A stretch of DNA of 64,000 nucleotides from Bacillus sp. N1-1 (GTDB taxonomy: Bacteria > Bacillota > Bacilli > Bacillales > Guptibacillaceae): contig NZ_CP046564.1 in assembly GCF_009818105.1 (NCBI RefSeq), positions 1,116,001-1,180,000 of the forward strand, written 5' to 3'. The notes under the pieces are model-generated. The model did no database searches, had not been told where the DNA came from, and was given only the letters and a program-made list of their open reading frames with translations. Positions 1 to 64,000 of this stretch are shown piece by piece. Each line of letters starts with the position of its first letter. The stretch's first letter is position 1. The translations under genes were made by a program, and so were the position numbers.

Positions 1-1
1 A

Positions 2-154
2 ACTAGTAATAGCTTGAAAGTGGCTGGGCTTCTATTTCTTATTCCAGGCACAATTTTTACGAGCGTGATTGTATGGAAAAGAAGCAAAGTAAAAGGGATG
101 ACGACTGTGCTTGTTTTAGGAGGGATTATTTATTTCTGGGGACTGCCATCGTAA
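2..154 (+). CDS. C-terminal end of a membrane protein (partial)
   Basis: An open frame enters from the left edge and ends at TAA 152-154, giving the last 50 residues of a protein whose start lies outside the window. It contains two hydrophobic stretches separated by a short basic loop (WKRSKVKG), as expected of a polytopic membrane protein ending in two transmembrane helices. The stop lies only 14 bases before the next start, so the two genes are probably co-transcribed. The family cannot be named from this fragment. Confidence 0.6.
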   Translation, partial: TSNSLKVAGLLFLIPGTIFTSVIVWKRSKVKGMTTVLVLGGIIYFWGLPS

Positions 155-168
155 GGGGGGGGGAATGA

Positions 169-1470
169 ATGAAACAAAAAACCTATCTATATGCTAGTCT
201 GATCTGTTTGGTCCTGCTTGCTGCGGCCATTACATACAATCTCCTCAATGAGGAAGATCAGTATCTTGGCTTTACGGGATTAGGTGGTTCTATTAAACTT
301 TCAGAGGATGACCGTCAAATCTACTTTTCTTATTATCAAGATGGTAAAGAATCGATCTATCGAGCAAATACCGATGGCGGTAAAGTAGAGCAACTCACAC
401 ATCCGGATGATGAACGGCACCGAAAGCCAGACTTATCTCTAAACGGAGAGAAGATGCTCTATTTATCCGAAAATAGCGATCGTATTCAATCGTTGTACAT
501 AGCGGATTTGAATGGCGAGAATCGGAAGAAACTAACAGATGATACGATTCATGTGGAAGAAGCGGTCTTCTCTGAGAACGAAATCTATTTTGTCGGAATG
601 CCGGCAGAGGCCGTAGGAAAAGCAGAAGGTGAAACGAAGGAAGGGTATGATCTCCATTCGGTCGGTATGGACGGGGAGAATGAGCAAAAGTTAACCGATC
701 AAGATCATTTTACAATGAACCATCTTGCTATCTCGACTGATGGTTCGCAGCTCTATTACACATTATTTAATGGCACTAGTGATAAAATCTATGCTTATCA
801 TGTGGAAGATAAGAGAGAAAGCCTGGCGGATTGGGTACCGGCTGAAGTTGGTTCCTTATACGACTGGGATTATGATGAAGTGAAACAAGCGTTCACTTAT
901 ACAGATGTGTCAGAGGAATCAGAGGATCGCTCGTTATTCAAATATGAACTCTACTATCGAGATTTAAATGAGAATAGGACAAAACAACTCACAACATTAG
1001 AATCTTCTGTCGTGTCACCGGATTTCTTTCACCAGTCTGACAAAATCGCCTTTCTCCACTATACGAATTGGTCCGGTCATCCGGAAAAGTATCAATTGAA
1101 GACGGTGGATATCAATACGAAAGAAATGAATAACGTTACGTTGGATCTTCCGGAATCCACAAACAGCCACAGGCTGAGAGAAGCGCTGAACATTTTCACG
1201 AGCTCTACAGCAATCGCGATTTTGTATACCGTGCTGCTATGTTTGGTCACGCTTTATTCTTATAAAAAGTCAGGGAAGCAATATCGAACGGGACTGATTA
1301 GCTTACTACTAGCAGTCGCTGTTTTTATTAGTGGCTTTATTTTTGGGATGTTGACGAATCCGTGGGTAGGTATTGCGGTTAGCATCGTAGCGATTGGCAT
1401 GGTGCCAAGTAGTTTAATCGCATTGATTGTAGGATTTTTGATAGGGAAATTCGCAAAAAAGCCTAAGTAA
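169..1470 (+). CDS. TolB-like beta-propeller membrane protein
   Basis: A 433-residue protein. Residues about 6-24 form an N-terminal hydrophobic anchor or signal. Residues about 40-330 contain repeated propeller-type blades of the TolB/DPP-IV N-terminal kind (for example IYRANTDGGKVEQLT and LYIADLNGENRKKLT, each ending in a LT strand after an NG/DG turn). Residues about 345-430 hold three predicted membrane helices. A run of nine G residues, acting as a Shine-Dalgarno sequence, sits just before the ATG. TolB-type propellers usually mediate protein or ligand binding, so a surface-exposed sensing or scaffolding role is an inference. No catalytic domain is visible. It probably shares a transcript with the truncated membrane gene upstream and ends at a bidirectional terminator. 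Confidence 0.7.
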   Translation: MKQKTYLYASLICLVLLAAAITYNLLNEEDQYLGFTGLGGSIKLSEDDRQIYFSYYQDGKESIYRANTDGGKVEQLTHPDDERHRKPDLSLNGEKMLYLSENSDRIQSLYIADLNGENRKKLTDDTIHVEEAVFSENEIYFVGMPAEAVGKAEGETKEGYDLHSVGMDGENEQKLTDQDHFTMNHLAISTDGSQLYYTLFNGTSDKIYAYHVEDKRESLADWVPAEVGSLYDWDYDEVKQAFTYTDVSEESEDRSLFKYELYYRDLNENRTKQLTTLESSVVSPDFFHQSDKIAFLHYTNWSGHPEKYQLKTVDINTKEMNNVTLDLPESTNSHRLREALNIFTSSTAIAILYTVLLCLVTLYSYKKSGKQYRTGLISLLLAVAVFISGFIFGMLTNPWVGIAVSIVAIGMVPSSLIALIVGFLIGKFAKKPK

Positions 1471-1505
1471 AAGGGCCGTCTCCTTTAATGGAGCGGCTCT
1501 TTTAC
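1469..1505. terminator. Bidirectional rho-independent terminator
   Basis: An imperfect stem (AAAAGGGCCG-TCTCC pairing with GGAG-CGGCTCTTTT) lies between convergent genes. A runs on the left and T runs on the right suit both strands. Confidence 0.8.
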
Positions 1506-1883
1506 TTAGGTGCAGACAACCTCAATGCGTCCATATTCATCGACCCAGATGCCAATAACGTGAGCGAACCCCCAGGACCTTACAACCTGAGTAGAAGTTG
1601 CAATGTCTTTAAAATGATGGCACTTACTAACAGGATTCGCCGCACAGTCAAAATGACCAACTACAGCAATGACTTGAGAAGAATGAGCGGTTAACGACAC
1701 GAGAGTATTTTCTCTCAGTCGGGCAACCTCGTATGCAGGGCCGTGAGAGAGCACACGGTCCATCCCAGGCTCTGTAATCAGATCAACGTAATCAAGCTGG
1801 TAATGCGCTTTAAGCCACTCCGTAACTGGAAGTTGTGTTCGGCCATCAATACAATTTAACGCGGTTCCGAATCGTTTTCTCAT
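1506..1883 (-). CDS. Short beta-carbonic-anhydrase-like protein
   Basis: A 125-residue protein with the zinc-site motifs of beta-carbonic anhydrases. CxDxR is at residues 11-15 (CIDGR) and HxxC at 77-80 (HFDC), within the context VVGHFDCAANP. In the known family, Cys, His and Cys bind Zn and the Asp/Arg pair gates the site. This protein is much shorter than usual beta-carbonic anhydrases (roughly 165-220 residues), so CO2 hydration is not assured; it may be a divergent metal-binding relative. GAAGGTG precedes the ATG. The upstream gene on the same strand, a His/Tyr/Gly-rich repeat protein, ends 19 bases before it, suggesting a two-gene operon transcribed away from the helicase gene. Confidence 0.65.
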   Translation of the reverse strand: MRKRFGTALNCIDGRTQLPVTEWLKAHYQLDYVDLITEPGMDRVLSHGPAYEVARLRENTLVSLTAHSSQVIAVVGHFDCAANPVSKCHHFKDIATSTQVVRSWGFAHVIGIWVDEYGRIEVVCT

Positions 1884-1902
1884 TTTACACCTTCATTTCT
1901 CG

Positions 1903-2109
1903 CTAACGTCGATGGTAAGTGCTATGGCTATGATGTAATGGATAACCTGGATAATAAGTGGTAGGCCCATGGTGATAGCCATAGCCAGGGTAATAACTTC
2001 CGTGCACGTGATGATAGCTGAATCCAGGATGAGCGCTTCCAAGTCCATGATGGTAACCGAATCCAGGATAAAAGCTTCCGGGGCTAGAATGAGAAAGTGG
2101 TCTTTGCAA
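1903..2109 (-). CDS. His/Gly/Tyr-rich 13-residue repeat protein
   Basis: A 68-residue protein made almost wholly of four tandem 13-residue repeats with the pattern G-S-x-Y-P-G-F/Y-G-Y-H-H-G-x, followed by a short basic tail. I chose the TTG start at 2109 because AAGGGGG lies 8 bases upstream. A longer frame extends to 2289, but it would add an unrelated segment overlapping the helicase start. There is no signal peptide. I do not recognise the family; paired histidines suggest metal binding, and low-complexity Tyr/Gly/His composition resembles some spore-coat or matrix proteins, but both ideas are inference. It sits directly upstream of the carbonic-anhydrase-like gene. Confidence 0.6.
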   Translation of the reverse strand: MQRPLSHSSPGSFYPGFGYHHGLGSAHPGFSYHHVHGSYYPGYGYHHGPTTYYPGYPLHHSHSTYHRR

Positions 2110-2230
2110 CGTCAGGTCCCCCTTCAACAGTTGTACGTTAGTGTATGTAAACAGATTGAGTGGCGTATAGGCATGGAATTTCGCTACTATGATAAAATGA
2201 AACAACCATATGAAAAAGGATCGGGATGAC

Positions 2231-5200
2231 ATGGATTGTAAAATCAGCAATAAGCTTATAAAAGAAATGTGTGGCGATCGCTCTTTCAAAAAGGGAGAGT
2301 CTTATTTTTATTCCAATAAAGTAACGTTTCATCACGATCACTCGATCGGATATGAAGCCACAGTTCACGGAACGGAAGACTTTTATGTTACGGTAACGAC
2401 AGATGCAAATGGACACATCGAGGCACAATGTAGCTGCCCATCGCTCGCTACATTCCAAAAAGACTGTCAGCACATTGCGGCCGTTTTAATCGGCATCCGT
2501 CACCTTCAACAAAAAGAATCCCCCATGCAGAATGAGGATGGCAGCCTGGCAGAAAATTTTATGACGCTATTTACTGACAAATCAACTCCAGGGAGCGGCC
2601 GCCAACGCTTTTTTGAAAAGCGAAAGGTGCTTGATGTGTTCTTTACATTTAAGCCTGTTTCTCTTAACGATCAGGAGTTGCTAGGAATTGAAATTGCCAT
2701 CGAACAAGTCAATGTGCCTTCGATTCGCGCCTTTCTTCACAATGTTCACGAGGGGAAAGGAAGTGAAGTCTCGCCTGACGTGACCTATCATCCAGAGATT
2801 CACTGTTTTTCAAGTGAAGCAGATGCCATTCTTCATCATTTAATTCGCGTAGCCCGCGATGAAAAAGCCTTTCTAGAATCGGTTTCTTTCTCGCGCGACG
2901 ACCGTCAGCGGTCCGATACGTTACTGATCTCGCCATCGTCATGGAGCAGCTTGATTCCTTTACTAACTAGCGCTGAAAATATCAAAATCGAACATCAAGG
3001 CTCTTTGTTTGAACGCGTAAAAGTCGAAAAAGGCTCACCCCCGATTCGCTTTATGATCGACGAATGGGATGAAAACCACTGTCGCATTACCATCAAAGGT
3101 TTTGAGCGGATGACGATTTTAAATGCCTACCAATCCGTTTTATATCAAGGAACCGTCTATCAATTAGAGGCTCGCGACTTTACCCGCATGGCCGAGTTAA
3201 AGAAGATGCTTCCGTCAGGGAACAATGAGATTCCAATTCCGTATGAACAAATGGATCATTTCCTTGAAAAAGTCGTACCTGATTTAAAGCGAATGGGGCA
3301 TGTGGAGCTTTCAAAAGCATTTCGTGAAACGTATATGAAGACACCGTTAAAGGCACGGCTCTATCTCGATCGATTGAAAAACCGTCTGCTGGCAGGGCTT
3401 GAATTTCAGTATGAGGAAGTGGTCATACAGCCGTTAGAACGTCGGGATGCTCCGGGTTCGACAATCATTCGAGACATCGAACGGGAAGAAGAAATTCTGG
3501 ACATGATGGAAGAGAGCGGTTTTTCAAAAACAGATGGCGGTTATATGATGCAAAATGAAGAACTTGAGTATGAATTCCTCCATCATACCGTTCCGAAACT
3601 TCAATCCATATTAAAGCTTTACGCGACAACAGCTGTTCGAAATCGGCTCGTTCGAAAGAAGCACTATCCGAAAATAAATGTAAAGCTGAAGAAACGAGAG
3701 CGGACAAATTGGTTAGAATTCACCTTTGAAATGGATGGCATATCTGACAATCAAATTCGGGAAATATTAGCGGCATTAGAAGAAAAGCGTAAGTATTATC
3801 GCTTACCAAATGGATCGCTTTTGTCCCTTGAAACGAAAGAAATGGAGGATATGCATGAGTTTCTAACCACGGTTCCCCCGCAGGAACAGTTTGAGCCATA
3901 TTTTTCGCTTCCGGTCAAAAAAAGCGCTAGTCTAATGGGGACAATTGAAACGAATAGCATCTTTCTAGCAGACGCATCGTTTCGTAACTTTCTAGACACG
4001 ATGCGTCTTCCAAATCAAGGTGAGTTTAACGTGCCCGAATCGTTGGATCACATTTTGAGAGATTATCAAATACAGGGCTATCAATGGATGAAAACCTTAG
4101 CGAGCTACGGGTTTGGCGGTGTGTTAGCGGATGATATGGGACTTGGAAAAACGCTGCAAAGCATCACGTATATCGTGTCTGAGCTTAACGCTATTCGTGA
4201 AGAGCATAAACCGGTTCTGATCGTGTGTCCTTCCTCGCTTACGTATAATTGGTTCAATGAAATAAAGAAGTTTGCTCCTGAGCTCCGGGCGCGGATCATC
4301 GACGGCAATCAAGCAACGCGTGAAAAGCTCCAGCAGACGAGCAAAGAGATCGATGTGGTAATTACGTCTTATCCGTTACTTCGTCGCGACATCAGCTGGT
4401 ATGATAAGCAAACGTTCCATACGGTGTTTTTTGATGAAGCCCAGGCGTTTAAAAACCCTTCAACACAAACGGCCAGAACGGTTAAGAAAATCAAAGCGGA
4501 TCACCGGTTTGGTTTAACGGGAACCCCGGTTGAAAACGCGATTGAAGAGCTTTGGTCGATTTATCACGTTGTCTTTCCAGAGCTTTTTAAAGGGATCAAA
4601 GCCTATAGCAACTTAACGAAGAAAACGATCGCAAGAAGAGTACAACCTTTCTTACTTAGAAGAATGAAGGAAGACGTTCTGGCAGAGTTACCAGAAAAGC
4701 TGGAATCACTTGAATTAACCGAGCTATTGCCTGAACAGAAGAAGCTGTACGCAGCATACCTTGCGAAGCTAAGAACAGATACGTTAAAGCATCTCGATCG
4801 TGACACGATTAGTAAAAATCGCATTAAGATTTTGGCTGGGTTAACGCGACTGCGTCAGATTTGCTGTCATCCGTCTTTATTTGTGGACGGCTACAAAGGA
4901 AGCTCTGCTAAATTCGAGCAGCTACTTCAGATTATCGAAGATTCGAGACGAGCCGGTAGAAGAATGCTGATTTTCTCTCAATTTACGAAGATGCTTCAGT
5001 TAATCGGAAGAGAGCTTGCTGGAAGAGGACAAAGTTTTTTCTATCTGGATGGGGAGACGCCCTCTGGAGAAAGAGTGGAGACGTGCGATCGATTTAACGA
5101 AGGCGAACGGGATGTGTTTCTTATTTCTCTAAAAGCCGGGGGAACGGGTTTGAATTTAACCGGAGCGGATACGGTCGTTCTCTATGATCTTTGGTGGAAC

Positions 5201-5419
5201 CCAGCGGTTGAAGAACAAGCGGCAGACCGAACGCATCGAATTGGTCAGGAAAAGGTAGTCAATGTGATCAAGCTTGTAGCCCGTGGCACGATTGAAGAAA
5301 AGATGAATGATCTTCAGGAGAAAAAGCGCGAGCTCATTTCAGAATTGATTGATTCAGAAGAAAAAGCAAAGACTTCCTTAACCGAAGAAGATATTCGTGA
5401 GATTTTAATGGAATCGTAG
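2231..5419 (+). CDS. SWIM zinc finger and SNF2 family helicase
   Basis: A 1062-residue DNA-dependent ATPase of the bacterial SNF2/RapA-like group. A SWIM zinc finger lies near the N-terminus (C67, C69, C79, H81 in CxC...CxH). A long middle region with mixed helices follows, and then two helicase lobes. Walker A is at about 633-641 (DDMGLGKT), the DEAQ box at about 735, and the C-terminal helicase motif HRIGQ at about 1001. The family uses ATP hydrolysis to translocate on DNA and remodel protein-DNA complexes; its exact bacterial role is unclear. The start at 2231 is preferred because AAAAAGGA lies about 10 bases upstream; an ATG 21 bases earlier lacks a ribosome binding site. The gene diverges from the His-rich gene and is followed by its own terminator. 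Confidence 0.9.
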   Translation: MDCKISNKLIKEMCGDRSFKKGESYFYSNKVTFHHDHSIGYEATVHGTEDFYVTVTTDANGHIEAQCSCPSLATFQKDCQHIAAVLIGIRHLQQKESPMQNEDGSLAENFMTLFTDKSTPGSGRQRFFEKRKVLDVFFTFKPVSLNDQELLGIEIAIEQVNVPSIRAFLHNVHEGKGSEVSPDVTYHPEIHCFSSEADAILHHLIRVARDEKAFLESVSFSRDDRQRSDTLLISPSSWSSLIPLLTSAENIKIEHQGSLFERVKVEKGSPPIRFMIDEWDENHCRITIKGFERMTILNAYQSVLYQGTVYQLEARDFTRMAELKKMLPSGNNEIPIPYEQMDHFLEKVVPDLKRMGHVELSKAFRETYMKTPLKARLYLDRLKNRLLAGLEFQYEEVVIQPLERRDAPGSTIIRDIEREEEILDMMEESGFSKTDGGYMMQNEELEYEFLHHTVPKLQSILKLYATTAVRNRLVRKKHYPKINVKLKKRERTNWLEFTFEMDGISDNQIREILAALEEKRKYYRLPNGSLLSLETKEMEDMHEFLTTVPPQEQFEPYFSLPVKKSASLMGTIETNSIFLADASFRNFLDTMRLPNQGEFNVPESLDHILRDYQIQGYQWMKTLASYGFGGVLADDMGLGKTLQSITYIVSELNAIREEHKPVLIVCPSSLTYNWFNEIKKFAPELRARIIDGNQATREKLQQTSKEIDVVITSYPLLRRDISWYDKQTFHTVFFDEAQAFKNPSTQTARTVKKIKADHRFGLTGTPVENAIEELWSIYHVVFPELFKGIKAYSNLTKKTIARRVQPFLLRRMKEDVLAELPEKLESLELTELLPEQKKLYAAYLAKLRTDTLKHLDRDTISKNRIKILAGLTRLRQICCHPSLFVDGYKGSSAKFEQLLQIIEDSRRAGRRMLIFSQFTKMLQLIGRELAGRGQSFFYLDGETPSGERVETCDRFNEGERDVFLISLKAGGTGLNLTGADTVVLYDLWWNPAVEEQAADRTHRIGQEKVVNVIKLVARGTIEEKMNDLQEKKRELISELIDSEEKAKTSLTEEDIREILMES

Positions 5420-5434
5420 AAAAAAAGAATGAAA

Positions 5435-5469
5435 AGAGCCTGGGCTAGAAACTGCTTCAGGCTTTTTTA
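5435..5469 (+). terminator. Terminator of the SNF2 helicase gene
   Basis: AGCCTG pairs with CAGGCT and is followed by six T residues. Confidence 0.8.
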
Positions 5470-5588
5470 GCTTTTCTTTTTCTAACAATCACTTCTTTAC
5501 GCAAAAACAATTTCTTCCTGCAGGTTTTACGTTTTGAATGAAAGGGAATTGAGGTTTTAAAATGTAAGATTTGGTGGAGGTTAGAAAA

Positions 5589-6440
5589 ATGAACGGAGTC
5601 GCCGTTGGTTATAAAATTCAGTGCAAGTCCGAATATACAACTCTTAAAAATGTGCTGGTTGTAAAACCATCGTTTATGAGAATTACAGAAATTATCAATG
5701 AAACACAAAAGCATTATGAAAATAACAACATTAACATCCCGCTAGCTCTTCAGCAACACGAAGCATTTGTGGAAGTGTTGGAAGCAAATGGTGCTAACGT
5801 AAGTGAACTCCAAGCTGAATCGAGTCTCCCTGAGCAAGTCTTTACTCGTGACATTGGCTTTACGATTCACGACGAACTATTCGTTGCAACAATGAATGAA
5901 CAAGTTCGAAAGCCAGAAGTCAATACGGTAAAAGCGTTCCTTCAAGAGAATGAAATCTCTTACCAGGAAGGTTTACCAGGTTCAATTGAAGGTGGCGATG
6001 TCGTGGTGGACGGTTCAACCATTTGGATTGGGAATAGTGGCCGAACGTCACAAATCGCGATTCAAGAACTACAGAAGCGTTTGCCAGCTTATAACGTTGA
6101 ACCATTATCGTTAAGAAAAGATATCCTTCACCTAGATTGTGTATTTAACATTATTAGTGAAGAGATCGCGCTCGTCTATCCACCCGCTTTTACAAAGGAT
6201 GACTTAAGAAAATTGGAAGCGCGTTTTCAGCTAATTCACGTTTCAGAGGAAGAACAGTTCTATATGGGTCCAAATGTGCTTTCAATTGGAGATGGGAAGA
6301 TCGTAAGTCTTTCGCAGAATAAACGATTGAACCATACTTTAACTGTACTTGGTTTCCGCGTTCTTCCAGTGGATTTCTCTGAAATCATTAAATCAGGTGG
6401 GTCCTTTCGCTGCTGTACACTTCCGCTAGAACGAAGCTGA
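5589..6440 (+). CDS. DDAH/arginine-deiminase-fold amidinohydrolase
   Basis: A 283-residue member of the guanidino-group-modifying superfamily, which includes dimethylarginine dimethylaminohydrolase (releasing citrulline from methylated arginines) and arginine deiminase. Visible family motifs in order are FTRD, EGGD, the catalytic-His motif HLDC and a C-terminal catalytic-Cys motif GGSFRCCTLPL. The size fits DDAH (about 255-285) rather than arginine deiminase (about 410). The ATG at 5589 is chosen because GGAGG sits 8 bases upstream; the frame extends six codons further to a TTG without a ribosome binding site. No arginine-catabolism genes lie nearby, so the true substrate is open. Confidence 0.8.
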   Translation: MNGVAVGYKIQCKSEYTTLKNVLVVKPSFMRITEIINETQKHYENNNINIPLALQQHEAFVEVLEANGANVSELQAESSLPEQVFTRDIGFTIHDELFVATMNEQVRKPEVNTVKAFLQENEISYQEGLPGSIEGGDVVVDGSTIWIGNSGRTSQIAIQELQKRLPAYNVEPLSLRKDILHLDCVFNIISEEIALVYPPAFTKDDLRKLEARFQLIHVSEEEQFYMGPNVLSIGDGKIVSLSQNKRLNHTLTVLGFRVLPVDFSEIIKSGGSFRCCTLPLERS

Positions 6441-6451
6441 TCTTCTAGCGG
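6423..6451 (+). terminator. Stem-loop at the end of the DDAH-like gene
   Basis: A nine-base perfect inverted repeat (CCGCTAGAA/TTCTAGCGG) overlaps the stop codon. There is no T run after it, so it may be an mRNA-end stem rather than a strong terminator. Confidence 0.45.
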
Positions 6452-6497
6452 GAATCGATTTTGTCGCTAGCCAATTCATAAAAGAGGAGACGTGAGG

Positions 6498-7232
6498 ATG
6501 TTAAAAACAGAAAGTCGCTACTTGTTAACGAAAGAGGATATTGAAACACGTGAAGATCTTCCAACTTGGCTGAAGGCGGAGTATGAAACCTTCAGCCAAT
6601 TAGTAACAGACCCGACATTCCCTTGTTTTTTTGGCCGAACCGCTCAGCTAAAAGGTGAGCTTCGCTATGCTTATATTGAGCATAAGGATTGGTCCAATTT
6701 ACCTGAGGCTGTTGAAAGCTTTCTAAGCTTATTCCAAAAGCCAACGAAGATCAGACACGGCTTATTTATTTTTGTAGAGCCCGAAAGCGAGGAACAGTCG
6801 ATTGATACGTATCGATCGCAATTCTGGGATATCCTTCAATATTTACATAATCACGATCGCTTCCCATGGCCGAGCGATGCACCCAAAGATCCGGAGCACT
6901 ATTTGTGGGACTTCCACTTTGCTGGAGAGCCGATCTTTACCTTTGGGAATGCGCCAGCTTACAAGCAGCGTAAAACGAGAAATCTTGGCAATAGCTTGAT
7001 TCTCGGATTTCAACCTAGGGCCATTTTCCAGGGGTTGGAAGGTACTGAAAAAGGGGGTATTATGTCTCGTGAGAAAGTTCGCGCTCGTGTCGAGGCATGG
7101 GACCAGCTTCCAAAGCACCCGGATATTAGTCATTTCGGCGACCCCAATCACAATGAATGGAAACAATCGTTTATCGGCGACGACGTGACGCCAATTGAAG
7201 GGAAGTGTCCTTTTTTTCATAAAGGTTCCTAA
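6498..7232 (+). CDS. YqcI/YcgG family protein
   Basis: A 244-residue protein resembling the Bacillus YqcI/YcgG family, whose function is not established. Recognisable family stretches are FPCFFGRTA near the N-terminus, LWDFHFAGEPIFTFGNAPAY in the middle, and a C-terminal CPF near the end (GKCPFF). The ATG at 6498 is used because GAGGAG is 8 bases upstream; the frame opens two codons earlier at a GTG too close to that site. It is cytosolic with no membrane segment and stands alone between terminators. Confidence 0.8.
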   Translation: MLKTESRYLLTKEDIETREDLPTWLKAEYETFSQLVTDPTFPCFFGRTAQLKGELRYAYIEHKDWSNLPEAVESFLSLFQKPTKIRHGLFIFVEPESEEQSIDTYRSQFWDILQYLHNHDRFPWPSDAPKDPEHYLWDFHFAGEPIFTFGNAPAYKQRKTRNLGNSLILGFQPRAIFQGLEGTEKGGIMSREKVRARVEAWDQLPKHPDISHFGDPNHNEWKQSFIGDDVTPIEGKCPFFHKGS

Positions 7233-7265
7233 ATAGTAAACAATCATACGGTAAAAGTCGATCAG

Positions 7266-7299
7266 CCTGAGTGGGGAGAATTCCTGCTCAGGTTTTTTT
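7266..7299 (+). terminator. Terminator of the YqcI/YcgG gene
   Basis: CCTGAG pairs with CTCAGG, with a run of seven T residues after it. Confidence 0.85.
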
Positions 7300-7456
7300 G
7301 CGGGTAAAGGTGTGTGAACGGATTGTGGAATAATATGTTAAAATGGAACGTGATATCAATGCAAAGAGCTGTCAGATCAATAATACTGAAACGTATGTAA
7401 AAATGCTCCTACCTGTAAGGTGAACCAAGTTTGGTTTTTTCCTGGGAGGGACTCAG

Positions 7457-7624
7457 ATGAAGGGTCAAAAGAAAGAGAAAAAGGGTTTCTTTAAAATTCA
7501 GAATGAGTATAGACGAAAAGTACGAGACAAAGGGGAGCAACCTTCCCCGACTGCTGAATTAAAAAGCATTGTCCTCATACTTTTCACTTTGATCCTCATG
7601 AAGTGGCTGTTTTCGTTTATTTGA
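7457..7624 (+). CDS. Small single-pass membrane protein
   Basis: A 55-residue frame opened by ATG with GGGAGGG seven bases upstream. The first 30 residues are highly basic (KKEKKGFF and EYRRKVRDK). The last 20 are a hydrophobic helix (IVLILFTLILMKWLFSFI), giving a membrane-anchored protein with a positively charged cytosolic face. I do not recognise a family. The strong ribosome binding site and the charge/hydrophobic split are the evidence that it is a real gene. About 85 bases of untranslated leader with small hairpins precede it. Confidence 0.55.
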   Translation: MKGQKKEKKGFFKIQNEYRRKVRDKGEQPSPTAELKSIVLILFTLILMKWLFSFI

Positions 7625-7698
7625 CCGTGATAAATGCAGAAAAGTAGATAAAGTGTTTTATGGGCTAAGAATATAAAGTAGTAGAGGAGGCTTTTTTA

Positions 7699-8286
7699 TT
7701 GAACAGCAAAATGAAAGGGTTACCAAATCTAGAAACGGAACATTTTAATCTGCGCAAAATTAATGAGGATGATATCGCTGCTATTTTTGACTATGGTTCC
7801 AATCCTAACGTCTCGAAACAGGTAAGCTGGGAAACACACGAGACGCTTCGGGATACGAGCGTATTCGTGGAGATGATTTTAAAAGGATATGCTGAAGGAA
7901 CGAAAGCGCTGTGGGGATTAGAGTTAAAATCAACTGGAAAGCTTGTCGGTACAATTGATTTTGTTACGATTCAAGAACGTCATCGAAAAGCGGAAATCGG
8001 CTATGTGCTATCAGAGGAATGCTGGGGAAAAGGGTATATGACGGAAGCTGCCAGGAGAATCATTTCATTTGGGTTTGAAGAGCTTCAGTTAGAACGAATT
8101 CAAGCAAGGTGCTTTGTTGAAAATGAAGGTTCTGCGCGAGTGATGGAAAAGGTCGGCATGTCGTTTGAAGGAACCATGAGAAACGCGATGTTTGCGAAGG
8201 GGAAGTTTCATGATTTAAAAATGTTTGCGATCGTTTCGGAAGATTATTTGAAATGTCGTAATAACAAAATACAAAGCTGTGAGTGA
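7699..8286 (+). CDS. GNAT N-acetyltransferase (RimJ/RimL type)
   Basis: A 195-residue protein with the full GNAT fold of the RimJ/RimL subgroup. The N-terminal ETEHFNLRKI strand, the WGLEL/VGTIDF central strands and the acetyl-CoA-binding loop motif ECWGKGYMTEA are present, then the RCFVENEGSARVMEKVGM signature. Members acetylate ribosomal proteins, antibiotics or small amines; the substrate here cannot be told. The start is TTG at 7699 because GAGGAGG lies eight bases upstream; the next ATG is four codons inside. It has its own terminator immediately after the stop. Confidence 0.85.
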   Translation: MNSKMKGLPNLETEHFNLRKINEDDIAAIFDYGSNPNVSKQVSWETHETLRDTSVFVEMILKGYAEGTKALWGLELKSTGKLVGTIDFVTIQERHRKAEIGYVLSEECWGKGYMTEAARRIISFGFEELQLERIQARCFVENEGSARVMEKVGMSFEGTMRNAMFAKGKFHDLKMFAIVSEDYLKCRNNKIQSCE

Positions 8287-8314
8287 AAACGACCTTTTTC
8301 TAGGTCGTTTTCCT
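8286..8314 (+). terminator. Terminator of the GNAT gene
   Basis: AAAACGACCT pairs with AGGTCGTTTT directly at the stop codon. Confidence 0.8.
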
Positions 8315-8333
8315 TTGTTGACGAATCATTTAA

Positions 8334-8370
8334 GTTAGATTATCATCTAATTAGGTGTTTATCTAATTAG
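8334..8370 (+). promoter_or_regulatory. Candidate ArsR-type operator (repeated CTAATTAG)
   Basis: Two copies of the palindrome CTAATTAG (8347-8354 and 8363-8370) lie exactly 16 bases apart, inside a direct repeat ATCTAATTAG, with a further half-site-like GTTAGATTATC just before. They end three bases before the ribosome binding site of an ArsR-family regulator. ArsR-type repressors commonly autoregulate by binding AT-rich inverted repeats near their own start, so this is the likely operator by inference. Confidence 0.5.
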
Positions 8371-8387
8371 TTGGGAGGTGGAATAGA

Positions 8388-8963
8388 TTGCAGTTAAACA
8401 GATTAGTCAATTTTCATAAAACACTCGGTGATCCAACTCGCATACGAATTCTTTCGTTACTAGCGACCGGGCCTCTCCATGGACAAGCGATCGCTGGCAA
8501 ACTTGGATTGAAAGCACCTACAATCACGCATCATATGACGAAATTAAGAGATACTGGCATTGTGTATCAGCGTAGAGATAAGAATACGATCTACTATTAT
8601 ATTGACGAGAAAAAACTCCGCTCTTATTCTGAAGCGTTACCGAAGATGCTTTACCAGCCTGAACAAGACAAGGAGGACGATGCATTGAAAGCGCAAGCGG
8701 TGGTTAATAATTTTATCGAAGCAGATGGAACGTTAAAGCACCTCCCTTCTCAACGAAAGAAAAAGATCATTATTCTGAAGCACTTGATATATGGATTAGA
8801 ACGTGGGAGAAAATATCCTGAGAAAGAAATAAATGCTTATATTAAACGATTCCACCCTGACTTTGCGACAATTCGTCGAGAGCTTATTATCAATCATTTT
8901 ATGTACCGAGAGAATAACATCTACGAACTAAATCCAGAAGAAATGTGGGCAACGATCGATTAA
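8388..8963 (+). CDS. ArsR-family regulator with DUF2087 domain
   Basis: A 191-residue protein. Residues about 5-80 form a winged helix-turn-helix of the ArsR type (LGDPTRIRILSLL, then GLKAPTITHHMTKLRDTGIV). Residues about 110-185 match the DUF2087 domain seen in Bacillus proteins (HLPSQRKKKIIILKHL, then FATIRRELINH-like and MYRENNIYEL). No metal-binding ELCVC motif is present in the recognition region, so it is probably not a classic metal sensor. TTG at 8388 is the start, nine bases after GGGAGGTG. CTAATTAG repeats just upstream suggest autoregulation. Confidence 0.85.
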   Translation: MQLNRLVNFHKTLGDPTRIRILSLLATGPLHGQAIAGKLGLKAPTITHHMTKLRDTGIVYQRRDKNTIYYYIDEKKLRSYSEALPKMLYQPEQDKEDDALKAQAVVNNFIEADGTLKHLPSQRKKKIIILKHLIYGLERGRKYPEKEINAYIKRFHPDFATIRRELIINHFMYRENNIYELNPEEMWATID

Positions 8964-8990
8964 AAGCGCAATCGCAGATTGTGCTTTTTT
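8963..8990 (+). terminator. Terminator of the ArsR-DUF2087 gene
   Basis: AAAGCGCAATC pairs with GATTGTGCTTT and runs into a T tract. Confidence 0.85.
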
Positions 8991-9124
8991 CTTTGGGTTA
9001 GAAGATGAGGGGCGTAAAAAGAAATAAGTAATTGAAATATTCTTCTTGTTTTGAAATAATTGGTAATGTCTAAAGCGGAAGTTCATACATACGATTTTTA
9101 CATTAAAAATGGGGGATTTATCAA

Positions 9125-9757
9125 ATGAAAATGCAAAAGAAGATTTCAATTGTCATGCTAACCTTCGTTCTAGTCGTTTTGTCTGCCTGCGGAAATTCAA
9201 CTAGTGAGTCTAGTGCTCAATCGAACAACCAGCCATCAAATAATACAACTCTTCAAGTTACAGAAGAGGATGATCCAGCTGAAGTAGAAAATACGAGTTC
9301 TAATGATAACGGGCAAAATGAACAAGAGGATTCATCAACTCTTACAACGGAAGATTCAACTAATGGAGAGTCTGAAAGATCTGATCAACCGAATGTTGAA
9401 AAGCAGGAAAGTCAAAAAGAAAAATACTTCAAGAAACTAAATAGCATGTATGAATCAGATCGGCATGTAGAAGCAAAAGAAACGATGGTAGAAATGGAAG
9501 AACAAGAGGCAGAAAGGTATCAAAATTGGGATAAGATGTTGAACGAAATATATGGGGTGCTACAGGAGCAGCTTAGTTCTGATGAGATGGAACAACTAAG
9601 AGAAGAACAACGAAATTGGGTAGAGCATAGAGATGAGGCTGCCAAAAAAGCATCACTTAAATACAAAGGCGGTTCGACCGAATCATTAGAATATGTAGCA
9701 ACGCAAGCAAGTCTTACAAGAGAAAGATGCTACGAGTTAGTTGCTAAGTATATGTAG
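9125..9757 (+). CDS. Lipoprotein with LprI-like (DUF1311) domain
   Basis: A 210-residue exported lipoprotein. The signal peptide ends in the lipobox LSAC with Cys22 as the lipid-modified residue. Residues about 23-100 are a Ser/Asn/Gln/Glu-rich linker typical of surface tethers. Residues about 105-210 resemble the LprI/DUF1311 lysozyme-inhibitor-like domain, with MYESDRHVEAKETMVEMEEQ, WVEHRDEAAKK and the late RCYEL. A second Cys occurs only at RCYEL. GGGGGAT precedes the ATG. It stands alone; binding or inhibition of a cell-wall enzyme is inferred from the family. Confidence 0.7.
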   Translation: MKMQKKISIVMLTFVLVVLSACGNSTSESSAQSNNQPSNNTTLQVTEEDDPAEVENTSSNDNGQNEQEDSSTLTTEDSTNGESERSDQPNVEKQESQKEKYFKKLNSMYESDRHVEAKETMVEMEEQEAERYQNWDKMLNEIYGVLQEQLSSDEMEQLREEQRNWVEHRDEAAKKASLKYKGGSTESLEYVATQASLTRERCYELVAKYM

Positions 9758-10029
9758 TGATGGTTAGGTTGTTGGTTTTTTAAATTATTACCATTGATCA
9801 ATGTTGTGGTTAATTCGTGGAAGAATTTTCTGTAATAATGGATACCATCAAATAAAGAATCATTCATTTTCTTCCTTCCTTTAGTTCATACCACCATTCA
9901 TCTATTTCTTTTAATATTTATGAAGTCCTTTATTTTAGTAACTATTTTAGAAGATAGCTTTATCTTAATTTCTAAGTCGATTTCTAGGATCCTCTTCTAG
10001 ATCTTATTCAAAGGAAGGTGAAAATAAGT

Positions 10030-10647
10030 ATGGACAGTATTATTTTTGATTTAGACGGTACTATCTGGGATCCAATTGATACCGTCCTTCATGCGTGGAA
10101 TAGTCGTATCAAGAAATATAGTGAAATTAAAGAAGAGCTTACCCGCACTGATTTTGAAGGAACCATGGGGCTACAAATGCACGAAATCAGTAAAAAGTTG
10201 TTTCCTTATTTATCGGAAGACGTCCGTATGCAAGTGATAACCGAGTGTTGCGATACCGAACAAGGCTACTTAAAGAAGCAGGGAGGTAACCTTTTTCGAA
10301 ATGTGGAGGAGGTACTTCAGCAACTTTCACAGAAATACAAACTCTACATCGTAAGTAACTGTCAAGATGGCTACATCGAAGCATTTTATGAGTTTCATAA
10401 CCTAAGTGACTATTTTTTAGACTTTGAGAATCCAGGTAGAACCGGACGATCAAAAGGAGAAAATATTAACTTGATTATCGAAAGGAACAACTTGTCCAAC
10501 CCTATTTACGTAGGGGATACAGAAGGTGATTTAAGTGCAGCTCGATATGCGGGGATACCGTTCATTTATGCAAAGTATGGTTTCGGACAAGTAAGTGAAT
10601 ATGATGAGGTTATAGAGAGGTTCGATGAGCTTGTGGAATTATTTTAA
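10030..10647 (+). CDS. HAD-superfamily hydrolase (Gph-like), paralogue A
   Basis: A 205-residue HAD phosphatase of the phosphoglycolate-phosphatase/beta-phosphoglucomutase-like class. Motif I FDLDGTIWD (nucleophile Asp) is at the N-terminus with a helical cap after it, motif II is IVSNCQDG, and motif IV is YVGDTEGDLSAARYAGIP. ATG 10030 is selected, ten bases after AAGGAAGG; a GTG four codons earlier overlaps that site. A hand alignment with the protein at 37380-38003 gives about 73% identity, so the two are recent paralogues. The substrate is unknown. Confidence 0.85.
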   Translation: MDSIIFDLDGTIWDPIDTVLHAWNSRIKKYSEIKEELTRTDFEGTMGLQMHEISKKLFPYLSEDVRMQVITECCDTEQGYLKKQGGNLFRNVEEVLQQLSQKYKLYIVSNCQDGYIEAFYEFHNLSDYFLDFENPGRTGRSKGENINLIIERNNLSNPIYVGDTEGDLSAARYAGIPFIYAKYGFGQVSEYDEVIERFDELVELF

Positions 10648-10755
10648 CTAAAAGTAAATTTTGGTTTGAAATACCTATCAGAAAATCGTTCAGAGGCATC
10701 AACCACCGACCGATTTTTGTACTACTTTATTGATGATTAGAATGAGGGGGAATGA

Positions 10756-11232
10756 ATGTTTACAGTTTGGATGATTGTGATTAATACGACCTTTTGGTTA
10801 GTTGTTTGTTTCGGGTTGGCGTACGGAGTCCGGTTAATTCCTCGTTCTTTTTACGAAAAAAATACTTGGGTCTTTCATGAACGGTCCTATGAAAAAAGAT
10901 TCTATAAAAAAATACAATTATCACTTTGGAAAGATAAGCTTCCAGAGTGGGGGAATGTATTCAATTTTGAGAAGAAAAACCTTCATACAGAGCTAAACAA
11001 GGAATATCTAAATAAATTCATATTAGAAACGTATTATGCGGAAGTGGGTCACATCGGGATGGGGATAGTGGGCTTTGCGTGTATAGTGGTTAACCCAGAA
11101 GGTTTTACACGTTTCGCTTTAATTTGTTCCAGTGTAAATTTAGTTGTACAAATCCCATTTTGTTTAATTCAGCGATACAACAGACCAAGGTTGATCCGCC
11201 TTAGAGATAAGTTTACAGATAGGGGTGCCTAA
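10756..11232 (+). CDS. CrtO-like acyltransferase family membrane protein
   Basis: A 158-residue protein resembling glycosyl-4,4'-diaponeurosporenoate acyltransferase (staphylococcal CrtO), which adds a fatty acyl chain to a glycosylated C30 carotenoid. It has an N-terminal membrane helix, then FHERSYEKRFYKKIQLSLWKD, the acidic/His segment AEVGHIGMG between helices, and the C-terminal hallmark IQRYNRPRLIRL. The length matches the family (about 165). No other carotenoid gene is visible nearby, so it may act on another glycolipid or with distant crt genes. GAGGGGG precedes the ATG. Confidence 0.7.
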   Translation: MFTVWMIVINTTFWLVVCFGLAYGVRLIPRSFYEKNTWVFHERSYEKRFYKKIQLSLWKDKLPEWGNVFNFEKKNLHTELNKEYLNKFILETYYAEVGHIGMGIVGFACIVVNPEGFTRFALICSSVNLVVQIPFCLIQRYNRPRLIRLRDKFTDRGA

Positions 11233-11359
11233 AAGATTCGTTCATGTTTTTTATTGGTGAAAAAAGGAAACTTTTCGAAAGGCTATTCGTATTTGTTACT
11301 ACATAGAAAAAAGCAATAATTTAGATGTATGCATATTGAGGAAAGAAAGGAGCACCGTT

Positions 11360-11539
11360 TTGGAAAAAAACATCAAACCCACCTTAATCCTTATCTTATG
11401 GAACATGATTGGCTTAACAATTGGCTATTTTATTTTTACTCCAATTGTTGAAGATACAATAATAGGACTTGTTATAGGGTTATGTATAGGAGCAACGGTT
11501 GGAATATCCATTATGCAAAAAATGAAATCTAAATCATAA
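11360..11539 (+). CDS. Small two-helix membrane protein
   Basis: A 59-residue protein starting at TTG 11360, chosen because AGAAAGGAG lies eight bases upstream; the open frame begins eight codons earlier without such a site. It has two hydrophobic helices (PTLILILWNMIGLTIGYFIF and IIGLVIGLCIGATVGISIM) joined by a short acidic loop, with a basic C-terminus (QKMKSKS). The glycine-rich second helix suggests tight packing or oligomerisation. No family is recognised. Confidence 0.55.
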   Translation: MEKNIKPTLILILWNMIGLTIGYFIFTPIVEDTIIGLVIGLCIGATVGISIMQKMKSKS

Positions 11540-11606
11540 AACAAAGTTTATAAGATTGCATACTAGGCGAATGGCCGTATCGAAATGAACGGATAAGGAG
11601 ATCAAT

Positions 11607-12044
11607 ATGACAATCATTGAAAAGTCTAATTTAGGCGCAACCCCCTTTCAACAACTATTAGGTCATAACCCAAAGGCTATGACGGCGTGGGCAACATTAG
11701 GAGATGTATTAGAAAGTGATCAGTCACTCTCTTCCACGTTAAAAGAGCAAGTGAGAAGAACATTAGCACAGAATAATGGTTGTGAGTATTGCAAAGCGAA
11801 AGGGAAGCCTGATCCCAGCTTGTTTGATGAGAAAATCTCTCTTGCAGTTGGTTTTGCGGAGGTATACATCAAACTAAATGGAGACGTTCCTTCATCGATA
11901 ATTGAAGTGTTGAAAGAATCTTTTACAGACCAAGAAGTAAGCGAGCTTTTTGCCTTTATTTGTTTTACGACGGCACAACAGCACTTTGGTGCACTCATGA
12001 AACTTAAGCCGGCAATAATAAAAGAAGGTGAGGGCACTTCATGA
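11607..12044 (+). CDS. AhpD-like carboxymuconolactone decarboxylase family protein
   Basis: A 145-residue protein of the AhpD/carboxymuconolactone decarboxylase fold. The redox motif CxxC is in the context NNGCEYCKAKG (residues about 53-63), followed by helices ending in LFAFICFTTAQQHFGALM. AhpD-type proteins act as thiol-dependent peroxidases or peroxide-stress partners. AAGGAG lies six bases before the ATG. Its last codons overlap the start of the next gene (ATGA), so the two are translationally coupled. Confidence 0.75.
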   Translation: MTIIEKSNLGATPFQQLLGHNPKAMTAWATLGDVLESDQSLSSTLKEQVRRTLAQNNGCEYCKAKGKPDPSLFDEKISLAVGFAEVYIKLNGDVPSSIIEVLKESFTDQEVSELFAFICFTTAQQHFGALMKLKPAIIKEGEGTS

Positions 12045-12388
12045 GTAAAGGTTTATTGCATTTGGAAGGGCTAATCGTTTTACTTGGAGCTGTATATTTC
12101 TATGCCTCAATCGATGCAAGTTGGTGGCTGTTCTTCCTTTGTTTATTCCTGCCAGATCTCTTTATGTTAGGATACGTGTTTAACAATAGAATCGGTGCTC
12201 TGATTTACAATATTGGCCACACATACCTGATTCCGCTTATTCTTCTCCTCTTAAGTGTAAGTTTGAAGCAAGATTTACTTCTGGCCTTAAGCCTCATCTG
12301 GATCGCGCATATCGGAATGGATCGTACTGTAGGCTATGGGTTAAAATATCCCACTCAGTTTAAGGATACGCATTTACAAAAAGTCTAG
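12041..12388 (+). CDS. DUF4260 family membrane protein
   Basis: A 115-residue protein with four hydrophobic segments and the DUF4260 signatures: an N-terminal LLHLEGLIVLLGAVYFY, then FLCLFLPDLFMLGY, YNIGHTYLIPL and the C-terminal IWIAHIGMDRTVGYGLKY. The function of the family is unknown; the conserved His and Asp residues at the ends of helices suggest a membrane enzyme or binder, which is inference. It starts inside the stop of the AhpD-like gene, implying joint expression. Confidence 0.8.
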   Translation: MSKGLLHLEGLIVLLGAVYFYASIDASWWLFFLCLFLPDLFMLGYVFNNRIGALIYNIGHTYLIPLILLLLSVSLKQDLLLALSLIWIAHIGMDRTVGYGLKYPTQFKDTHLQKV

Positions 12389-12447
12389 TTACCAAAGGCA
12401 TTGTCACATGTTGAGTGGTATACGTTTAAAAGGGGGAGATAGTTATC

Positions 12448-13119
12448 ATGCAAGCCGTCATTTTTGATATGGATGGAACGCTTTTTCAAACAGATAAAAT
12501 TCTCGCATTATCATTAGAGGATACGTTTCACTATTTAAGATCAATCAACCAATGGGATGGAGATGCGCCAATTGCACAATACCGTGAGATTATGGGCGTC
12601 CCTTTACCAAAAGTATGGGAAGCTTTGTTGCCTGATCATTCGATGGAAGTGAGAGAACAAACAGATGCCTATTTTTTGAAAAGGTTGATTGAGAATATTA
12701 AACAAGATAAAGGCGAGCTGTATCCGAATGTGAAGGAAGTTTTGGCTTCTTTAAAAGAAAATCAGTGTTCCATTTACATAGCAAGTAATGGTCTAGCTGA
12801 TTACTTGGAAGCCATCGTTCGTCACTACGAGTTAGATCAATGGGTTACGGAAACGTTTAGTATTCAACACGTGAATTCTTTGAATAAATCTGATTTAGTT
12901 CAAAAGATTGCAGAGAAATATGATCTAACGGATGCGGCAGTTGTAGGGGATCGTTTATCTGATATAAAAGCAGCGAAAGAAAATGGATACGTTTCAATCG
13001 GCTGTCATTTTGATTTTGCAAAAGAAGAAGAGCTTGCTCAAGCGGATCGAGTGATTCATGACTTAAACGAGCTAACAATGGTATTAACCGAGTTAAACCG
13101 AGCTGAGGTTAAAGGATAA
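12448..13119 (+). CDS. HAD-superfamily phosphatase
   Basis: A 223-residue HAD hydrolase distinct from the two close paralogues elsewhere in the window. Motif I is FDMDGTLFQTD, motif II IYIASNGLADY, a motif III lysine lies near NSLNKSDLVQK, and motif IV is AVVGDRLSDIKAAKENG. It has an alpha-helical cap between motifs I and II, as in phosphoglycolate phosphatase-like and nucleotidase enzymes. GGGGGAGAT precedes the ATG. It follows the DUF4260 gene by 59 bases and ends before a strong terminator. The substrate is unknown. Confidence 0.8.
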   Translation: MQAVIFDMDGTLFQTDKILALSLEDTFHYLRSINQWDGDAPIAQYREIMGVPLPKVWEALLPDHSMEVREQTDAYFLKRLIENIKQDKGELYPNVKEVLASLKENQCSIYIASNGLADYLEAIVRHYELDQWVTETFSIQHVNSLNKSDLVQKIAEKYDLTDAAVVGDRLSDIKAAKENGYVSIGCHFDFAKEEELAQADRVIHDLNELTMVLTELNRAEVKG

Positions 13120-13165
13120 TAGCAATTAATTTTATCCCCGCAGCTCGTGATGTGATAGTCGCAAG

Positions 13166-13202
13166 AAAGACGTTAATCTTTATAAAGGTTAACGTCTTTT
13201 TA
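13166..13202. terminator. Bidirectional terminator
   Basis: An eleven-base perfect stem (AAAGACGTTAA/TTAACGTCTTT) lies between the convergent HAD and DUF421 genes. Confidence 0.85.
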
Positions 13203-13225
13203 AATAAGTTAGATTCCCCAATCGC

Positions 13226-13924
13226 TTAATGTAAATGATCATTTCGCTTATCGATATATAGTGTACCATCCTTCTGAATCTCCGCATAAAAAACATCTAA
13301 GACTGATTGGATTCCTTGTACCTTAAGTTGTTGGATCACCCAGTCTTCTTCCACATTCATCTCAATTAAAGATTTCTTATTTATTTGTCCGTCCTCAATT
13401 ATTGGGGCTGGTATCGGGTGTTTCTTTTGAAGATCTGCAGGGATTCCCTGATCCTCTTTGGTTAAAGGTAGCTTGTTTTCTTTCTTTAAGACCGATAACG
13501 TCCCATCGGTCTCAAAAATAGCATAGTCCACGTCCTTCAATGAAAAGATGTTCTTTTTTCGTAGCAAGAGGTTAAGGCTATCGATGTCGAGTCGAAGTTT
13601 ACGAAGCTCGTTCTCCATTATTTTTCCGTCACGGACAACGATTTTTGGACTTCCTTCCACTCCTAATCTGAATAATTTTGAATTTAAATCTACATAGCCG
13701 ATTAAGATCGTGAAAAGAGTCCACGCCGCAAGTGAAATCACGCCATTTCTAACACTTAAAGTAGAGTCGATTGCAAGAGATGCGCCTAACGTTCCTAAGG
13801 CAATGGCGGAGACAAAATTAAAAAAGGTCAATTGGGAAATTTCTTTTCTTCCCATAAACCTTGTCAATAAAAGCAACGTGGCAAAGGCAAGAGAAAGCCT
13901 TAGAAGTAATTCGAAAAGATCCAT
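13226..13924 (-). CDS. DUF421 (YetF/YrbG-like) membrane protein
   Basis: A 232-residue protein of the DUF421 family. Two to three transmembrane helices occupy residues 1-85, including LTRFMGRKEISQLTFFNFVSAIALG and the following helix. A cytosolic part then begins with the EGSPKIVVRDGKI segment and carries the DUF421 strand-helix pattern (ENELRKLRLDIDSLNLLLRKK). Members are often spore- or membrane-associated with unknown function. ATG 13924 is preferred because AAGGGAG is eight bases upstream; a GTG three codons earlier abuts that site. Confidence 0.85.
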   Translation of the reverse strand: MDLFELLLRLSLAFATLLLLTRFMGRKEISQLTFFNFVSAIALGTLGASLAIDSTLSVRNGVISLAAWTLFTILIGYVDLNSKLFRLGVEGSPKIVVRDGKIMENELRKLRLDIDSLNLLLRKKNIFSLKDVDYAIFETDGTLSVLKKENKLPLTKEDQGIPADLQKKHPIPAPIIEDGQINKKSLIEMNVEEDWVIQQLKVQGIQSVLDVFYAEIQKDGTLYIDKRNDHLH

Positions 13925-14073
13925 TTTACTCACTCCCTTATATGAGTACGATAACTTTTTCTTTAGGGTCTCTTTAATCCGAAATTAAATACAGCCTAAA
14001 CTAATGAAACTTTTCCAATTCCATAATCGTATAAATCATAAATAGAAAAAATCACTTTTTATGGAATTTTATT

Positions 14074-14385
14074 CAGTATGTTTCTTATAACCATGTGAAT
14101 GAGACACATTGAAAAATTGACTAGACGATCAGAATTAGTTTCATGTTGCTATTGATCATTAGTTTATTTATTAATATAGAGCGCATTCCTGTAGAACTGC
14201 TCTGGTATCTTAAAACGCATATTATCATGTTTGTGTTTATCATTGTAACGGAAACGGCAAGAACGATTATGGAGAAGCGGTATGCAGAGAACAAAAATGA
14301 TTACCTTTTTACTCTGTTTCAACTTGGAATCATCGTTGCTTTCTCTCTATCCTTGTTTTTAACTAACTTTTTATTGGCTGTTTGA
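14074..14385 (+). pseudogene. DUF4181-family membrane protein, inactivated
   Basis: An 80-residue open frame from 14143 encodes the C-terminal part of a DUF4181-like protein (LLWYLKTHIIMFVF, then EKRYAENKNDYLFTLFQLG). The same frame continues upstream as recognisable family sequence but is broken by TGA at 14110 and TAG at 14122. Reading through gives SYNHVNETH-stop-KID-stop-TIRISF, where relatives have Trp at the second stop as I recall the family. No ribosome binding site precedes the ATG at 14143. It is best read as a decayed gene rather than a short membrane protein. Confidence 0.6.
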
Positions 14386-14533
14386 AGTGTTTAGAGTATT
14401 GTGTACACATTTCGTTTTGATCACTTCGCATGTTACATAGATATAAAAGGTTACGTGCGATTTTTAGAGAACATAATGTAAGTGGAGCCTAGGACAAACT
14501 AAAACTATTTTTCATGGTGAAGGAGAAAACCAC

Positions 14534-16315
14534 ATGCTAGCATTCGAAAAACCAGATGTTGAACAATTTTTCCGGACGTTTGGGATTCAAACATTTGCGG
14601 TTAGTCCAGATGAAAAGCAGCTCGTTTTTAGTACGAACTTGAACGGAACGTACAATTTGTGGGCGATGAATTTGCCGGGAACGTTTCCTTATCCTTTAAC
14701 GTTTGAAAACCAGAGCTGTCATGAATTACTTTACAGCCAAACAGATGATTATCTCATAGCCATTATGGACAAGGATGGGGATGAGAATGGTCAGGTTTAT
14801 GCGGTCTCCACACGTGGAGGGAAAGTGAAACCGCTCCGGAAACAAGAAGGGTTTCGCCACGACATGCCCCTTTTAACACGAGATGGTAAACGACTGTATT
14901 ATACCTCGAATAAGGAAGATCAAACGTTTCTAAAAGCATACGCTTACAACCTTGAAACCGAAACTGAAGAAACGATTCTTCATGGAGAAGACGCGATTAC
15001 TCTTGTTATGGCGATCAGTCCAGAAGAAGGCAGTTTTCTCTATGGGAAATTATTTGGCAATACCTATTCTCTGCCTTATGTAAAAGTGGGGGATGAACAT
15101 ATTTTGCTTACGCCGGAGACGAGTCCCGAGCATACCTTTTCAGGAGCTGTATACGTCTCAGAAACGGAAATCTATTTGATTACTAATTACGGAGAGGATT
15201 TCTCGTACCTTGCGAAGTTTGATCTTACAACGAGAGAGTTTCAAAAAGTTCTTCAGCTAGAGAAGGAAGATTTCTCGGATCTTCAGTTTAATCGGCATCA
15301 TCAATGTCTTTATCTTGTGAGTCAAAAAGGCGCTGTTGATTCTTTTTATGAATATCATTTAAATTCAGGAGAACTTGGGAAAATCGAAATACCTGTCACT
15401 GTTATTGAAAAAGTAATTGTTGGTGGCAATGGTGGTGTTTATCTCCTCGGTTGCTCTCCAACAGTTCCCTTCAATCTCTATCAAAAGGTTGACCAGAAGT
15501 GGTCACGTCTCACAAACTACTCTGTTCCTGGCGTGACGAAAAAAGAAATGGTAGAGCCTGAAATAGTGACGTATCCATCTTATGACGGTCTTGAAATTGA
15601 AGCGCTGTTTTTCCGGGCGAAGAAAGAAAACGACAATGGACATGTGATTTTATGGCCGCATGGAGGTCCACAGGTTGCTGAGCGTGCATCGTTTCGCTCT
15701 TTGTTCCAGTTTCTGATTCATCGTGGCTACAGCATTTTTGCACCGAATTTTAGAGGATCATCAGGATACGGTCTCGCTTTTAAAAGGATGGTAGAAGGAG
15801 ATTGGGGAAACGGACCGCGTCTTGATCACATTCATGGATTAGAGTGGCTAATCCAGCAAGGATACGCTGACCGAGATAAAATCTTTCTAATGGGTGGGAG
15901 CTATGGTGGCTATATGGCGCTCCTTCTTCACGGCAGACATTCGGATTATTTTAAAGCTGTCGTGGATATTTTTGGTCCAAGTAACCTTTTTAGCTTTGTG
16001 AACTCTGTTCCTGAGCACTGGAAACCAGCTACAAAGCAGCTAGTTGGGGATCCGGAACTTGATTATGAGAAAGTGAAAGCAGCCTCGCCACATACATACA
16101 TCGATTCCATGACAAAGCCGATGCTCGTCATCCAGGGTGCGCAGGACCCTCGTGTTGTAAAAGAAGAGTCTGATCAAATTGTAGAGGCGTTACGCGAAAA
16201 AGGCCGAGATGTCGATTATCTAGTGTTAGAAGATGAAGGACACGGATTTTCGAAAAAAGAGAATGAAATGACTGTATATCGAAAAGTATTACGTTTCTTT
16301 GATCAATTTATTTGA
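14534..16315 (+). CDS. S9 family serine peptidase (acylaminoacyl-peptidase type)
   Basis: A 593-residue cytosolic prolyl-oligopeptidase-superfamily enzyme. Residues about 1-340 form the beta-propeller (repeats such as LYYTSNKEDQTFLKAYAYNL) that gates substrate entry. Residues about 350-593 form the alpha/beta hydrolase domain. The catalytic triad is Ser456 in GGSYGGYMAL, Asp538 in QDPRVV and His570 in GHGFSKKE, with the oxyanion motif PHGGPQ upstream. It cleaves short peptides. GAAGGAG precedes the ATG and a terminator follows. A badly damaged and partly inverted relative lies at 45237-45845. Confidence 0.9.
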   Translation: MLAFEKPDVEQFFRTFGIQTFAVSPDEKQLVFSTNLNGTYNLWAMNLPGTFPYPLTFENQSCHELLYSQTDDYLIAIMDKDGDENGQVYAVSTRGGKVKPLRKQEGFRHDMPLLTRDGKRLYYTSNKEDQTFLKAYAYNLETETEETILHGEDAITLVMAISPEEGSFLYGKLFGNTYSLPYVKVGDEHILLTPETSPEHTFSGAVYVSETEIYLITNYGEDFSYLAKFDLTTREFQKVLQLEKEDFSDLQFNRHHQCLYLVSQKGAVDSFYEYHLNSGELGKIEIPVTVIEKVIVGGNGGVYLLGCSPTVPFNLYQKVDQKWSRLTNYSVPGVTKKEMVEPEIVTYPSYDGLEIEALFFRAKKENDNGHVILWPHGGPQVAERASFRSLFQFLIHRGYSIFAPNFRGSSGYGLAFKRMVEGDWGNGPRLDHIHGLEWLIQQGYADRDKIFLMGGSYGGYMALLLHGRHSDYFKAVVDIFGPSNLFSFVNSVPEHWKPATKQLVGDPELDYEKVKAASPHTYIDSMTKPMLVIQGAQDPRVVKEESDQIVEALREKGRDVDYLVLEDEGHGFSKKENEMTVYRKVLRFFDQFI

Positions 16316-16340
16316 TTCGAGAAAGGTTTTGGTAGAAGGA

Positions 16341-16369
16341 GCAAGCTACAGTTGTAGCTTGCTTGTTTT
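16341..16369. terminator. Terminator between S9 peptidase and DUF2798 genes
   Basis: A stem GCAAGCTACA/TGTAGCTTGC is followed by TTGTTTT. It serves the plus-strand gene and touches the stop of the minus-strand gene. Confidence 0.75.
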
Positions 16370-16848
16370 CATATCATTTCTTCTGCTCTTTGCGTCTGAG
16401 GTTTAATGTATTTGGCTAATAGCATACGTGAGATTGGTCCAACGAGTAGCAATTGAGCTGGCAGGGCAACGATAAGGTTTAAGCCAACTGTTTTGAGGTA
16501 AGCCGTAATAAGGGACCCTTCAAGTCCTACCATAAGGGAGGTTAGTATCATTCCATAGATTGACATAATCAACACCATGATTGGAACCATACAAAAACCA
16601 AGAGCAATAATAAAATTCTTTTCGATAGATTGATCATAAGGGAGCGATAAGGCTAGTTTACGTGCGATCGGCTCCACGAATGACTCAACGAGAAAAGCAA
16701 TAATGAACGTACCAACAAGTTGGAGCACAACAGCTCCGAAGGTAAGGTGCGCTCCGTGTAAAATCATGTTGTATAAAGACATGACTAAAACCATCCCACT
16801 ACACATGAAAACCCCGAAAATGATTCCTTCTTTTTTATTACTTGGCAA
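16369..16848 (-). CDS. DUF2798 repeat membrane protein
   Basis: A 159-residue protein with four hydrophobic helices arranged as two DUF2798-like repeats. Each has the pattern of a glycine/methionine-rich helix (FGVFMCSGMVLVMSLYNMIL; LGFCMVPIMVLIMSIYGMIL) followed by a second helix ending in VEPIARKLA or VGPISRMLLA. The start is TTG at 16848 with GAAAGGA eight bases upstream. The function is unknown; the internal duplication suggests a small transporter-like or channel-like protein, an inference only. Confidence 0.75.
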   Translation of the reverse strand: MPSNKKEGIIFGVFMCSGMVLVMSLYNMILHGAHLTFGAVVLQLVGTFIIAFLVESFVEPIARKLALSLPYDQSIEKNFIIALGFCMVPIMVLIMSIYGMILTSLMVGLEGSLITAYLKTVGLNLIVALPAQLLLVGPISRMLLAKYIKPQTQRAEEMI

Positions 16849-17076
16849 ACTAGAACATCCTTTCTCTTAGCGAATAAAGCTTATTATATAGCTTTCATTT
16901 TTTCTTCATAAGTGACGTTTATGTGAACAATTCAAACGTATTTTGAAATAGGAAAGGTCTGTTCTATTAGTGAGGGAGTGAAGGTGAAAATAGATTTGGG
17001 ATTTTTAGGAACTTCGTGGTCCTTGAAGCGTATAGATTATATAGGCGAAAAACATGAAGGAAAGGGAGGTTTTAAT

Positions 17077-17364
17077 ATGGATGTAGGACTATTCATTATA
17101 GGGATTGCTCTCTTACTCGTTTCTTATTTGGTTGGTGTGAAGAAACAAACGTGGTTACTGGCAGGCTTTAATGAAAAGATGGTGGAAAACAAATCCCTAC
17201 TTGGAACGATTGTGGGCTTGCTGTTTTTTCTTCCATTAGGGTTACTTACGATCATACTTAGCGTAGTCGATTTTGCTAATGAAGGTACGATCATCGTAGT
17301 AGCGATGGTAATTTTGTTTGGAATTGTAGCGGTTTTGATTAATCGAAAGTTACTTAATTCATAG
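17077..17364 (+). CDS. DUF3784 family membrane protein
   Basis: A 95-residue protein with three hydrophobic helices and the DUF3784 signature KKQTWLLAGFNE between helices one and two. The ATG at 17077 is chosen because GGGAGG lies nine bases upstream; an open frame extends back to 16978 but begins with sequence lacking a ribosome binding site. The function of the family is unknown. It ends at its own terminator. Confidence 0.7.
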   Translation: MDVGLFIIGIALLLVSYLVGVKKQTWLLAGFNEKMVENKSLLGTIVGLLFFLPLGLLTIILSVVDFANEGTIIVVAMVILFGIVAVLINRKLLNS

Positions 17365-17399
17365 CAAATTGAACCGGTATAAACGAGCTTTATAAGGGA

Positions 17400-17428
17400 A
17401 AAAGCGACAATTAGGCGTGTCGCTTTTC
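17400..17428. terminator. Bidirectional terminator
   Basis: AAAGCGACA pairs with TGTCGCTTT between convergent genes. Confidence 0.8.
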
Positions 17429-17433
17429 CTATG

Positions 17434-18003
17434 CTAACCTCTTAACTGATTCTTGAAAAAAAGCACCGTTTCTAACTCATCTTCTCGATCTTTAAAAAGG
17501 TTGAGCTCTTTTCCGACAGCGACCGCAAATTCAACATACGCATTTCCCTCTGCCGTTATCACGTTCTCGCATACCGTAACATCCGCTTTGCTTTTCAGGT
17601 CGGGGTTAAAGTAGGGAAGAAACTCTGAGATTTCAATGGAAGTTGAATAGGCACGATTTCTTAATACAGCGCTTGCCCCCAACAAAGTGGATGCGCCGCA
17701 AATAGCCGCAATCCATTTGTGGTGCTGATCAAATTCTTGGATTAGATTCATTAATTTTTCTTCGTGAAGCAGTGGTTCTGGATCACCGCCTGGAATGATT
17801 AGAATATCGTAATCCTCGACACGGCAATTTTCTACCGTGTGGGTTACTTTAATCGTAAAATTCCCATTGTGTGTTACTTCGCTTGTTAAAGCGGTTGTTT
17901 CAACCTCGACATTTGTTTCACTAAATAGGTATGAAAGAGTACTAATCTCCCAATCGACATACCCGTCATATAAAAAGAATAATGCTTTCACTGACTTTAT
18001 CAT
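17434..18003 (-). CDS. DJ-1/PfpI family protein
   Basis: A 189-residue protein of the DJ-1/PfpI (class I glutamine amidotransferase-like) fold. The nucleophile elbow AAICGAST carries the reactive Cys, an acidic residue sits in FLYDGYVDWE, and the conserved YDILIIPGG strand-turn is present. Members are deglycase, chaperone or protease-like proteins; a YdeA-type role is plausible. The ATG at 18003 directly abuts AAAGG, so a GTG four codons inside (17991), 11 bases after it, may be the true start. Confidence 0.8.
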   Translation of the reverse strand: MIKSVKALFFLYDGYVDWEISTLSYLFSETNVEVETTALTSEVTHNGNFTIKVTHTVENCRVEDYDILIIPGGDPEPLLHEEKLMNLIQEFDQHHKWIAAICGASTLLGASAVLRNRAYSTSIEISEFLPYFNPDLKSKADVTVCENVITAEGNAYVEFAVAVGKELNLFKDREDELETVLFFKNQLRG

Positions 18004-18143
18004 CCTTTCAAGTGCAAATCTGTTCTATCGAATCCTCTTAGTTAGAATTTTAGCATAATTCACTGGGAGTGATTGAATTACTTTGATTAATTTGAAATAA
18101 TTGGAATATTGTTTAGCGAAAGATGAACGAGGAGGAGAAGTCA

Positions 18144-18632
18144 ATGAATACAGATAGATGTAAACTACGGATATTTTCGGAAACGGACGAGCTGCATGTT
18201 AAAAGGCTGTATAAGAGTGAAGAAGTTCGAAAGTATTTAGGCGGAACAGTTGATGACGAGACGTTTAAATGAGGGTTTAACAGCATGATTCACTCCCTAA
18301 ACAGTTCTTCTTATTGGACCGTTTTCCTAAAGGAGTCACAGGAATTTATCGGTATCGTTTTTCTAGATACGTATCACGATGGGGTGAAAACAGAGGTCGG
18401 GTATCAATTTTTGCCAGAATTCTGGGGGCGCGGGTATGCGAGGGAAGTTGTGACGCGCGTTATAGAGTATGGATTTAGCGAATTAAACTTAGATGAGATC
18501 GTGGCAGAAACACAAACGCGAAATACGGCGTCCTGTAGTTTGTTACAAAAAGTGGGGATGACGAGGGGTGATCAACTTGAACGGTTCGGGGAAGAGCAAT
18601 CTACGTTTCGCCTTTGTCGAGTAGAACAGTAG
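18144..18632 (+). pseudogene. GNAT acetyltransferase with an in-frame TGA
   Basis: A good ribosome binding site (GGAGGAGAAG) and an ATG at 18144 open a GNAT of about 162 residues: CKLRIFSETDELHVKRLY, then GYQFLPEFWGRGYAREV and ARNTASCSLLQKVGM-like signatures. Codon 43 is TGA (18270-18272) in the same frame, between DETFK and GFNSMIHS. The downstream part is open to 18632. A single change such as CGA to TGA explains it. It is inactive unless read through, or the base is a sequencing error. Confidence 0.75.
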
Positions 18633-18701
18633 GTTCAATGATCAACTGAAGGGGAAGGGAGGATAAGAGAATAAAATAAGAAGGAGAAAGGCGGCTAACT
18701 C

Positions 18702-19250
18702 GTGTACTGGTTCATAGCCCTTTTTGATGAACAGACAGAAGCGCAGGTGAAAGGAATATGGAAGGAGCTTAAGGAACACTCTCTCTCCTACTATATCGAT
18801 GAAGTGGAAGACGGTCGACCGCACATAACGCTCGCAAGTTATGAGCAGTTGGATAAGGAAGAATACATAAGAAAAATCGAGGCGTTTTATGAAGAGGTTG
18901 AGAAGGTGGAGCTTACGTTTAATACGGTTAGTTCGTTCTTAAACTATGGAACAATCTTTTTAGCACCTACCGTAACGGAGAATTTACTCTCCCTTCATTC
19001 CGCGCATCATCGTCATTTTGAAGACTTTAATGGGAGTGCCAATTCGTTATATTTACCAGGTAAATGGATTCCTCATTGCACGGTAGCAAATCAGCTCGAG
19101 TCTGATGATTTGGCTCGTGTGTTTCACTATTGTTTTAAAGAAGTTAAACCCATCACTGGAAAAATTGAAGCGGTCGCTTTGATTGAATTAAAAGAAGAGG
19201 ATGAGGAAGGCATGGATGCGCCCGTTGTCTATACAAAGCATCTTAAATAA
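18702..19250 (+). CDS. 2H phosphoesterase (2'-5' RNA ligase family)
   Basis: A 182-residue protein of the 2H phosphoesterase superfamily. Two HxT/S motifs, PHITL near residue 46 and PHCTV near residue 128, form the paired-histidine active site that acts on 2',3'-cyclic or 2'-5' phosphodiester bonds. Its start is GTG at 18702 with AAAGG about ten bases upstream. A second, differently sized family member is at 49665-50195. The natural substrate of the Bacillus proteins is not settled; RNA-end or ADP-ribose cyclic phosphate processing is possible. Confidence 0.8.
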   Translation: MYWFIALFDEQTEAQVKGIWKELKEHSLSYYIDEVEDGRPHITLASYEQLDKEEYIRKIEAFYEEVEKVELTFNTVSSFLNYGTIFLAPTVTENLLSLHSAHHRHFEDFNGSANSLYLPGKWIPHCTVANQLESDDLARVFHYCFKEVKPITGKIEAVALIELKEEDEEGMDAPVVYTKHLK

Positions 19251-19263
19251 TGAGAGGAAAAAG

Positions 19264-19308
19264 AAAAGGATATCCCACTGGCTTTCAGGGGGATATCCTT
19301 TTCTTTTT
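19264..19308. terminator. Bidirectional terminator
   Basis: A near-perfect 13-base stem (AAAAGGATATCCC/GGGATATCCTTTT) between convergent genes. Confidence 0.9.
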
Positions 19309-20149
19309 AAAACTCTTCATACGTAGCCGGATCTTGATCATTAATGCGACCATCAGGGCGCGTTAATTCAGCCATCATGGCCATTTCAGTTTCATCTAAT
19401 TCAAAATCGAAAATGGTTAGGTTCTCACGCTGGCGTTCTGGTGACGAAGACTTAGGAATCGGGATCGATCCTAATTGGTAATGCCAGCGTAAAATAATCT
19501 GCGAGACGGACTTGTTATGTTGGTTCGCGATTTGCGAGATCGTTTCATTATCTAGAATGTCATTCACGCGAGCAAGCGGGCTCCACGATTCCGTTTTAAT
19601 GTTGTTTTGCTCGTGCCATCTTCTTTGATCTTCTTGGTTAAAGAACGGATGCAATTCGATTTGATTGATGCTCGGTTTTACTCCCGTTTCATTTTCCAAT
19701 TGTTCTAAGTGCTCAGGGAGAAAGTTGCATACGCCAATCGAGCGAATCAAACCCCACTTTTTTGCATCAATTAAAGCTTGCCACGCTTCAACAAAATGGC
19801 CTTGCTTCGGATTTGGCCAGTGAATGAGGTATAAATCATAGTAGTCTAAATTTGCGCGATAAAGGGATTCTTGAATGGCGGTAACGGCTTTTTCATATTC
19901 CTGGTAGCGTCCAGGTAATTTCGACGTTATACGCAATTCTTTTCTTGGAATTGTGCTACGACGAATGGCTTCACCAACCGTTCCTTCATTCTCATAATTA
20001 TACGCTGTATCAATGAGGCGATAGCCAACATCAATTGCACTAGTGATTCCCGTAGCGCCGTGATTCCCATTTAACTTGTAAGTCCCAAATCCAATCGCTG
20101 GCAAGATAAGACCATCATTCAAGGTGATTTCTGGAATTGATTGTTTCAT
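19307..20149 (-). CDS. Aldo/keto reductase
   Basis: A 280-residue NADPH-dependent aldo/keto reductase. The catalytic tetrad is visible as DTAYNYENE (Asp and Tyr), Lys in ITSKLPG and His in YLIHWPNP. The C-terminal cofactor loop IPIPKSSSPERQREN is typical of the family. It probably reduces aldehydes or ketones in the cytosol; it resembles the Bacillus YvgN/YtbE group, though I cannot assign it to either. AAAGGA lies about ten bases before the ATG. It shares a bidirectional terminator with the 2H phosphoesterase gene. Confidence 0.9.
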   Translation of the reverse strand: MKQSIPEITLNDGLILPAIGFGTYKLNGNHGATGITSAIDVGYRLIDTAYNYENEGTVGEAIRRSTIPRKELRITSKLPGRYQEYEKAVTAIQESLYRANLDYYDLYLIHWPNPKQGHFVEAWQALIDAKKWGLIRSIGVCNFLPEHLEQLENETGVKPSINQIELHPFFNQEDQRRWHEQNNIKTESWSPLARVNDILDNETISQIANQHNKSVSQIILRWHYQLGSIPIPKSSSPERQRENLTIFDFELDETEMAMMAELTRPDGRINDQDPATYEEF

Positions 20150-20271
20150 CCTAACTCATTCCTTTCTGGAGTGGTTCTTTAAACTAGTACCTCGTTCTGG
20201 AAAATGTAAACATATGTAAGCGCGACCAGTTGATTTTGAATAAAAATCATTGAGGATGCTTTAAGGAGACT

Positions 20272-20306
20272 ATAGAAGAGCTTACATAGTAAGTAAGCTC
20301 TTCTAT
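20272..20306 (-). terminator. Stem-loop downstream of the sda-like gene
   Basis: A 14-base inverted repeat (ATAGAAGAGCTTAC/GTAAGCTCTTCTAT) with a seven-base loop. There is no clear T run, so it may be a weak terminator or a transcript-stabilising stem. Confidence 0.5.
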
Positions 20307-20320
20307 GTTACGGGGGCGAC

Positions 20321-20488
20321 CTACCGAACCATTCTCGCTTTTTCATAACAATCCATATGTGGATCAGGAGGAGTTAGCCCCCTGCGATAAATTTCAGATG
20401 TTAACATTTCGATAAACGCTTGATCAAGTTGAAGCTTATACGCATCACAATAGGCTATGAACAACTCCTGATTTGTGAGAAACATCAT
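20321..20488 (-). CDS. sda: Sda-like sporulation checkpoint protein
   Basis: A 55-residue protein, shorter than usual gene-calling limits. Residues 4-38 fit the Sda helical hairpin: LTNQELFIAYCDAYKLQL, then a helix with FIEMLTSEIYRRGL. Sda in Bacillus subtilis inhibits the sporulation histidine kinase KinA when DNA replication is perturbed. GGGAGG lies eight bases before the first of two ATGs. The protein is about nine residues longer than the 46-residue B. subtilis form, with a tail PPDPHMDCYEKARMVR. In B. subtilis, sda is controlled by DnaA; I could not confirm DnaA boxes here. Confidence 0.7.
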   Translation of the reverse strand: MMFLTNQELFIAYCDAYKLQLDQAFIEMLTSEIYRRGLTPPDPHMDCYEKARMVR

Positions 20489-20545
20489 TCTGATGACCTC
20501 CCTAATTTGTTGATGTGGCTGAAACGATAAAAGATGTGCTGCTTT

Positions 20546-21190
20546 TCATTTTTGATGGGGTACATAATCAAAATAATGAAGCAGAATTTTTTTCCCTTTT
20601 AATCGCTTTTCCAAATAGGCAACAAACAAGGAAGTGCATGGAGCATCATAGAGGTTTTGATGTTGTTTAAGCTCTTGAATGGCAGACTGATCGGATTGCT
20701 TTAGACGATAAGGACGGTCCATTGTCATAGCCGTATAGCTATCAATCACACGAAGGATATTTACTGCAAACGGCAGCTGTTCATTCAACATGTGATCTGG
20801 ATACCCTGTCCCGTCACTATTTTCGTGATGATGTAAGATCAGTGAAGGCTCGAGATCAATTTCTGGATAGTCACTTAAAAGCTCTATGCCAAGTTCTGGG
20901 TGTTGTTCCAAATCCTTTTTCGCAGAAAGAGTGAGTGGTCCATTCTTTTGAAGGATTTCTTTTGGAACAAGTAGCATTCCTATGTCATGTAAAAGAACGG
21001 ACTGAAGGATGATTGGCTTCAGTAGGGAGTGAAGATTGTAGTGCAAACAAAAATCAATAAAGTAGCTTGTGGATTGAACTGAGTGATCAAATGAGGGTGG
21101 ATCGTGACGACGGAGAAGTTCCATCAATTGCAGTGATTGAAAAGAAAATAAATGAGCGTGCCCGTGCAATGTACACTTTGTCATGTTCAT
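20546..21190 (-). CDS. HD-GYP domain phosphohydrolase
   Basis: A 214-residue protein with an HD-GYP domain. The HD metal-binding pair is in LLHDIGMLLVPKE, followed by QHPELGIELL, HHHENSDGTGYPDHM (the GYP motif) and ILRVIDSYTAMTMDRPYR. These motifs match metal-dependent phosphodiesterases that often hydrolyse cyclic dinucleotides. There is no partner sensory domain and no membrane segment. The ribosome binding site is weak; an ATG two codons in (21184) is equally possible. It is adjacent to, and on the same strand as, the Sda-like gene. Confidence 0.8.
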   Translation of the reverse strand: MNMTKCTLHGHAHLFSFQSLQLMELLRRHDPPSFDHSVQSTSYFIDFCLHYNLHSLLKPIILQSVLLHDIGMLLVPKEILQKNGPLTLSAKKDLEQHPELGIELLSDYPEIDLEPSLILHHHENSDGTGYPDHMLNEQLPFAVNILRVIDSYTAMTMDRPYRLKQSDQSAIQELKQHQNLYDAPCTSLFVAYLEKRLKGKKILLHYFDYVPHQK

Positions 21191-21590
21191 TCCCGTTCTA
21201 AGGAGCCGGTTGCACTACTTACTCCCTATCATTCAAGTGCCCAGGCTAAAATGATAGTTCATCGCATTCTCTTTTTTTGTGTTGTGTTTCGGTGAAATTA
21301 ATGGAACTCTAATTGCTTATATAATCAATACCATAAAAAGGCGGGTATGTTAACAGTTTTATGCATGATTTTATACGAAAGGTTAAAGCAACTGGACGTC
21401 AGATAGAAAGCCAGGTCTTCTTTAAAGGAAACATTAATCCTATTGGGCAACAATGAAATAAAACAGTGGGATTTTCCGAATGAAATATACTTTATTTCCC
21501 AATACAAATATATCCATTTTAGAGATATGATTTTATTATACTCATTTGGTGAAGATCAGATGAGAAAAATACATATCGAGGAGGAGTAAA
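21191..21590. other. 400-base gap between HD-GYP and LysM genes
   Basis: An AT-rich region holding the promoters of two divergent genes. A 31-codon frame (21361-21456) opens with ATG but has no ribosome binding site and no recognised similarity. I see no RNA gene or strong repeat. Confidence 0.4.
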
Positions 21591-21875
21591 ATGAAGAAGC
21601 TCGCAAAATTCGCAACAATTTCATTTGTCTCAGTTGGGTTGTTAGCTGGAGCAGCACAGGTAGGCACCCCTACAGTTGAAGCAAAAGGGCCAGTAGTCAA
21701 TGCGCCAGCTGGATGCTACGGACCGGTTTATTATACGGTGAAATATGGTGACACTCTATCAGAGATTGCCTCTAAATATGGTTTAACAACGAACTACCTT
21801 GCTTCACTGAACAATATTTCAAACCCGAACCAAATCTATGTTGGCCAAAGATTAAAAGCCTATAACTGTAATTAG
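21591..21875 (+). CDS. Secreted LysM-domain protein
   Basis: A 94-residue exported protein. A signal peptide ends near VEA (residue about 31). A single LysM domain spans about residues 47-91 ([18 protein letters not shown], then [17 protein letters not shown]), which binds N-acetylglucosamine-containing glycans in peptidoglycan. Two Cys (in GCYGP and the C-terminal YNCN) could form a disulfide. GAGGAGGAG is placed ideally before the ATG. No catalytic domain is attached, so it probably acts as a wall-binding or spore-associated protein. Confidence 0.85.
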
Positions 21876-21882
21876 ATCGTAT

Positions 21883-21922
21883 AACAGAGCTTAATGAGGT
21901 TTATCCTTGAGCTCTGTTTTTC
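21883..21922. terminator. Bidirectional terminator
   Basis: AACAGAGCT pairs with AGCTCTGTT and a T run follows; it overlaps the last codons of the minus-strand GerAB-type gene. Confidence 0.75.
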
Positions 21923-22985
21923 TTATCATGCTAATGATTAATAAAAGTAATGGAAGTCCAAATACAAAAAAATAACTTGCAGTGGCGTGATAGTTCGATA
22001 GCGTTTCAATTGTGAACATATCATGAGGAAAAAGTGAAATTCCCAGTATAAGCAAGGTGGTTATGATAATTGGCCACATTGCTCTCTTTCGTTTCGTAAG
22101 CGTTTTGATGCCTTCAGAAGAGATATACAAATACGATCCAAACGAGGTTAAGACGGATACAGTCCAAATCGATAGAAACAACAAGTCAATTCGATCGATG
22201 ATAAGAAAAGAAATCCCTTTTAACATATAAACGGTAGGATCTTGAATTGTTTCAAACTGGCTGGGGCTAAAATACACGTATGTCGCAAGCGTAATTAGGC
22301 AGTAGAAGCACGTCACCGCAACGTTGGAGAGTGTTAAACTAACCAGAGCTTCTTTCCCTTTAATTTGTAAATAAGGAAAAACAAATAAAGCCATCTCAAA
22401 TCCAATCATTGAAAAGAACCCTTCAGGTGTAGCTTTTAGAATCGGACTTAATCCGTGTTCCCCAATGGGTAGGATGTATCGTATATCAGAATGCTTTAAT
22501 GCGACTAGAATCATAATAATGAGAGGGACGACTAAGATCGTAACGAATTGATTGAAACGACCGAGCACTTTTACTCTTCCTGAGACAAGATAGGCGCCTG
22601 AGATTGATAGAAGAGAAAGGATTACGATTGAAGGAGTTCGAGGCAGAATCCAAGTGTTAATACTTATTTGAAATAGTTGGAGCACGAGGATTGCCGTTAA
22701 TCCCGCAAATAAAATGTAACCGACAGAAATCATTGTGCCCATCAATCGTCCCATAATTAATGGTGCATACTCATAGAGCGATAAGGTTGAAAATCTTTTG
22801 CTTAAGAAATATAGAACGAAGATAACGCCTTGAAACCCTAATCCAGCAAGTATAATTGCGATCCATCCATCTTTTCCAGCTGTGGAGTAGAGTGTCTGGG
22901 GTAAGGAAAGAATACCTACACCCACCTGGGTCTGGAAAATGATAAAGAGAAATTGAACTGAATTAATTTGCTTGCTCGTTTTCAT
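21891..22985 (-). CDS. GerAB-type spore germination permease
   Basis: A 364-residue membrane protein with about ten helices, similar to the GerAB/YndE family of germinant receptor subunits (amino acid/polyamine/organocation fold). The N-terminal signature INSVQFLFIIFQTQVGVGILSLP and the IGFEMALFVFPY segment in the middle are typical. It would sit in the inner spore membrane and bind a germinant together with GerAA and GerAC subunits. Neither partner is next to it, so it is an orphan B-subunit. The start at 22985 is preferred over an ATG four codons upstream that abuts GGAG. Confidence 0.85.
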   Translation of the reverse strand: MKTSKQINSVQFLFIIFQTQVGVGILSLPQTLYSTAGKDGWIAIILAGLGFQGVIFVLYFLSKRFSTLSLYEYAPLIMGRLMGTMISVGYILFAGLTAILVLQLFQISINTWILPRTPSIVILSLLSISGAYLVSGRVKVLGRFNQFVTILVVPLIIMILVALKHSDIRYILPIGEHGLSPILKATPEGFFSMIGFEMALFVFPYLQIKGKEALVSLTLSNVAVTCFYCLITLATYVYFSPSQFETIQDPTVYMLKGISFLIIDRIDLLFLSIWTVSVLTSFGSYLYISSEGIKTLTKRKRAMWPIIITTLLILGISLFPHDMFTIETLSNYHATASYFFVFGLPLLLLIISMIRKTELKDKPH

Positions 22986-23183
22986 CTCTACTTCCATCTC
23001 CGATCATTCCGCGGTTACTACTACTATCTCCAGCTTATTAAAAATAATGTGATGAGTAGAAAAGGCTGTTCTAACGCTCATTTAAAAATATTCCATAATA
23101 TAGAAAAAATGGATTGAGATTGGTGAAACCAGGGTATTAAATAGGAGATTTTAACTTGTAAAGGGAGAAGAGTAGAAACGGTG

Positions 23184-23716
23184 ATGAAGTTCTACGAATC
23201 AAAAAGGAAATTACTCTTATTAATAGTTGGATGCTGTTGTTCGTAGGAGCGGGTGTGTATTTTTCATATACTTTATTTTAAGAAGGTAGCTTCTTGTTCG
23301 CTTTAATTATGCTACTTTGTGCTGGCTTTTTTCTGTTTATCCTCACAATGTATGCTAAAAAAATTGCAACAGGCCACCCCTATGTAATCCTAACCCCAGA
23401 GGATTTGGAACTATATGTGCTCCCAACAGAAAAAATAAACATTCGATGGGAAGACATTGAGGCGTTTATCCCGTATCGTATGCATAGCAATTCGTTTATA
23501 GGGCTTGTGATAAAAGACGAAGAACGCTATGCAAAGTTAATGCCAAATAAGATGAAAAAGCTATCTAGAATGAATGTAAGAATGGGGTATCCGAAATATA
23601 ATATTTTTCTTTCTCATTTAAAACAAAAGAAGCTTCTTATTGAAGAATTAGAAAAGCGAATCGTTGAAACGAATCCAAACAAAGCAAATTTTAAGACAGA
23701 CGAAGCGCTTAAATAA
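23184..23716 (+). pseudogene. STM3941-like protein, frameshifted
   Basis: An ATG at 23184 starts MKFYESKRKLLLL in one frame. Between about 23220 and 23234 the coding sense moves to another frame (LLFVGAGVYFSYTLF), which meets TAA at 23279 and then continues open to 23716 (LIMLLCAGFFLFILTMY, IRWEDIEAFIPY, MNVRMGYPKYNIFLSHL). The order of two helices followed by a PH-like domain fits the STM3941 family. Both a frameshift and a nonsense codon separate it from a working gene. Confidence 0.6.
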
Positions 23717-23748
23717 AGCACCAACTTTTGCCCTTTTTCTAGAGACCG

Positions 23749-24303
23749 TTATGCCTTTTCTGACATCCTAATAAAAAGATTGGTTATTAGTTTGGCGGCG
23801 TAAACGACAAATAAGTAGGCCGCTAAAAGGACGAACCAATTTGTATACAGTTCAAAAAGATTGAGTCCAATTAAAAGCGGTTTAAAGATAAATGTAAAAG
23901 CAATGGCAGAAAGCGTACCATATAGCCAGTAGTTTTTCTCCTTATTTAAGCACCATTGATATAGCAAGATAAAATAAACCGGTATGAACGAAGCATCGAT
24001 GCTAATGCTTGCTGGGAGTTGAGGAATGGCGATGTAAGGGTAATCCCACCAGGACTTCCTGACCCCTAGTGAGTCAAGATAGGAAGCAATGACATGAATC
24101 GAAAAGCCAAAAAACCCAAGAAGAAAGATGTTTTTACGATCAATCAAGAAATATAATATGATAAGAGGTACGAGTAGCATAGCGAGTATGGCCCAGAATT
24201 GCCACGTAGTATAATTGGAGAACTGATGCCAGTAATCGATCGTTGCTGCTTCAAGTTCTTTTTTTAATGAAATAATATGATCAAATTGTTGTTGACGATC
24301 CAT
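23749..24303 (-). CDS. CBO0543-family membrane protein
   Basis: A 184-residue protein with about five transmembrane helices after an amphipathic N-terminal helix. Recognisable family segments are YWHQFSNYTTWQFWAIL, FLIDRKNIFLLGFFGFSIHV and SWWDYPYIAIPQLPASISID. The family function is unknown. GGGAGG lies about eight bases before the ATG. It converges on the STM3941-like pseudogene and diverges from the VOC gene. Confidence 0.75.
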   Translation of the reverse strand: MDRQQQFDHIISLKKELEAATIDYWHQFSNYTTWQFWAILAMLLVPLIILYFLIDRKNIFLLGFFGFSIHVIASYLDSLGVRKSWWDYPYIAIPQLPASISIDASFIPVYFILLYQWCLNKEKNYWLYGTLSAIAFTFIFKPLLIGLNLFELYTNWFVLLAAYLFVVYAAKLITNLFIRMSEKA

Positions 24304-24467
24304 TTAAATACCTCCCTTTGTGGGTAGTATTCATCGATTGTTGAAACGATATTACACATCGGGAAAACTTTTGATAAGTTAAGTGAAAGATCATCCTACT
24401 AAAAGGAAAGTCGACCATCAGTGACGAATTCAATATGCGATTTCACTATCCTAAATGAGGTGATGGT

Positions 24468-24890
24468 ATGGTTCGAACGGCAAAGCGTGTGTTTGTTAAC
24501 TTACCGGTGAAGGACTTGGATAAGTCGATTCATTTTTTCACAGAGCTTGGTTTTGAATTTAATCCACAATTTACAGATGAGAATGCCACTTGTATGGTGA
24601 TCAATGAAAATACGTTTGTGATGTTGCTTGTTGAAGAGTTTTTTAAAACGTTCACTCAGAAGGGGCTAGTAAATGCGAAGTCATCAACGGAAGTGATCAT
24701 GGCGATATCAGCTGAAAGCAATGATGAGGTTGATGAGTTAGTGAATCGAGCGCTAGAGGCTGGGGGAAAGCCTTCAAACGAAGCCATTGATCATGGTTTT
24801 ATGTATGCTTGGAGCTTCCAGGATCTTGATGGACATTTGTGGGAAGTCATGCATATGCAGGAAGGTTCAGTGGAGGAGAGCGAATTATAA
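24468..24890 (+). CDS. VOC (glyoxalase/bleomycin-resistance fold) protein
   Basis: A 140-residue vicinal-oxygen-chelate protein with two beta-alpha-beta-beta-beta modules. The N-terminal half holds VNLPVKDLDKSIHFFTELGF; the C-terminal half holds HGFMYAWSFQDLDGHLWEVMH, where the Glu of LWEV is the usual metal ligand. It is of the YaeR/lactoylglutathione-lyase-like type common in Bacillus. The substrate is unknown. A GAGGTG ribosome binding site is placed just before the ATG. Confidence 0.85.
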   Translation: MVRTAKRVFVNLPVKDLDKSIHFFTELGFEFNPQFTDENATCMVINENTFVMLLVEEFFKTFTQKGLVNAKSSTEVIMAISAESNDEVDELVNRALEAGGKPSNEAIDHGFMYAWSFQDLDGHLWEVMHMQEGSVEESEL

Positions 24891-24895
24891 CAAAT

Positions 24896-24940
24896 AAAAA
24901 AAGGCCACATCCTACTAATAAAAAGGATGTGGCCTTTTAT
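24896..24940. terminator. Bidirectional terminator
   Basis: A 13-base stem (AAAAGGCCACATCC/GGATGTGGCCTTTT) lies between convergent VOC and YceI genes. Confidence 0.9.
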
Positions 24941-24944
24941 ACGT

Positions 24945-25475
24945 TTAGTCTGCTACAACAAATTCAAAGTTTCCTTCAAATTTAACATCTTTTCCTAGCA
25001 AGAAACCGCCAGTCTCAATTGCTGCATTATACGTCATGCCGTATGCTTCACGGTTAACTTTCCCAGAAACGTCAAAACCAGCAACAGTACTACCATCGAG
25101 CGGGCTTTTCGAAGTCCCATTATATTCAACTGTAAACGTTTCTTCTTTTGTCACGCCTTTAATGGTGAAATTGCCAGTTACATCATATTCTTCGTCTGAT
25201 TTCTTCTTAATCGACTTACTTTCGAATACCATGTTCGGGTATTGATCAGCTTCAAAGAAATCGCCAGAGCGAAGGTGGCCGTCGCGGTCTTCGTTACCAG
25301 TATCGATTGACTTTACAGAAATCGTTACTTTAATGTTTGCAGCTGTAAGGTCATTAAGATCGCCGTTGAAATCAACGTCAAAGTCAGTGAATTCCCCTTT
25401 AGCTTTTGAAACCATCATATGCTTGATTTGAAAATCTAAGCTACTGTGAACCTTATCTAGTGTTAATGTTGTCAT
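24945..25475 (-). CDS. YceI family lipid-binding-like protein
   Basis: A 176-residue YceI-family beta-barrel protein. Typical segments are the start LDKVHSSLDFQIKHMMVSKAKGEF, the SIDTGNEDRDGHLRSGDFFEAD stretch and GNFTIKGVTKEETF. YceI proteins have a lipocalin-like fold and bind isoprenoid or similar lipids; this one has no signal peptide. GAGGAGG lies before the ATG. Upstream there is a sigma-A-like promoter whose -35 is embedded in a palindrome, suggesting repression by a MarR-type regulator. Confidence 0.9.
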   Translation of the reverse strand: MTTLTLDKVHSSLDFQIKHMMVSKAKGEFTDFDVDFNGDLNDLTAANIKVTISVKSIDTGNEDRDGHLRSGDFFEADQYPNMVFESKSIKKKSDEEYDVTGNFTIKGVTKEETFTVEYNGTSKSPLDGSTVAGFDVSGKVNREAYGMTYNAAIETGGFLLGKDVKFEGNFEFVVAD

Positions 25476-25518
25476 AAAAAATTCCTCCTCAAGGATTGGT
25501 GCTTATTAGTATGAATTA

Positions 25519-25550
25519 AAGATAACTTATTTTTATCTTGAAGTCAAGAT
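25519..25550 (-). promoter_or_regulatory. Promoter and MarR-type operator candidate of the yceI-like gene
   Basis: On the minus strand TTGACT (25547-25542) is followed after 17 bases by TATCTT (25524-25519), a reasonable sigma-A promoter about 45 bases before the start codon. The palindrome ATCTTGA-AG-TCAAGAT (25535-25550) covers the -35 box. Such 7-2-7 palindromes resemble MarR/MhqR-class operators, so redox or quinone-type control is a hypothesis. Confidence 0.5.
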
Positions 25551-25732
25551 GATTTAATTCGAGATATTAGATTCTGTCTTTTTGACTAGAAATTCTATTT
25601 CAAGACATCATGCGAAAGACTTGTTTTCGTAAAAATAGAATAGGCAAATGGAAGGAATTGAGAGGGATCGCGTTTACGAAAACAAAAGTCGTGTCATCAT
25701 GGGAAGTAGAGTGGATGAAAGGAGATGGTTAT

Positions 25733-26317
25733 ATGAAAAGATGGATGGTTCTTGGATTGATCCTAAGTGTCATGTTTGTTCTTGCTGCTTGTGGTGGAGG
25801 GAATGAAGAAGGAACAACGGAAAATGAACCTGAGACAACAGGGGAGGAGCAAAGTGAAGAGCCGATGGAAACAATCACGGTGAGTATGAAGAACCAGGAT
25901 GATGAAGAGATCGGAACGGCAGAACTGAAGGAGCACGATGGTGCTACAATGATCAGTCTTGATGTAAGTGACTTACCAGAAGGAGAGCACGGTTTTCATA
26001 TTCATGAAAACGGCTCGTGTGAAGCGCCTGACTTTAAATCTGCTGGAGGGCATTATAATCCTGAAGACGTAGATCATGGTACGGCATCAGACAACGGTCC
26101 GCATGCAGGAGATATGGAAAACATTGAAGTAGCAGAAGATGGAACAATTCAAAACGAGATTATGAATGATAAAGTAACGCTAAAAGCAGGAGAAGAGAAC
26201 TCGCTCCTAAAAGAAGGTGGAACAGCTCTTGTGATTCATGCGAACGCAGATGATATGGAGTCGCAACCGTCTGGAGATGCTGGCGACCGAATTGCGTGTG
26301 GTGTGATTGTTAAATAA
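25733..26317 (+). CDS. sodC: Cu/Zn superoxide dismutase lipoprotein
   Basis: A 194-residue exported lipoprotein: a signal peptide ends in LAAC (Cys20), then an acidic linker, then a SodC domain. Copper/zinc ligands are visible in GFHIHENG (HxH), GGHYNPE, DHG, GPHAGDM and VIHANADD. The disulfide pair is Cys in NGSCEAP and Cys in RIACGV. In Bacillus relatives this type (YojM-like) may be weakly active. The ATG at 25733 is used because AAAGGAGA is upstream; a 41-codon extension to 25610 encodes no signal-like sequence. Confidence 0.9.
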   Translation: MKRWMVLGLILSVMFVLAACGGGNEEGTTENEPETTGEEQSEEPMETITVSMKNQDDEEIGTAELKEHDGATMISLDVSDLPEGEHGFHIHENGSCEAPDFKSAGGHYNPEDVDHGTASDNGPHAGDMENIEVAEDGTIQNEIMNDKVTLKAGEENSLLKEGGTALVIHANADDMESQPSGDAGDRIACGVIVK

Positions 26318-26318
26318 T

Positions 26319-26357
26319 AAAAGGGCAAACGGCAGAAAAAACCGTTTGCCTTTTTTT
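26319..26357. terminator. Bidirectional terminator
   Basis: AAAGGGCAAACGG pairs with CCGTTTGCCTTT and ends in seven T residues, between convergent sodC and RND genes. Confidence 0.9.
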
Positions 26358-29300
26358 AGTTTGCGACACTTTGCTCTTTCACGATTTCCTGCTTTCGCTC
26401 TCGCTTTGCTTTCCGGAAATAAAGAAGTTCATAAAAAACAGGAACGATAACGAGTGTTAGTACCGTGGCGCCAGAAAGTCCGCCGATGACGACAACGGCA
26501 AGTGACTTTGATACGAGACTGCCATCTTCCGAGTGTCCGAACAGGAGGGGAAGCATTGCACAAATGGTAGCGATGGCAGTCATGATAACCGGACGAAGGC
26601 GGGTACTGCAGGCTTCCATAATTGCATCGCGAATGATCATCGTTTCTTCATTTTGTTTCACACGATCGATTAATACAATAGCATTTGTAACCACAATGCC
26701 AATTAGCATCAACGCTCCGATCAGTGCGGTCGCATCAGCTGGTACACCTGAAATCAGTAGACCTAGAACGGCGCCAATGGATGCTAGCGGAAGCGTCATT
26801 AGAATCGCAAGTGGTGCGCGCAGAGTTTTAAAGGTCAGCACCATAATGAGATACACAATGAGAATGGACGCGAGCATGGTCATGCCAAGATCTTTAAAAT
26901 CATCTGCCTGTTGCTGCGAAGCGCCTCCAGTAGCAAGCGTAACGCCATTCGGTAAATCAAGATCTTGCACTTTTTGATCGATATTTTGCGCAATAACCGA
27001 CAGCTCATCTGGTGTGACTTCGGCTGTAATGCGTGCATACAAATCACCGTCTTTATGAAGAACCGTGCTCGGTTTCTCTTCTGTGGTGATGGTTGCAACT
27101 TGGGACAATGGAACAACGCCGTTTGACGTGGCAAGCGTTAAATCGTTTAGCTTAGAAAGTGAATCTGTTTTAATTCCAGCATTCAAAAATACTGGAGTTT
27201 GTTGCTCGTTAAGCTCGACTGCACCAATTGGCTGTGGATTCAGCAAGCTTCGAATCTGCATTGCCGTTTGCTCGGCATTGGCTTTTTCCGTATTGACCTT
27301 AACCGTATACACGGGCGAAGTTTTATCCTGATTACTTGAGACTTTTTGAACCCCATCGACTTCTTTCATTTCATTCATGATCTGATCAGAAGCAGTTAGA
27401 ATATCAGTTGTATTGTTTCCGATTACATCGTATGTGATAGAAGAATTCGAGGAGCCACCAAACATCGAAGACGGACTCGCTTCAATCGTCACGTTCTTTT
27501 CATTCTTTTTCGCTTCGTTTACCTGGTCAATGAATTTCTCTGCGTCAGCGTCTTCTTTCATAATGAAGAGATAATTCACTGTATCTGGATCGCTCACTTG
27601 ACCATACTGAGCATCTTCTTCGCTCGATCCATATTGGGTAACCATATGCTCATAGCCGTCAAAAACAGCTAATGTCTGTTCAAAATCGACCATCCGTTCT
27701 TGCTTTGTTTCTTCAGGCGTTGCGCTTGGGAATTCCATACTGACTGATACCATTGAAGCATCATTTGCACCCGTTGCCGCTTTTGGCATCGTCATGTAAA
27801 GCGCGATCGATCCACCAAATACGAGCATCGCTAATAAGATTGGGACGAATTTATGATTAAGCGACCAACGTAATATGCTTAAATAACGATCAGGCGTTTT
27901 GTGTGCCGGCAATGTGGTGTTCTTCAGCATCGCTCTACTTAGAAGTGGAACGACGGTAAGCGCAACAATAAGGGAAGCGAGTAGAGAGTAAGTAACGGTT
28001 AAGCCAAAAGGTAAAAGGAAAGCTCTAAGGGAACCATTAACTAACCCCATTGGCAAGAAAACGGCAACCGTAATGAGCGTTGAAGACGTAATCGCTCTCG
28101 ATACTTCCTTAGTGGCATCAAGCACCATCGTTTTAGACAACTTCTCATTTTGACTTCGCCTGAAGATGTTCTCAACGACAACAATACTGTCATCAACAAG
28201 GCGTCCGACGGCCACAGCCACCCCGCCAAGCGTAAGAATATTTAATGTTACGCCAGAAAGCCAGAGAAGAAGGAGCGTGATGGCGAGTGAAAGCGGAATG
28301 GAAAGCGCCGTAATGAGCGTCGGTTTAAATTTCCTCAGAAATAATAAAATCACAAGTGTGGCAAATAAAGCACCAAGTCCAACTTCACGAGCCATGCTCG
28401 TTACCGAATTTTTTACCATGTCACCAGTTGTAAAAAGCGTAGTCGCTTCAACGCCAGGGTAGTCTTTGTTAATTTTTTTCACCGTTTCTTCGACTTCATT
28501 TCCAGCCGTTACAGCACTTGCGTCGCTTTCTTTAAAAAGCACCACTGCAACAGCTTCTTTCCCGTCCACACGCGCAATCATATCTTCTGATTTTACTTGC
28601 TCAACCGATGCGATCTCTTTCAGAGAAACAGAAGGCGCATCCGGGATTTGAAGCGGGATCGGTAAATTTTCAAGCGCCTCAATCGATGTCAGGTTATCCG
28701 TAACGTTAATCGTGCTTTTTTGACCATCAATTGTACTGTTTCCAGCAGTGGCTGAAACGTTTTGTCCTTGCAGAACTCCCATGACCGCATTCACTGGTAG
28801 TTGAAGCTCTTTCAATTTAACTTGATCTAAATTGATTTGAATGCGAGATCCGCTTTCACCTACGATGCTCGCAGCGGACAAGCTTTCTTCATTTTCAAAA
28901 AGCGGTTTAAACTCATCGTTCACCTTTTCGATGTTCGATTTCGTTAACCCATCGTCAAACGTAAGCGACACTTGACCAACAGGAATCATCGTTGTATTGA
29001 GCTGCGACACCTGTGGTTTTCCGATGCCTTCAGGTAATGAGAGCGTGCTAATGGCATCTTGCACATTGTTCTTCGCTTCCTTCATATTTGTTTTGGAGTC
29101 AAAGTTGATCACGATTTGTGAAAAGCCTTCGCCAGTTGTTGAAAGGATGGATGTTTTTCCATTAATCGACGCAACCGCCTGTTCGACGGGCTCTGTGACC
29201 GATGTCGTCATCGATCCTGCATCGTACCCCTGACCAAGTGTAACGACTGTTACTTGTGGATTATCCGCTTCAGGTAAAAACTCCATTGGCAATAGAAAAT

Positions 29301-29388
29301 AGCTAACCGTCCCGACTAATAACGTAATGATAACAAACAATGTCATCGCTGCTTTGTTTCGAAAAGCCCAATTCGTTAATGATGGCAT
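26356..29388 (-). CDS. RND-family efflux transporter (SwrC/AcrB type)
   Basis: A 1010-residue resistance-nodulation-division transporter. It has twelve transmembrane helices in two halves with large extracytoplasmic loops after helices 1 and 7. Proton-relay Asp residues are visible in GRLVDDSIVVVENIFRR (helix 4). Family landmarks include FLPEADNPQVTV after helix 1 and VTNAIVLIDRVKQN in the second half. In Bacillus the relative SwrC (YerP) exports surfactin and other amphiphiles. ATG 29388 is chosen since GGGGGAA lies just upstream; a 36-codon extension lacks one. No adapter protein gene adjoins it. Confidence 0.85.
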   Translation of the reverse strand: MPSLTNWAFRNKAAMTLFVIITLLVGTVSYFLLPMEFLPEADNPQVTVVTLGQGYDAGSMTTSVTEPVEQAVASINGKTSILSTTGEGFSQIVINFDSKTNMKEAKNNVQDAISTLSLPEGIGKPQVSQLNTTMIPVGQVSLTFDDGLTKSNIEKVNDEFKPLFENEESLSAASIVGESGSRIQINLDQVKLKELQLPVNAVMGVLQGQNVSATAGNSTIDGQKSTINVTDNLTSIEALENLPIPLQIPDAPSVSLKEIASVEQVKSEDMIARVDGKEAVAVVLFKESDASAVTAGNEVEETVKKINKDYPGVEATTLFTTGDMVKNSVTSMAREVGLGALFATLVILLFLRKFKPTLITALSIPLSLAITLLLLWLSGVTLNILTLGGVAVAVGRLVDDSIVVVENIFRRSQNEKLSKTMVLDATKEVSRAITSSTLITVAVFLPMGLVNGSLRAFLLPFGLTVTYSLLASLIVALTVVPLLSRAMLKNTTLPAHKTPDRYLSILRWSLNHKFVPILLAMLVFGGSIALYMTMPKAATGANDASMVSVSMEFPSATPEETKQERMVDFEQTLAVFDGYEHMVTQYGSSEEDAQYGQVSDPDTVNYLFIMKEDADAEKFIDQVNEAKKNEKNVTIEASPSSMFGGSSNSSITYDVIGNNTTDILTASDQIMNEMKEVDGVQKVSSNQDKTSPVYTVKVNTEKANAEQTAMQIRSLLNPQPIGAVELNEQQTPVFLNAGIKTDSLSKLNDLTLATSNGVVPLSQVATITTEEKPSTVLHKDGDLYARITAEVTPDELSVIAQNIDQKVQDLDLPNGVTLATGGASQQQADDFKDLGMTMLASILIVYLIMVLTFKTLRAPLAILMTLPLASIGAVLGLLISGVPADATALIGALMLIGIVVTNAIVLIDRVKQNEETMIIRDAIMEACSTRLRPVIMTAIATICAMLPLLFGHSEDGSLVSKSLAVVVIGGLSGATVLTLVIVPVFYELLYFRKAKRERKQEIVKEQSVAN

Positions 29389-29600
29389 ACAGTTTCCCCC
29401 GGTTTCCTTAAAATAGTGAGTGCGATATGAAACTCCGTCCTCGTTCTTTTTAAATTTACTGCAATTACGAGTGAGCGACAGCGGTCCCCGGTCCAAACTT
29501 TATCTAGGTCTGTAGACGTAGATCATGGAGGCCGTACTACAAAGGTCATTGTACGCTTGGGATCATGGACATATGCTTGTTGTGGGAACGACTTTTGGCG
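29389..29600. other. Upstream region of the RND gene
   Basis: About 210 bases with no convincing gene. It should hold the minus-strand RND promoter, but I see no clear consensus. It leads into the 20-base repeat array. Confidence 0.4.
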
Positions 29601-29720
29601 GTTTGGCCAATAAAAATGAAATTTAGCCAATAAAATCTCAGTTTGGCCAATAAATCTCGAATTTGGCTAATAAATTGGGAATTCAGCCAATATCCTGCGC
29701 TTTCGGCTGATCCCTTAATG
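29601..29720. repeat. Array of six 20-base units (TTTGGCCAATAAA core)
   Basis: Six back-to-back units of exactly 20 bases start at 29601, 29621, 29641, 29661, 29681 and 29701. The first four share the core TTTGGCCAATAAA with one or two changes each and differ in the last six bases; units five and six are progressively degraded. The first base alternates G/A in units one to four. The core includes the palindrome TTGGCCAA. It lies between the divergent RND and osmoprotectant genes; it could be a regulator-binding array or a minisatellite. Confidence 0.8.
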
Positions 29721-29921
29721 GAATGTGAGGTCTTATCACGCAGAAAATTGGTAATTTGCAGAAAAAATGGATTAGTACTTTAGTAATAGGGTAATAACAT
29801 AAAGTCCTGGTCTGTAGACAAGATAAAAAAAGGATGAACTCGCTGTCTTCCTACTTTGAATTTGTAGTATAACTCTGATTCGGGGGGATGATAGGAAATA
29901 AGAGTGAAGGAGGCTATCGTA

Positions 29922-30575
29922 TTGGACAAATGGATGAAATTTCTCGAGGTGAATGCTCCTCGTATTTTTGATTTAGCGATTGAGCACACGATTTTAGTAG
30001 GCTTAGCGATTATTGTTGCGCTGATCATTGGTGTTCCGCTAGGCATCTACTTAACGACCAATGACTATCTAGCTGAAACCGTTCTGCAGATTGCTTCAGT
30101 CATGCTAACGATTCCAAGTATTGCTCTATTCGGGGTGATGATCCCTGTCTTTTCTATTGTTAATCAAGGGATTGGATTTGTCCCTGCTTTCGTAGCGCTG
30201 GTGCTTTACTCGCAGCTCCCAATTATACGAAATACATATACGGCAATTCGAAACGTTAATCCTGAAATGAGAGACGCTGCGAAGGGATTAGGAATGAAAA
30301 CGAGTCAGCGACTTTTGCGTGTGGAAATTCCAAATGCTTTTCCAATTATCATGGCAGGTATTCGGACAGCCGTTGTACTTAATATCGGAATCGGTGTCAT
30401 TGCGGCTTATATCGGCGCAGGCGGTTTAGGCGTACTGATCACGCAAGGAATTTCGCGTGGCGATAATTACTTAATTATTAGTGGCTCAATTGCTGTAGCT
30501 ATTCTAGCAATGATTGCAGATGGCATCTTGTTATGGATTCAAAAACGTTATACACCAAAAAGCATTGCGAACTAA
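29922..30575 (+). CDS. Osmoprotectant ABC transporter permease (OpuCB-like)
   Basis: A 217-residue inner-membrane permease of the OpuB/OpuC (OsmU) class that imports glycine betaine, carnitine or choline. It has six helices and the permease EAA-like loop IRNVNPEMRDAAKGLGM that contacts the ATPase, followed by RVEIPNAFPIIMAGIRTAVV. TTG at 29922 is the start, eight bases after AAGGAGG; a GTG six codons upstream overlaps that site. It is the first gene of a four-gene operon with the ATPase 16 bases downstream. Confidence 0.9.
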   Translation: MDKWMKFLEVNAPRIFDLAIEHTILVGLAIIVALIIGVPLGIYLTTNDYLAETVLQIASVMLTIPSIALFGVMIPVFSIVNQGIGFVPAFVALVLYSQLPIIRNTYTAIRNVNPEMRDAAKGLGMKTSQRLLRVEIPNAFPIIMAGIRTAVVLNIGIGVIAAYIGAGGLGVLITQGISRGDNYLIISGSIAVAILAMIADGILLWIQKRYTPKSIAN

Positions 30576-30591
30576 GGAGTGAGGTGAAGAA

Positions 30592-31584
30592 ATGATTACA
30601 TTTGATAAAACAACGAAGACGTATGAAGGTGGCGTAACAGCCGTAGATGGAGTGGACTTTACCGTTGAAAAAGGTAATATTGTCGTACTGTTGGGTCCAT
30701 CTGGGTGCGGGAAAACAACGTTGCTTCGTATGGTGAATCGTCTGGAAACGATTTCGGATGGGAAAATCACGATTGATGGCGAAGATTCCATGTCTTTAGA
30801 CCAAATCGCATTAAGAAGAAAAATTGGATATGTCATTCAAAGCAATGGTCTTTTTCCGAATATGACGATTGAAGAGAACGTTATGATTGTGCCAGATTTA
30901 TTAGGATGGAATAAGAAAGATAAGCGAGCACGATTTAACAAACTCATGGAAATGATCGGATTAAGTGGAGAGAAGTTTGGCAAGCGGTATCCGCATGAAC
31001 TTTCTGGAGGGCAGCAGCAGCGAATTGGTGTGATTCGTGCATTAGCCGCAGATCCGCCAGTTATGTTGATGGATGAACCATTTGGCGCACTCGATCCAAT
31101 CATTCGCGAAAAGATTCAAGATGAGTTTCTTCAAATTCAACGCGAAGTGAAGAAAACGATTCTTTTTGTGAGTCATGACATTGATGAAGCGATTAAAATG
31201 GCAGATAAAATCGTTCTCTTGCGTGGTGGAGAAGTGATGCAATACGATACCCCTTCTGAGATGCTCGTTCGTCCTAAAAATGAATTCGTTCGTGAATTTT
31301 TTGGTAAGGACCGGGCCATTAAGAGCTTGAGTCTACATAGAATTCAAGATCTGCAAGAAATAATTGGTCTTGCAAATGTCGATGAAACGATTGAGGACAC
31401 AATCACCATTAATGTAAATCACGATTTGCGTAATACGTTATCAATGCTCCTGAATCAAGAAGCTGATCAGGTGATCGTGATTGATAATGACGGAAATAAG
31501 TTAGGCGCCATTACGATTGATCTTGTTCAAAAGTATCTTCATTTTGAAATTAAGGCGAAGCCTACCCTGGTGCAGAAGGGGTGA
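30592..31584 (+). CDS. Osmoprotectant ABC transporter ATPase (OpuCA-like)
   Basis: A 330-residue ATPase energising betaine/carnitine-type uptake. Walker A GPSGCGKTT is near residue 37, the signature LSGGQQQR near 139 and Walker B VMLMDEPFGALDP near 155, with the switch His in VSHDID. The C-terminal part (about 255-325) contains a CBS-like segment (LRNTLSMLLNQEADQVIVID), which in OpuA/OpuC ATPases senses ionic strength or c-di-AMP; only one clear CBS copy is visible. It lies between two permease genes and four bases before the second. Confidence 0.9.
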   Translation: MITFDKTTKTYEGGVTAVDGVDFTVEKGNIVVLLGPSGCGKTTLLRMVNRLETISDGKITIDGEDSMSLDQIALRRKIGYVIQSNGLFPNMTIEENVMIVPDLLGWNKKDKRARFNKLMEMIGLSGEKFGKRYPHELSGGQQQRIGVIRALAADPPVMLMDEPFGALDPIIREKIQDEFLQIQREVKKTILFVSHDIDEAIKMADKIVLLRGGEVMQYDTPSEMLVRPKNEFVREFFGKDRAIKSLSLHRIQDLQEIIGLANVDETIEDTITINVNHDLRNTLSMLLNQEADQVIVIDNDGNKLGAITIDLVQKYLHFEIKAKPTLVQKG

Positions 31585-31588
31585 TGAG

Positions 31589-32326
31589 ATGAATAAGAAA
31601 AAAGTGATGAGCCGCTTGGTGAGCTTTTTCGTCTATGGAATTGTCGCGGTGTTCTTTATTTGGGCCATCAGCAACAGCTATTTTGATTATATCTTTAGTC
31701 AATCAAGTACATTTCTCTATTTACTGAAGCAGCACATGCAATTGGTGCTTGTTTCTTCACTCTTAGCAGTCGTTGTGGCATTGCCAGTTGGGATTCTGGT
31801 TACGCGTAGAAGTTTTCGACGTGCAGAGTGGATTGTCTCGAATACGGTGAATTTAGGTCAAACGATCCCGAGTCTAGCTGTTCTCGCATTGATGATTAGT
31901 ATTTTAGGCATAGGATTTAAAACGGCAGTATTCGCCCTGTTTATTTACTCGCTCCTTCCGATGTATCGAAATACAGTGGCCGGCATTGATTCAATTGACG
32001 AGAATTTGATCGATGCAGCGAGAGGGATGGGGATGAAGCCGATTCAAATTCTATTTCGAATTGAGTTACCAAATGCATCTTACTCAATCCTTGCGGGAAT
32101 TCGTACGGCTGTCGTATTAAATATCGGTACAGCAGCACTCGCCTATGTCGTTGGCGGAGGCGGGCTTGGCGTATGGATTTTCACTGGCATTCAGTTATTT
32201 GATAATGGCTATTTAATTTCAGGCGCTATTCCAGTCACATTATTAGCGATTTTTGTAGATTATTTGCTTCGGTTGCTTGAGCGTAAAATCGTACCAAAAG
32301 GCTCAAAGCCGCCACAAGAAACGTAA
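31589..32326 (+). CDS. Osmoprotectant ABC transporter permease (OpuCD-like)
   Basis: A 245-residue second permease of the osmoprotectant importer. It carries six helices and the coupling loop SIDENLIDAARGMGM, then RIELPNASYSILAGIRTAVV, closely parallel to the first permease. The two form a heterodimeric membrane core. ATG 31589 follows AAGGGGTGAT; a frame continuing to 31517 lies inside the ATPase gene and is not used. Confidence 0.9.
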   Translation: MNKKKVMSRLVSFFVYGIVAVFFIWAISNSYFDYIFSQSSTFLYLLKQHMQLVLVSSLLAVVVALPVGILVTRRSFRRAEWIVSNTVNLGQTIPSLAVLALMISILGIGFKTAVFALFIYSLLPMYRNTVAGIDSIDENLIDAARGMGMKPIQILFRIELPNASYSILAGIRTAVVLNIGTAALAYVVGGGGLGVWIFTGIQLFDNGYLISGAIPVTLLAIFVDYLLRLLERKIVPKGSKPPQET

Positions 32327-32343
32327 AGGTGGGAGGTGTTTGC

Positions 32344-33255
32344 ATGAAAAGAAAGCTATCTCGTATCATCGGAATTGTGCTGATCCTATCGATGCTTGCT
32401 TCGTGTTCAAGTGTAGGAATTGGGGGAAAGCAGATATCCGTTGGAGGTAAAAACTTTACGGAACAATACTTGCTTTCAGAAATGACCGCTTTTCTTTTAA
32501 AAGAAGAAGGCTTTAATGTAAAGCAGATGAATAACCTTGGGAGTACCGTCGTGCGGAAAGCGCTCGAAAACAGCCAGGTAGATATGATGTGGGAATATAC
32601 GGGCACAGCCCTCATTACATATATGGGCGAAGAGCCTATCGCAGATCCTGAGGAAGCTTTTGAAAAGGTAAAAGAATTAGACGCCAAAAATAATGACATC
32701 CATTGGATGAACATGTCGAACGTAAACAACACCTATGCGCTTGCAATGAGAGAAGAGCAGGCGAAAGAATTAGGCATTGAATCCATTAGTGATTTAGCAG
32801 CTTATGTAAATGAAAATCCAGGTGAACTGACGATGGCCTCAGACGCTGAATTTGCGAACCGGCCTGACGGATTACCTGGAGTCGAGGAAAAATACGGATT
32901 TGAATTCGATTCTAGTCAAATTAAACTTATGGATCTTGGCTTAACGCAACGGTCATTAGATAACGAACAAGTCGATGTCTCAGTCGCATTTGAAACAGAT
33001 GCAACGATCGTTGAGTATGACCTTGTTACGCTGAAGGATGATAAATCCTTCTTCCCGCCATACAGAGCGGCTGTTAGCATCAACGAGGACGTCTATGAAA
33101 AGTATCCAGAAGTGGAAGAAATCACAGCACGTTTAGGTGAAAAATTAAACAGCGATATCATGCGTGAATTGAATTATAAAGTCGACATTGAAGGGAACAG
33201 TGTTTCTGTTGTTGCTCATGATTGGCTCGTTGAGAATGGGCTGTTAGACGAATAA
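32344..33255 (+). CDS. Osmoprotectant-binding lipoprotein (OpuCC-like)
   Basis: A 303-residue substrate-binding lipoprotein. The signal peptide ends in LASC (Cys21). The mature part starts with ISVGGKNFTEQYLLSEM, the hallmark of glycine betaine/choline-binding proteins of the OpuAC/OpuBC type, and includes MMWEYTGTALITYM and VDVSVAFETDATI. It delivers quaternary ammonium compounds to the two permeases. ATG 32344 follows GGGAGGTG. The order permease-ATPase-permease-binding protein resembles OsmU/Yeh systems more than the B. subtilis opuC order. Confidence 0.9.
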   Translation: MKRKLSRIIGIVLILSMLASCSSVGIGGKQISVGGKNFTEQYLLSEMTAFLLKEEGFNVKQMNNLGSTVVRKALENSQVDMMWEYTGTALITYMGEEPIADPEEAFEKVKELDAKNNDIHWMNMSNVNNTYALAMREEQAKELGIESISDLAAYVNENPGELTMASDAEFANRPDGLPGVEEKYGFEFDSSQIKLMDLGLTQRSLDNEQVDVSVAFETDATIVEYDLVTLKDDKSFFPPYRAAVSINEDVYEKYPEVEEITARLGEKLNSDIMRELNYKVDIEGNSVSVVAHDWLVENGLLDE

Positions 33256-33271
33256 TTGATAATCGAAATAT

Positions 33272-33304
33272 AAAATGTCCTGCGAATTGGCGCAGGGCAT
33301 TTTT
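33272..33304 (+). terminator. Terminator of the osmoprotectant operon
   Basis: A stem AAAATGTCCTGCG/CGCAGGGCATTTTT follows the binding-protein gene. Confidence 0.85.
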
Positions 33305-33516
33305 AGTTTGAAACCGTTCTTTTCATTAAGAGAATTGTGATTAGATTAGAATGGTTTAATTTACTTTTTATGGTATTGTAGATGGAAGAGCATATTCTGT
33401 AATCGGGCAGGATAATTAAAGACTTGAACTCGAGATATTGGAAAAAATGGGGGTATAATTAGTAAGTAATTCCATATTGTAAGATGTTTCGTAAAGTAAG
33501 AAGAGACTAAGATGAA

Positions 33517-34674
33517 ATGAGGGGTTATGTGAAGTTAAAAGAGGTGCAAAGTCCTTATATTAATCAAGCTGTTAATGATATGAATTACAGTAATATTAAG
33601 TCACTGGGTACACCTATTATTGAAACAATGGATGATGGTATTTGTATTCATTTTATTTATTTTGGTGATAGCGAGACAAAGTCAGTTCATGTTTTAGGTA
33701 GTTTTCCAGGGTGGGAGCTACAAAAAGGGGAAATGATAAAAATCGCAGGTAGCCAGATCTGGGTGAAATCATATATAACCGACCGTCCCTTGGCGAGTAC
33801 GTATTATTTTTCAGTAAACGATAATCATGGAGATAACTGGGGAGAACGATTCGAACGATTAATAACGGATCCTTTAAACCCCAAAAAAATAGTGTTTTCT
33901 GAATCACCTGCTGACATAGAACAAGAAAATACCGAGTTATCATACGTTTCTGCCAATGAACCGATTCATTCTATGAAAATACCATCTAAAAATCCTACTC
34001 TTGTCAAAAAAGTGTTCACTAGTAACCTGTTGAAAAATCAAAGGGACCTTTGGATTTATGACCCCATTGAAACGGTTGATACCCCAAAAAATATAGTGAT
34101 TGTGTTTGATGGCTTTCAATATACAGAGGCTATTCCAACTGCTAATATAATTGATCTGTTGTATAGAAAAGGAAAAATACCTCCTACTGTAATGGTTGGA
34201 GTGGATAGCCCAGATCGTTTAATGAGTTAAATGGAAATGATCAATTTACTAATTTTATTACAGCTGAGTTATTACCGTGGATACATAACAAATTCACTAC
34301 TAGTCACAATCCTAAAGATATCGCATTATGCGGCGCAAGTTTAGGTGGTCTAACCGCATTTTATACTGCGTTAAATCATCCAAATCTTTTATGTATTATC
34401 CCAATCGGGTTCCTTAAATCGCAAAAAAACAAATGATAACCAGTATTGGTCTGTTCATTATGTAGAATCCGAACCAAGGCAGCTTAATCGTATTTATATG
34501 AATTCTGGACGGTTAGAGGTGGAGGAATTACAAAAAGCTAATTCCCTAACGTACAAAACACTTATCAATAATGGTTATGATGTGAAATATGATTTATTTA
34601 ATGGAGGACATGATTTGCTTTGGTGGCGTGAAACCTTTCTTAAAGGGTTAGAATATTTATTCCACGAAAAGTAA
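33517..34674 (+). pseudogene. Fes/IroE-like esterase, two frameshifts
   Basis: Three consecutive frames together encode an enterochelin-esterase-like protein. Frame one (to 34230) has a carbohydrate-binding-like N-terminal domain (VHVLGSFPGW, FSVNDNHGDNWGERFE) and NIVIVFDG. Frame two (about 34224-34425) holds the nucleophile motif CGASLGGLTAFY. Frame three (to 34674) holds YWSVHYVESEPRQLNRIYM and the catalytic-His segment GGHDLLWWRE. Shifts near 34222 and between 34400 and 34430 break it. GTG 33529 with GAGGGG just upstream is an alternative start. Such enzymes cleave siderophore or ester bonds. Confidence 0.7.
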
Positions 34675-34710
34675 GCGTGTTTTAAAAAGTTCAATATTCA
34701 TTTATCTCGG

Positions 34711-34740
34711 AGCTTATCATGAATAAGATAGGCTTTTTTT
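34711..34740 (+). terminator. Terminator after the esterase pseudogene
   Basis: An imperfect stem AGC-TTATC/GATA-GGCT is followed by seven T residues. Confidence 0.6.
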
Positions 34741-34930
34741 GACGTGAAATAAGAGGTGAAGTAATTTACATTGGTTATAAATTATGGGTAACACTCGAAC
34801 ATAAGGCAATAGACTTTATAAGACTCAAGGCCAATTTCAAAATAATTCTAAAGAGCATTTTTGAAAAACCCCATTTAATGTATGGTTAAAGAACAGTTTG
34901 AAAGTATGTTTAACGAGACAATGAAAGGTA

Positions 34931-36352
34931 GTGGATAATTTGATAAGAATATCTTATGGGTTGTTACTAGTAGTAATATTGGTTGTCCCTACTATTGCAC
35001 AAGCGCAAAACCATCAAGAAGATATGCTTACAGATTATATGAATGAAGCAATGAAGAAGTATCAAATTCCAGGTGCGTCCTTAGGTCTCGTACAAAATGG
35101 TGATGTGGTCTATCAAGAGTCGTTAGGGAAACAGAGTGATGGATCGCCTGTCACAAATAAAACTCTTTTTTCAATAGGATCAATAAGTAAACCTTTAACA
35201 AGCCTTGGTATTCTTAAGTTAGTAGAGAAAGGGAAAATTAAGTTAGAAGCTCCAATAGATACATATATCCAATTCGACTACGGACAATCGACCAATCAAT
35301 ACGTTATAACGGTAAAACAATTATTGGCACATACGAGTGGGATTAGCTCCTTATCTGGCATGGCAATAGCTGATAAAAATCTAAGAGGATCTAATGCCCT
35401 TACAGAAGCTGTAAAAGAACTGGAACCTCTAAAACTTGTTTCAAAACCAGGACAACTTCACCAGTATAGTGCTGCGAATTATTTACTACTAGGAAAAATA
35501 ATTGAAGAAAAAGCTGAAGTACCTTTCGCAGAATACATGCATGAGGCGGTATTTAAGAATTTGGGTATGTCCGATACGGTTGCGTCGTATAAATCAGCGA
35601 TTAAATTGGGATATCAGCCAGGTTTTCAATCCTGGTTTGGTAAACCTGTCGAAAGCGATGTATGGTTCGATGATAGTGGCGCCCCATACGGTTATATGGC
35701 CTCGACATTAGTTGATATGTTGGCGTTCATAAGAGCTGTTCAATACAGTGACACCCTTTTATCTGAACCTTTAAATACGCTATACACCAAACCAGAAGTG
35801 CATAGAAAAGAAAACTTGTATTATGGATTAGGCTGGAGAATCAATAAGGAGAAAAACGAACAATATATTTTTCATGGCGGAGAAACTCCAGACTCGCGTT
35901 CTGAAATCTTCATACACAATACGAAGGACTATGCCTTTGTGTTGCTGACCAATAAGAATAATTTTTCTGAAGTTATGAATACGACTGATATGAAAGAAGG
36001 TATTAGAGAGATTATTGAGAGTGAACAAATACCTTCTTTACCTGAGCCTAACCATCGATTGCAATGGTTAACCTTATTTTTCACTATAATAGTAACTTTG
36101 TTAGGAATTTGGAATATCTCCCGACTTTATCAAAAGAACCTTATTTTCAAGAAAATATGGTACATTGTAGCCGGAGTTTCCGTCTTGCTAGGAGTTATTA
36201 TGATTCCTTTATTAGTTCAATTATTTCAATCACCATGGCATACCATTATCGCTTATGCTCCGGATACTGCATTATTAATTAAGATACTCATTGGAGTATT
36301 GGTGACATATGGGCTCTGTTCTTCTATAGTTATCTCCATAAAAAAGAAGTAG
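34931..36352 (+). CDS. Serine hydrolase (class C beta-lactamase fold) with C-terminal membrane helices
   Basis: A 473-residue exported protein. An N-terminal signal or anchor (LLLVVILVVPTIAQAQ) precedes a penicillin-binding/beta-lactamase fold. SxxK is in FSIGSISKPLTS, the YxN-type motif in QYSAANYLLL and HxG in FHGGETPDSRS. The last 110 residues hold three helices. This layout is common in Bacillus FmtA/PbpE-like or D-alanyl peptide esterase-like proteins of unknown substrate. The GTG at 34931 is only three bases from AAAGG; TTG 34940 would have better spacing. Confidence 0.8.
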   Translation: MDNLIRISYGLLLVVILVVPTIAQAQNHQEDMLTDYMNEAMKKYQIPGASLGLVQNGDVVYQESLGKQSDGSPVTNKTLFSIGSISKPLTSLGILKLVEKGKIKLEAPIDTYIQFDYGQSTNQYVITVKQLLAHTSGISSLSGMAIADKNLRGSNALTEAVKELEPLKLVSKPGQLHQYSAANYLLLGKIIEEKAEVPFAEYMHEAVFKNLGMSDTVASYKSAIKLGYQPGFQSWFGKPVESDVWFDDSGAPYGYMASTLVDMLAFIRAVQYSDTLLSEPLNTLYTKPEVHRKENLYYGLGWRINKEKNEQYIFHGGETPDSRSEIFIHNTKDYAFVLLTNKNNFSEVMNTTDMKEGIREIIESEQIPSLPEPNHRLQWLTLFFTIIVTLLGIWNISRLYQKNLIFKKIWYIVAGVSVLLGVIMIPLLVQLFQSPWHTIIAYAPDTALLIKILIGVLVTYGLCSSIVISIKKK

Positions 36353-36930
36353 GCAGGACAAAATAATGTAATAAGATCCAACATTAGCTCTTAGCTGTTA
36401 AACCGGAGCGAATGATGCATGACTTTCTAATTAATGTTTCTATGAGAGTATTACCGCATTCAGCAAAAAGTTGGAGATATTTATAGAAAGTACATTGACG
36501 TTGAAACCACTTACTTACAAAGCAAGGAAAATCCATTAAAGTGGATGGAAATTGCAAAATATGAAAGTGAAGAAGAATATCAGAAGGCGATGGCACTAAT
36601 AAATAAGGAAAATGAGATTCTAGAACTATTTAAATCCTTCGAAGCCATTCTGTTATCAGATACAAATATGGTCGGGGAGGAAGACTTCTTGTATGTAAAA
36701 GAGATATCAAACTCTTGATCAACAGTCTCGGAGCAATTGCTGAATAAAAAATTAGCCATTAATGCAAATGTTTATTTCCAAATCTATCGATAAGTAATAA
36801 TGTAGAAGCTGTTATAAATGAAGAAGGGTGTAGATGGTAAAAAAATACTGAATATGCTCCATTTGGTTTTGATATCGTTCTACGGGGTACATTCCTTCAT
36901 GTAACACAATATCTGACAAAGGAGTTTTTA
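36353..36930. other. Gene-poor gap with an ORF remnant
   Basis: Between the serine hydrolase and YjzC genes the only coding-like stretch is the broken frame at 36434-36718. In the same frame directly after its TGA stop a further 24 open codons run to TAA 36793. No terminator is obvious after the serine hydrolase gene. Confidence 0.4.
36434..36718 (+). pseudogene. Remnant of a small acidic protein, nonsense near start
   Basis: From 36446 to TGA 36716 a frame of 90 codons has normal coding character (YRKYIDVETTYLQSKENPLK, WMEIAKYESEEEYQKAMALI). An in-frame ATG lies three codons before it but is separated by TGA at 36443-36445. No ribosome binding site is visible. The Trp-rich, Tyr-rich helix pattern resembles small dimeric alpha-beta barrel proteins, but I cannot name a family. 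Confidence 0.45.
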
Positions 36931-37122
36931 ATGATGGCAGAGCGTTATAAGACTGGCGAAAAAGCACCTGAAAATGGAACATATGAATTTGTTGGATTAG
37001 TAAACGAATCAAATGAGAACGCTAACGCGGAAGAAGAAAAAAACATTGAGCTAAGCAGTGGAGAGACATTCCCTCCATCCCAATCCAACCAAGATGCAGC
37101 GTATTGGAAAAAAACAAATTAA
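36931..37122 (+). CDS. YjzC family small protein
   Basis: A 63-residue protein matching the Bacillus YjzC family: RYKTGEKAPENGTYEFVGLV at the start and ELSSGETFPPSQSNQDAAYW near the end. It has a longer acidic centre (ENANAEEEKN) than the usual form. The function is unknown. AAGGAG sits six bases before the first of two ATGs. A terminator follows directly. Confidence 0.8.
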   Translation: MMAERYKTGEKAPENGTYEFVGLVNESNENANAEEEKNIELSSGETFPPSQSNQDAAYWKKTN

Positions 37123-37132
37123 TTTTACCCCG

Positions 37133-37172
37133 AACCTCCGAGAATGTTCATTCGTTCTTAGAGGTTTTTTTT
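37133..37172 (+). terminator. Terminator of the yjzC-like gene
   Basis: AACCTCCGAGAA pairs with TTCTTAGAGGTT, followed by a T run. Confidence 0.8.
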
Positions 37173-37379
37173 GTTTTCTTAATGCTTTAGATTTGTCTGT
37201 GAATTAGGCTAACTGTTTTTAAAGAACCCTCCGCATATGGAAATTAATGTTACGATTGATAGAAGAAAGTAAGCGTTACTCCATGGGACATTTTATACTT
37301 CTATACATAGTAAAAAAGATAAAGCATGATTGTATTTAGTAAGAATAAGAAAAGACTGGGCACTTTTAAAGGAGAGATT

Positions 37380-38003
37380 ATGATTTTGGATAGCATTATT
37401 TTTGACTTAGACGGAACCATTTGGGATCCGATTGATACTGTGTTACTAGCATGGAATAGTCGTTTGAAAGAACACCCACAAGTTCATCGGGAGCTCACAA
37501 GGACTGACTTTGAAAGAACGATGGGGTTGCAAATGCAAGAAATCAGTTTGAAACTGTTTCCTCATTTATCCGAAGATGTTCGCGAACAGGTGATAAGAGC
37601 GTGTTGTAAGGTTGAACAAGAATACTTAGAAAAACACGGTGGTTCTCTTTTTCCTCAGGTAGAGACTGTATTGCAGAATCTATCAAACTCCTACAAACTC
37701 TATATCGTCAGTAACTGCCAGGATGGGTATATTGAATCATTCTATGCGTATCACAAATTTGATAAGTACTTTCAAGACTTTGAAAACCCGGGAAGAACAG
37801 GCCTTTCAAAAGGGGGAAATATTCAGTTGATTATAGAGAGAAACAACCTGACCTCCCCCATTTATGTAGGGGATTCAGAAGGAGATCGAAAGGCAGCGAG
37901 GTACGCCAGAATTCCTTTTATTTATGCTCAGTACGGTTTTGGACAAGTAACTGAATACGATGATGTGATTGAAGCGTTTCCTGCGCTGGCAAAATACTAT
38001 TGA
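37380..38003 (+). CDS. HAD-superfamily hydrolase (Gph-like), paralogue B
   Basis: A 207-residue HAD phosphatase about 73% identical by hand alignment to the protein at 10030-10647. It keeps motif I FDLDGTIWDPIDT, motif II YIVSNCQDGYIE and motif IV YVGDSEGDRKAARYARIP. ATG 37380 is chosen with AAAGGAG upstream; 18 further upstream codons have no ribosome binding site. It is the first of four same-strand genes (HAD, APH, GNAT, GNAT) with gaps of 90, 45 and 40 bases. Duplication with retention of all catalytic motifs suggests both copies are active. Confidence 0.85.
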   Translation: MILDSIIFDLDGTIWDPIDTVLLAWNSRLKEHPQVHRELTRTDFERTMGLQMQEISLKLFPHLSEDVREQVIRACCKVEQEYLEKHGGSLFPQVETVLQNLSNSYKLYIVSNCQDGYIESFYAYHKFDKYFQDFENPGRTGLSKGGNIQLIIERNNLTSPIYVGDSEGDRKAARYARIPFIYAQYGFGQVTEYDDVIEAFPALAKYY

Positions 38004-38092
38004 TTTCTTCTGTCATGATGAAGGGAAGGTGGTCAGTACATTAAAAACGCTTCATGAATTCAACTAGTGAGGGATGAAAGGAAGAGTCTCGT

Positions 38093-39031
38093 ATGAATGA
38101 CAAGTTACTTCAATTACTGAACGAAAAATATCCATTGCATTTCATCAAAGTGGAAGCGATTACAGATGAGATGTTTCGTTGTACTGCGGAACAAGGTACT
38201 TACTACGCAAGGGTGACCAACTATAAAAGCTATGAAGAACAGGTAGATGAGGTGACTTATACAAATTTCCTCTATCAAGAAGGTTTGGCTGTATCGCCGA
38301 CAATCGCTTCTATAAATGGAGAAGTAGTCGAAAGGATCATGCTAGACAGGGAAATGCTAACGGTTGTTTATCAGTCTGCTCCTGGGATCCATTTGGCTAG
38401 AAATCGTTGGCAGCCCAATGTGTTCTATGAACTAGGTCGGCAAATTGGTCGATTGCATCGTTTTTCTAAGAAATTTGAAGAGATCCATCCACTTAACTAC
38501 ATTAACGACTGGCATGATAATGAGGAATATGCATTCCTCAAGTATATTCCGAAAGAAGAAAGTGCGATTAGAGAGATTGCCTATGACATCTTATCAACAA
38601 TAAAAAAACTTCCAAAATCCCATTCCAATTATGGATTGTTGCATGGTGATTTATGCTTAGAAAATCTATTGATTGATGTCAAATCAAATTTTACTATGAT
38701 TGATTTTCAAGATTGCGAGAAGCATTTTTATGTTTTTGATTTAGCAGCTCCAATCTATAGTGCAATGGAATATTCGTATGTTGGGGGAGGGAATATCGTT
38801 GAATATGGACGTGCAATGAAAAAGGCAATCCTCGACGGTTACCAGGAGGAAAATGACCTATCGCCAGAAATGGTAGATCAACTTCCCTTATTTATTAAAT
38901 TAAAGGAAGTATTTGAATACAGCTTGATGCATATGTACTGGGATAAAGATACGTTAACAGAAGAACAGATTAGAATCATGAATCATTTTAGAATAAGGAT
39001 TGAACAAAATCATTCTCTTCTAACTCGTTAA
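38093..39031 (+). CDS. Aminoglycoside phosphotransferase-family kinase
   Basis: A 312-residue small-molecule kinase of the APH/choline-kinase fold. The catalytic loop LLHGDLCLENLLID holds the HxDxxxxN motif, and the metal-binding segment IDFQDCEKHFYVFDLA follows, as in APH enzymes. Targets in this family include aminoglycosides, choline, homoserine and fructosamines. The surrounding GNAT and HAD genes give no firm substrate clue. AAAGGAAGAG lies before the ATG. Confidence 0.85.
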   Translation: MNDKLLQLLNEKYPLHFIKVEAITDEMFRCTAEQGTYYARVTNYKSYEEQVDEVTYTNFLYQEGLAVSPTIASINGEVVERIMLDREMLTVVYQSAPGIHLARNRWQPNVFYELGRQIGRLHRFSKKFEEIHPLNYINDWHDNEEYAFLKYIPKEESAIREIAYDILSTIKKLPKSHSNYGLLHGDLCLENLLIDVKSNFTMIDFQDCEKHFYVFDLAAPIYSAMEYSYVGGGNIVEYGRAMKKAILDGYQEENDLSPEMVDQLPLFIKLKEVFEYSLMHMYWDKDTLTEEQIRIMNHFRIRIEQNHSLLTR

Positions 39032-39075
39032 GACAGAAGGTTTGAGAAAAGACAAGTAAAGGAGAAAGAAATAGA

Positions 39076-39963
39076 ATGAAAACCATCACTCATCCATCTA
39101 TCAAACTAACACCTTCCTTAAATCAAGAAGACTACAACGAAATCCTTAGATTAAAAGAGTGCTGCCTTGAAAAAGAAGATGTAACGTTAAAACTAGAACT
39201 TGATCACAAACGAAATCAATCTCATAACGGGAGTGTTGATCAGAACAAAATCAATGAGTTTATGTTTTATGATGATCACGTACTCATCGGCTATATGGGC
39301 ATCTGTCAATTTGGTTCAGAAGCATTAGAAGTAAATGGGATGGTTCATCCGGATTATAGGAGAATGGGAGTCTTTAAGCGGTTGTTTTCATTCGTTCAAG
39401 ATGAGTGGAATAAAAGAGAATCGAAACAGATGCTTTTGTTGAGTGATCGAAATTCTACACCTGGGATTGAATTTATTAAGAGTACAGGAGCTCACTACGA
39501 AAACTCAGAATATGAGATGCATTTAGTCGGTGAAGCAAGTGAAGCTATCGATATGACAAACCTACATTTCAGAAAAGCTTTAAGAAAAGATGCAAAAGAA
39601 ATTGCAAGACAAAATGCGATCTACTTTCATATGAATTCAGAGGAAGAGTTTCCCGAGGAAGCATCATTAGGCGGGATGGATGTTTTTCTAGCTGAATGGA
39701 ACCAGTCGGTTGTAGGGAAAGTTCATATTGAAATACAACATGGTGTAGGTGGTATTTATGGAATGGGTGTCCTTCCCGAATATCGAGGACAAGGTTTTGG
39801 CAGAGAGATTCTCATGAAAGCTGTAAAGAAGTTAAGAGAAAAACAAGCTCAACAAATTTTGCTCCAAGTGGCAGTAAAGAACAAGAATGCGTTAAAGCTA
39901 TACCAATCATGTGGTTTTAAAGAGACTTCTACAATGGATTATTTTAAATTAACTAAGAAGTAA
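39076..39963 (+). CDS. Tandem-GNAT acetyltransferase
   Basis: A 295-residue protein with two GNAT modules. The N-terminal one contains GMVHPDYRRMGVFKRLF followed by LLSDRNSTPGIEFIKSTGA. The C-terminal one contains GMGVLPEYRGQGFGREIL and VAVKNKNALKLYQSCGFKE, the complete acetyl-CoA-binding signature. Two-domain GNATs include mycothiol synthase-like and ribosomal or antibiotic acetyltransferases; the substrate is unknown. AAAGGAGAAAG precedes the ATG and the kinase gene ends 45 bases before. Confidence 0.85.
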   Translation: MKTITHPSIKLTPSLNQEDYNEILRLKECCLEKEDVTLKLELDHKRNQSHNGSVDQNKINEFMFYDDHVLIGYMGICQFGSEALEVNGMVHPDYRRMGVFKRLFSFVQDEWNKRESKQMLLLSDRNSTPGIEFIKSTGAHYENSEYEMHLVGEASEAIDMTNLHFRKALRKDAKEIARQNAIYFHMNSEEEFPEEASLGGMDVFLAEWNQSVVGKVHIEIQHGVGGIYGMGVLPEYRGQGFGREILMKAVKKLREKQAQQILLQVAVKNKNALKLYQSCGFKETSTMDYFKLTKK

Positions 39964-40002
39964 TGAAATCTTTTGAAGTAGAATTCAATGAAGGAGATAC
40001 GC

Positions 40003-40467
40003 ATGACTTATCAATTTGAAGTAATGACTCAAGAACAAGCGGAAGACATTTCTTATAATTGGCACTACGAGGGGGAATATTCTTTTTACGATATGGAGGC
40101 GGATGAAGAAGATTTACAAGAATTCGTCGATCCGAAATTACGTGGGGACTCTAAGTTTGCGGTGATGAACAATAGTGACTTAATTGGTTTTTTCAGTGTT
40201 ACGAAAGTGGCCAACCTCATTTATGATATTGGCTTAGGGATGCGTCCTGACCTTACGAATAAAGGGAAGGGATTGGAATTTATTAGTGCGGGTTTAGATT
40301 TTATCAAAAAGAAATATAACCCCAGTAAAATAACCTTATCCGTTGCGACCTTTAATCAAAGAGCGATAAAAGTATACAGAAGGTTGGGTTTTAAAGATGT
40401 TCACACGTTTATGCAGGATACAAATGGTAGCACATTTGAATTTTTGAAAATGGAATATGAACGGTAA
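40003..40467 (+). CDS. GNAT acetyltransferase
   Basis: A 154-residue single-domain GNAT. The acetyl-CoA loop is in GMRPDLTNKGKGLEFISAGL and the C-terminal signature in VATFNQRAIKVYRRLGFK. ATG 40003 is used because AAGGAG lies six bases upstream; five additional codons upstream lack a site. It ends the HAD-APH-GNAT-GNAT run. The two GNATs differ too much to be a recent duplicate. Confidence 0.85.
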   Translation: MTYQFEVMTQEQAEDISYNWHYEGEYSFYDMEADEEDLQEFVDPKLRGDSKFAVMNNSDLIGFFSVTKVANLIYDIGLGMRPDLTNKGKGLEFISAGLDFIKKKYNPSKITLSVATFNQRAIKVYRRLGFKDVHTFMQDTNGSTFEFLKMEYER

Positions 40468-40862
40468 TCGATTTCGCTCGGATTTAACATGATTAAAAGG
40501 TAACGTGAGATTTGATAAGTAATAAAAAGTTCAAAAAGGACATTAATTGCAACTGTCGTTTTTATTCTTATTGCATTTCCTTTAAACCTTCTCCTTCCAT
40601 TTCCAACGTAATTAAGCTATTTCATCATAGGTATCATTGCAGCGGTTATTTATCCTGCAGCAGATAAATATTTACCCGTAGATGAAGAAGAGGAGCGAGG
40701 ATTTAGAATCAGGAGAAGGAAACATTTGAGGAAAAAAGGTAAAATGCGAATGGGAAAACGAACGTGAAACTTTTGGGGATCTATCATCGTTTCATATGTT
40801 GGATGGTGAACGAAATCTGTAAAGACTTCAATTCATTGCCAAAAAAAATGAGATCATTATGT
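40468..40862. other. Gap with a decayed small membrane-protein gene
   Basis: About 395 bases between the GNAT gene and the VOC gene's terminator. Apart from the broken frame at 40512-40743 I see no gene. Confidence 0.4.
40512..40743 (+). pseudogene. Small membrane protein remnant
   Basis: A TTG at 40512 starts LISNKK, which continues after a one-base shift near 40530 as SKRTLIATVVFILIAFPL and then meets TAA at 40609. The same frame continues as a second helix (YFIIGIIAAVIYPAADKYL) and a basic tail (RIRRRKHLRKKG) to TAA 40743. A frameshift and a nonsense codon indicate a dead gene for a two-helix protein. The family is not recognised. Confidence 0.45.
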
Positions 40863-40889
40863 TTAAAAGCAGACACCAAGTCTGCTTTC
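40863..40889 (-). terminator. Terminator of the VOC gene
   Basis: AAAGCAGAC pairs with GTCTGCTTT around a short loop, just beyond the minus-strand stop. Confidence 0.75.
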
Positions 40890-40894
40890 CGACT

Positions 40895-41317
40895 TTATTC
40901 TACTTCATCCCAATCTTGGTTCCATACAACCTCCCACATGTGACCATCTGGATCTTGAAAATGACCAGAATAGCCTCCCCAAAATGTAGGGTGTGCAGGG
41001 TCAGTAATGTTGGCACCTGCTCTTTGAGCTTGGTCCATTACACGATCCACTTCGGTCTTGCTGTTTACGTTGTGACCAAGAGTAAACTCCGTAGGACTTG
41101 GATCATGAACGTTTACCTTGGCTTCATGTGCAATATCTTTACGATGCCAGATCGCAAGTTTTAGACCGGGTTGCAAATCAAAGAAAGCGACAGCGCCATG
41201 GTCGAACTCTTCACCAACGATTCCTTCAGTAGGAAATCCTAGTCCATCACGATAAAAGCGTAACGCTTCGTTTAGGTCGTTTACGCCAATCGTGATGACA
41301 GACACTCTAGGCTTCAT
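40895..41317 (-). CDS. VOC family protein (glyoxalase-like)
   Basis: A 140-residue VOC-superfamily protein. The first module begins VSVITIGVNDLNEALRFYRDGLGF and the second contains GGYSGHFQDPDGHMWEVVWN, with the typical metal-binding Glu in MWEVV. It belongs to the YyaH/YurT-like group of uncharacterised VOC enzymes. AGGAGGTG is placed before the ATG. It shares no close similarity with the VOC protein at 24468. Confidence 0.85.
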   Translation of the reverse strand: MKPRVSVITIGVNDLNEALRFYRDGLGFPTEGIVGEEFDHGAVAFFDLQPGLKLAIWHRKDIAHEAKVNVHDPSPTEFTLGHNVNSKTEVDRVMDQAQRAGANITDPAHPTFWGGYSGHFQDPDGHMWEVVWNQDWDEVE

Positions 41318-41445
41318 AAACCCTGCACCTCCTATTAGTTTTGGAATAATTCTATCACACTCATGTTAATTAATTTAAATCGTATTCTAAGTTTGAATGC
41401 TTACGCATAAGCAAACAATCGAACTGTAGGCATCTCACTTTTTGA

Positions 41446-42063
41446 TTATATTCTTCTTTGGAGCTCACCGGTGATGGCAACTATATGGTAACCTCTAGAA
41501 TCTGGCCCCTTCACCCTTCTTATATTGGTAAATTCAAACTGCTTCATAAGTGGTATGAGCTCATTTTCAATCATGTTCTTCACAGTATCCCACGACTCTC
41601 CACTTTGTCCGTCGCTAAGCGTTAGTGAAACAGCTCCATTTGGTTTAAGTACTCTTGCTATTTCTGACATAGCTTGTGGAAGGTTTTCCCAGAAGTAAAC
41701 GGAATGGACACTAAATACTTTAGAAAACTGTTTATCTTTAAAGGGTAATTTATGAACATTTCCATGGATAACTTGAGCTCTTTTTTGTCTTATTGCTATT
41801 TGATTTCGAATCGTTGAAGAATGAAGGAGCGTCTTAGATACGTCCAAACCGATTACTTTATGAATGGAAGGTTTGTTTAATAAACGTTTCATCGCATACC
41901 CGGCACCACATCCGATCTCCAAGATGTCTTCATCTTTTTGGAGGTTTAATAATGAAATGGACCAAATCGTTTCTGGTTTGTGTTGTCGGATCATTTTTTC
42001 ACCAATGTACCATCCTAACAACCCTTTGGGATGCTGGTATTGGTATTCAATCATGCTTGCCAT
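41446..42063 (-). CDS. Class I SAM-dependent methyltransferase
   Basis: A 205-residue methyltransferase. Motif I (SAM binding) is DILEIGCGAGYAMKRLL, motif II is in VIGLDVSKTLL, and VFSVHSVYFWENLPQAMSEIARVLKPNG forms the later motifs of Methyltransf_11 type enzymes. ATG 42063 is adopted; the long upstream frame to 42138 has no ribosome binding site. It diverges from a LysR-type regulator 126 bases away, suggesting that regulator may control it. The substrate is unknown. Confidence 0.8.
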   Translation of the reverse strand: MASMIEYQYQHPKGLLGWYIGEKMIRQHKPETIWSISLLNLQKDEDILEIGCGAGYAMKRLLNKPSIHKVIGLDVSKTLLHSSTIRNQIAIRQKRAQVIHGNVHKLPFKDKQFSKVFSVHSVYFWENLPQAMSEIARVLKPNGAVSLTLSDGQSGESWDTVKNMIENELIPLMKQFEFTNIRRVKGPDSRGYHIVAITGELQRRI

Positions 42064-42189
42064 TCGTTTGAGAAAAATTATTCGGCACCTACTTTCTTTA
42101 TACGTTAAAAGTATAAGTAGATTAAATCGATTAAACAATCTAATATAAGTTATAGTTACTATTAATTATTTTTATATAAGAGGTGTGCA

Positions 42190-43092
42190 TTGGAAATTAA
42201 TCAGTTAAAAGCTTTTGAATTGGTCGTTCGTTTAGGTTCCTTTAGTAAAGCGTCAAGATATTTAAACGTATCGCAACCAACCATCAGCTTACGAATAAAG
42301 GAGCTGGAAAAGAGTGTTGGCGGTTCATTATTTCATCGTGTCGGAAAAAATATGGAACTGACAGACTTGGGGCAGGGATTTCTCCCATATGCAAGTCAAG
42401 CGTTAGAAGTATTATTAAAGGGACTAGAAAGGGCACAATCCATTAAAGAAGGAAAACGAGGAGAAGTAAAAATAGGAACATTACCTACATTTACAACAGG
42501 ACTATTTACTTCAACACTAATTGAAATGCATGAGAATTATCCCGAAATCGACTTGGTCATTCATACAGGTCATAATCAACAAATTCTTGAGATGCTCTAT
42601 GATGGGTTTATTAAAATGGGGCTGATTACTCATCCCTTTTTTAATAGTGATTTAAAGACGCTACTTTTGATGAAAGAACCACTTATACTAGTGGCTCATA
42701 AGCACCATAAATTAAGTGAATTAAAATCTAGAACTTATACAATAGAGGAGGTTTTTGCAAAAAGTGATCCTTATATTCTGACTGATTGGAGTGATGAGAG
42801 TAAACATTGGCAAAAAACTTATATGACATTTGGCATGGATAGTCTTGAGCTCCCTCCAACTACAGCTCTTGATTTTGTTCGTTCAGGAAAAGGTGTAGCT
42901 CCTTTGACCAAATCACTCGTTCAAGATCTATTAACGAGGGGTACACTAACGAGACTTTTGCCTGTGGACATGCCAGAACTATCTAGATGGGTTGCCCTAG
43001 TTAGTTTGGAAAACGAATCTTCTCTCACTCCAGCAGCGCAACGTTTTGTAAAAACGTTGAAAAATCATGCAGCGACACTGAGGTCTCTTTAA
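42190..43092 (+). CDS. LysR-family transcriptional regulator
   Basis: A 300-residue LysR-type regulator. The N-terminal winged helix-turn-helix is QLKAFELVVRLGSFSKASRYL with SQPTISLRIKELE. The C-terminal effector-binding domain follows from about residue 90 (VKIGTLPTFTTGLF). TTG 42190 is the start, with AAGAGGTG a few bases upstream. It is transcribed divergently from a methyltransferase gene, the classic LysR/target layout. The spacer contains ATAGTTACTAT, a possible T-N11-A-type site. Confidence 0.85.
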   Translation: MEINQLKAFELVVRLGSFSKASRYLNVSQPTISLRIKELEKSVGGSLFHRVGKNMELTDLGQGFLPYASQALEVLLKGLERAQSIKEGKRGEVKIGTLPTFTTGLFTSTLIEMHENYPEIDLVIHTGHNQQILEMLYDGFIKMGLITHPFFNSDLKTLLLMKEPLILVAHKHHKLSELKSRTYTIEEVFAKSDPYILTDWSDESKHWQKTYMTFGMDSLELPPTTALDFVRSGKGVAPLTKSLVQDLLTRGTLTRLLPVDMPELSRWVALVSLENESSLTPAAQRFVKTLKNHAATLRSL

Positions 43093-43399
43093 GCATACAT
43101 CCTATCGCTCTAAATTGTACGCTCCTCACATCCTTATTGACAGTACTGACTTCGATGAATATACTAAATATGTAAGAAAAAGGTGGAAAGGAATGGTACT
43201 TAGCGGATGTGGAATTAATCTTATTTAAACGGGATCAAACTCATATTTTCATAAAAATGAGAACCTGGAAAATAGGATTAGTCTGCCCAATTTAGTGATC
43301 ATTTCATCATGTACCTTTTTCAAATAAAAGGAGACGCCAAGTGCGTTTCTCTCATTATTTGTTTAAGCGTTTGCATGTTATTTGATATGGGATTAGCAG
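43093..43399. other. Gap between LysR gene and ABC-F leader
   Basis: About 300 bases without a convincing gene. It should hold the ABC-F promoter; TTGTTT near 43360 is a possible -35 but the -10 is uncertain. Confidence 0.35.
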
Positions 43400-43474
43400 C
43401 CTCTCCAGGGTTCTAGGAGAGGTTTATTTATGTTCGATAAACCTCTCAATTAAACTTATTAAGAGGTGACCTGC
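43400..43474 (+). promoter_or_regulatory. Attenuator-like leader of the ABC-F gene
   Basis: Four segments can pair in alternative ways. Segment 1 CCTCTCC (43400-43406) pairs with segment 2 GGAGAGG (43416-43422). Segment 2 extended, GAGAGGTTTAT (43417-43427), pairs over 11 bases with segment 3 ATAAACCTCTC (43437-43447). Part of segment 3, ACCTCT, pairs with AGAGGT (43462-43467), the ribosome binding site of the ABC-F gene. A short reading frame with its own ribosome binding site lies across segments 2-3. This fits translational attenuation triggered by a stalled ribosome. Confidence 0.65.
43430..43453 (+). CDS. Leader peptide MFDKPLN
   Basis: ATG TTC GAT AAA CCT CTC AAT TAA encodes seven residues, with GGAGAGG ending seven bases before the ATG. 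The frame covers the downstream arm of an 11-base hairpin and ends 21 bases before the ABC-F start codon. Antibiotic-responsive ABC-F genes such as vmlR and msr/vga relatives are known to have short leader peptides; stalling here would keep the ABC-F ribosome binding site free. That function is inferred. Confidence 0.6.
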   Translation: MFDKPLN

Positions 43475-45187
43475 ATGGCGCGAGTGATACAAGTGAAAGA
43501 ACTGCAGAAAAGTTTTGGCGAACGGGAGATTTTAAGTGACGTTAGCTTTGATATACGAAATGGCGAAAAGATTGGTTTAGTCGGCTGGAATGGAGCTGGA
43601 AAATCAACACTCGTCAATATTCTGATGAAAAGGATTGAACCAGATAAAGGCTCTGTGACTGTACCCCATTTGAAAATTGGGTATTTGCCTCAATCAACAG
43701 ATAATCACCTAGCTGTTGATGCTGAACTTTTCGGGGAGAGGTTAATGGAACAAAGTAAAAAGCTAGGGTTTCAGAAAGAGCGTTGGGAGCAGGAGAATCT
43801 CCAACATTTAAGTGGCGGTGAAAAACTAAAATTGTCTTTAGCAAAGATCTGGGCAAGTTCTCCTGAGTTTTTAATCCTAGATGAACCAACGAATCATCTC
43901 GATATGCAGGGGGGTAAATGGCTTATTGAAGAAGTGAGAAGTTATTCAGGTGCTGCCATCATCATTTCACATGATCGCTATTTTTTAGATGAAACCGTGA
44001 CAAAAATATTTGAATTGGAATCTGGAAAATTAACAATCTACGAAGGGAATTACTCGTTCTATCGAAACGAAAAACAGAGAAGATACGAACAGAATATGCG
44101 TGATTATGAAAAACAACAGCGTAAGGTAGAGATGATTGAACAGCAAATCAGCACCTTGAAAGACTGGTCAGCTAAAGGCCATCGTGAAGCTGGAAAAGGA
44201 GGGTCCAATTCTGAAAATCGTCAAATGGGATTGCGGGAATTCGAACGAGCGAAGGCAAAGAAAAAGGATAACCAGATAAAATCGAAGCTGAAACGGTTAA
44301 ATCTAGAGCTTAAGAAAGATGGAGTCGAAAAGCCCAGGGAAGAGAAAAGAGTATCTTTCCATTTTGAATCAACATCGAAGCGTGGCAAACGAATTCTCGA
44401 AGCCAAAGGAATTAAGAAGGAATTTGGGGATCGCCTCCTCTTTGATAAAAGTCACTTTTACATCAAGCATGGTGATCGAATTGGACTAATAGGCTCCAAT
44501 GGTTCAGGAAAAACAACCTTTATTAAACTCCTTCTTGAGCAGGAACAGCTTACGAAAGGTTCGCTTTGGATAAGTGAATCAACAAAAGTGGCGTATCTTT
44601 CACAGGATGTAACGGACCTCCCAGGCCAAAAAACACCGTTAGATTACCTTGATTTAACGAATCGACAGCAGGAAACAAAAGCGAGAACGCTTCTTGCCAA
44701 TATGGGTATTCAGCAAGAAATTCTTGGGAAACCCATTTCTCAATTGAGTCTAGGAGAACGAACGCGAATAAAGTTAATCCATATGATTTTGATGGATTAT
44801 GACTTCTTGATCCTAGATGAACCGACAAATCATCTCGATCTTCCAAGCCGAGAAGAGCTGGAAAGAACGCTTAGTACGTATACAGGTACGCTCTTGATCG
44901 TTTCACACGACAGGTATTTAATTGAAAAACTGTGTACAAAATTATTAGTTATCGACAATGGGCAAATGAAGCGGGTTGAAGTAGGGATTAAGGAATATGA
45001 GGAAAAACAAAAGAAGAAGGAGACAGGAAGCGAAAACATAAGGGAAGAATTAGCTGTCATTGAAACCAAAATGACAGAGCTCCTAGGCAAAATTAGCTAC
45101 TTGTCAGCAGGTACGGAGGAATATAAATCGATCGATAAAGAGCTAATGAAGCTGATGGATTTAAAAAGAAAATTGAATAACCTATGA
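43475..45187 (+). CDS. VmlR-like antibiotic-resistance ABC-F ATPase
   Basis: A 570-residue soluble protein with two ABC ATPase domains and no membrane segment, hence ABC-F. Domain 1 has Walker A GWNGAGKST, signature LSGGEKLKLSLAK and Walker B FLILDEPTNHLD. The linker between (about residues 190-290) is long, charged and carries the antibiotic-resistance-domain loop (ISTLKDWSAKGHREAGKGG). Domain 2 has GSNGSGKTT, LSLGERTRIKL and FLILDEPTNHLDLPSREEL. The sequence resembles Bacillus VmlR, which displaces lincosamides, streptogramin A and pleuromutilins from the ribosome. ATG 43475 follows AAGAGGTG by six bases; expression is probably leader-controlled. Confidence 0.85.
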   Translation: MARVIQVKELQKSFGEREILSDVSFDIRNGEKIGLVGWNGAGKSTLVNILMKRIEPDKGSVTVPHLKIGYLPQSTDNHLAVDAELFGERLMEQSKKLGFQKERWEQENLQHLSGGEKLKLSLAKIWASSPEFLILDEPTNHLDMQGGKWLIEEVRSYSGAAIIISHDRYFLDETVTKIFELESGKLTIYEGNYSFYRNEKQRRYEQNMRDYEKQQRKVEMIEQQISTLKDWSAKGHREAGKGGSNSENRQMGLREFERAKAKKKDNQIKSKLKRLNLELKKDGVEKPREEKRVSFHFESTSKRGKRILEAKGIKKEFGDRLLFDKSHFYIKHGDRIGLIGSNGSGKTTFIKLLLEQEQLTKGSLWISESTKVAYLSQDVTDLPGQKTPLDYLDLTNRQQETKARTLLANMGIQQEILGKPISQLSLGERTRIKLIHMILMDYDFLILDEPTNHLDLPSREELERTLSTYTGTLLIVSHDRYLIEKLCTKLLVIDNGQMKRVEVGIKEYEEKQKKKETGSENIREELAVIETKMTELLGKISYLSAGTEEYKSIDKELMKLMDLKRKLNNL

Positions 45188-45198
45188 TTTGCTGTAGT

Positions 45199-45235
45199 GC
45201 GCAATTCTTGAGAAGGAATTGCGCTTGTTTTTTTA
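45199..45235 (+). terminator. Terminator of the ABC-F gene
   Basis: GCGCAATTC pairs with GAATTGCGC, then TTGTTTTTTT. Confidence 0.9.
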
Positions 45236-45236
45236 T

Positions 45237-45845
45237 TCGACATGACGATCGCTTATAAAAGGAGAATATTCCCTTTTAAACGAATAAGTAAATGAATCGT
45301 GTTTTTTAGGAGGATGGATATGTTGAATTTTAATGTCTTCAGAAATTCCTGGTACCACGTTGTTCGTAAGTTTGTCCCATACATCCCCATCCTTTGTTTG
45401 GGAATAAATATTCGCTGGACTTACTGAGCCATCGCCAAGGACATAAAGATGTCCTTTTTGCGATATCGTCAACTTATCAATAAGGTTGACCGGGATTTAA
45501 GGTCGTACTCTTCCCTAGTTAAGTCATACACAAAAAGACGATCTTCCACCCCGCTTGTACTTACGAGATACAATCGGTTATTTTCCTTATCGGGACCCGG
45601 TTGAACATAAAGATAAATTGACGGAAGATTCACCGATCACCTATTTAAAAGGGGTACAGGGTGCCAATGATCCGAGGGTCGTTAAGGCTGATTCCGATCA
45701 GTTCGTTGAAGCATTAAAGAAGGAAGGATCACAAGTCAAGTACGTGGTCCTAGAAGATGAAGGACATGGCTTTTCGAAGAAAGAAAATGAAATCAATGTG
45801 TATAAAAAGATTTTAAATTTCTTTGATCAGCAACTGGTACTGTAA
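45237..45845. pseudogene. S9 peptidase relic with internal inversion
   Basis: The right part (plus strand, about 45598-45845) encodes the C-terminus of an S9 peptidase: SPITYLKGVQGANDPRVV, then VLEDEGHGFSKKENEINVYK, matching the intact enzyme at 14534-16315. The left part (about 45237-45600) encodes the propeller region of the same protein but on the minus strand: RLYLVSTSGVEDRLFVYDL, then GHLYVLGDGSVSP and WDKLTNNVVPG, with a frameshift near 45476. The region carrying the catalytic Ser is missing. The gene has therefore suffered an inversion, deletion and frameshift. Confidence 0.75.
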
Positions 45846-45895
45846 AACTTATGTAAGGTTAGTTGAACAGTAAAAAATTCATATAAGCTTTTTAC

Positions 45896-45924
45896 AAAGG
45901 CTCATGGTTTATGAGTCTTTTTCT
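45896..45924 (+). terminator. Terminator after the S9 relic
   Basis: AAAGGCTCAT pairs with ATGAGTCTTT (one G-U pair), with a T run. Confidence 0.65.
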
Positions 45925-46089
45925 TTATGCTTATGTATCCACTTTCTTTAAAGAACGTGAATGTTTTTAACTCACAATATGGTAAAAAGTATGGAATATT
46001 CATGTGTTATCCCTATTTTCGTTTTATGTGGTAAATAATTGGGAATCACCTTCGAACAGATACATATTGCTTCACCAAGGAGGATTAAA

Positions 46090-46962
46090 ATGCGATTTTA
46101 TTATACAGGTTTCGTGATATTAGCTGCTATTTTATGGGGAATTTCAGGAGGATTAGCAGGGATTTTAATGGACAAAGGGTGGAGTCCACTTGTGATCTCT
46201 TTTTATAGAGGGGCAATTGGATTAGTTTGTTTAGTTATTTGGCTCCTTCTTCAACGAAAAGAAAGTTCAAGGAAGCATTCTTCGAGAAAGGTCATGTGGG
46301 CAATGCTCGCTGGAGTTGCTGTAGCTGGAAACTTCAGCTTTTACTTTCTTAGTATTTCCGAATCTGGAGTTGCTGTAGCCTCGACCTTAATGTATACGGC
46401 ACCGTTATTCGTGCTGATTAGTTCTTTTGTCTTTCGAATTGAGTCGATTACGCCTTTTAAGGTCATATCGATGATTGTCGTGATGGGTGGGATTAGTTTA
46501 TTAACAAATATTTATGAAACGGGTATCAGCCAATTAAATGTGTTAGGGGTAGTGAGCGGGCTACTATCAGGTGTTTCTTATGCTCTCTTTATCTTTAGTT
46601 TTAAGAATGCTTCAAAAAATAATAGCCCTCCGTTTGTCCTAAGCACGGCTTTTGCTACATTTACCATCGTAATGCTTCTTTTTATTGATCATAAGGAAGC
46701 ACTCTCTGTTTTATTTTCAGAGGATATCATTTGGTTTGTCACTCTCGGAATCATTGGCGCGGGGGTTTCATTTTACCTCTATGTAGAAGGGTTGAAAAAA
46801 ACGTCAGCATCGGTTGCTTCTGTTATTGCGATGGTAGAACCAGTCACCGCTTCTTTGTTTGGCTTAGTGATTTTAGGAGAAGTTCTTACTGTCTTACAGA
46901 GTATTGGGCTTATTGTCATCCTAATAGCGATTACAATGTTAAGTTTAAAACAGAAGGAGTGA
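46090..46962 (+). CDS. EamA family (DMT) transporter
   Basis: A 290-residue inner-membrane protein with ten helices forming two EamA repeats. The first starts FVILAAILWGISGGLAGIL, the second FVTLGIIGAGVSFYLYVEGL; the latter ends with the family motif ASVIAMVEPVTASLFGLVILGE. These drug/metabolite transporters usually export amino acids or metabolites by exchange or proton coupling. ATG 46090 follows AAGGAGG; 17 upstream codons in frame lack a site. Confidence 0.85.
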   Translation: MRFYYTGFVILAAILWGISGGLAGILMDKGWSPLVISFYRGAIGLVCLVIWLLLQRKESSRKHSSRKVMWAMLAGVAVAGNFSFYFLSISESGVAVASTLMYTAPLFVLISSFVFRIESITPFKVISMIVVMGGISLLTNIYETGISQLNVLGVVSGLLSGVSYALFIFSFKNASKNNSPPFVLSTAFATFTIVMLLFIDHKEALSVLFSEDIIWFVTLGIIGAGVSFYLYVEGLKKTSASVASVIAMVEPVTASLFGLVILGEVLTVLQSIGLIVILIAITMLSLKQKE

Positions 46963-47216
46963 AGAGGGAAAATGTGGTCGTAGGGTAGATTGTTTGATGT
47001 AATGAATGTAAGAGCTTTTGTAAAACGTTTACTACTACTGCTTAAGAAGCCCTTTTCATAAAGTAATAACATCAGAGCCTTTTTTAAAAGGTAGAAAGGT
47101 AAAAGGCTAATGTAAAAGAAGAATGACTTTTCACTTCTTGTGTTGGAGCTATATGAAAGATCATTTTATTCGAATGATAGTGATAGTGGTTTAGGGAAAT
47201 AGAGAGAACGATGAAA
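46963..47216. other. Gap between EamA and SDR genes
   Basis: No gene seen. A weak stem (AGCCTTTT/AAAAGGCT) around 47075-47107 may end the EamA transcript. Confidence 0.35.
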
Positions 47217-47255
47217 AACGGCCCACAAAACGAACTGTTTTGTGGGCCGTTCTAT
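47217..47255. terminator. Strong bidirectional terminator
   Basis: A perfect 15-base stem (AACGGCCCACAAAAC/GTTTTGTGGGCCGTT) around a five-base loop, downstream of the minus-strand SDR gene. Confidence 0.9.
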
Positions 47256-47288
47256 TTAGGTATTTTGCATTTTAAAAAGTAAGGTTGC

Positions 47289-48038
47289 TTACTTCGTATT
47301 CGTAAACCCGCCATCAATACGAATCACTTCACCATTGATGTACTGTGCTTTTGAGGTTAAAAGAAACGTGACAAGCTCAGCTACTTCTTCAGGCGTACCG
47401 AGACGCTTTTGAGGAATACCGGCTTCGGCATTTTCTTTCATTTTCGGATTGGCATCATAAAAGTCTTTTACCATAGGCGTTTCGGTTGGTCCAGGGGCGA
47501 TTGCGTTTGCGCGCAGACCATCTTTGGCATATTCTGCAACGATGCTTTTCGTTAAACCAATAATTCCGTGCTTTGTAGCAGAATACGTGACAACTGAATC
47601 CTGACCGATGACACCGGCACTTGAAGCTGTATTTACAATGGAGCCACCACCGTTTTTAATCATCACATCGGCTACATAACGGACACCGTATAAGGCACCC
47701 ATCAAGTTAATGTCGACGATCTTCTCGATTTCTTCAACCTTTGTATTTAAGTAGTATTCACCGCTACCGGAGATGCCGGCGTTGTTGAAAAAGTAATCAA
47801 TTTTACCGAAGGCTTCAACCGTTTTATCAACGTAATTCTTTACATCTTCTGCTTTTGATACATCGGCTTTTATGAAAAGCGCATCAACGCCTGCCTTTTT
47901 CGCAAGATCGACCGTTTCATTACCGCCTTCTTCATTAATATCGACTGCAACGATAGTCACTCCTTCATCAGCTAAGCGAACCGCCGCTGCTTGTCCTAAT
48001 CCACTTCCTGCACCTGTAATAATGGCGACTTTACTCAC
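47289..48038 (-). CDS. Short-chain dehydrogenase/reductase
   Basis: A 249-residue classical SDR. The cofactor motif TGAGSGLG is at residues about 8-15, NNAGISGSG lies near 85-93, the catalytic Ser in NTASSAGVIG and YxxxK in YSATKHG. The Asp in AVDINEEG after strand 2 predicts NAD preference. The C-terminal YINGEVIRIDGGF is typical of the family. GTG 48038 is the start: AGGAGG lies eight bases upstream. The longer frame reaching 48116 has no ribosome binding site. It likely oxidises or reduces an alcohol/ketone. Confidence 0.9.
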   Translation of the reverse strand: MSKVAIITGAGSGLGQAAAVRLADEGVTIVAVDINEEGGNETVDLAKKAGVDALFIKADVSKAEDVKNYVDKTVEAFGKIDYFFNNAGISGSGEYYLNTKVEEIEKIVDINLMGALYGVRYVADVMIKNGGGSIVNTASSAGVIGQDSVVTYSATKHGIIGLTKSIVAEYAKDGLRANAIAPGPTETPMVKDFYDANPKMKENAEAGIPQKRLGTPEEVAELVTFLLTSKAQYINGEVIRIDGGFTNTK

Positions 48039-48152
48039 GCATAAAACCTCCTGATTAGTTGTTTGAAGATCATATCCTGTTGCTATAGTACTAGTATAGA
48101 CCTTTGAGATATGCAAATAAATGAAAACGGCTTGAGCGAAGCATCTGGGCTA

Positions 48153-48731
48153 CTACCTTGATACATACGGATTTCCAGTTATCCAAAATCTCCAGGGATA
48201 ATCTTTGGCGTCACCAGAGTTATCAATGCCAATGCGTTTTCCTTCAGAGATGTGATCAGGCTGATAGCCACTACGAAGATAAAGTGGCGCTCGTATTAAA
48301 GCATGTCCATAATCACTTGGATCAATCCCAAGTGCTTTTGTTAGTTTACCTGGTCCATCCGTCCATTCCTTTTGCTTGCGACCGGGTCTTCGCTGCTCCA
48401 TTAAATCGAGCCCTTTGAGTGGCTCAACGGCTCGCACAAGAACAGCTTCTGGAACACCAGCTTCAGCACTTACAACGTTAAACAAACAATGGGTATGCAT
48501 AACATAGGTATACGCATTTCCAGGAGGACCAAACATCACTTCTGTGCGCTTTGTGCGTTTATTGTTAAAACTGTGAGCAGCTTGATCGATTGCTCCTAGG
48601 TACGCTTCTGTTTCAACGATATACCCCGATGCAAGTCCTTCGTCTGTTTCTTTAACTAGCTCACAGCCGAGGAGCGCTTTTGCTAGTTCGAGGGTTGGTT
48701 TTTGATAGAAATCTCTAGGTAAGATTGACAT
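48153..48731 (-). CDS. Alkyladenine (3-methyladenine) DNA glycosylase
   Basis: A 192-residue AAG/Mpg-family glycosylase that removes alkylated purines to start base-excision repair. It shows FYQKPTLELAKALLGCELV at the N-terminus, the active-site segment IVETEAYLGAIDQAAHSFNN (general-base Glu) with KRTEVMFGPPGNAYTYV, and the C-terminal DGPGKLTKALGID. It corresponds to the Bacillus YxlJ-type enzyme. AAGGAAGG is just upstream of the ATG. Confidence 0.9.
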   Translation of the reverse strand: MSILPRDFYQKPTLELAKALLGCELVKETDEGLASGYIVETEAYLGAIDQAAHSFNNKRTKRTEVMFGPPGNAYTYVMHTHCLFNVVSAEAGVPEAVLVRAVEPLKGLDLMEQRRPGRKQKEWTDGPGKLTKALGIDPSDYGHALIRAPLYLRSGYQPDHISEGKRIGIDNSGDAKDYPWRFWITGNPYVSR

Positions 48732-49045
48732 AATCGTGTCCTTCCTTAGGAGGTTTAGTTGTTGTAGTGTTTAATGGTATGGTTTTTTCAATCTATGCAT
48801 TAGTTTTCCACAAGCTTTCATGAACTAAACGAATGTATACTGTGACCGACCATCTTGGTTAATATCACAATGCACAGAGTGGAGATTCATTAATTGCTGA
48901 AACTTAAGGTCAGCCTATTCGTATAAAGTAGTGTAATTGAATGGAATGTGGCGAATAATTAGCATTTAAAGAACGTGTTGAGAAAGGTGAATAAACTACT
49001 TTTGCTATTCATCGTAGGCTTTATCTTCAAACTGGGGGTTATTAA
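48732..49045. other. Gap between divergent glycosylase and L7/L12-like genes
   Basis: About 310 AT-rich bases presumably carrying two divergent promoters. No gene, repeat or strong stem was seen. Confidence 0.35.
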
Positions 49046-49318
49046 ATGACAGAAATTGTGGCTTTAGGTTTTGGAGTATGTGTCTTTTATCTTATTTTTC
49101 GACTAGGTGCTCAGATGAATAGTCTTAGTATGCAAATGAAAAGAATGAATGATCATCTCGATCGAATGGCACAGCACATGGGTTTACCTGAAGACCCCAT
49201 CAACGAAGAATTGCGAGAGCTAGTGAGAGAAGGAAGAATGGTAGAAGCTGTTAAAAGAACGAGAGAGGTATTTGGGCTATCGCTAGTGGAAGCAAAGCAA
49301 TACGTAGATGGGCTTTAG
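49046..49318 (+). CDS. Membrane-anchored L7/L12 C-terminal-like protein
   Basis: A 90-residue protein. Residues about 5-20 are a hydrophobic helix (VALGFGVCVFYLIFRLG), residues 25-45 a likely coiled coil (LSMQMKRMNDHLDRMAQHM). Residues about 55-90 resemble the C-terminal domain of ribosomal protein L7/L12 (LREGRMVEAVKRTRE-like helix, then GLSLVEAKQYVDGL). It is not a ribosomal protein gene: it is alone and membrane-tethered. The family is widespread but functionally unknown. GGGGGT precedes the ATG. Confidence 0.7.
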   Translation: MTEIVALGFGVCVFYLIFRLGAQMNSLSMQMKRMNDHLDRMAQHMGLPEDPINEELRELVREGRMVEAVKRTREVFGLSLVEAKQYVDGL

Positions 49319-49398
49319 AATACGGAAACTTGTCTATTCGTGAGGCTAGTGCATGAAGAAAACCAGTATCGGTGTAAAAAGTTCATTCTTTCTGCTTC

Positions 49399-49428
49399 AA
49401 AGAGATCATTATTAGAATGATCTCTTTT
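49399..49428 (+). terminator. Terminator of the L7/L12-like gene
   Basis: AAAGAGATCATT pairs with AATGATCTCTTT and ends in T residues. Confidence 0.85.
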
Positions 49429-49604
49429 GTATGAAGGAGTGAGGGAATAGATACTAGCTGCTTAAATCGAGATCTGGACATTTAAATCAAAATGGGAATT
49501 GAAGTGAGCCAAAGCAAGTCGAAAATCCTTAAAAGTTGATTACGTATGACTACATATGGCGCACCATTTCATAATCTTCATGTTATAAAAGATGATAGGG
49601 ACAG

Positions 49605-49645
49605 AAAAACCCCCTCCAGTTCCATTGAAAAAGAAAGGGGGGATT
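49605..49645 (-). terminator. Terminator of the minus-strand 2H phosphoesterase gene
   Basis: On the minus strand CCCCC...GGGGG encloses a long loop and is followed by TTTTT. Confidence 0.65.
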
Positions 49646-49664
49646 TGATTATGGACTGAACCAT

Positions 49665-50195
49665 TTATCCGAGAGGTATTTCAATAAGTGGCTCGTATCG
49701 GTTGCTGTCAGAGCGTAGTTCATAGACTCGTATAGATTTGACTAAGAAAGTAGGGTAAGGTGTTAGCTCCTTTTCAGCTGTAAGCGCCATGTCGTTTAGC
49801 GCCTCCTTGGTTAAACCGTACTGTTCTTTTCCGAGCGTTAAATGAGCAACGAAGTTTTCTAGTTCAAAATATTGTTGAATAAGATCTTCAGAAGGGGAGA
49901 TTGCTTTGACAATCGCTTCGTGTACTGGATACAGTTTTTCAGATAGAACACTTAAGTAAAGAATGTTATCACCAAAGTAGTTCGGTTTGGCTAGCGTAAT
50001 GGTAAACGGGTGAATGCTTTTACAAACGGTTTTCACTTTTTTAATCCATTCCTTATCAGATGTTAACCCTCCCTGTGCTTTTAGAGTAATGTGCGGTTCG
50101 ACTATTGGTGAACCTAGCCATTCATGTTGGAAGTGCTCGACCTTTTTTTGATAGTCGGATGGTGGGGTGATGCCGATAAAATGCTGTGTGGTCAT
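49665..50195 (-). CDS. 2H phosphoesterase (2'-5' RNA ligase family)
   Basis: A 176-residue protein with the two 2H motifs PHITLKAQG (residues about 34-42) and AHLTLGKEQ (about 117-125), plus the typical N-terminal HFIGITPP. It fits the Bacillus YjcG-like lineage of 2H phosphoesterases, which hydrolyse or ligate 2'-5' or cyclic phosphates. AAAGGA lies about ten bases upstream of the ATG. It is distinct from the family member at 18702-19250. Confidence 0.8.
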   Translation of the reverse strand: MTTQHFIGITPPSDYQKKVEHFQHEWLGSPIVEPHITLKAQGGLTSDKEWIKKVKTVCKSIHPFTITLAKPNYFGDNILYLSVLSEKLYPVHEAIVKAISPSEDLIQQYFELENFVAHLTLGKEQYGLTKEALNDMALTAEKELTPYPTFLVKSIRVYELRSDSNRYEPLIEIPLG

Positions 50196-50395
50196 ACGGA
50201 TTCAGTCCTTTGTTATAGATTAATAGTTAGTACCGTATTGTAACGTGTGTATGATTCTTTTGCCCGTATTATTGTTTAATTATGGCTATTATAACAATAA
50301 TAGGATAACTAGAGTGTTTGACTGGTTGCAGGCTTCGAACATAGGGTATCATTGCTATATCTTGCCACTTTGCAAATATCGACAGCATTCGCCCT

Positions 50396-50416
50396 AAACC
50401 GGGTGGTGACAGGCAC
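50396..50416 (+). repeat. 21-base dispersed repeat, copy 1
   Basis: Identical to bases 52627-52647. The core is GGGTGGTGACAGGCAC. Both copies lie 20-40 bases upstream of a ribosome binding site of a membrane-protein gene. Confidence 0.75.
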
Positions 50417-50436
50417 CAATTAGAAGGAGGTTTTCC

Positions 50437-52083
50437 ATGTCTTCAGAACTTGAATCGAGTTACGAAACAAAGTCACCACTCAATAAGAAGTACATCTTAC
50501 AAGCTTCTTACTGGAAAGGTGTTCAAATTCTTTCCGTATTAAGTTTACTCTTTAGCTTATTCTATCTATCATTTCGAGACACGAGTCCGATTTGGAATGT
50601 GTTTGGGGTTTTGTTTCTGTTAATGATTGTGATGAGCATCTTAGGTGTGCTCAGGCAACGCAATTTAAGCATTGCGAGTGCACTGTATTTGATGTTTATT
50701 CCTTTTTTAATTATTCTGATCGGCTTGATGAATTTTCAGCTATCAAATCAGTATCCAGGTGAAACAAGCATTCTACCGATTCTTATCCCTAGTTTGTTCC
50801 TTCTGGTTCATGTAGTTACCTTGATTTTTGCCTGGAGAATGGACAAGCAACGAAAAGAGGGAGTGAAGAGTATCCCCCGATCGTTTTCTGAGCTATTGGT
50901 ATGGGGGAATTTCGTTGTATTAATCGTCGGACTCTTCACAAGTTCCTTGATTTTGTTTCGTTACGAAAACGGCGGCTACGCGCCTTACGTGAATCAGCTC
51001 GCTTTGTTTTACGCATTCGTTTTCTTAGCAAGTACCGTTCTTATTATACAGGGGAGCAAGGCACGCCCAACGTTGCGGAGAACCTTGATGATCGGTGGGT
51101 TTGCGATTACTTTCATTCATTTCCTTCCGCTCCTCTCAGTTCCGATTATCATCAATCAGGCAGAAGAACAGGTAGAAAAGGCGTTTGCTCAGTGGGATTC
51201 ATCGAAATTCCATTCGTCTGAATTTCAACAAACGCCATTTTCTCTTCCCGCTTATTTTCTTGGCATTCCACCGGCTGATGTTGAAGGGGAAAAGGATGTG
51301 CTGTTTTATGAAGGGACTGAAGGAGTGGACGATGGCGTTGAGCTTCGCTTTGATTCTTTTTTTTCAAAAGAAAAGGAGGGAAAGCTTCCTGTCTTAATTC
51401 GCATACACGGTGGTTCGTGGGCAAATGGAGATAAAGGTGATGCGAACGTCATGCAGCAAAATACATATTTTGCTGAACAAGGGTATGCGGTATTTGATAT
51501 TCAATATGGACTCACAACTCTTAGTTCCTATGGATTAAGCAACAATGTTCCTGACGATGTGAGAGGCCCTTTTTCAATTGTTGATCAAGTTCGTCATATT
51601 GGTCTTTTTACGCAGTATTTAGCGGAGCATGCAGAAGAATATCAGCTGGATCTCTCAACAACGTTTGTTTCAGGAGGATCGGCCGGCGGTCATCTGGCGA
51701 CGGCTAGCGTTCTCGCTATGACAGAAGGGAAGTACGGTGACTGGTTCTCGAAAGAAATTAACGTGAAAGGTTTGATCCCTTACTATCCAGCCAACAAAGG
51801 GCCAGCGCTCGGCGGTATTCCTGGTACGGAGGAACTTCTCTGGCCAGAACAGCTCGTTAGTGAAAATAGCCCGCCAGCGCTCCTTTTTCACGGTACGCAC
51901 GATACGTACGTTGGGTATGAAACAGCGGCATCGTTTAAAGAAACGTATGCAGATCACGATAATAAAAAGGCCGCTGTGATTTATATGCCGTTTGGAAACC
52001 ATGGCAGTGATTTTTATTTTGCAGGGTATTACAGCCAGACGTTTACGTATTATATGGAGAGGTTTATGGCGTTGTATCGGTGA
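50437..52083 (+). CDS. Membrane-fused alpha/beta hydrolase
   Basis: A 548-residue protein. Residues about 30-245 hold six to seven transmembrane helices. Residues about 265-548 form an alpha/beta hydrolase of the BD-FAE/esterase-lipase type: oxyanion motif RIHGGSWANGDKG, nucleophile elbow SGGSAGGHLATAS, the acid in FHGTHDTYVG and the histidine in FGNHGSDF. The hydrolase most likely faces outside or the membrane surface. It may cleave acyl or ester groups of lipids or peptides. GAAGGAGG precedes the ATG. Confidence 0.8.
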   Translation: MSSELESSYETKSPLNKKYILQASYWKGVQILSVLSLLFSLFYLSFRDTSPIWNVFGVLFLLMIVMSILGVLRQRNLSIASALYLMFIPFLIILIGLMNFQLSNQYPGETSILPILIPSLFLLVHVVTLIFAWRMDKQRKEGVKSIPRSFSELLVWGNFVVLIVGLFTSSLILFRYENGGYAPYVNQLALFYAFVFLASTVLIIQGSKARPTLRRTLMIGGFAITFIHFLPLLSVPIIINQAEEQVEKAFAQWDSSKFHSSEFQQTPFSLPAYFLGIPPADVEGEKDVLFYEGTEGVDDGVELRFDSFFSKEKEGKLPVLIRIHGGSWANGDKGDANVMQQNTYFAEQGYAVFDIQYGLTTLSSYGLSNNVPDDVRGPFSIVDQVRHIGLFTQYLAEHAEEYQLDLSTTFVSGGSAGGHLATASVLAMTEGKYGDWFSKEINVKGLIPYYPANKGPALGGIPGTEELLWPEQLVSENSPPALLFHGTHDTYVGYETAASFKETYADHDNKKAAVIYMPFGNHGSDFYFAGYYSQTFTYYMERFMALYR

Positions 52084-52117
52084 GTGTATCGTGATTTTGG
52101 AAATATGAATAAAAAAG

Positions 52118-52160
52118 AACCAGGTGCCCCTAAAGAGAGAGGGAAGTGCCTGGTTTTCTT
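52118..52160. terminator. Terminator between hydrolase and small membrane protein genes
   Basis: AACCAGG pairs with CCTGGTT, with A and T runs on the outer sides suited to both strands. The arms contain the GGTGCC/GTGCC motif also seen in the dispersed repeat. Confidence 0.7.
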
Positions 52161-52189
52161 TGTAAGTCGATTTACATCGTTTTCTAAGG

Positions 52190-52492
52190 TTAAACGAGAC
52201 TAATGCCTATCCAAATAAAGTAAGCGATTACAGAAGCGTTGAATAGCGTAAAGAGTAATCCGATCGTCGCCCATCCTTTTTTCTCATCGCTCGTTCGGTA
52301 GACAACAAATGCGAATAAAATGGACAGCACACAGCCCGCTAGAATAACAAACATAATGGATAGGGCAGCCGATTCACCGGAGCGAGAAGATACCGGATCA
52401 ATCAAAAACATAGCGAATGTTGTTAGAACACTGATGATATTGAATAAAACCGTTCTCCACGTTGTTCTCTTTGAGCGGTAGGTGTAAAACAT
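52190..52492 (-). CDS. Small three-helix membrane protein
   Basis: A 100-residue protein with three hydrophobic helices (about 12-32, 42-65, 72-98), a basic N-terminus (YRSKRTTWR) and a short loop with YRTSDEKKGW between helices two and three. AAAGGAG is eight bases upstream of the ATG. I do not recognise a family with confidence; its layout resembles small uncharacterised Bacillus membrane proteins. Confidence 0.6.
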   Translation of the reverse strand: MFYTYRSKRTTWRTVLFNIISVLTTFAMFLIDPVSSRSGESAALSIMFVILAGCVLSILFAFVVYRTSDEKKGWATIGLLFTLFNASVIAYFIWIGISLV

Positions 52493-52626
52493 TTCGTTCT
52501 CCTTTCTAGCCTGTTACGTAGCATGTCTTTCATTATAGTGGAGTTAAAAGGAGATCACAAACTACCTAGTGGAGTGGGTTCGAGAAAGAAGAAAAAAGAA
52601 TTGAAAGATTCGACAATGTTCGACTG

Positions 52627-52647
52627 AAACCGGGTGGTGACAGGCAC
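52627..52647 (+). repeat. 21-base dispersed repeat, copy 2
   Basis: Identical to bases 50396-50416, again a short distance upstream of a gene start. Confidence 0.75.
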
Positions 52648-52681
52648 TACAATTACAGTTGACATAGAAAGGAGTGAAAGT

Positions 52682-53860
52682 ATGAATAACTTCATAGGTG
52701 TATTCTTCTACCTTCTCATCTTAACGATCACGATTTTGATCTACCGGAAGTCAGATGAATTTGAGCCTTATTTAGTATGGAAACTCATCGGCTACACGAT
52801 TCTCGGTGGTTTTTCATTTCAATTTAATGAATGGAAATTGCCTCTTGGATTCCTCATTTACTTACTGTTTTTCACAAATATTAAAGTTAATGCAAAGGCG
52901 AAGAAGCGCGCGGTTTATTTAGGTTTAGTAATCTTCGTTGTGACAACAATCGTTCCATGGGTACATAACTACATATATGAGCAACCAAAAGAAGTTGCGG
53001 TACTGAATACAAACTTCTATAAAGGAAGTCTTGCTAAAGAATGGGAGAACATACATAGCAAACTAGGGAATATAGAAAATTCGGTAAAGGTCCTTGATTT
53101 CGATATGACGATAAGTGACGAAGGAAAGATCGAAGACTTAGATATGTACGTAGAAGAGAATGCAACGCGAGGAAAAGTTCACTATCATATTACCCTGTCC
53201 AATGAGGGCAAGGAATTTATTGTAGTACGTAGAAAGGTTGGAACGGAAGGATTCCACTTTGCTTCAGAAACGCTTACGGAAGGGGGGTTTTTCTTCAATC
53301 AGATTGATTTGATTAAGAAACCTATGCTAAATGAAGAAGGCGTGGATACTTACTATTTATCTGCGAGTGGGCAGAGAACGAATTATCCACAAACAGATGA
53401 TGATTCTTATCGCATTGATACAGCCGGTAAGAGAAAAGTTGAGAATAGTGAATTACCGACTGATGCCATCGTCGTTGATATTTGCGATGGTTACTGTGAT
53501 TATCGAGCGTATTTCCTTTTTGATGTGTTAGAAAGAATGCCTCCAATTACGGAAGATAACGTCCTTGATCTTGCACAGCAACAATCATCTGAAATCAGGA
53601 GTTGGCTAATCAAGCACCGCGGAGATGAACTCGGACTTGAAAAAGATGGGGAATACTTCTTAACCAAAGATGGGAAAAAGGAGAAAGTAAGCAAAGAGAC
53701 ATATTTTAAGGTATTAAAGGAAACACCTGAAATAACAATCAATCACAACGAACCTCTGTTAGAAGTAACAGTGAAAAATCCTTACGGGGACGAGCCTCAT
53801 CAAATGGGTTTTGCTTTTAACAAAGAGCTGAGAGAAGTGAACTGGGTGCGGTTTCAATAA
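52682..53860 (+). CDS. Membrane protein with large extracytoplasmic domain, unknown family
   Basis: A 392-residue protein. Three to four hydrophobic helices (about 3-20, 33-50, 55-65, 75-95) form an N-terminal membrane unit. Residues about 100-392 form a soluble, mostly beta domain with IYEQPKEVAVLNTNFYKG at its start, two nearby Cys in VDICDGYCDY and a Glu/Lys-rich C-terminus. I do not recognise it. ATG 52682 is used since AAAGGAGTG lies upstream; 16 additional codons begin inside the dispersed repeat region. The next small gene follows by 29 bases. Confidence 0.6.
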   Translation: MNNFIGVFFYLLILTITILIYRKSDEFEPYLVWKLIGYTILGGFSFQFNEWKLPLGFLIYLLFFTNIKVNAKAKKRAVYLGLVIFVVTTIVPWVHNYIYEQPKEVAVLNTNFYKGSLAKEWENIHSKLGNIENSVKVLDFDMTISDEGKIEDLDMYVEENATRGKVHYHITLSNEGKEFIVVRRKVGTEGFHFASETLTEGGFFFNQIDLIKKPMLNEEGVDTYYLSASGQRTNYPQTDDDSYRIDTAGKRKVENSELPTDAIVVDICDGYCDYRAYFLFDVLERMPPITEDNVLDLAQQQSSEIRSWLIKHRGDELGLEKDGEYFLTKDGKKEKVSKETYFKVLKETPEITINHNEPLLEVTVKNPYGDEPHQMGFAFNKELREVNWVRFQ

Positions 53861-53889
53861 GCTAAATGAATGAAAAGCGAGGTGGCATG

Positions 53890-54066
53890 ATGCGGTATAC
53901 TGTTATTCGAAACTTGTATTTATTTCTAGGATGGTTTTATTTAGTAAGCGTGCTGTTAATTGCGGGCTATGCCTTTGTCTATGATTTAGGATTACCTACC
54001 CTTTATTTTATCTGGATCATCATAGGTGGTATCTTGCTATTCATTTCATTTTTAGAAGGAATATGA
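53890..54066 (+). CDS. Small two-helix membrane protein
   Basis: A 58-residue protein with two helices (LYLFLGWFYLVSVLLIAGYA and LYFIWIIIGGILLFISFL). ATG 53890 is chosen since GAGGTG lies five bases upstream; an adjacent ATG (53887) and a further one at 53866 are possible. It follows the 392-residue membrane protein closely and probably shares its transcript. The family is unknown. Confidence 0.5.
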   Translation: MRYTVIRNLYLFLGWFYLVSVLLIAGYAFVYDLGLPTLYFIWIIIGGILLFISFLEGI

Positions 54067-54130
54067 AACGAGTGATGAGAGAAAAACCAATAAAATAAGG
54101 GCAACGCACTATTGCAGTGACCTCATGAAA

Positions 54131-54176
54131 AAAACCGTTAACACTTCCTAGTTTAAATGTGTTGGCGGTTTTTTTA
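54131..54176 (+). terminator. Terminator of the membrane-protein pair
   Basis: AACCGTTAACAC pairs with GTGTTGGCGGTT, then a seven-T run. Confidence 0.8.
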
Positions 54177-54258
54177 TGATGAAAGGACATCTATATACTT
54201 GCTCATCAGGTATAGTACAATAAAACTGCACGATACAATAATTGGAAGTGGTGATGGA

Positions 54259-55473
54259 ATGAATCAAAACGTGTTAACCCTCCCTGCAAGCGGTACATGT
54301 AAGATCATTTACGAGCACAGCATCCATGCGTTTCCCAGTCACTACATTTACAAAGAAACACCCTATGTCGCCTTCCGTGAAAGGGGTGGATTTATTGAAA
54401 AACTCTACACCGTCCACGACCGTTTTGTGATCAGTCCTCCCTACGAACTCACATCAACAGATCTCGCACGATTCGATCCACTCATTCAGCAGAGAATTCG
54501 TACCTACATCCAGGATCGTAAAAAGGGATTTGGTTTCGATAATCCAGATCAAGCGTATATGTTTTGGGTTCTTGACCAAGAAATAACGTTACCTCACCGA
54601 CCTAAAGTGACACCGAACACGCCAGGTCACCAGTACTTTTCGTATGAAGATTTCATATCCCGCGAGCCAGTAATCACAAAAAATGGAACCGTCTCAAAAA
54701 CTGGCGTCTTCGAGTACGATGACTTCAGAGACAATCTGCTGATCGATAAGTACAATCCAATTCTATCCTCCATGAGAAGTATGAAAACAAAGCATTTAAG
54801 AAGTGAAAATAGTGAAGACGCCATTACCTGGAACGTGTTTAAATCGCTCCAACAAATTAATCCTCAATTCTGGTATTCTGAACTGATTGCAAAAGGGATC
54901 AATCAAACGAAATACTCACTAAAGCAACTAGTCCCCACTGATCAGCTACCTCTCAATCTAACCATTAACCTCTGGGAAACAATCAAACCACCGTCAACTT
55001 TACTAGATAATCAGTTAGAAGGACCAACTGAAGTGGATGTCATCATTGAAAGTGAAGACTTTGTCTGGTTAATTGAAGCGAAATTCAAGTCCGACATTTC
55101 TACAAAAACGACTCACAATCATTCCCGAAACCAGGTTCTACGTAATATTGACGTTGGCTCCCATTATGCAAAAGGGAAAGACTTTTACTTTTCGCTCCTT
55201 ATCCTGGAGGATTCCATTTCGCCGATCGGTGTTTCAGCGGTAGAAACCTACAGCAGAGAACTTACGTCGAATGCCGCTCAATTTGAGAGTCAATTTCTAC
55301 ATCGTTCTGATCATCTTTCAAACGTTCAGGGAATAACCGTTTTATATTGGCATCACTTTGTGGAGATTTTTAAAAACGGCATGAAAGAACTAGAGGACGA
55401 TTTTGAACAGCTAATCGCGGCTCGTGCTTTTCACTGGATGATGGAAAAGGTAGATCAGATGGTAAAAAAATAA
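54259..55473 (+). CDS. Orphan PD-(D/E)XK nuclease-like protein
   Basis: A 404-residue protein whose second half has the signature of the restriction-endonuclease-like fold. Glu186 is in SEDAITWNVF, Asp260 in TEVDVIIES and the E-x-K pair Glu273/Lys275 in WLIEAKFKS. Their order and spacing match PD-(D/E)XK nucleases. The N-terminal half (residues 1-170) has no recognised domain and may bind DNA or a partner. No methyltransferase, helicase or integrase gene adjoins. ATG 54259 follows GGTGATGG. A role in DNA defence or repair is inference. Confidence 0.6.
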   Translation: MNQNVLTLPASGTCKIIYEHSIHAFPSHYIYKETPYVAFRERGGFIEKLYTVHDRFVISPPYELTSTDLARFDPLIQQRIRTYIQDRKKGFGFDNPDQAYMFWVLDQEITLPHRPKVTPNTPGHQYFSYEDFISREPVITKNGTVSKTGVFEYDDFRDNLLIDKYNPILSSMRSMKTKHLRSENSEDAITWNVFKSLQQINPQFWYSELIAKGINQTKYSLKQLVPTDQLPLNLTINLWETIKPPSTLLDNQLEGPTEVDVIIESEDFVWLIEAKFKSDISTKTTHNHSRNQVLRNIDVGSHYAKGKDFYFSLLILEDSISPIGVSAVETYSRELTSNAAQFESQFLHRSDHLSNVQGITVLYWHHFVEIFKNGMKELEDDFEQLIAARAFHWMMEKVDQMVKK

Positions 55474-55485
55474 TCGGTCAGAGAC

Positions 55486-55517
55486 AAGGGTCTGCCCTAT
55501 TTGGCAGTCCCTTTTTT
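55486..55517 (+). terminator. Terminator of the nuclease-like gene
   Basis: AAGGGTCTGCC pairs with GGCAGTCCCTT with a T run. Confidence 0.85.
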
Positions 55518-55683
55518 CATAGAGCGTGGTAGAAATCCTCCCAATTCACATGCCTTTTCTACTAACTTTCCTTCTTTTTTATACTCATATTGAAAAAAAT
55601 GTTTACTAATATAATAAAAAGGTTATTTCTCTTATTACAATAATACGAGAAATATTTTTTCTTAGGGTAGAGGAGGAGTCAAG

Positions 55684-57507
55684 ATGCAATCACTTTGGTT
55701 TACATTGCTATCTTGTGTAGCATTCATGGTGCTTGTTGGATACATAGCTTATCGTAAAACGAGAGGGACGACTAGTGGTTCCGATGGTTATTTTCTTGCA
55801 GGAAGAGGACTAAGCGGTGGGTTTATTGCCGGCTCGCTTTTGTTAACGAACTTGTCAGCTGAGCAGCTGGTAGGATTGAACGGTCAGGCGTTTCGAACGA
55901 ACTTATCAAACATGGCCTGGGAAGTAACGGCAGGGGTAGCGGTTGTTCTTATGGGACTTTACTTGCTTCCAAAATATTTGAACATGTCGATTACAACACT
56001 TCCAGAATTTCTTAGCAAACGATTTGATGAAGGCGTAAGACGCTATACCGTTGTTTTGTTTATGGTTGGGTACGTTCTGGTAACGATTCCTTCTATGCTT
56101 TATTCCGGCGCACTCGCCGTTCTGAAACTTTTTGATGTGCCGTCCATTCTAAACATTTCCTATACCCAGTCGATCTGGGTCGTGATCTGGGGCATAGGAA
56201 TTATCGGCGCTGTTTATGCGATCTTCGGTGGATTAAAAGCCGTTGCCGTGTCTGACACGATTAATGGCGTTGGGTTACTTATTGTCGGTGCGCTCGTTCC
56301 AATTCTTGGCCTTATCGCACTAGGAAATGGCGAGTTCCTAGACGGAGTTAAAACAATTACAACAACAAATCCCGAAAAACTGAATGCGATCGGCGGTCCT
56401 GAAGATTCCGTTCCGTTCGGTACGATTTTTACAGGACTCATTATTGCGAACATGTTCTACTGGGCAACAAACCAGTATGTCATTCAGCGCACACTTGGAG
56501 CGCAAAATTTAAAAGAGGGACAAAAAGGGGTTATTTTCTCAGGATTCTTTAAGCTTCTTATCCCGATTTTCATGATGGTTCCAGGGGTTATCGCATTTCA
56601 TCTTTACGGTGGGGATCTTAAATCCGTTGACCTTGCGTATCCGACGCTTGTGATGAACGTGCTTCCGTCATACTTATCCGGCTTTTTCCTCGCAGTGTTG
56701 CTTGGTGCCGTGTTAAGTTCATACAATTCGTTGTTAAATAGTGCTTCAACAATGTTTGCACTCGATATTTACAAGCCGGCAATGAAAAAAGATGCCACAG
56801 ATGAACAGCTCATCACCGCAAGTAAATGGTTCGGCTCGGTTATCGCGATTGTCACGTTTTTCGTGTCTCCGATGTTAATGTACGCACCAAACGGTTTATG
56901 GGATTTGATTCGAAAGTTTACGGGCTTTTTCAACATTCCGATCGTTGCCGTTGTGCTCATCGGCATTCTATCAAAAAAGGTACCGGCATTAGCCGCGAAA
57001 GTTGCGATCATTTTCCACGTGGTGGCTTACTTCATGATGGTATGGGGAACGGAACAGATCTTTGGACTTCCCCTCAACATTCATTTCATCCACATCTACG
57101 GAATTCTATTCGTATCTGAAGTCGCGATCATGTTTGGAATTGCTTACTGGAAACCACAAGAAAAAGCGTATGTATTCCCGAAAGCTTCTAAAGTAAATAT
57201 GACGCCGTGGAAGTACAGCGTACCTGCAGGAATTCTACTGATCGCAAGCATTTGTGAAACGTATCTCGTCTTCTCGCCAATTGGCGTTGCTTACGCAGGT
57301 GGCATAATTTCACCATCGTTCTTACCAGCGACAGGTGCACTCGCAGTAGTAACACTTATTGCGTTTGCCGCTGCGACGAAAAGCTGGGAGCGAAAGTATG
57401 GTCATGCGGTTCGCCGTGCGAAGAATGCGGTGAAGGAAACAGGAAGAGAAGTAGGAGGGCAAACGCAGAGCCATCAGGTGAATTATTTTACTAAGAAAGA
57501 TTTATAA
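55684..57507 (+). CDS. Solute:sodium symporter (YidK-like SSS family)
   Basis: A 607-residue Na+/solute symporter with about 14 helices of the LeuT-like SSS family. YFLAGRGLSGGFIAGSLLLTN near residue 40 is the Na+-site region of helix 1, and ATNQYVIQRTLGAQNLKEGQ is the vSGLT-like sugar-transporter signature of helix 7-8. It ends with a basic cytosolic tail. It is closest in layout to YidK/vSGLT, so sugar or inositol-type substrates are plausible. GAGGAGG is upstream of the ATG. Confidence 0.85.
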   Translation: MQSLWFTLLSCVAFMVLVGYIAYRKTRGTTSGSDGYFLAGRGLSGGFIAGSLLLTNLSAEQLVGLNGQAFRTNLSNMAWEVTAGVAVVLMGLYLLPKYLNMSITTLPEFLSKRFDEGVRRYTVVLFMVGYVLVTIPSMLYSGALAVLKLFDVPSILNISYTQSIWVVIWGIGIIGAVYAIFGGLKAVAVSDTINGVGLLIVGALVPILGLIALGNGEFLDGVKTITTTNPEKLNAIGGPEDSVPFGTIFTGLIIANMFYWATNQYVIQRTLGAQNLKEGQKGVIFSGFFKLLIPIFMMVPGVIAFHLYGGDLKSVDLAYPTLVMNVLPSYLSGFFLAVLLGAVLSSYNSLLNSASTMFALDIYKPAMKKDATDEQLITASKWFGSVIAIVTFFVSPMLMYAPNGLWDLIRKFTGFFNIPIVAVVLIGILSKKVPALAAKVAIIFHVVAYFMMVWGTEQIFGLPLNIHFIHIYGILFVSEVAIMFGIAYWKPQEKAYVFPKASKVNMTPWKYSVPAGILLIASICETYLVFSPIGVAYAGGIISPSFLPATGALAVVTLIAFAAATKSWERKYGHAVRRAKNAVKETGREVGGQTQSHQVNYFTKKDL

Positions 57508-57544
57508 ATTACAGTCTTTTTGATCAATAGATCCGTTTTCTAAT

Positions 57545-57586
57545 GCAGCTCGTTTCATTATAAATGATGAAACGGGCTGCTTTTTA
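57545..57586. terminator. Terminator of the symporter gene
   Basis: GCAGCTCGTTTCAT pairs with ATGAAACGGGCTGC and T residues follow. Confidence 0.85.
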
Positions 57587-57613
57587 TTTCTTGCTCTAGG
57601 ACCATTATCTTAG

Positions 57614-57754
57614 TTATCGATCAAATTGACTAATTTCAACTTCTTCATCCAATCGATTATCCTCAACAGATTTATCATTAAAATAAATGATTCTTCTGTG
57701 AAGTGTTGATACACATAGCATGACTTCTGCTTTTATAAAGAGATAGAGAATAGG
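57614..57754 (-). pseudogene. Possible C-terminal gene remnant
   Basis: A 46-codon open stretch with a plausible helix followed by a hydrophilic acidic tail (STLHRRIIYFNDKSVEDN, then LDEEVEISQFDR) ends just before a bidirectional terminator. It has no good start or ribosome binding site. It could be the end of a deleted membrane-protein gene or chance. Confidence 0.25.
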
Positions 57755-57892
57755 TCAATCGTCACGGTAGATAATTGTAAATTCTAAATTTACCTAATTT
57801 ACAAACGATTATCATTAAAAGTATATAAAAAAATCGTCGAACTATGTAACATTAAGGAGAAAGATGACAGAAGGATGACATGAGAGGAGATT

Positions 57893-59854
57893 ATGATGAA
57901 GAAAATAACAACAGTACTTGCCGCCGTGGCGCTAACGATCTTTACTCCAATGGGGATACCGACAGAAGAAGCTTCCGCTGCTACATTTGGGGATGTGGTG
58001 GTGAATGAACTTGCGTGGATGGGGACAACGGTTGATTACAATGATGAGTGGATAGAGCTTTATAATAACACAGGAAGCTCGGTTTCTCTTGAGGGTTGGA
58101 CCTTAACGGCTGTTGATGGAACGCCTTCGATACCACTAACTGGATCCATTCCGACTGATGAATACTTTGTACTTGAAAGAACCGATGATGCCACACTTTC
58201 GGAAGTAACCGCGAATCAAATATATAGCGGGGCGCTCAGCAATTCAGGCGAAATACTTGAATTAAGAGATGCTAGTGGTGCATTGGTTGATGAAGTAGAT
58301 GCCTGGCATGCAGGGGATAATACCGCTAAAGCATCGATGGCACGTCTCGAACCTGCAAATAGTGGAACGGAAGCTTCTAGCTGGGCCACGGCTACTCATA
58401 CATATGCGGAAGGACTAGGTACACCTGGTGCAGCAAACGCAACTAGTGGCTCACAAACCGGTGCATGTCAAGATACAACCGAGCACCTAAATCAGGTTTC
58501 CGATGCACCAGATGCAATCAATGTCTATTTTAATAAGTGTGCGCTTGATCAATATGCGTCAACAGGAAATGAAGCGAACTACAATGTGAATCTAGAAGAT
58601 CGTTTGCTCAATCGCATTAATGCTGCTGAGGCTAGTATTGATTTTGCAACCTATGAAATCAATCTACCAAAAGTGGTGGATGCCCTGATTGCGAAAGCAG
58701 CAGAGGGTGTCGATGTTCGCGTCATTGCTGATGCCAAAGATGCAACGGATCCTCATTATATTGAACGATTTGAGTTAATGAGGCTATACGTGGAAGAGAT
58801 GGTGCGGGGTAAAGATGGAATGGTTGGAACAGCGGATGACATAACTGTTTTCTCTGACTCTCCTATGCTAGCAGTAGAAGATCAGACGAAGCGAGCAGAT
58901 CACAACTTACCAGCATTTCCGAACGATTTCCCAGAAAGAACAATTATGATCGGAAATACGGAAATGACAGGGTATGTTTTCGTTGAAGGGGAACAGCAAT
59001 CCGATGGAAGTTATTATTCTCCTGGCACTCAAATGCACAATAAATTTGCACTCATAGATGATAAATGGGTGTTTACAGGAAGCTGGAATTTTACCGTAAC
59101 GGGTCTTTATGGCTCAGATGAAAACATGACAAACGGGGTATTAGATGGGAATCAGCAGCACGTCGTTGAAGTGAATTCTTCTGAACTAGCAGGAATCTAT
59201 GAAACGGAATTTAACGAGATGTGGGGAAGTCACACACAGAATCCCAATGTTGAACAGGCTGACTTTAGCTCTCGTAAAATCGATAACACCGCTCATGAGG
59301 TGACGATCGGTGGAAAAACGGTCGAGGTATTTTTCTCACCAGGAGATGATGCGGTTGGACGCATGGCGGAGCTTGTGAAAACAGAAGCAGACCTCAGCAC
59401 GTACTTCACGATTTTTGCCTGGAGTGACCAGGCACTTGTAAACGAATTAAAAAACAAATGGGAAGGTTCTTATGTCGACCAGCAGGGAACACTCACAGGC
59501 TTTGATGTGAAAGGGGTATATGACAGCTCATTCTGGAACCAGTGGTGGTCTGCTAGCATCGAGATGACGGGACGCACCGCAACAGGTAGCACAAACAATC
59601 CGAATACTCGCTGGGCCAATGTTGCACCGGTTTATAAGGATGCTGAATCTCGCAAACTTCATAGTAAAACAATGATCATCGACGCCGATACAACGAGTGA
59701 TCCAACCGTCATCGTTGGTTCAACAAACTGGAGCACGAACGGCAATGATGTGAATGACGAGAACCTTATAATTATTCATGATACAGACATCACAAATCAA
59801 TTTGTGCAGGAATTTAATGCGCGCTACACGGATGCTGGTGGTATGGTGCAGTAA
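57893..59854 (+). CDS. Secreted lamin-tail and phospholipase-D-fold protein
   Basis: A 653-residue exported protein. The signal peptide ends near EASA (residue about 29). A lamin-tail domain follows (VVVNELAWMG, EWIELYNNTGSSVSLEGWTL, up to about residue 185). A phospholipase-D superfamily module then has two HxKxxxxD motifs, His382/Lys384 (HNKFALID) and His590/Lys592 (HSKTMIID), each followed by GSxNW. Such proteins are extracellular nucleases or phosphodiesterases. GAGAGGAG precedes the tandem ATGs. It lacks wall-anchor repeats, so it is probably released or loosely bound. Confidence 0.85.
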   Translation: MMKKITTVLAAVALTIFTPMGIPTEEASAATFGDVVVNELAWMGTTVDYNDEWIELYNNTGSSVSLEGWTLTAVDGTPSIPLTGSIPTDEYFVLERTDDATLSEVTANQIYSGALSNSGEILELRDASGALVDEVDAWHAGDNTAKASMARLEPANSGTEASSWATATHTYAEGLGTPGAANATSGSQTGACQDTTEHLNQVSDAPDAINVYFNKCALDQYASTGNEANYNVNLEDRLLNRINAAEASIDFATYEINLPKVVDALIAKAAEGVDVRVIADAKDATDPHYIERFELMRLYVEEMVRGKDGMVGTADDITVFSDSPMLAVEDQTKRADHNLPAFPNDFPERTIMIGNTEMTGYVFVEGEQQSDGSYYSPGTQMHNKFALIDDKWVFTGSWNFTVTGLYGSDENMTNGVLDGNQQHVVEVNSSELAGIYETEFNEMWGSHTQNPNVEQADFSSRKIDNTAHEVTIGGKTVEVFFSPGDDAVGRMAELVKTEADLSTYFTIFAWSDQALVNELKNKWEGSYVDQQGTLTGFDVKGVYDSSFWNQWWSASIEMTGRTATGSTNNPNTRWANVAPVYKDAESRKLHSKTMIIDADTTSDPTVIVGSTNWSTNGNDVNDENLIIIHDTDITNQFVQEFNARYTDAGGMVQ

Positions 59855-59929
59855 GCTGATTTAAAAGCGTATTTACGGATTTCGAATTAAACGAACGCAT
59901 AAACGGAAGTAGATTAACAAGCCTGTGAG

Positions 59930-59965
59930 GACCTAGATTATCAAATTGATGATCTAGGTCTCTTT
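59930..59965 (+). terminator. Terminator of the PLD-like gene
   Basis: GACCTAGAT pairs with ATCTAGGTC, followed by TCTTT. Confidence 0.7.
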
Positions 59966-60019
59966 CATTTCTAGCTTCCAAATTTAGCAATCGGAATTGC
60001 ACACTGAAATGAAATATAG

Positions 60020-60220
60020 AGAACAGAAGAAATTAGCCATCATTATTACGAGCGACAGAGCCAGGTGCCAGATAACACTGCATTCAACAAGGCTATTGTA
60101 GCAGATGCTCGTATAAATCCGTCTCTTACTTTTACAGATATCCGTAAAGCGTGTGACATCATCCCAGACGAAAAACACATCGAAAACCGATTCAACGCTT
60201 TGAAAAGGTTTACGCTATAG
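60020..60220 (+). pseudogene. Unidentified ORF remnant
   Basis: Open from TAG 60017 to TAG 60218 with protein-like content in its last 50 codons (FNKAIVADARINPSLTFTDI, then IPDEKHIENRFNALKRF). There is no ATG start or ribosome binding site. It may be the C-terminal end of a lost gene. I do not recognise it. Confidence 0.35.
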
Positions 60221-60295
60221 GATGGTAGGGAAACTTTCCTATATCAAAATCGCTTTATCTTGTTAAAGCGGTACTTAAGGATAAAGGATGGTTAA

Positions 60296-61811
60296 ATGAA
60301 CAGAAAAGCTTACTTAATGGAAACCCTTTTAAACGGTGAATATTCAGGACCTTCACGTCAACCAATTACGTCTGTCGTGTATGATTCACGCGATGTCGAA
60401 GAGGGTGCTGCTTTCGTCTGTATTTCGGGTGAGAAGATGGATGGTCACCTTTTTATCGAGCAAGCGATTCAACTTGGGGCAAGAACAATCGTGGGGACGG
60501 ATCATGAGAAAATGGCTACAGCCTCGGCCATAAATCGAGAAGTGAGTTTCCTTTACGTTCAAGATAGCTGACAAGCACTAGCTGAGCTTGCGAGGGTCGT
60601 TTATGATTTTCCTTCAGAATCTCTCTATACGATCGGCGTCACTGGAACAAATGGAAAAACAACCGTTTCTTCGTTTACCTACAATCTCTTAAATCATCTT
60701 TCTTTCCGAACTGGCTTAATTGGGACGGCTGGGATTTGGAATGATGAGGAGAAAACAACGTTTAAGCAAACCGTTCCGACAACGCCAGAGGCTCCGGATA
60801 TTCATCGGGTGCTAGATTATTTCCGTAGAAGTGAGATGAAGGCAGCTGTCATTGAATCAACATCCATTGCCATTGAACAGAAGCGTTTAGTAGGCATTCA
60901 CTTTGATGTGGCAGTTCATACAAACTTAACTCCCGAACATTTAGAATTTCACGGAACGATGGAAGCGTATAAAGAAGCGAAGTTAAAAATTGTTTGATCA
61001 AGCGAAACGAGCGGTTGTGAATATAGATGACCCGGCCATGTCAGGGGACATCATTGAGCGTTTTCAAGGGCCGCTTATCACCTATAGTTTATCGGAGTTA
61101 GGCGACATACGTGCTGATCATATTCAAACCTCCATTAATGGAACATCTTTTACGCTATATGCGTTTAACAAAACGTACAACGTAGAGGCACCGATTATTG
61201 GGGAGTACAATGTGGCGAACCTTCTTGCTTCGATCGCAACGTGCTACCAAGTAGGGTTTTCAATCGAAGAAATTCTGTCTGTGCTCGTTCATATCCAAGC
61301 ACCTGAAGGCCGTTTTCAAGTTGTTGAAAATGAGGCACCATTTCAAATTGTTCTCGACTACGCTCATACGCCGGATGCGCTCGCAACCGTTCTTGAAGCG
61401 GTTCGTCACGTACCCTACAGGAAACTGATTGTGATGATAACCGGCATTGGGCTTCGAAATCCTGAAAAGCGTCCGATGATGGCTCAGGTTGCGGATGGAA
61501 TGGCAGATGAAATCATCGTCAGCGTGGATCAACCAGGATTCGCCGATCGACAGGAAGTAGTAAATGACGTTCTGAAAGGGTTCCACCATCCATCTGCTCC
61601 CCATATTCATTCACGGCTTCATCGCGAGGAGGCCATTCATCATGCTTTTGATCTAGCTGAACAGGGAGACGTCGTACTCTTAACCGGCATTGGCTTTGGA
61701 GGTTACCAGATCATTGGGGATGAGCGCGTTCCTTATTCTGAATTGGAAGTGATTGACGATTATTTTAAAAATGGTTCGTTAGACGTTCAGCAAATAAAAA
61801 AACCGTGTTAA
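60296..61811 (+). pseudogene. MurE-like Mur ligase paralogue, disrupted
   Basis: Three segments together give a full-length (about 505-residue) Mur ligase of the MurE type. The N-terminal uridine-nucleotide domain (VVYDSRDVEEGAAFVCI) ends at TGA 60569, where DS-stop-QALAELA suggests CGA to TGA. The ATP-binding domain TIGVTGTNGKTT and NLTPEHLEFHGTMEAYKEAK follow. A one-base insertion in an A run near 60990 shifts frame into FDQAKRAVVNIDDPA and the C-terminal domain. The MurE DNPR motif for diaminopimelate is replaced by DQPG, so the ancestor may have added a different amino acid. AAAGGA precedes the ATG. Confidence 0.75.
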
Positions 61812-62065
61812 GTACGTTATAAGTATGTTCGTTCCTGCGACTTCCGCTAGGGCCGTTCATGCTTTTTTTTTCGATTTCACCTCCTTTCTACTAAAAGAAA
61901 AAGGGTGATTTCTTAAGGACGGTAGGAATCGGCTTCACCGATCAAGAAACTAATGGAGTAAGGTCCGATTTGTTATAACAGCATCGCAGTCGTTTCTAGG
62001 ACACAGACCCAGATCGAATCTTGTCTAGCTTCACACTTTGAGAAGGTAAGAAAAGGAGAGATACT

Positions 62066-63256
62066 GTGGAACAGTTTGCTGTTTTTCGTACACCTCAAAC
62101 GATTCTCTATGGAAGAGGTTCGTTTCAACAAGTTGGCGCGGAAGCCGTTTTGCGTGGAAAGAAAGCGCTCATTGTGAGTGATCATGTGATGATGAACCTC
62201 GGATATGTGACTGAATGTCAGAAGCTCTTGAAGCAAGCGGGAGTAGCGAGTGAATGCTACACGGGTGTTGAATCTGAACCGACGGACGAATATGTTTCTG
62301 AAGCGCTCGTGCATCTTCGTCAAACGAGCTGTGAGATGGTCATTTCACTTGGCGGAGGAAGCTGTATCGACACGGCGAAAGCCATTGCGGTCCTTGCGAC
62401 AAATGGAGGGTACATAGGTGACTATCGTGCAAATAGAACGAAGGCTGTGAATGCTCCGCTTCCGCATCTTGCTATACCTACAACGGCAGGAACAGGATCT
62501 GAAGCAACGGACGTAACAGTGATTACGAATACAACGACTCAGGTAAAAATGATGATCAAGCAGCCGGCCTTTATGCCAACAGTAGCGATCGTAGATCCAC
62601 GTCTTTCTGTTTCGTCTCCACCCCATGTCACCGCAGCAACAGGGATTGATGCGCTCAGTCATGCGATAGAAGCGTATTTATCAAAAAAAGCTCATCCGAT
62701 GACAGATACGTTTGCTTTATCAGCTATGAAGCATCTTATCGATCAAATTGAAACCGCTTACAGTGATGGGGGAAATATAGAGGCACGGGAGGCGATGAGT
62801 TTAGGCGCCCTTCAAGCGGGAATGGCTTTTACTAATGCATCGGTCTGTCTTGTCCACGGGATGTCACGTCCGATCGGAGCGCTCTTCCACGTGCCGCATG
62901 GCTATTCGAATGCGATGTTACTTCCTGCGGTTCTCGACTATAGCAAAGCTTCCTGTACGGATCGTCTTGCTGATCTCGGACGTTTGTTTCAGCCGGAGAT
63001 CCAATCGAATGAAGAAGCGGCCGGCGTTGCGGTAGTATCTGTGAAAAGGCTCTGCGCGTCCTTGAACGTTCCCAATTTAAAAGAGTGGGGAATTGATGAG
63101 ACGGCGTTTAACCAGGCGGTGAGTAAAATGGCAGCCGATGCGTTAGATAGTGGAAGTCCGGCGCAAAATCCACGCTTACCGACACAGGCTGAATTAGAGG
63201 AATTATATAAACTTAGCTATAACTATCAGTTTACAACTGAAGCAAAAATACGATAA
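62066..63256 (+). CDS. Iron-containing alcohol dehydrogenase
   Basis: A 396-residue group III alcohol dehydrogenase. The NAD(P)-binding segment is LGGGSCIDTAKAIAV, then PTTAGTGSEATDVTVI. Iron ligands are in DALSHAIEAYLSK and the histidines of HGMSRPIGALFHVPHGYSN. It oxidises or reduces a small alcohol/aldehyde. GTG 62066 is the start, seven bases after AAAGGAG. The aldehyde dehydrogenase gene begins 27 bases downstream, so the two likely form an operon that converts an alcohol through an aldehyde to an acid or acyl-CoA. Confidence 0.9.
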   Translation: MEQFAVFRTPQTILYGRGSFQQVGAEAVLRGKKALIVSDHVMMNLGYVTECQKLLKQAGVASECYTGVESEPTDEYVSEALVHLRQTSCEMVISLGGGSCIDTAKAIAVLATNGGYIGDYRANRTKAVNAPLPHLAIPTTAGTGSEATDVTVITNTTTQVKMMIKQPAFMPTVAIVDPRLSVSSPPHVTAATGIDALSHAIEAYLSKKAHPMTDTFALSAMKHLIDQIETAYSDGGNIEAREAMSLGALQAGMAFTNASVCLVHGMSRPIGALFHVPHGYSNAMLLPAVLDYSKASCTDRLADLGRLFQPEIQSNEEAAGVAVVSVKRLCASLNVPNLKEWGIDETAFNQAVSKMAADALDSGSPAQNPRLPTQAELEELYKLSYNYQFTTEAKIR

Positions 63257-63283
63257 CGCGAGTAGACGGAAGGAGAATGTAAA

Positions 63284-64000
63284 ATGGCAACGACGGCAAC
63301 GAACGTGCTACAAAACTATATTAACGGCAAATGGGTAGATGCCAAAACCACGCAGTTTCAAACGGTACCAAATCCAGCCACGGGGGAAGAACTCGCACAG
63401 GTTCCCATTTCCACGAAGGAAGACCTGGATGATGCGGTTAACGTAGCGAAGACGGCCTTCAAAACGTGGAGCAAAACGCCTGTACCAAGAAGGGCACGTA
63501 TTCTTTTTAAGTATCAACAACTTCTCGTCGACAACTGGGACGAGCTGGCGCAGCTGTTAACGAAGGAAAATGGTAAAAGCTTTAAAGAAGCACAGGGTGA
63601 AGTGCAGCGCGGCATCGAATGCGTCGAGTTTGCTGCCGGTGCACCTTCTTTAATGATGGGAAAACAGCTTCCAGATATTGCGACAAACCTTGAATCGGGC
63701 ATGTATCGCTATCCTGTTGGTGTAGTTGGCGGCATCACGCCCTTTAATTTCCCGATGATGGTCCCTTGCTGGATGTTTCCTCTTGCGATCGCGATGGGGA
63801 ACACGTTCGTGTTGAAGCCATCAGAGCGAACGCCGCTACTTGCGAACCGTCTAGCAGAGCTATTTAAAGAAGCAGGCTTACCTGATGGCGTGCTGAATAT
63901 TGTTCACGGTGCACATGATGTGGTCAATGGGTTACTAGAGCATAAAGATGTGCCCGCGATTTCCTTTGTGGGCTCACAGCCTGTCGCAGAATACGTCTAC
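63284..64000 (+). CDS. mmsA: MmsA/IolA-type CoA-acylating aldehyde dehydrogenase (partial)
   Basis: The first 239 residues of an aldehyde dehydrogenase running off the right edge. [16 protein letters not shown], the [12 protein letters not shown] segment, the cofactor region [20 protein letters not shown] with LKPSERTP, and [14 protein letters not shown] are characteristic of methylmalonate-semialdehyde dehydrogenase, which makes propionyl-CoA or acetyl-CoA from malonic semialdehydes. The catalytic Cys lies beyond the window. AAGGAG is before the ATG. It directly follows an iron-alcohol dehydrogenase. Confidence 0.9.

Follow-up and report, generated by a model that had tools for sequence, protein, structure and literature searches.

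What controls the ABC-F gene at position 43,475 of the window, the stretch of 64,000 nucleotides analyzed here, and on which codons would a ribosome sense the drug? The original prediction described a seven-codon leader frame, MFDKPLN, with its own ribosome binding site, among switchable hairpins directly upstream of a VmlR-like ABC-F gene. The assignment of the gene is borne out. The protein scores 495.6 bits against NCBIfam NF000355, above the cut-off of 380, and its nearest solved structure is 8buu (609 bits; named ExpZ in that entry), described as the model of the VmlR2–ribosome complex (PMC10201436). VmlR itself (6ha8) follows as the next solved relative at 390 bits. The genome containing the window consists of one contig of 4.5 Mb. 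Pseudalkalibacillus hwajinpoensis, whose protein is 92% identical to the ABC-F protein of the window, is among the closest named records. The hairpins at 43400 are most likely the 3′ end of a leader of about 300 nucleotides that belongs to an established class of RNA switches sensing antibiotics. Its elements are listed in Table 1.

Table 1. Elements of the leader and the ABC-F gene in the window (SD, Shine-Dalgarno sequence)
Feature	Positions	Strand	Evidence
Predicted promoter, TTGACA (43137–43142), 17-base spacer, TATACT (43160–43165)	43137–43165	+	sequence reading
Tripeptide uORF ATG TGG AAT TAA (MWN*), likely drug sensor	43207–43218	+	conservation
SL-1, anti-antiterminator, TAATCTTATTT (43216–43226) with AAATAGGATTA (43270–43280)	43216–43280	+	pairing, 84 of 92 leaders
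Antiterminator arm GAA-CCTGGA, pairs with 43404–43413 (TCCAGG-G-TTC)	43261–43269	+	covarying arms
SL-2-like hairpin, CAAATAA...TTATTTG around GAGACGC/GCGTTTC	43321–43361	+	sequence and folds
SL-3, CCTCTCC (43400–43406) with GGAGAGG (43416–43422), and interrupted T tract TTTATTTAT (43423–43431)	43400–43431	+	orthologue pairing
2:3 anti-sequestering helix, GAGAGGTTTAT (43417–43427) with ATAAACCTCTC (43437–43447)	43417–43447	+	pairing, permutation
3:4 SD-sequestering helix (SL-4 equivalent), 43441–43446 with 43462–43467	43441–43467	+	pairing, permutation
SD of the ABC-F gene, AGAGGTGA	43462–43469	+	read from sequence; invariant in 12 close orthologues
VmlR2-like ABC-F ribosomal protection gene	43475–45187	+	570 aa; NCBIfam NF000355

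The likely sensor frame

The predicted promoter has counterparts in many of the relatives inspected, in which TTGACA-like and TATACT-like boxes were seen by eye, uncounted, before the leader. Downstream of it, the tripeptide uORF reads MWN in 11 of the 12 close orthologues and MWI in L003, and its stop codon forms the start of the 11-bp SL-1. A wider set of 92 leaders comprises L003 and the leaders collected from the genus and the order. A three-codon ATG frame whose stop opens a pairing arm is present in 79 of them, with pairing required at at least 10 of 14 positions; in L096–L098, the arm found to pair with the uORF differs from the usual GGATTA arm. The tripeptides are MWN (31 leaders), MKY (12), MKN (10), MKL (7), MKF (6), and MDN (6), along with the rarer MEN (3), MRI (2), MWI (1), and MKT (1). 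Twelve leaders have no such frame, and one further case is weak. Ten of these twelve come from one genus (L039–L048); in the four of them that were inspected, ATG TGG is kept and the third-codon stop is lost, resulting in a longer uORF (MWKTLIFLG* in L039). When SL-1 was located by pairing alone, independently of the ATG, it was found in 84 of the 92 leaders, and an ATG lies exactly 9 nt upstream of it in 71 of these 84. The next commonest offset is 23 nt, observed in 35 of the 84.

This second offset is that of an overlapping upstream frame starting at ATG 43193 (MVLSGCGINLI*), which might act as the sensor by itself or jointly with the tripeptide. The sequence AAGGTGG is located 6 nt upstream of this ATG, which is retained in 10 of the 12 close orthologues. 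Since the leader of a streptomycete ABC-F gene is described as having overlapping short uORFs (mBio, PMC12421871), the overlapping ATG 43193 is worth testing. However, the codon is ACG in L003 and TTG in L036, the tripeptide ATG is found at its offset in 71 leaders as opposed to 35, and in paralogue leaders such as L010 the terminal TGA of the corresponding frame overlaps the tripeptide ATG. A sensing role for this frame, alone or shared, is improbable. As judged by eye, the start or end of MVLSGCGINLI* is lost beyond near relatives; the same applies to MLFDMGLAASPGF* at 43375, and neither was retained as a candidate sensor.

The MFDKPLN frame exists as described: ATG TTC GAT AAA CCT CTC AAT TAA occupies 43430–43453, and GGAGAGG precedes it at 43416–43422. 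Its conservation is a different matter. In the alignment of the 12 close orthologues, the ATG is kept in five (the window, L017, L018, L020, and L023), is GTG in L019 and CTA in L021 and L022, and is absent in L003 and L036–L038. The seven-codon frame is found in just two of the twelve, L017 (MFHKPLN) being the only sharer; the frame runs through to other stops in L018 and L020 and ends after two codons in L023. MFDKPLN was rejected as the sensor on account of this lack of conservation among the close orthologues, in which the pairing arms of the hairpins are conserved. Furthermore, GGAGAGG, the apparent SD of this frame, is the 3′ arm of SL-3 and would be base-paired in either of the two proposed states. 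In the original proposal, a ribosome stalled on MFDKPLN keeps the SD of the gene free, and control is by translational attenuation only. In local folding, a footprint over 43430–43453 raises SD accessibility from 0.33 to 0.60, but the effect in the full leader is small (0.23 to 0.28), and a wider footprint over 43417–43447 gives 0.19 in the full leader. This reading also leaves the conserved upstream part of the leader unexplained, and we consider it very improbable. The accompanying preference for translational rather than transcriptional control is not established either, because transcription attenuation is the principal layer in the published vmlR mechanism (PMC9226507). What stands of the original interpretation is a ribosome-sensed leader whose switchable hairpins can hide the SD of a gene for a VmlR-like ABC-F protein. 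The codons that sense the drug are most likely those of MWN*, about 220 bases upstream of MFDKPLN, and the assignment is corrected accordingly.

SL-1 and the antiterminator

An alignment of the leaders, denoted as A2, was built on the criterion ATG-N6-TAAT plus pairing, by which 16 of the 92 leaders were skipped; after removal of identical rows, 73 were left. Of these selected rows, 72 were used for R1, a covariance model covering the 5′ portion of the leader (L098 was left out). Through this criterion, the presence of the uORF and of the stem was a condition for inclusion in both A2 and R1. SL-1 cells are paired in 97.0% of 792 cases in A2, as compared with 93.6% in shuffles and 32.7–64.0% in slid versions of the stem. 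Double-sided changes occur in 17 cells, all of them at a single pair, and the covariation of SL-1 in A2 is not above that of shuffles (1 pair changed on both sides versus 1.1). RNAalifold predicted zero pairs for the 72-row alignment. In the equilibrium fold of the free leader, SL-1 has a probability of 0.98.

The arms of the antiterminator co-vary across leaders. In the window, CCTGGA lies directly before the second arm of SL-1 and is complementary to TCCAGG, which is part of the 5′ arm of the hairpin at 43400. The duplex of each leader with its own partner averages −15.8 kcal/mol, compared with −11.5 kcal/mol for permuted partners (sd 0.28; 90 leaders), and none of the 2000 permutations was as low; the duplex of the window has −14.0 kcal/mol. 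The helices take 58 distinct forms, such as CCTGGAGA/TCTCCAGG, CCTAGAGA/TCTCTAGG, and AGAAACCTG/CAGGTTTCT. This test covered 90 of the 92 leaders (L051 and L103 were dropped), including rows in which the arm is mis-set (L092 and L095) or doubtful (L097 and L105). Since permutation tests ignore relatedness, the values given here and below are not strict probabilities.

In addition to the SL-2-like hairpin, a TTATTT motif is present at 43355–43360 and is repeated at 43378–43383. By sequence, these elements appear to resemble the published pause hairpin and the NusG-dependent TTNTTT pause motif.

The terminator-like hairpin and the predicted downstream switch

All 84 cells of the SL-3 stem are paired across the 12 close orthologues. 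Among the more distant leaders, 63 of 65 have a T run of at least 5 behind the homologous stem, as do all 13 same-genus paralogue leaders, which identifies the first stem (43400–43422) as the terminator-like one. The SL-3 hairpin of the window has −12.1 kcal/mol, its longest T run is 3, and its tail score is the 12th weakest of 90. A longest T run of 3 is common to all seven members of the window's group, as opposed to at least 6 in the 13 paralogue leaders; five sister leaders have longest runs of 4, 4, 4, 5, and 6. The hairpins of the group are not weaker, with a mean of −15.8 kcal/mol versus −12.2 kcal/mol for the paralogues.

The three pairings proposed originally, namely the SL-3 stem, the 11-bp stem of the 2:3 helix, and ACCTCT with AGAGGT in the 3:4 helix, are correct to the letter and mutually exclusive, and a T run is indeed absent after the 11-bp stem. 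A Watson–Crick stem of this length occurred in 1 of 1000 dinucleotide shuffles of 43400–43474, indicating that it exceeds chance. The fold of 43340–43500 has a z-score of −2.02, with 7 of 200 shuffles equally stable. In the 12 orthologues, 93.5% of 124 cells are paired in the 2:3 helix, with covariation within the shuffle range, and 98.6% of 71 cells in the 3:4 helix, which is almost invariant; the distal arms vary little at this distance. Permutation tests on 73 of the 90 leaders gave −10.75 versus −9.6 for the 2:3 helix (sd 0.22) and −8.45 versus −7.22 for the 3:4 helix (sd 0.23), own versus permuted partners, with 0 of 2000 permutations as low in either case. This preference is weaker than that of the antiterminator. 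The 2:3 helices of the window's group are among the strongest of the 73, at −16.1 to −19.8 kcal/mol in its seven members and −17.4 kcal/mol in the window. Both a pairing that sequesters the SD and a pairing that undoes it are thus present and favor their own partners, and a switch role is predicted for them.

Proposed mechanism

Considering these elements together, the region 43137–43474 is very probably a vmlR-type ribosome-sensed attenuator that controls the VmlR2-like ABC-F gene. In the absence of drug, ribosomes would complete MWN, allowing SL-1 to form and block the antiterminator. SL-3 would then form, and RNA polymerase would tend to terminate at the T tract that follows it. In read-through transcripts, 43441–43446 would pair with the SD of the gene, thereby blocking translation. 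Stalling at initiation or at the first peptide bonds, caused by a drug that by analogy with vmlR may be a lincosamide, a pleuromutilin, or a streptogramin A, would leave the ribosome on MWN, where it would cover the first arm of SL-1 (43216–43226). With SL-1 prevented, 43261–43269 would pair with 43404–43413 and break SL-3, and the freed 3′ arm of SL-3 would pair with 43437–43447 to release the SD. The elements, their conservation, and the covariation of the antiterminator arms are observed directly. We infer that the leader is transcribed, MWN is translated, ribosomes stall there, and the gene is induced; how much termination and SD hiding each contribute is likewise a matter of interpretation. 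Among the features that speak against the model are the interrupted T tract and the distance of 14 nt from the SD of MWN (AAAGGA) to its frame.

The downstream part of the switch behaves in local folds as the model would have it: when the antiterminator occupies segment 1, the 2:3 helix reaches 1.0 and SD accessibility is 0.59, and when SL-3 is formed, the 3:4 helix reaches 0.97 and SD accessibility is 0.26. The full switch was not reproduced by equilibrium folds with a ribosome on MWN at nine transcript lengths. The antiterminator reached 0.09–0.41 at six lengths and 0.00 at three, that is, at ends 43422 and 43428, where SL-3 takes 0.99–1.0, and in the full-length transcript, whose SD accessibility remains at 0.23. 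The model therefore needs co-transcriptional folding.

The balance between the two layers of control may have shifted in the window's group. In one version of the attenuator model, the leader of this species group acts mainly through SD hiding and its terminator is weakened, as the short T runs in all seven members, set against the long ones of the paralogue leaders, and the strength of the 2:3 helix would suggest. Yet a tract with seven T in nine bases may still suffice for termination, the SL-3 hairpins of the group are not weaker, and the tail of the window is the 12th weakest rather than the weakest; a single clade, moreover, represents one event. At the drug-free equilibrium, the 2:3 helix is favored over the 3:4 helix (0.83 versus 0.16), and translation would consequently stay on. 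In B. subtilis, disruption of SL-4 did not derepress vmlR: induction was lowered and basal expression was not raised (PMC9226507), so that even for vmlR the account given there does not demonstrate repression through a hidden SD. Predominant SD hiding is accordingly possible but rather unlikely, and a larger translational share of control in the group is plausible. A broader scenario is somewhat more doubtful. It holds that control by the leader of the group, with the Trp-containing MWN as the sensor, changed from terminator-based to mainly SD-based through a broken T tract and a longer 2:3 helix, and that MKN and an unbroken T tract were retained in the sister leader of the same genome. Since the module is also found before LmrB-like efflux pumps and an SDR enzyme, it would, in this scenario, be a portable sensor. 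The two leaders of this genome, one with MWN and an interrupted T tract and the other with MKN and an unbroken one, form a natural pair with which the transcriptional and translational layers could be separated.

Comparison with known systems

The attenuator proposed here follows that of B. subtilis vmlR as described by Takada et al. (2022, PMC9226507), in which lincomycin-stalled ribosomes on MIN prevent the anti-antiterminator, so that the antiterminator forms. A further pairing is proposed in that report to undo the SD-hiding hairpin, and changes in the start codon and SD of the uORF virtually eliminated expression. The vmlR leader has the SD AGAAGGG and the uORF AUGAUUAAC. Both systems contain a tripeptide uORF inside the anti-antiterminator stem, an antiterminator, a terminator hairpin, an SD-sequestering hairpin with a competing pairing, and an ARE2 ABC-F gene downstream. 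In contrast to the vmlR leader with its MIN, that of the window has MWN, an interrupted T tract after SL-3, and a long 2:3 helix, and its gene is VmlR2-like rather than VmlR. As far as the described elements of vmlR go, each except the drug response and pausing appears to have a sequence counterpart here, the T tract being the weak point. The kind of mechanism is thus already published, and the window is most likely a new case before a VmlR2-like ABC-F gene, distinguished by MWN, the interrupted U-tract, and the strong SD switch. A non-model ABC-F gene is thereby placed under a published mechanism.

Very short uORFs combined with a terminator also occur in the attenuator of Listeria lmo0919, whose uORF differs from MWN, and erm-type attenuators have a longer leader peptide and are not known to include a terminator layer. 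In erm-type systems such as ermC (PMC10219788), a drug-stalled ribosome alters an SD-hiding hairpin, similar to the proposal made here. The closest characterized protein is VmlR2 (Obana et al. 2023, PMC10201436), for which a short uORF in the leader is reported with the consensus MK[L/Q], as compared with MWN in the window and MKN in the paralogue of the same genome. The same report describes clostridial cplR, which shares a very short uORF and a terminator with the window and in which termination and SD hiding act together; it differs in its uORF (MRI in C. difficile) and in having the SD inside the terminator stem. In a word search, MWN was not found in the main texts of PMC9226507, PMC10201436, and PMC10219788.

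The Rfam family RF02452 (ncr1575), filed as a 'Bacillus sRNA', has a consensus that contains AUGAUUAACUAAUCUUAU...AUAGGAUUAG and a terminator, as does a vmlR-type leader. The window scores 23.4 bits against it, under the gathering score of 60, and the paralogue leader of the same genome (L010) scores 65.3 bits. The model matches 11 of the 20 leaders tried (E 0.01), two of them above gathering, one being this paralogue leader. It is possible that ncr1575 is misfiled as an sRNA and is in fact a vmlR-type leader. The only Rfam family that reaches its gathering score in the window is the c-di-GMP-II riboswitch, at 21195–21278 on the minus strand (57.9 bits; gathering score 53.5).

Distribution of the leader and its target genes

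Of 397 genomes from the order, 221 have a match to R1 (E ≤0.01), representing 75 of 135 genera, and a close relative of the ABC-F protein (E 1e-130) is found in 84 of the 397. These counts suggest that a vmlR-type leader is common in the order. The genome of the window contains a second leader of the same kind at 769377–769497 (L010, L106), with MKN and an unbroken T run. The gene behind it encodes an ABC-F paralogue with 48% identity, for which 8buu is again the nearest solved structure. R1 scores 111.6 bits for this leader and 109.5 bits for that of the window, both high by construction since the two are training rows of the model; the next match in the genome has an E value of 0.44.

Forty weaker R1 matches were hand-picked among about 150 matches listed. 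ABC-F genes follow 36 of them, two precede a DHA2-family MFS pump that most resembles LmrB but scores under its cut-off of 800 (487 and 454 bits), one precedes an SDR oxidoreductase gene, and one has no adjoining drug gene. The published MIN frame, exactly ATGATTAACTAA, is present in 11 of the 40, and the training rows of R1 contain no MIN. Among the 30 loci closest to one LmrB-like pump, the leader was detected in four at E ≤0.001 and in two more at E 0.01–0.02. Two of the four were already known, and the matches in the other two lie about 930 nt (L185) and about 200 nt upstream of the gene. The leaders before LmrB-like MFS efflux genes are L172 (the same locus as L202), L176 (the same locus as L179), L180, and L185.

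Two further loci lie outside these gene families. At L145, an SDR oxidoreductase gene (2165–3064, minus strand) is preceded by a leader with the tripeptide MKF and a T-tract hairpin; such an enzyme is an unexpected target for a drug-sensing attenuator. L175 is an orphan leader with MIN, the SD AGAAGGG, and a T-tract hairpin. It has no adjoining ABC-F gene, and the next frame of at least 90 aa, about 550 nt downstream, encodes a diacylglycerol kinase.
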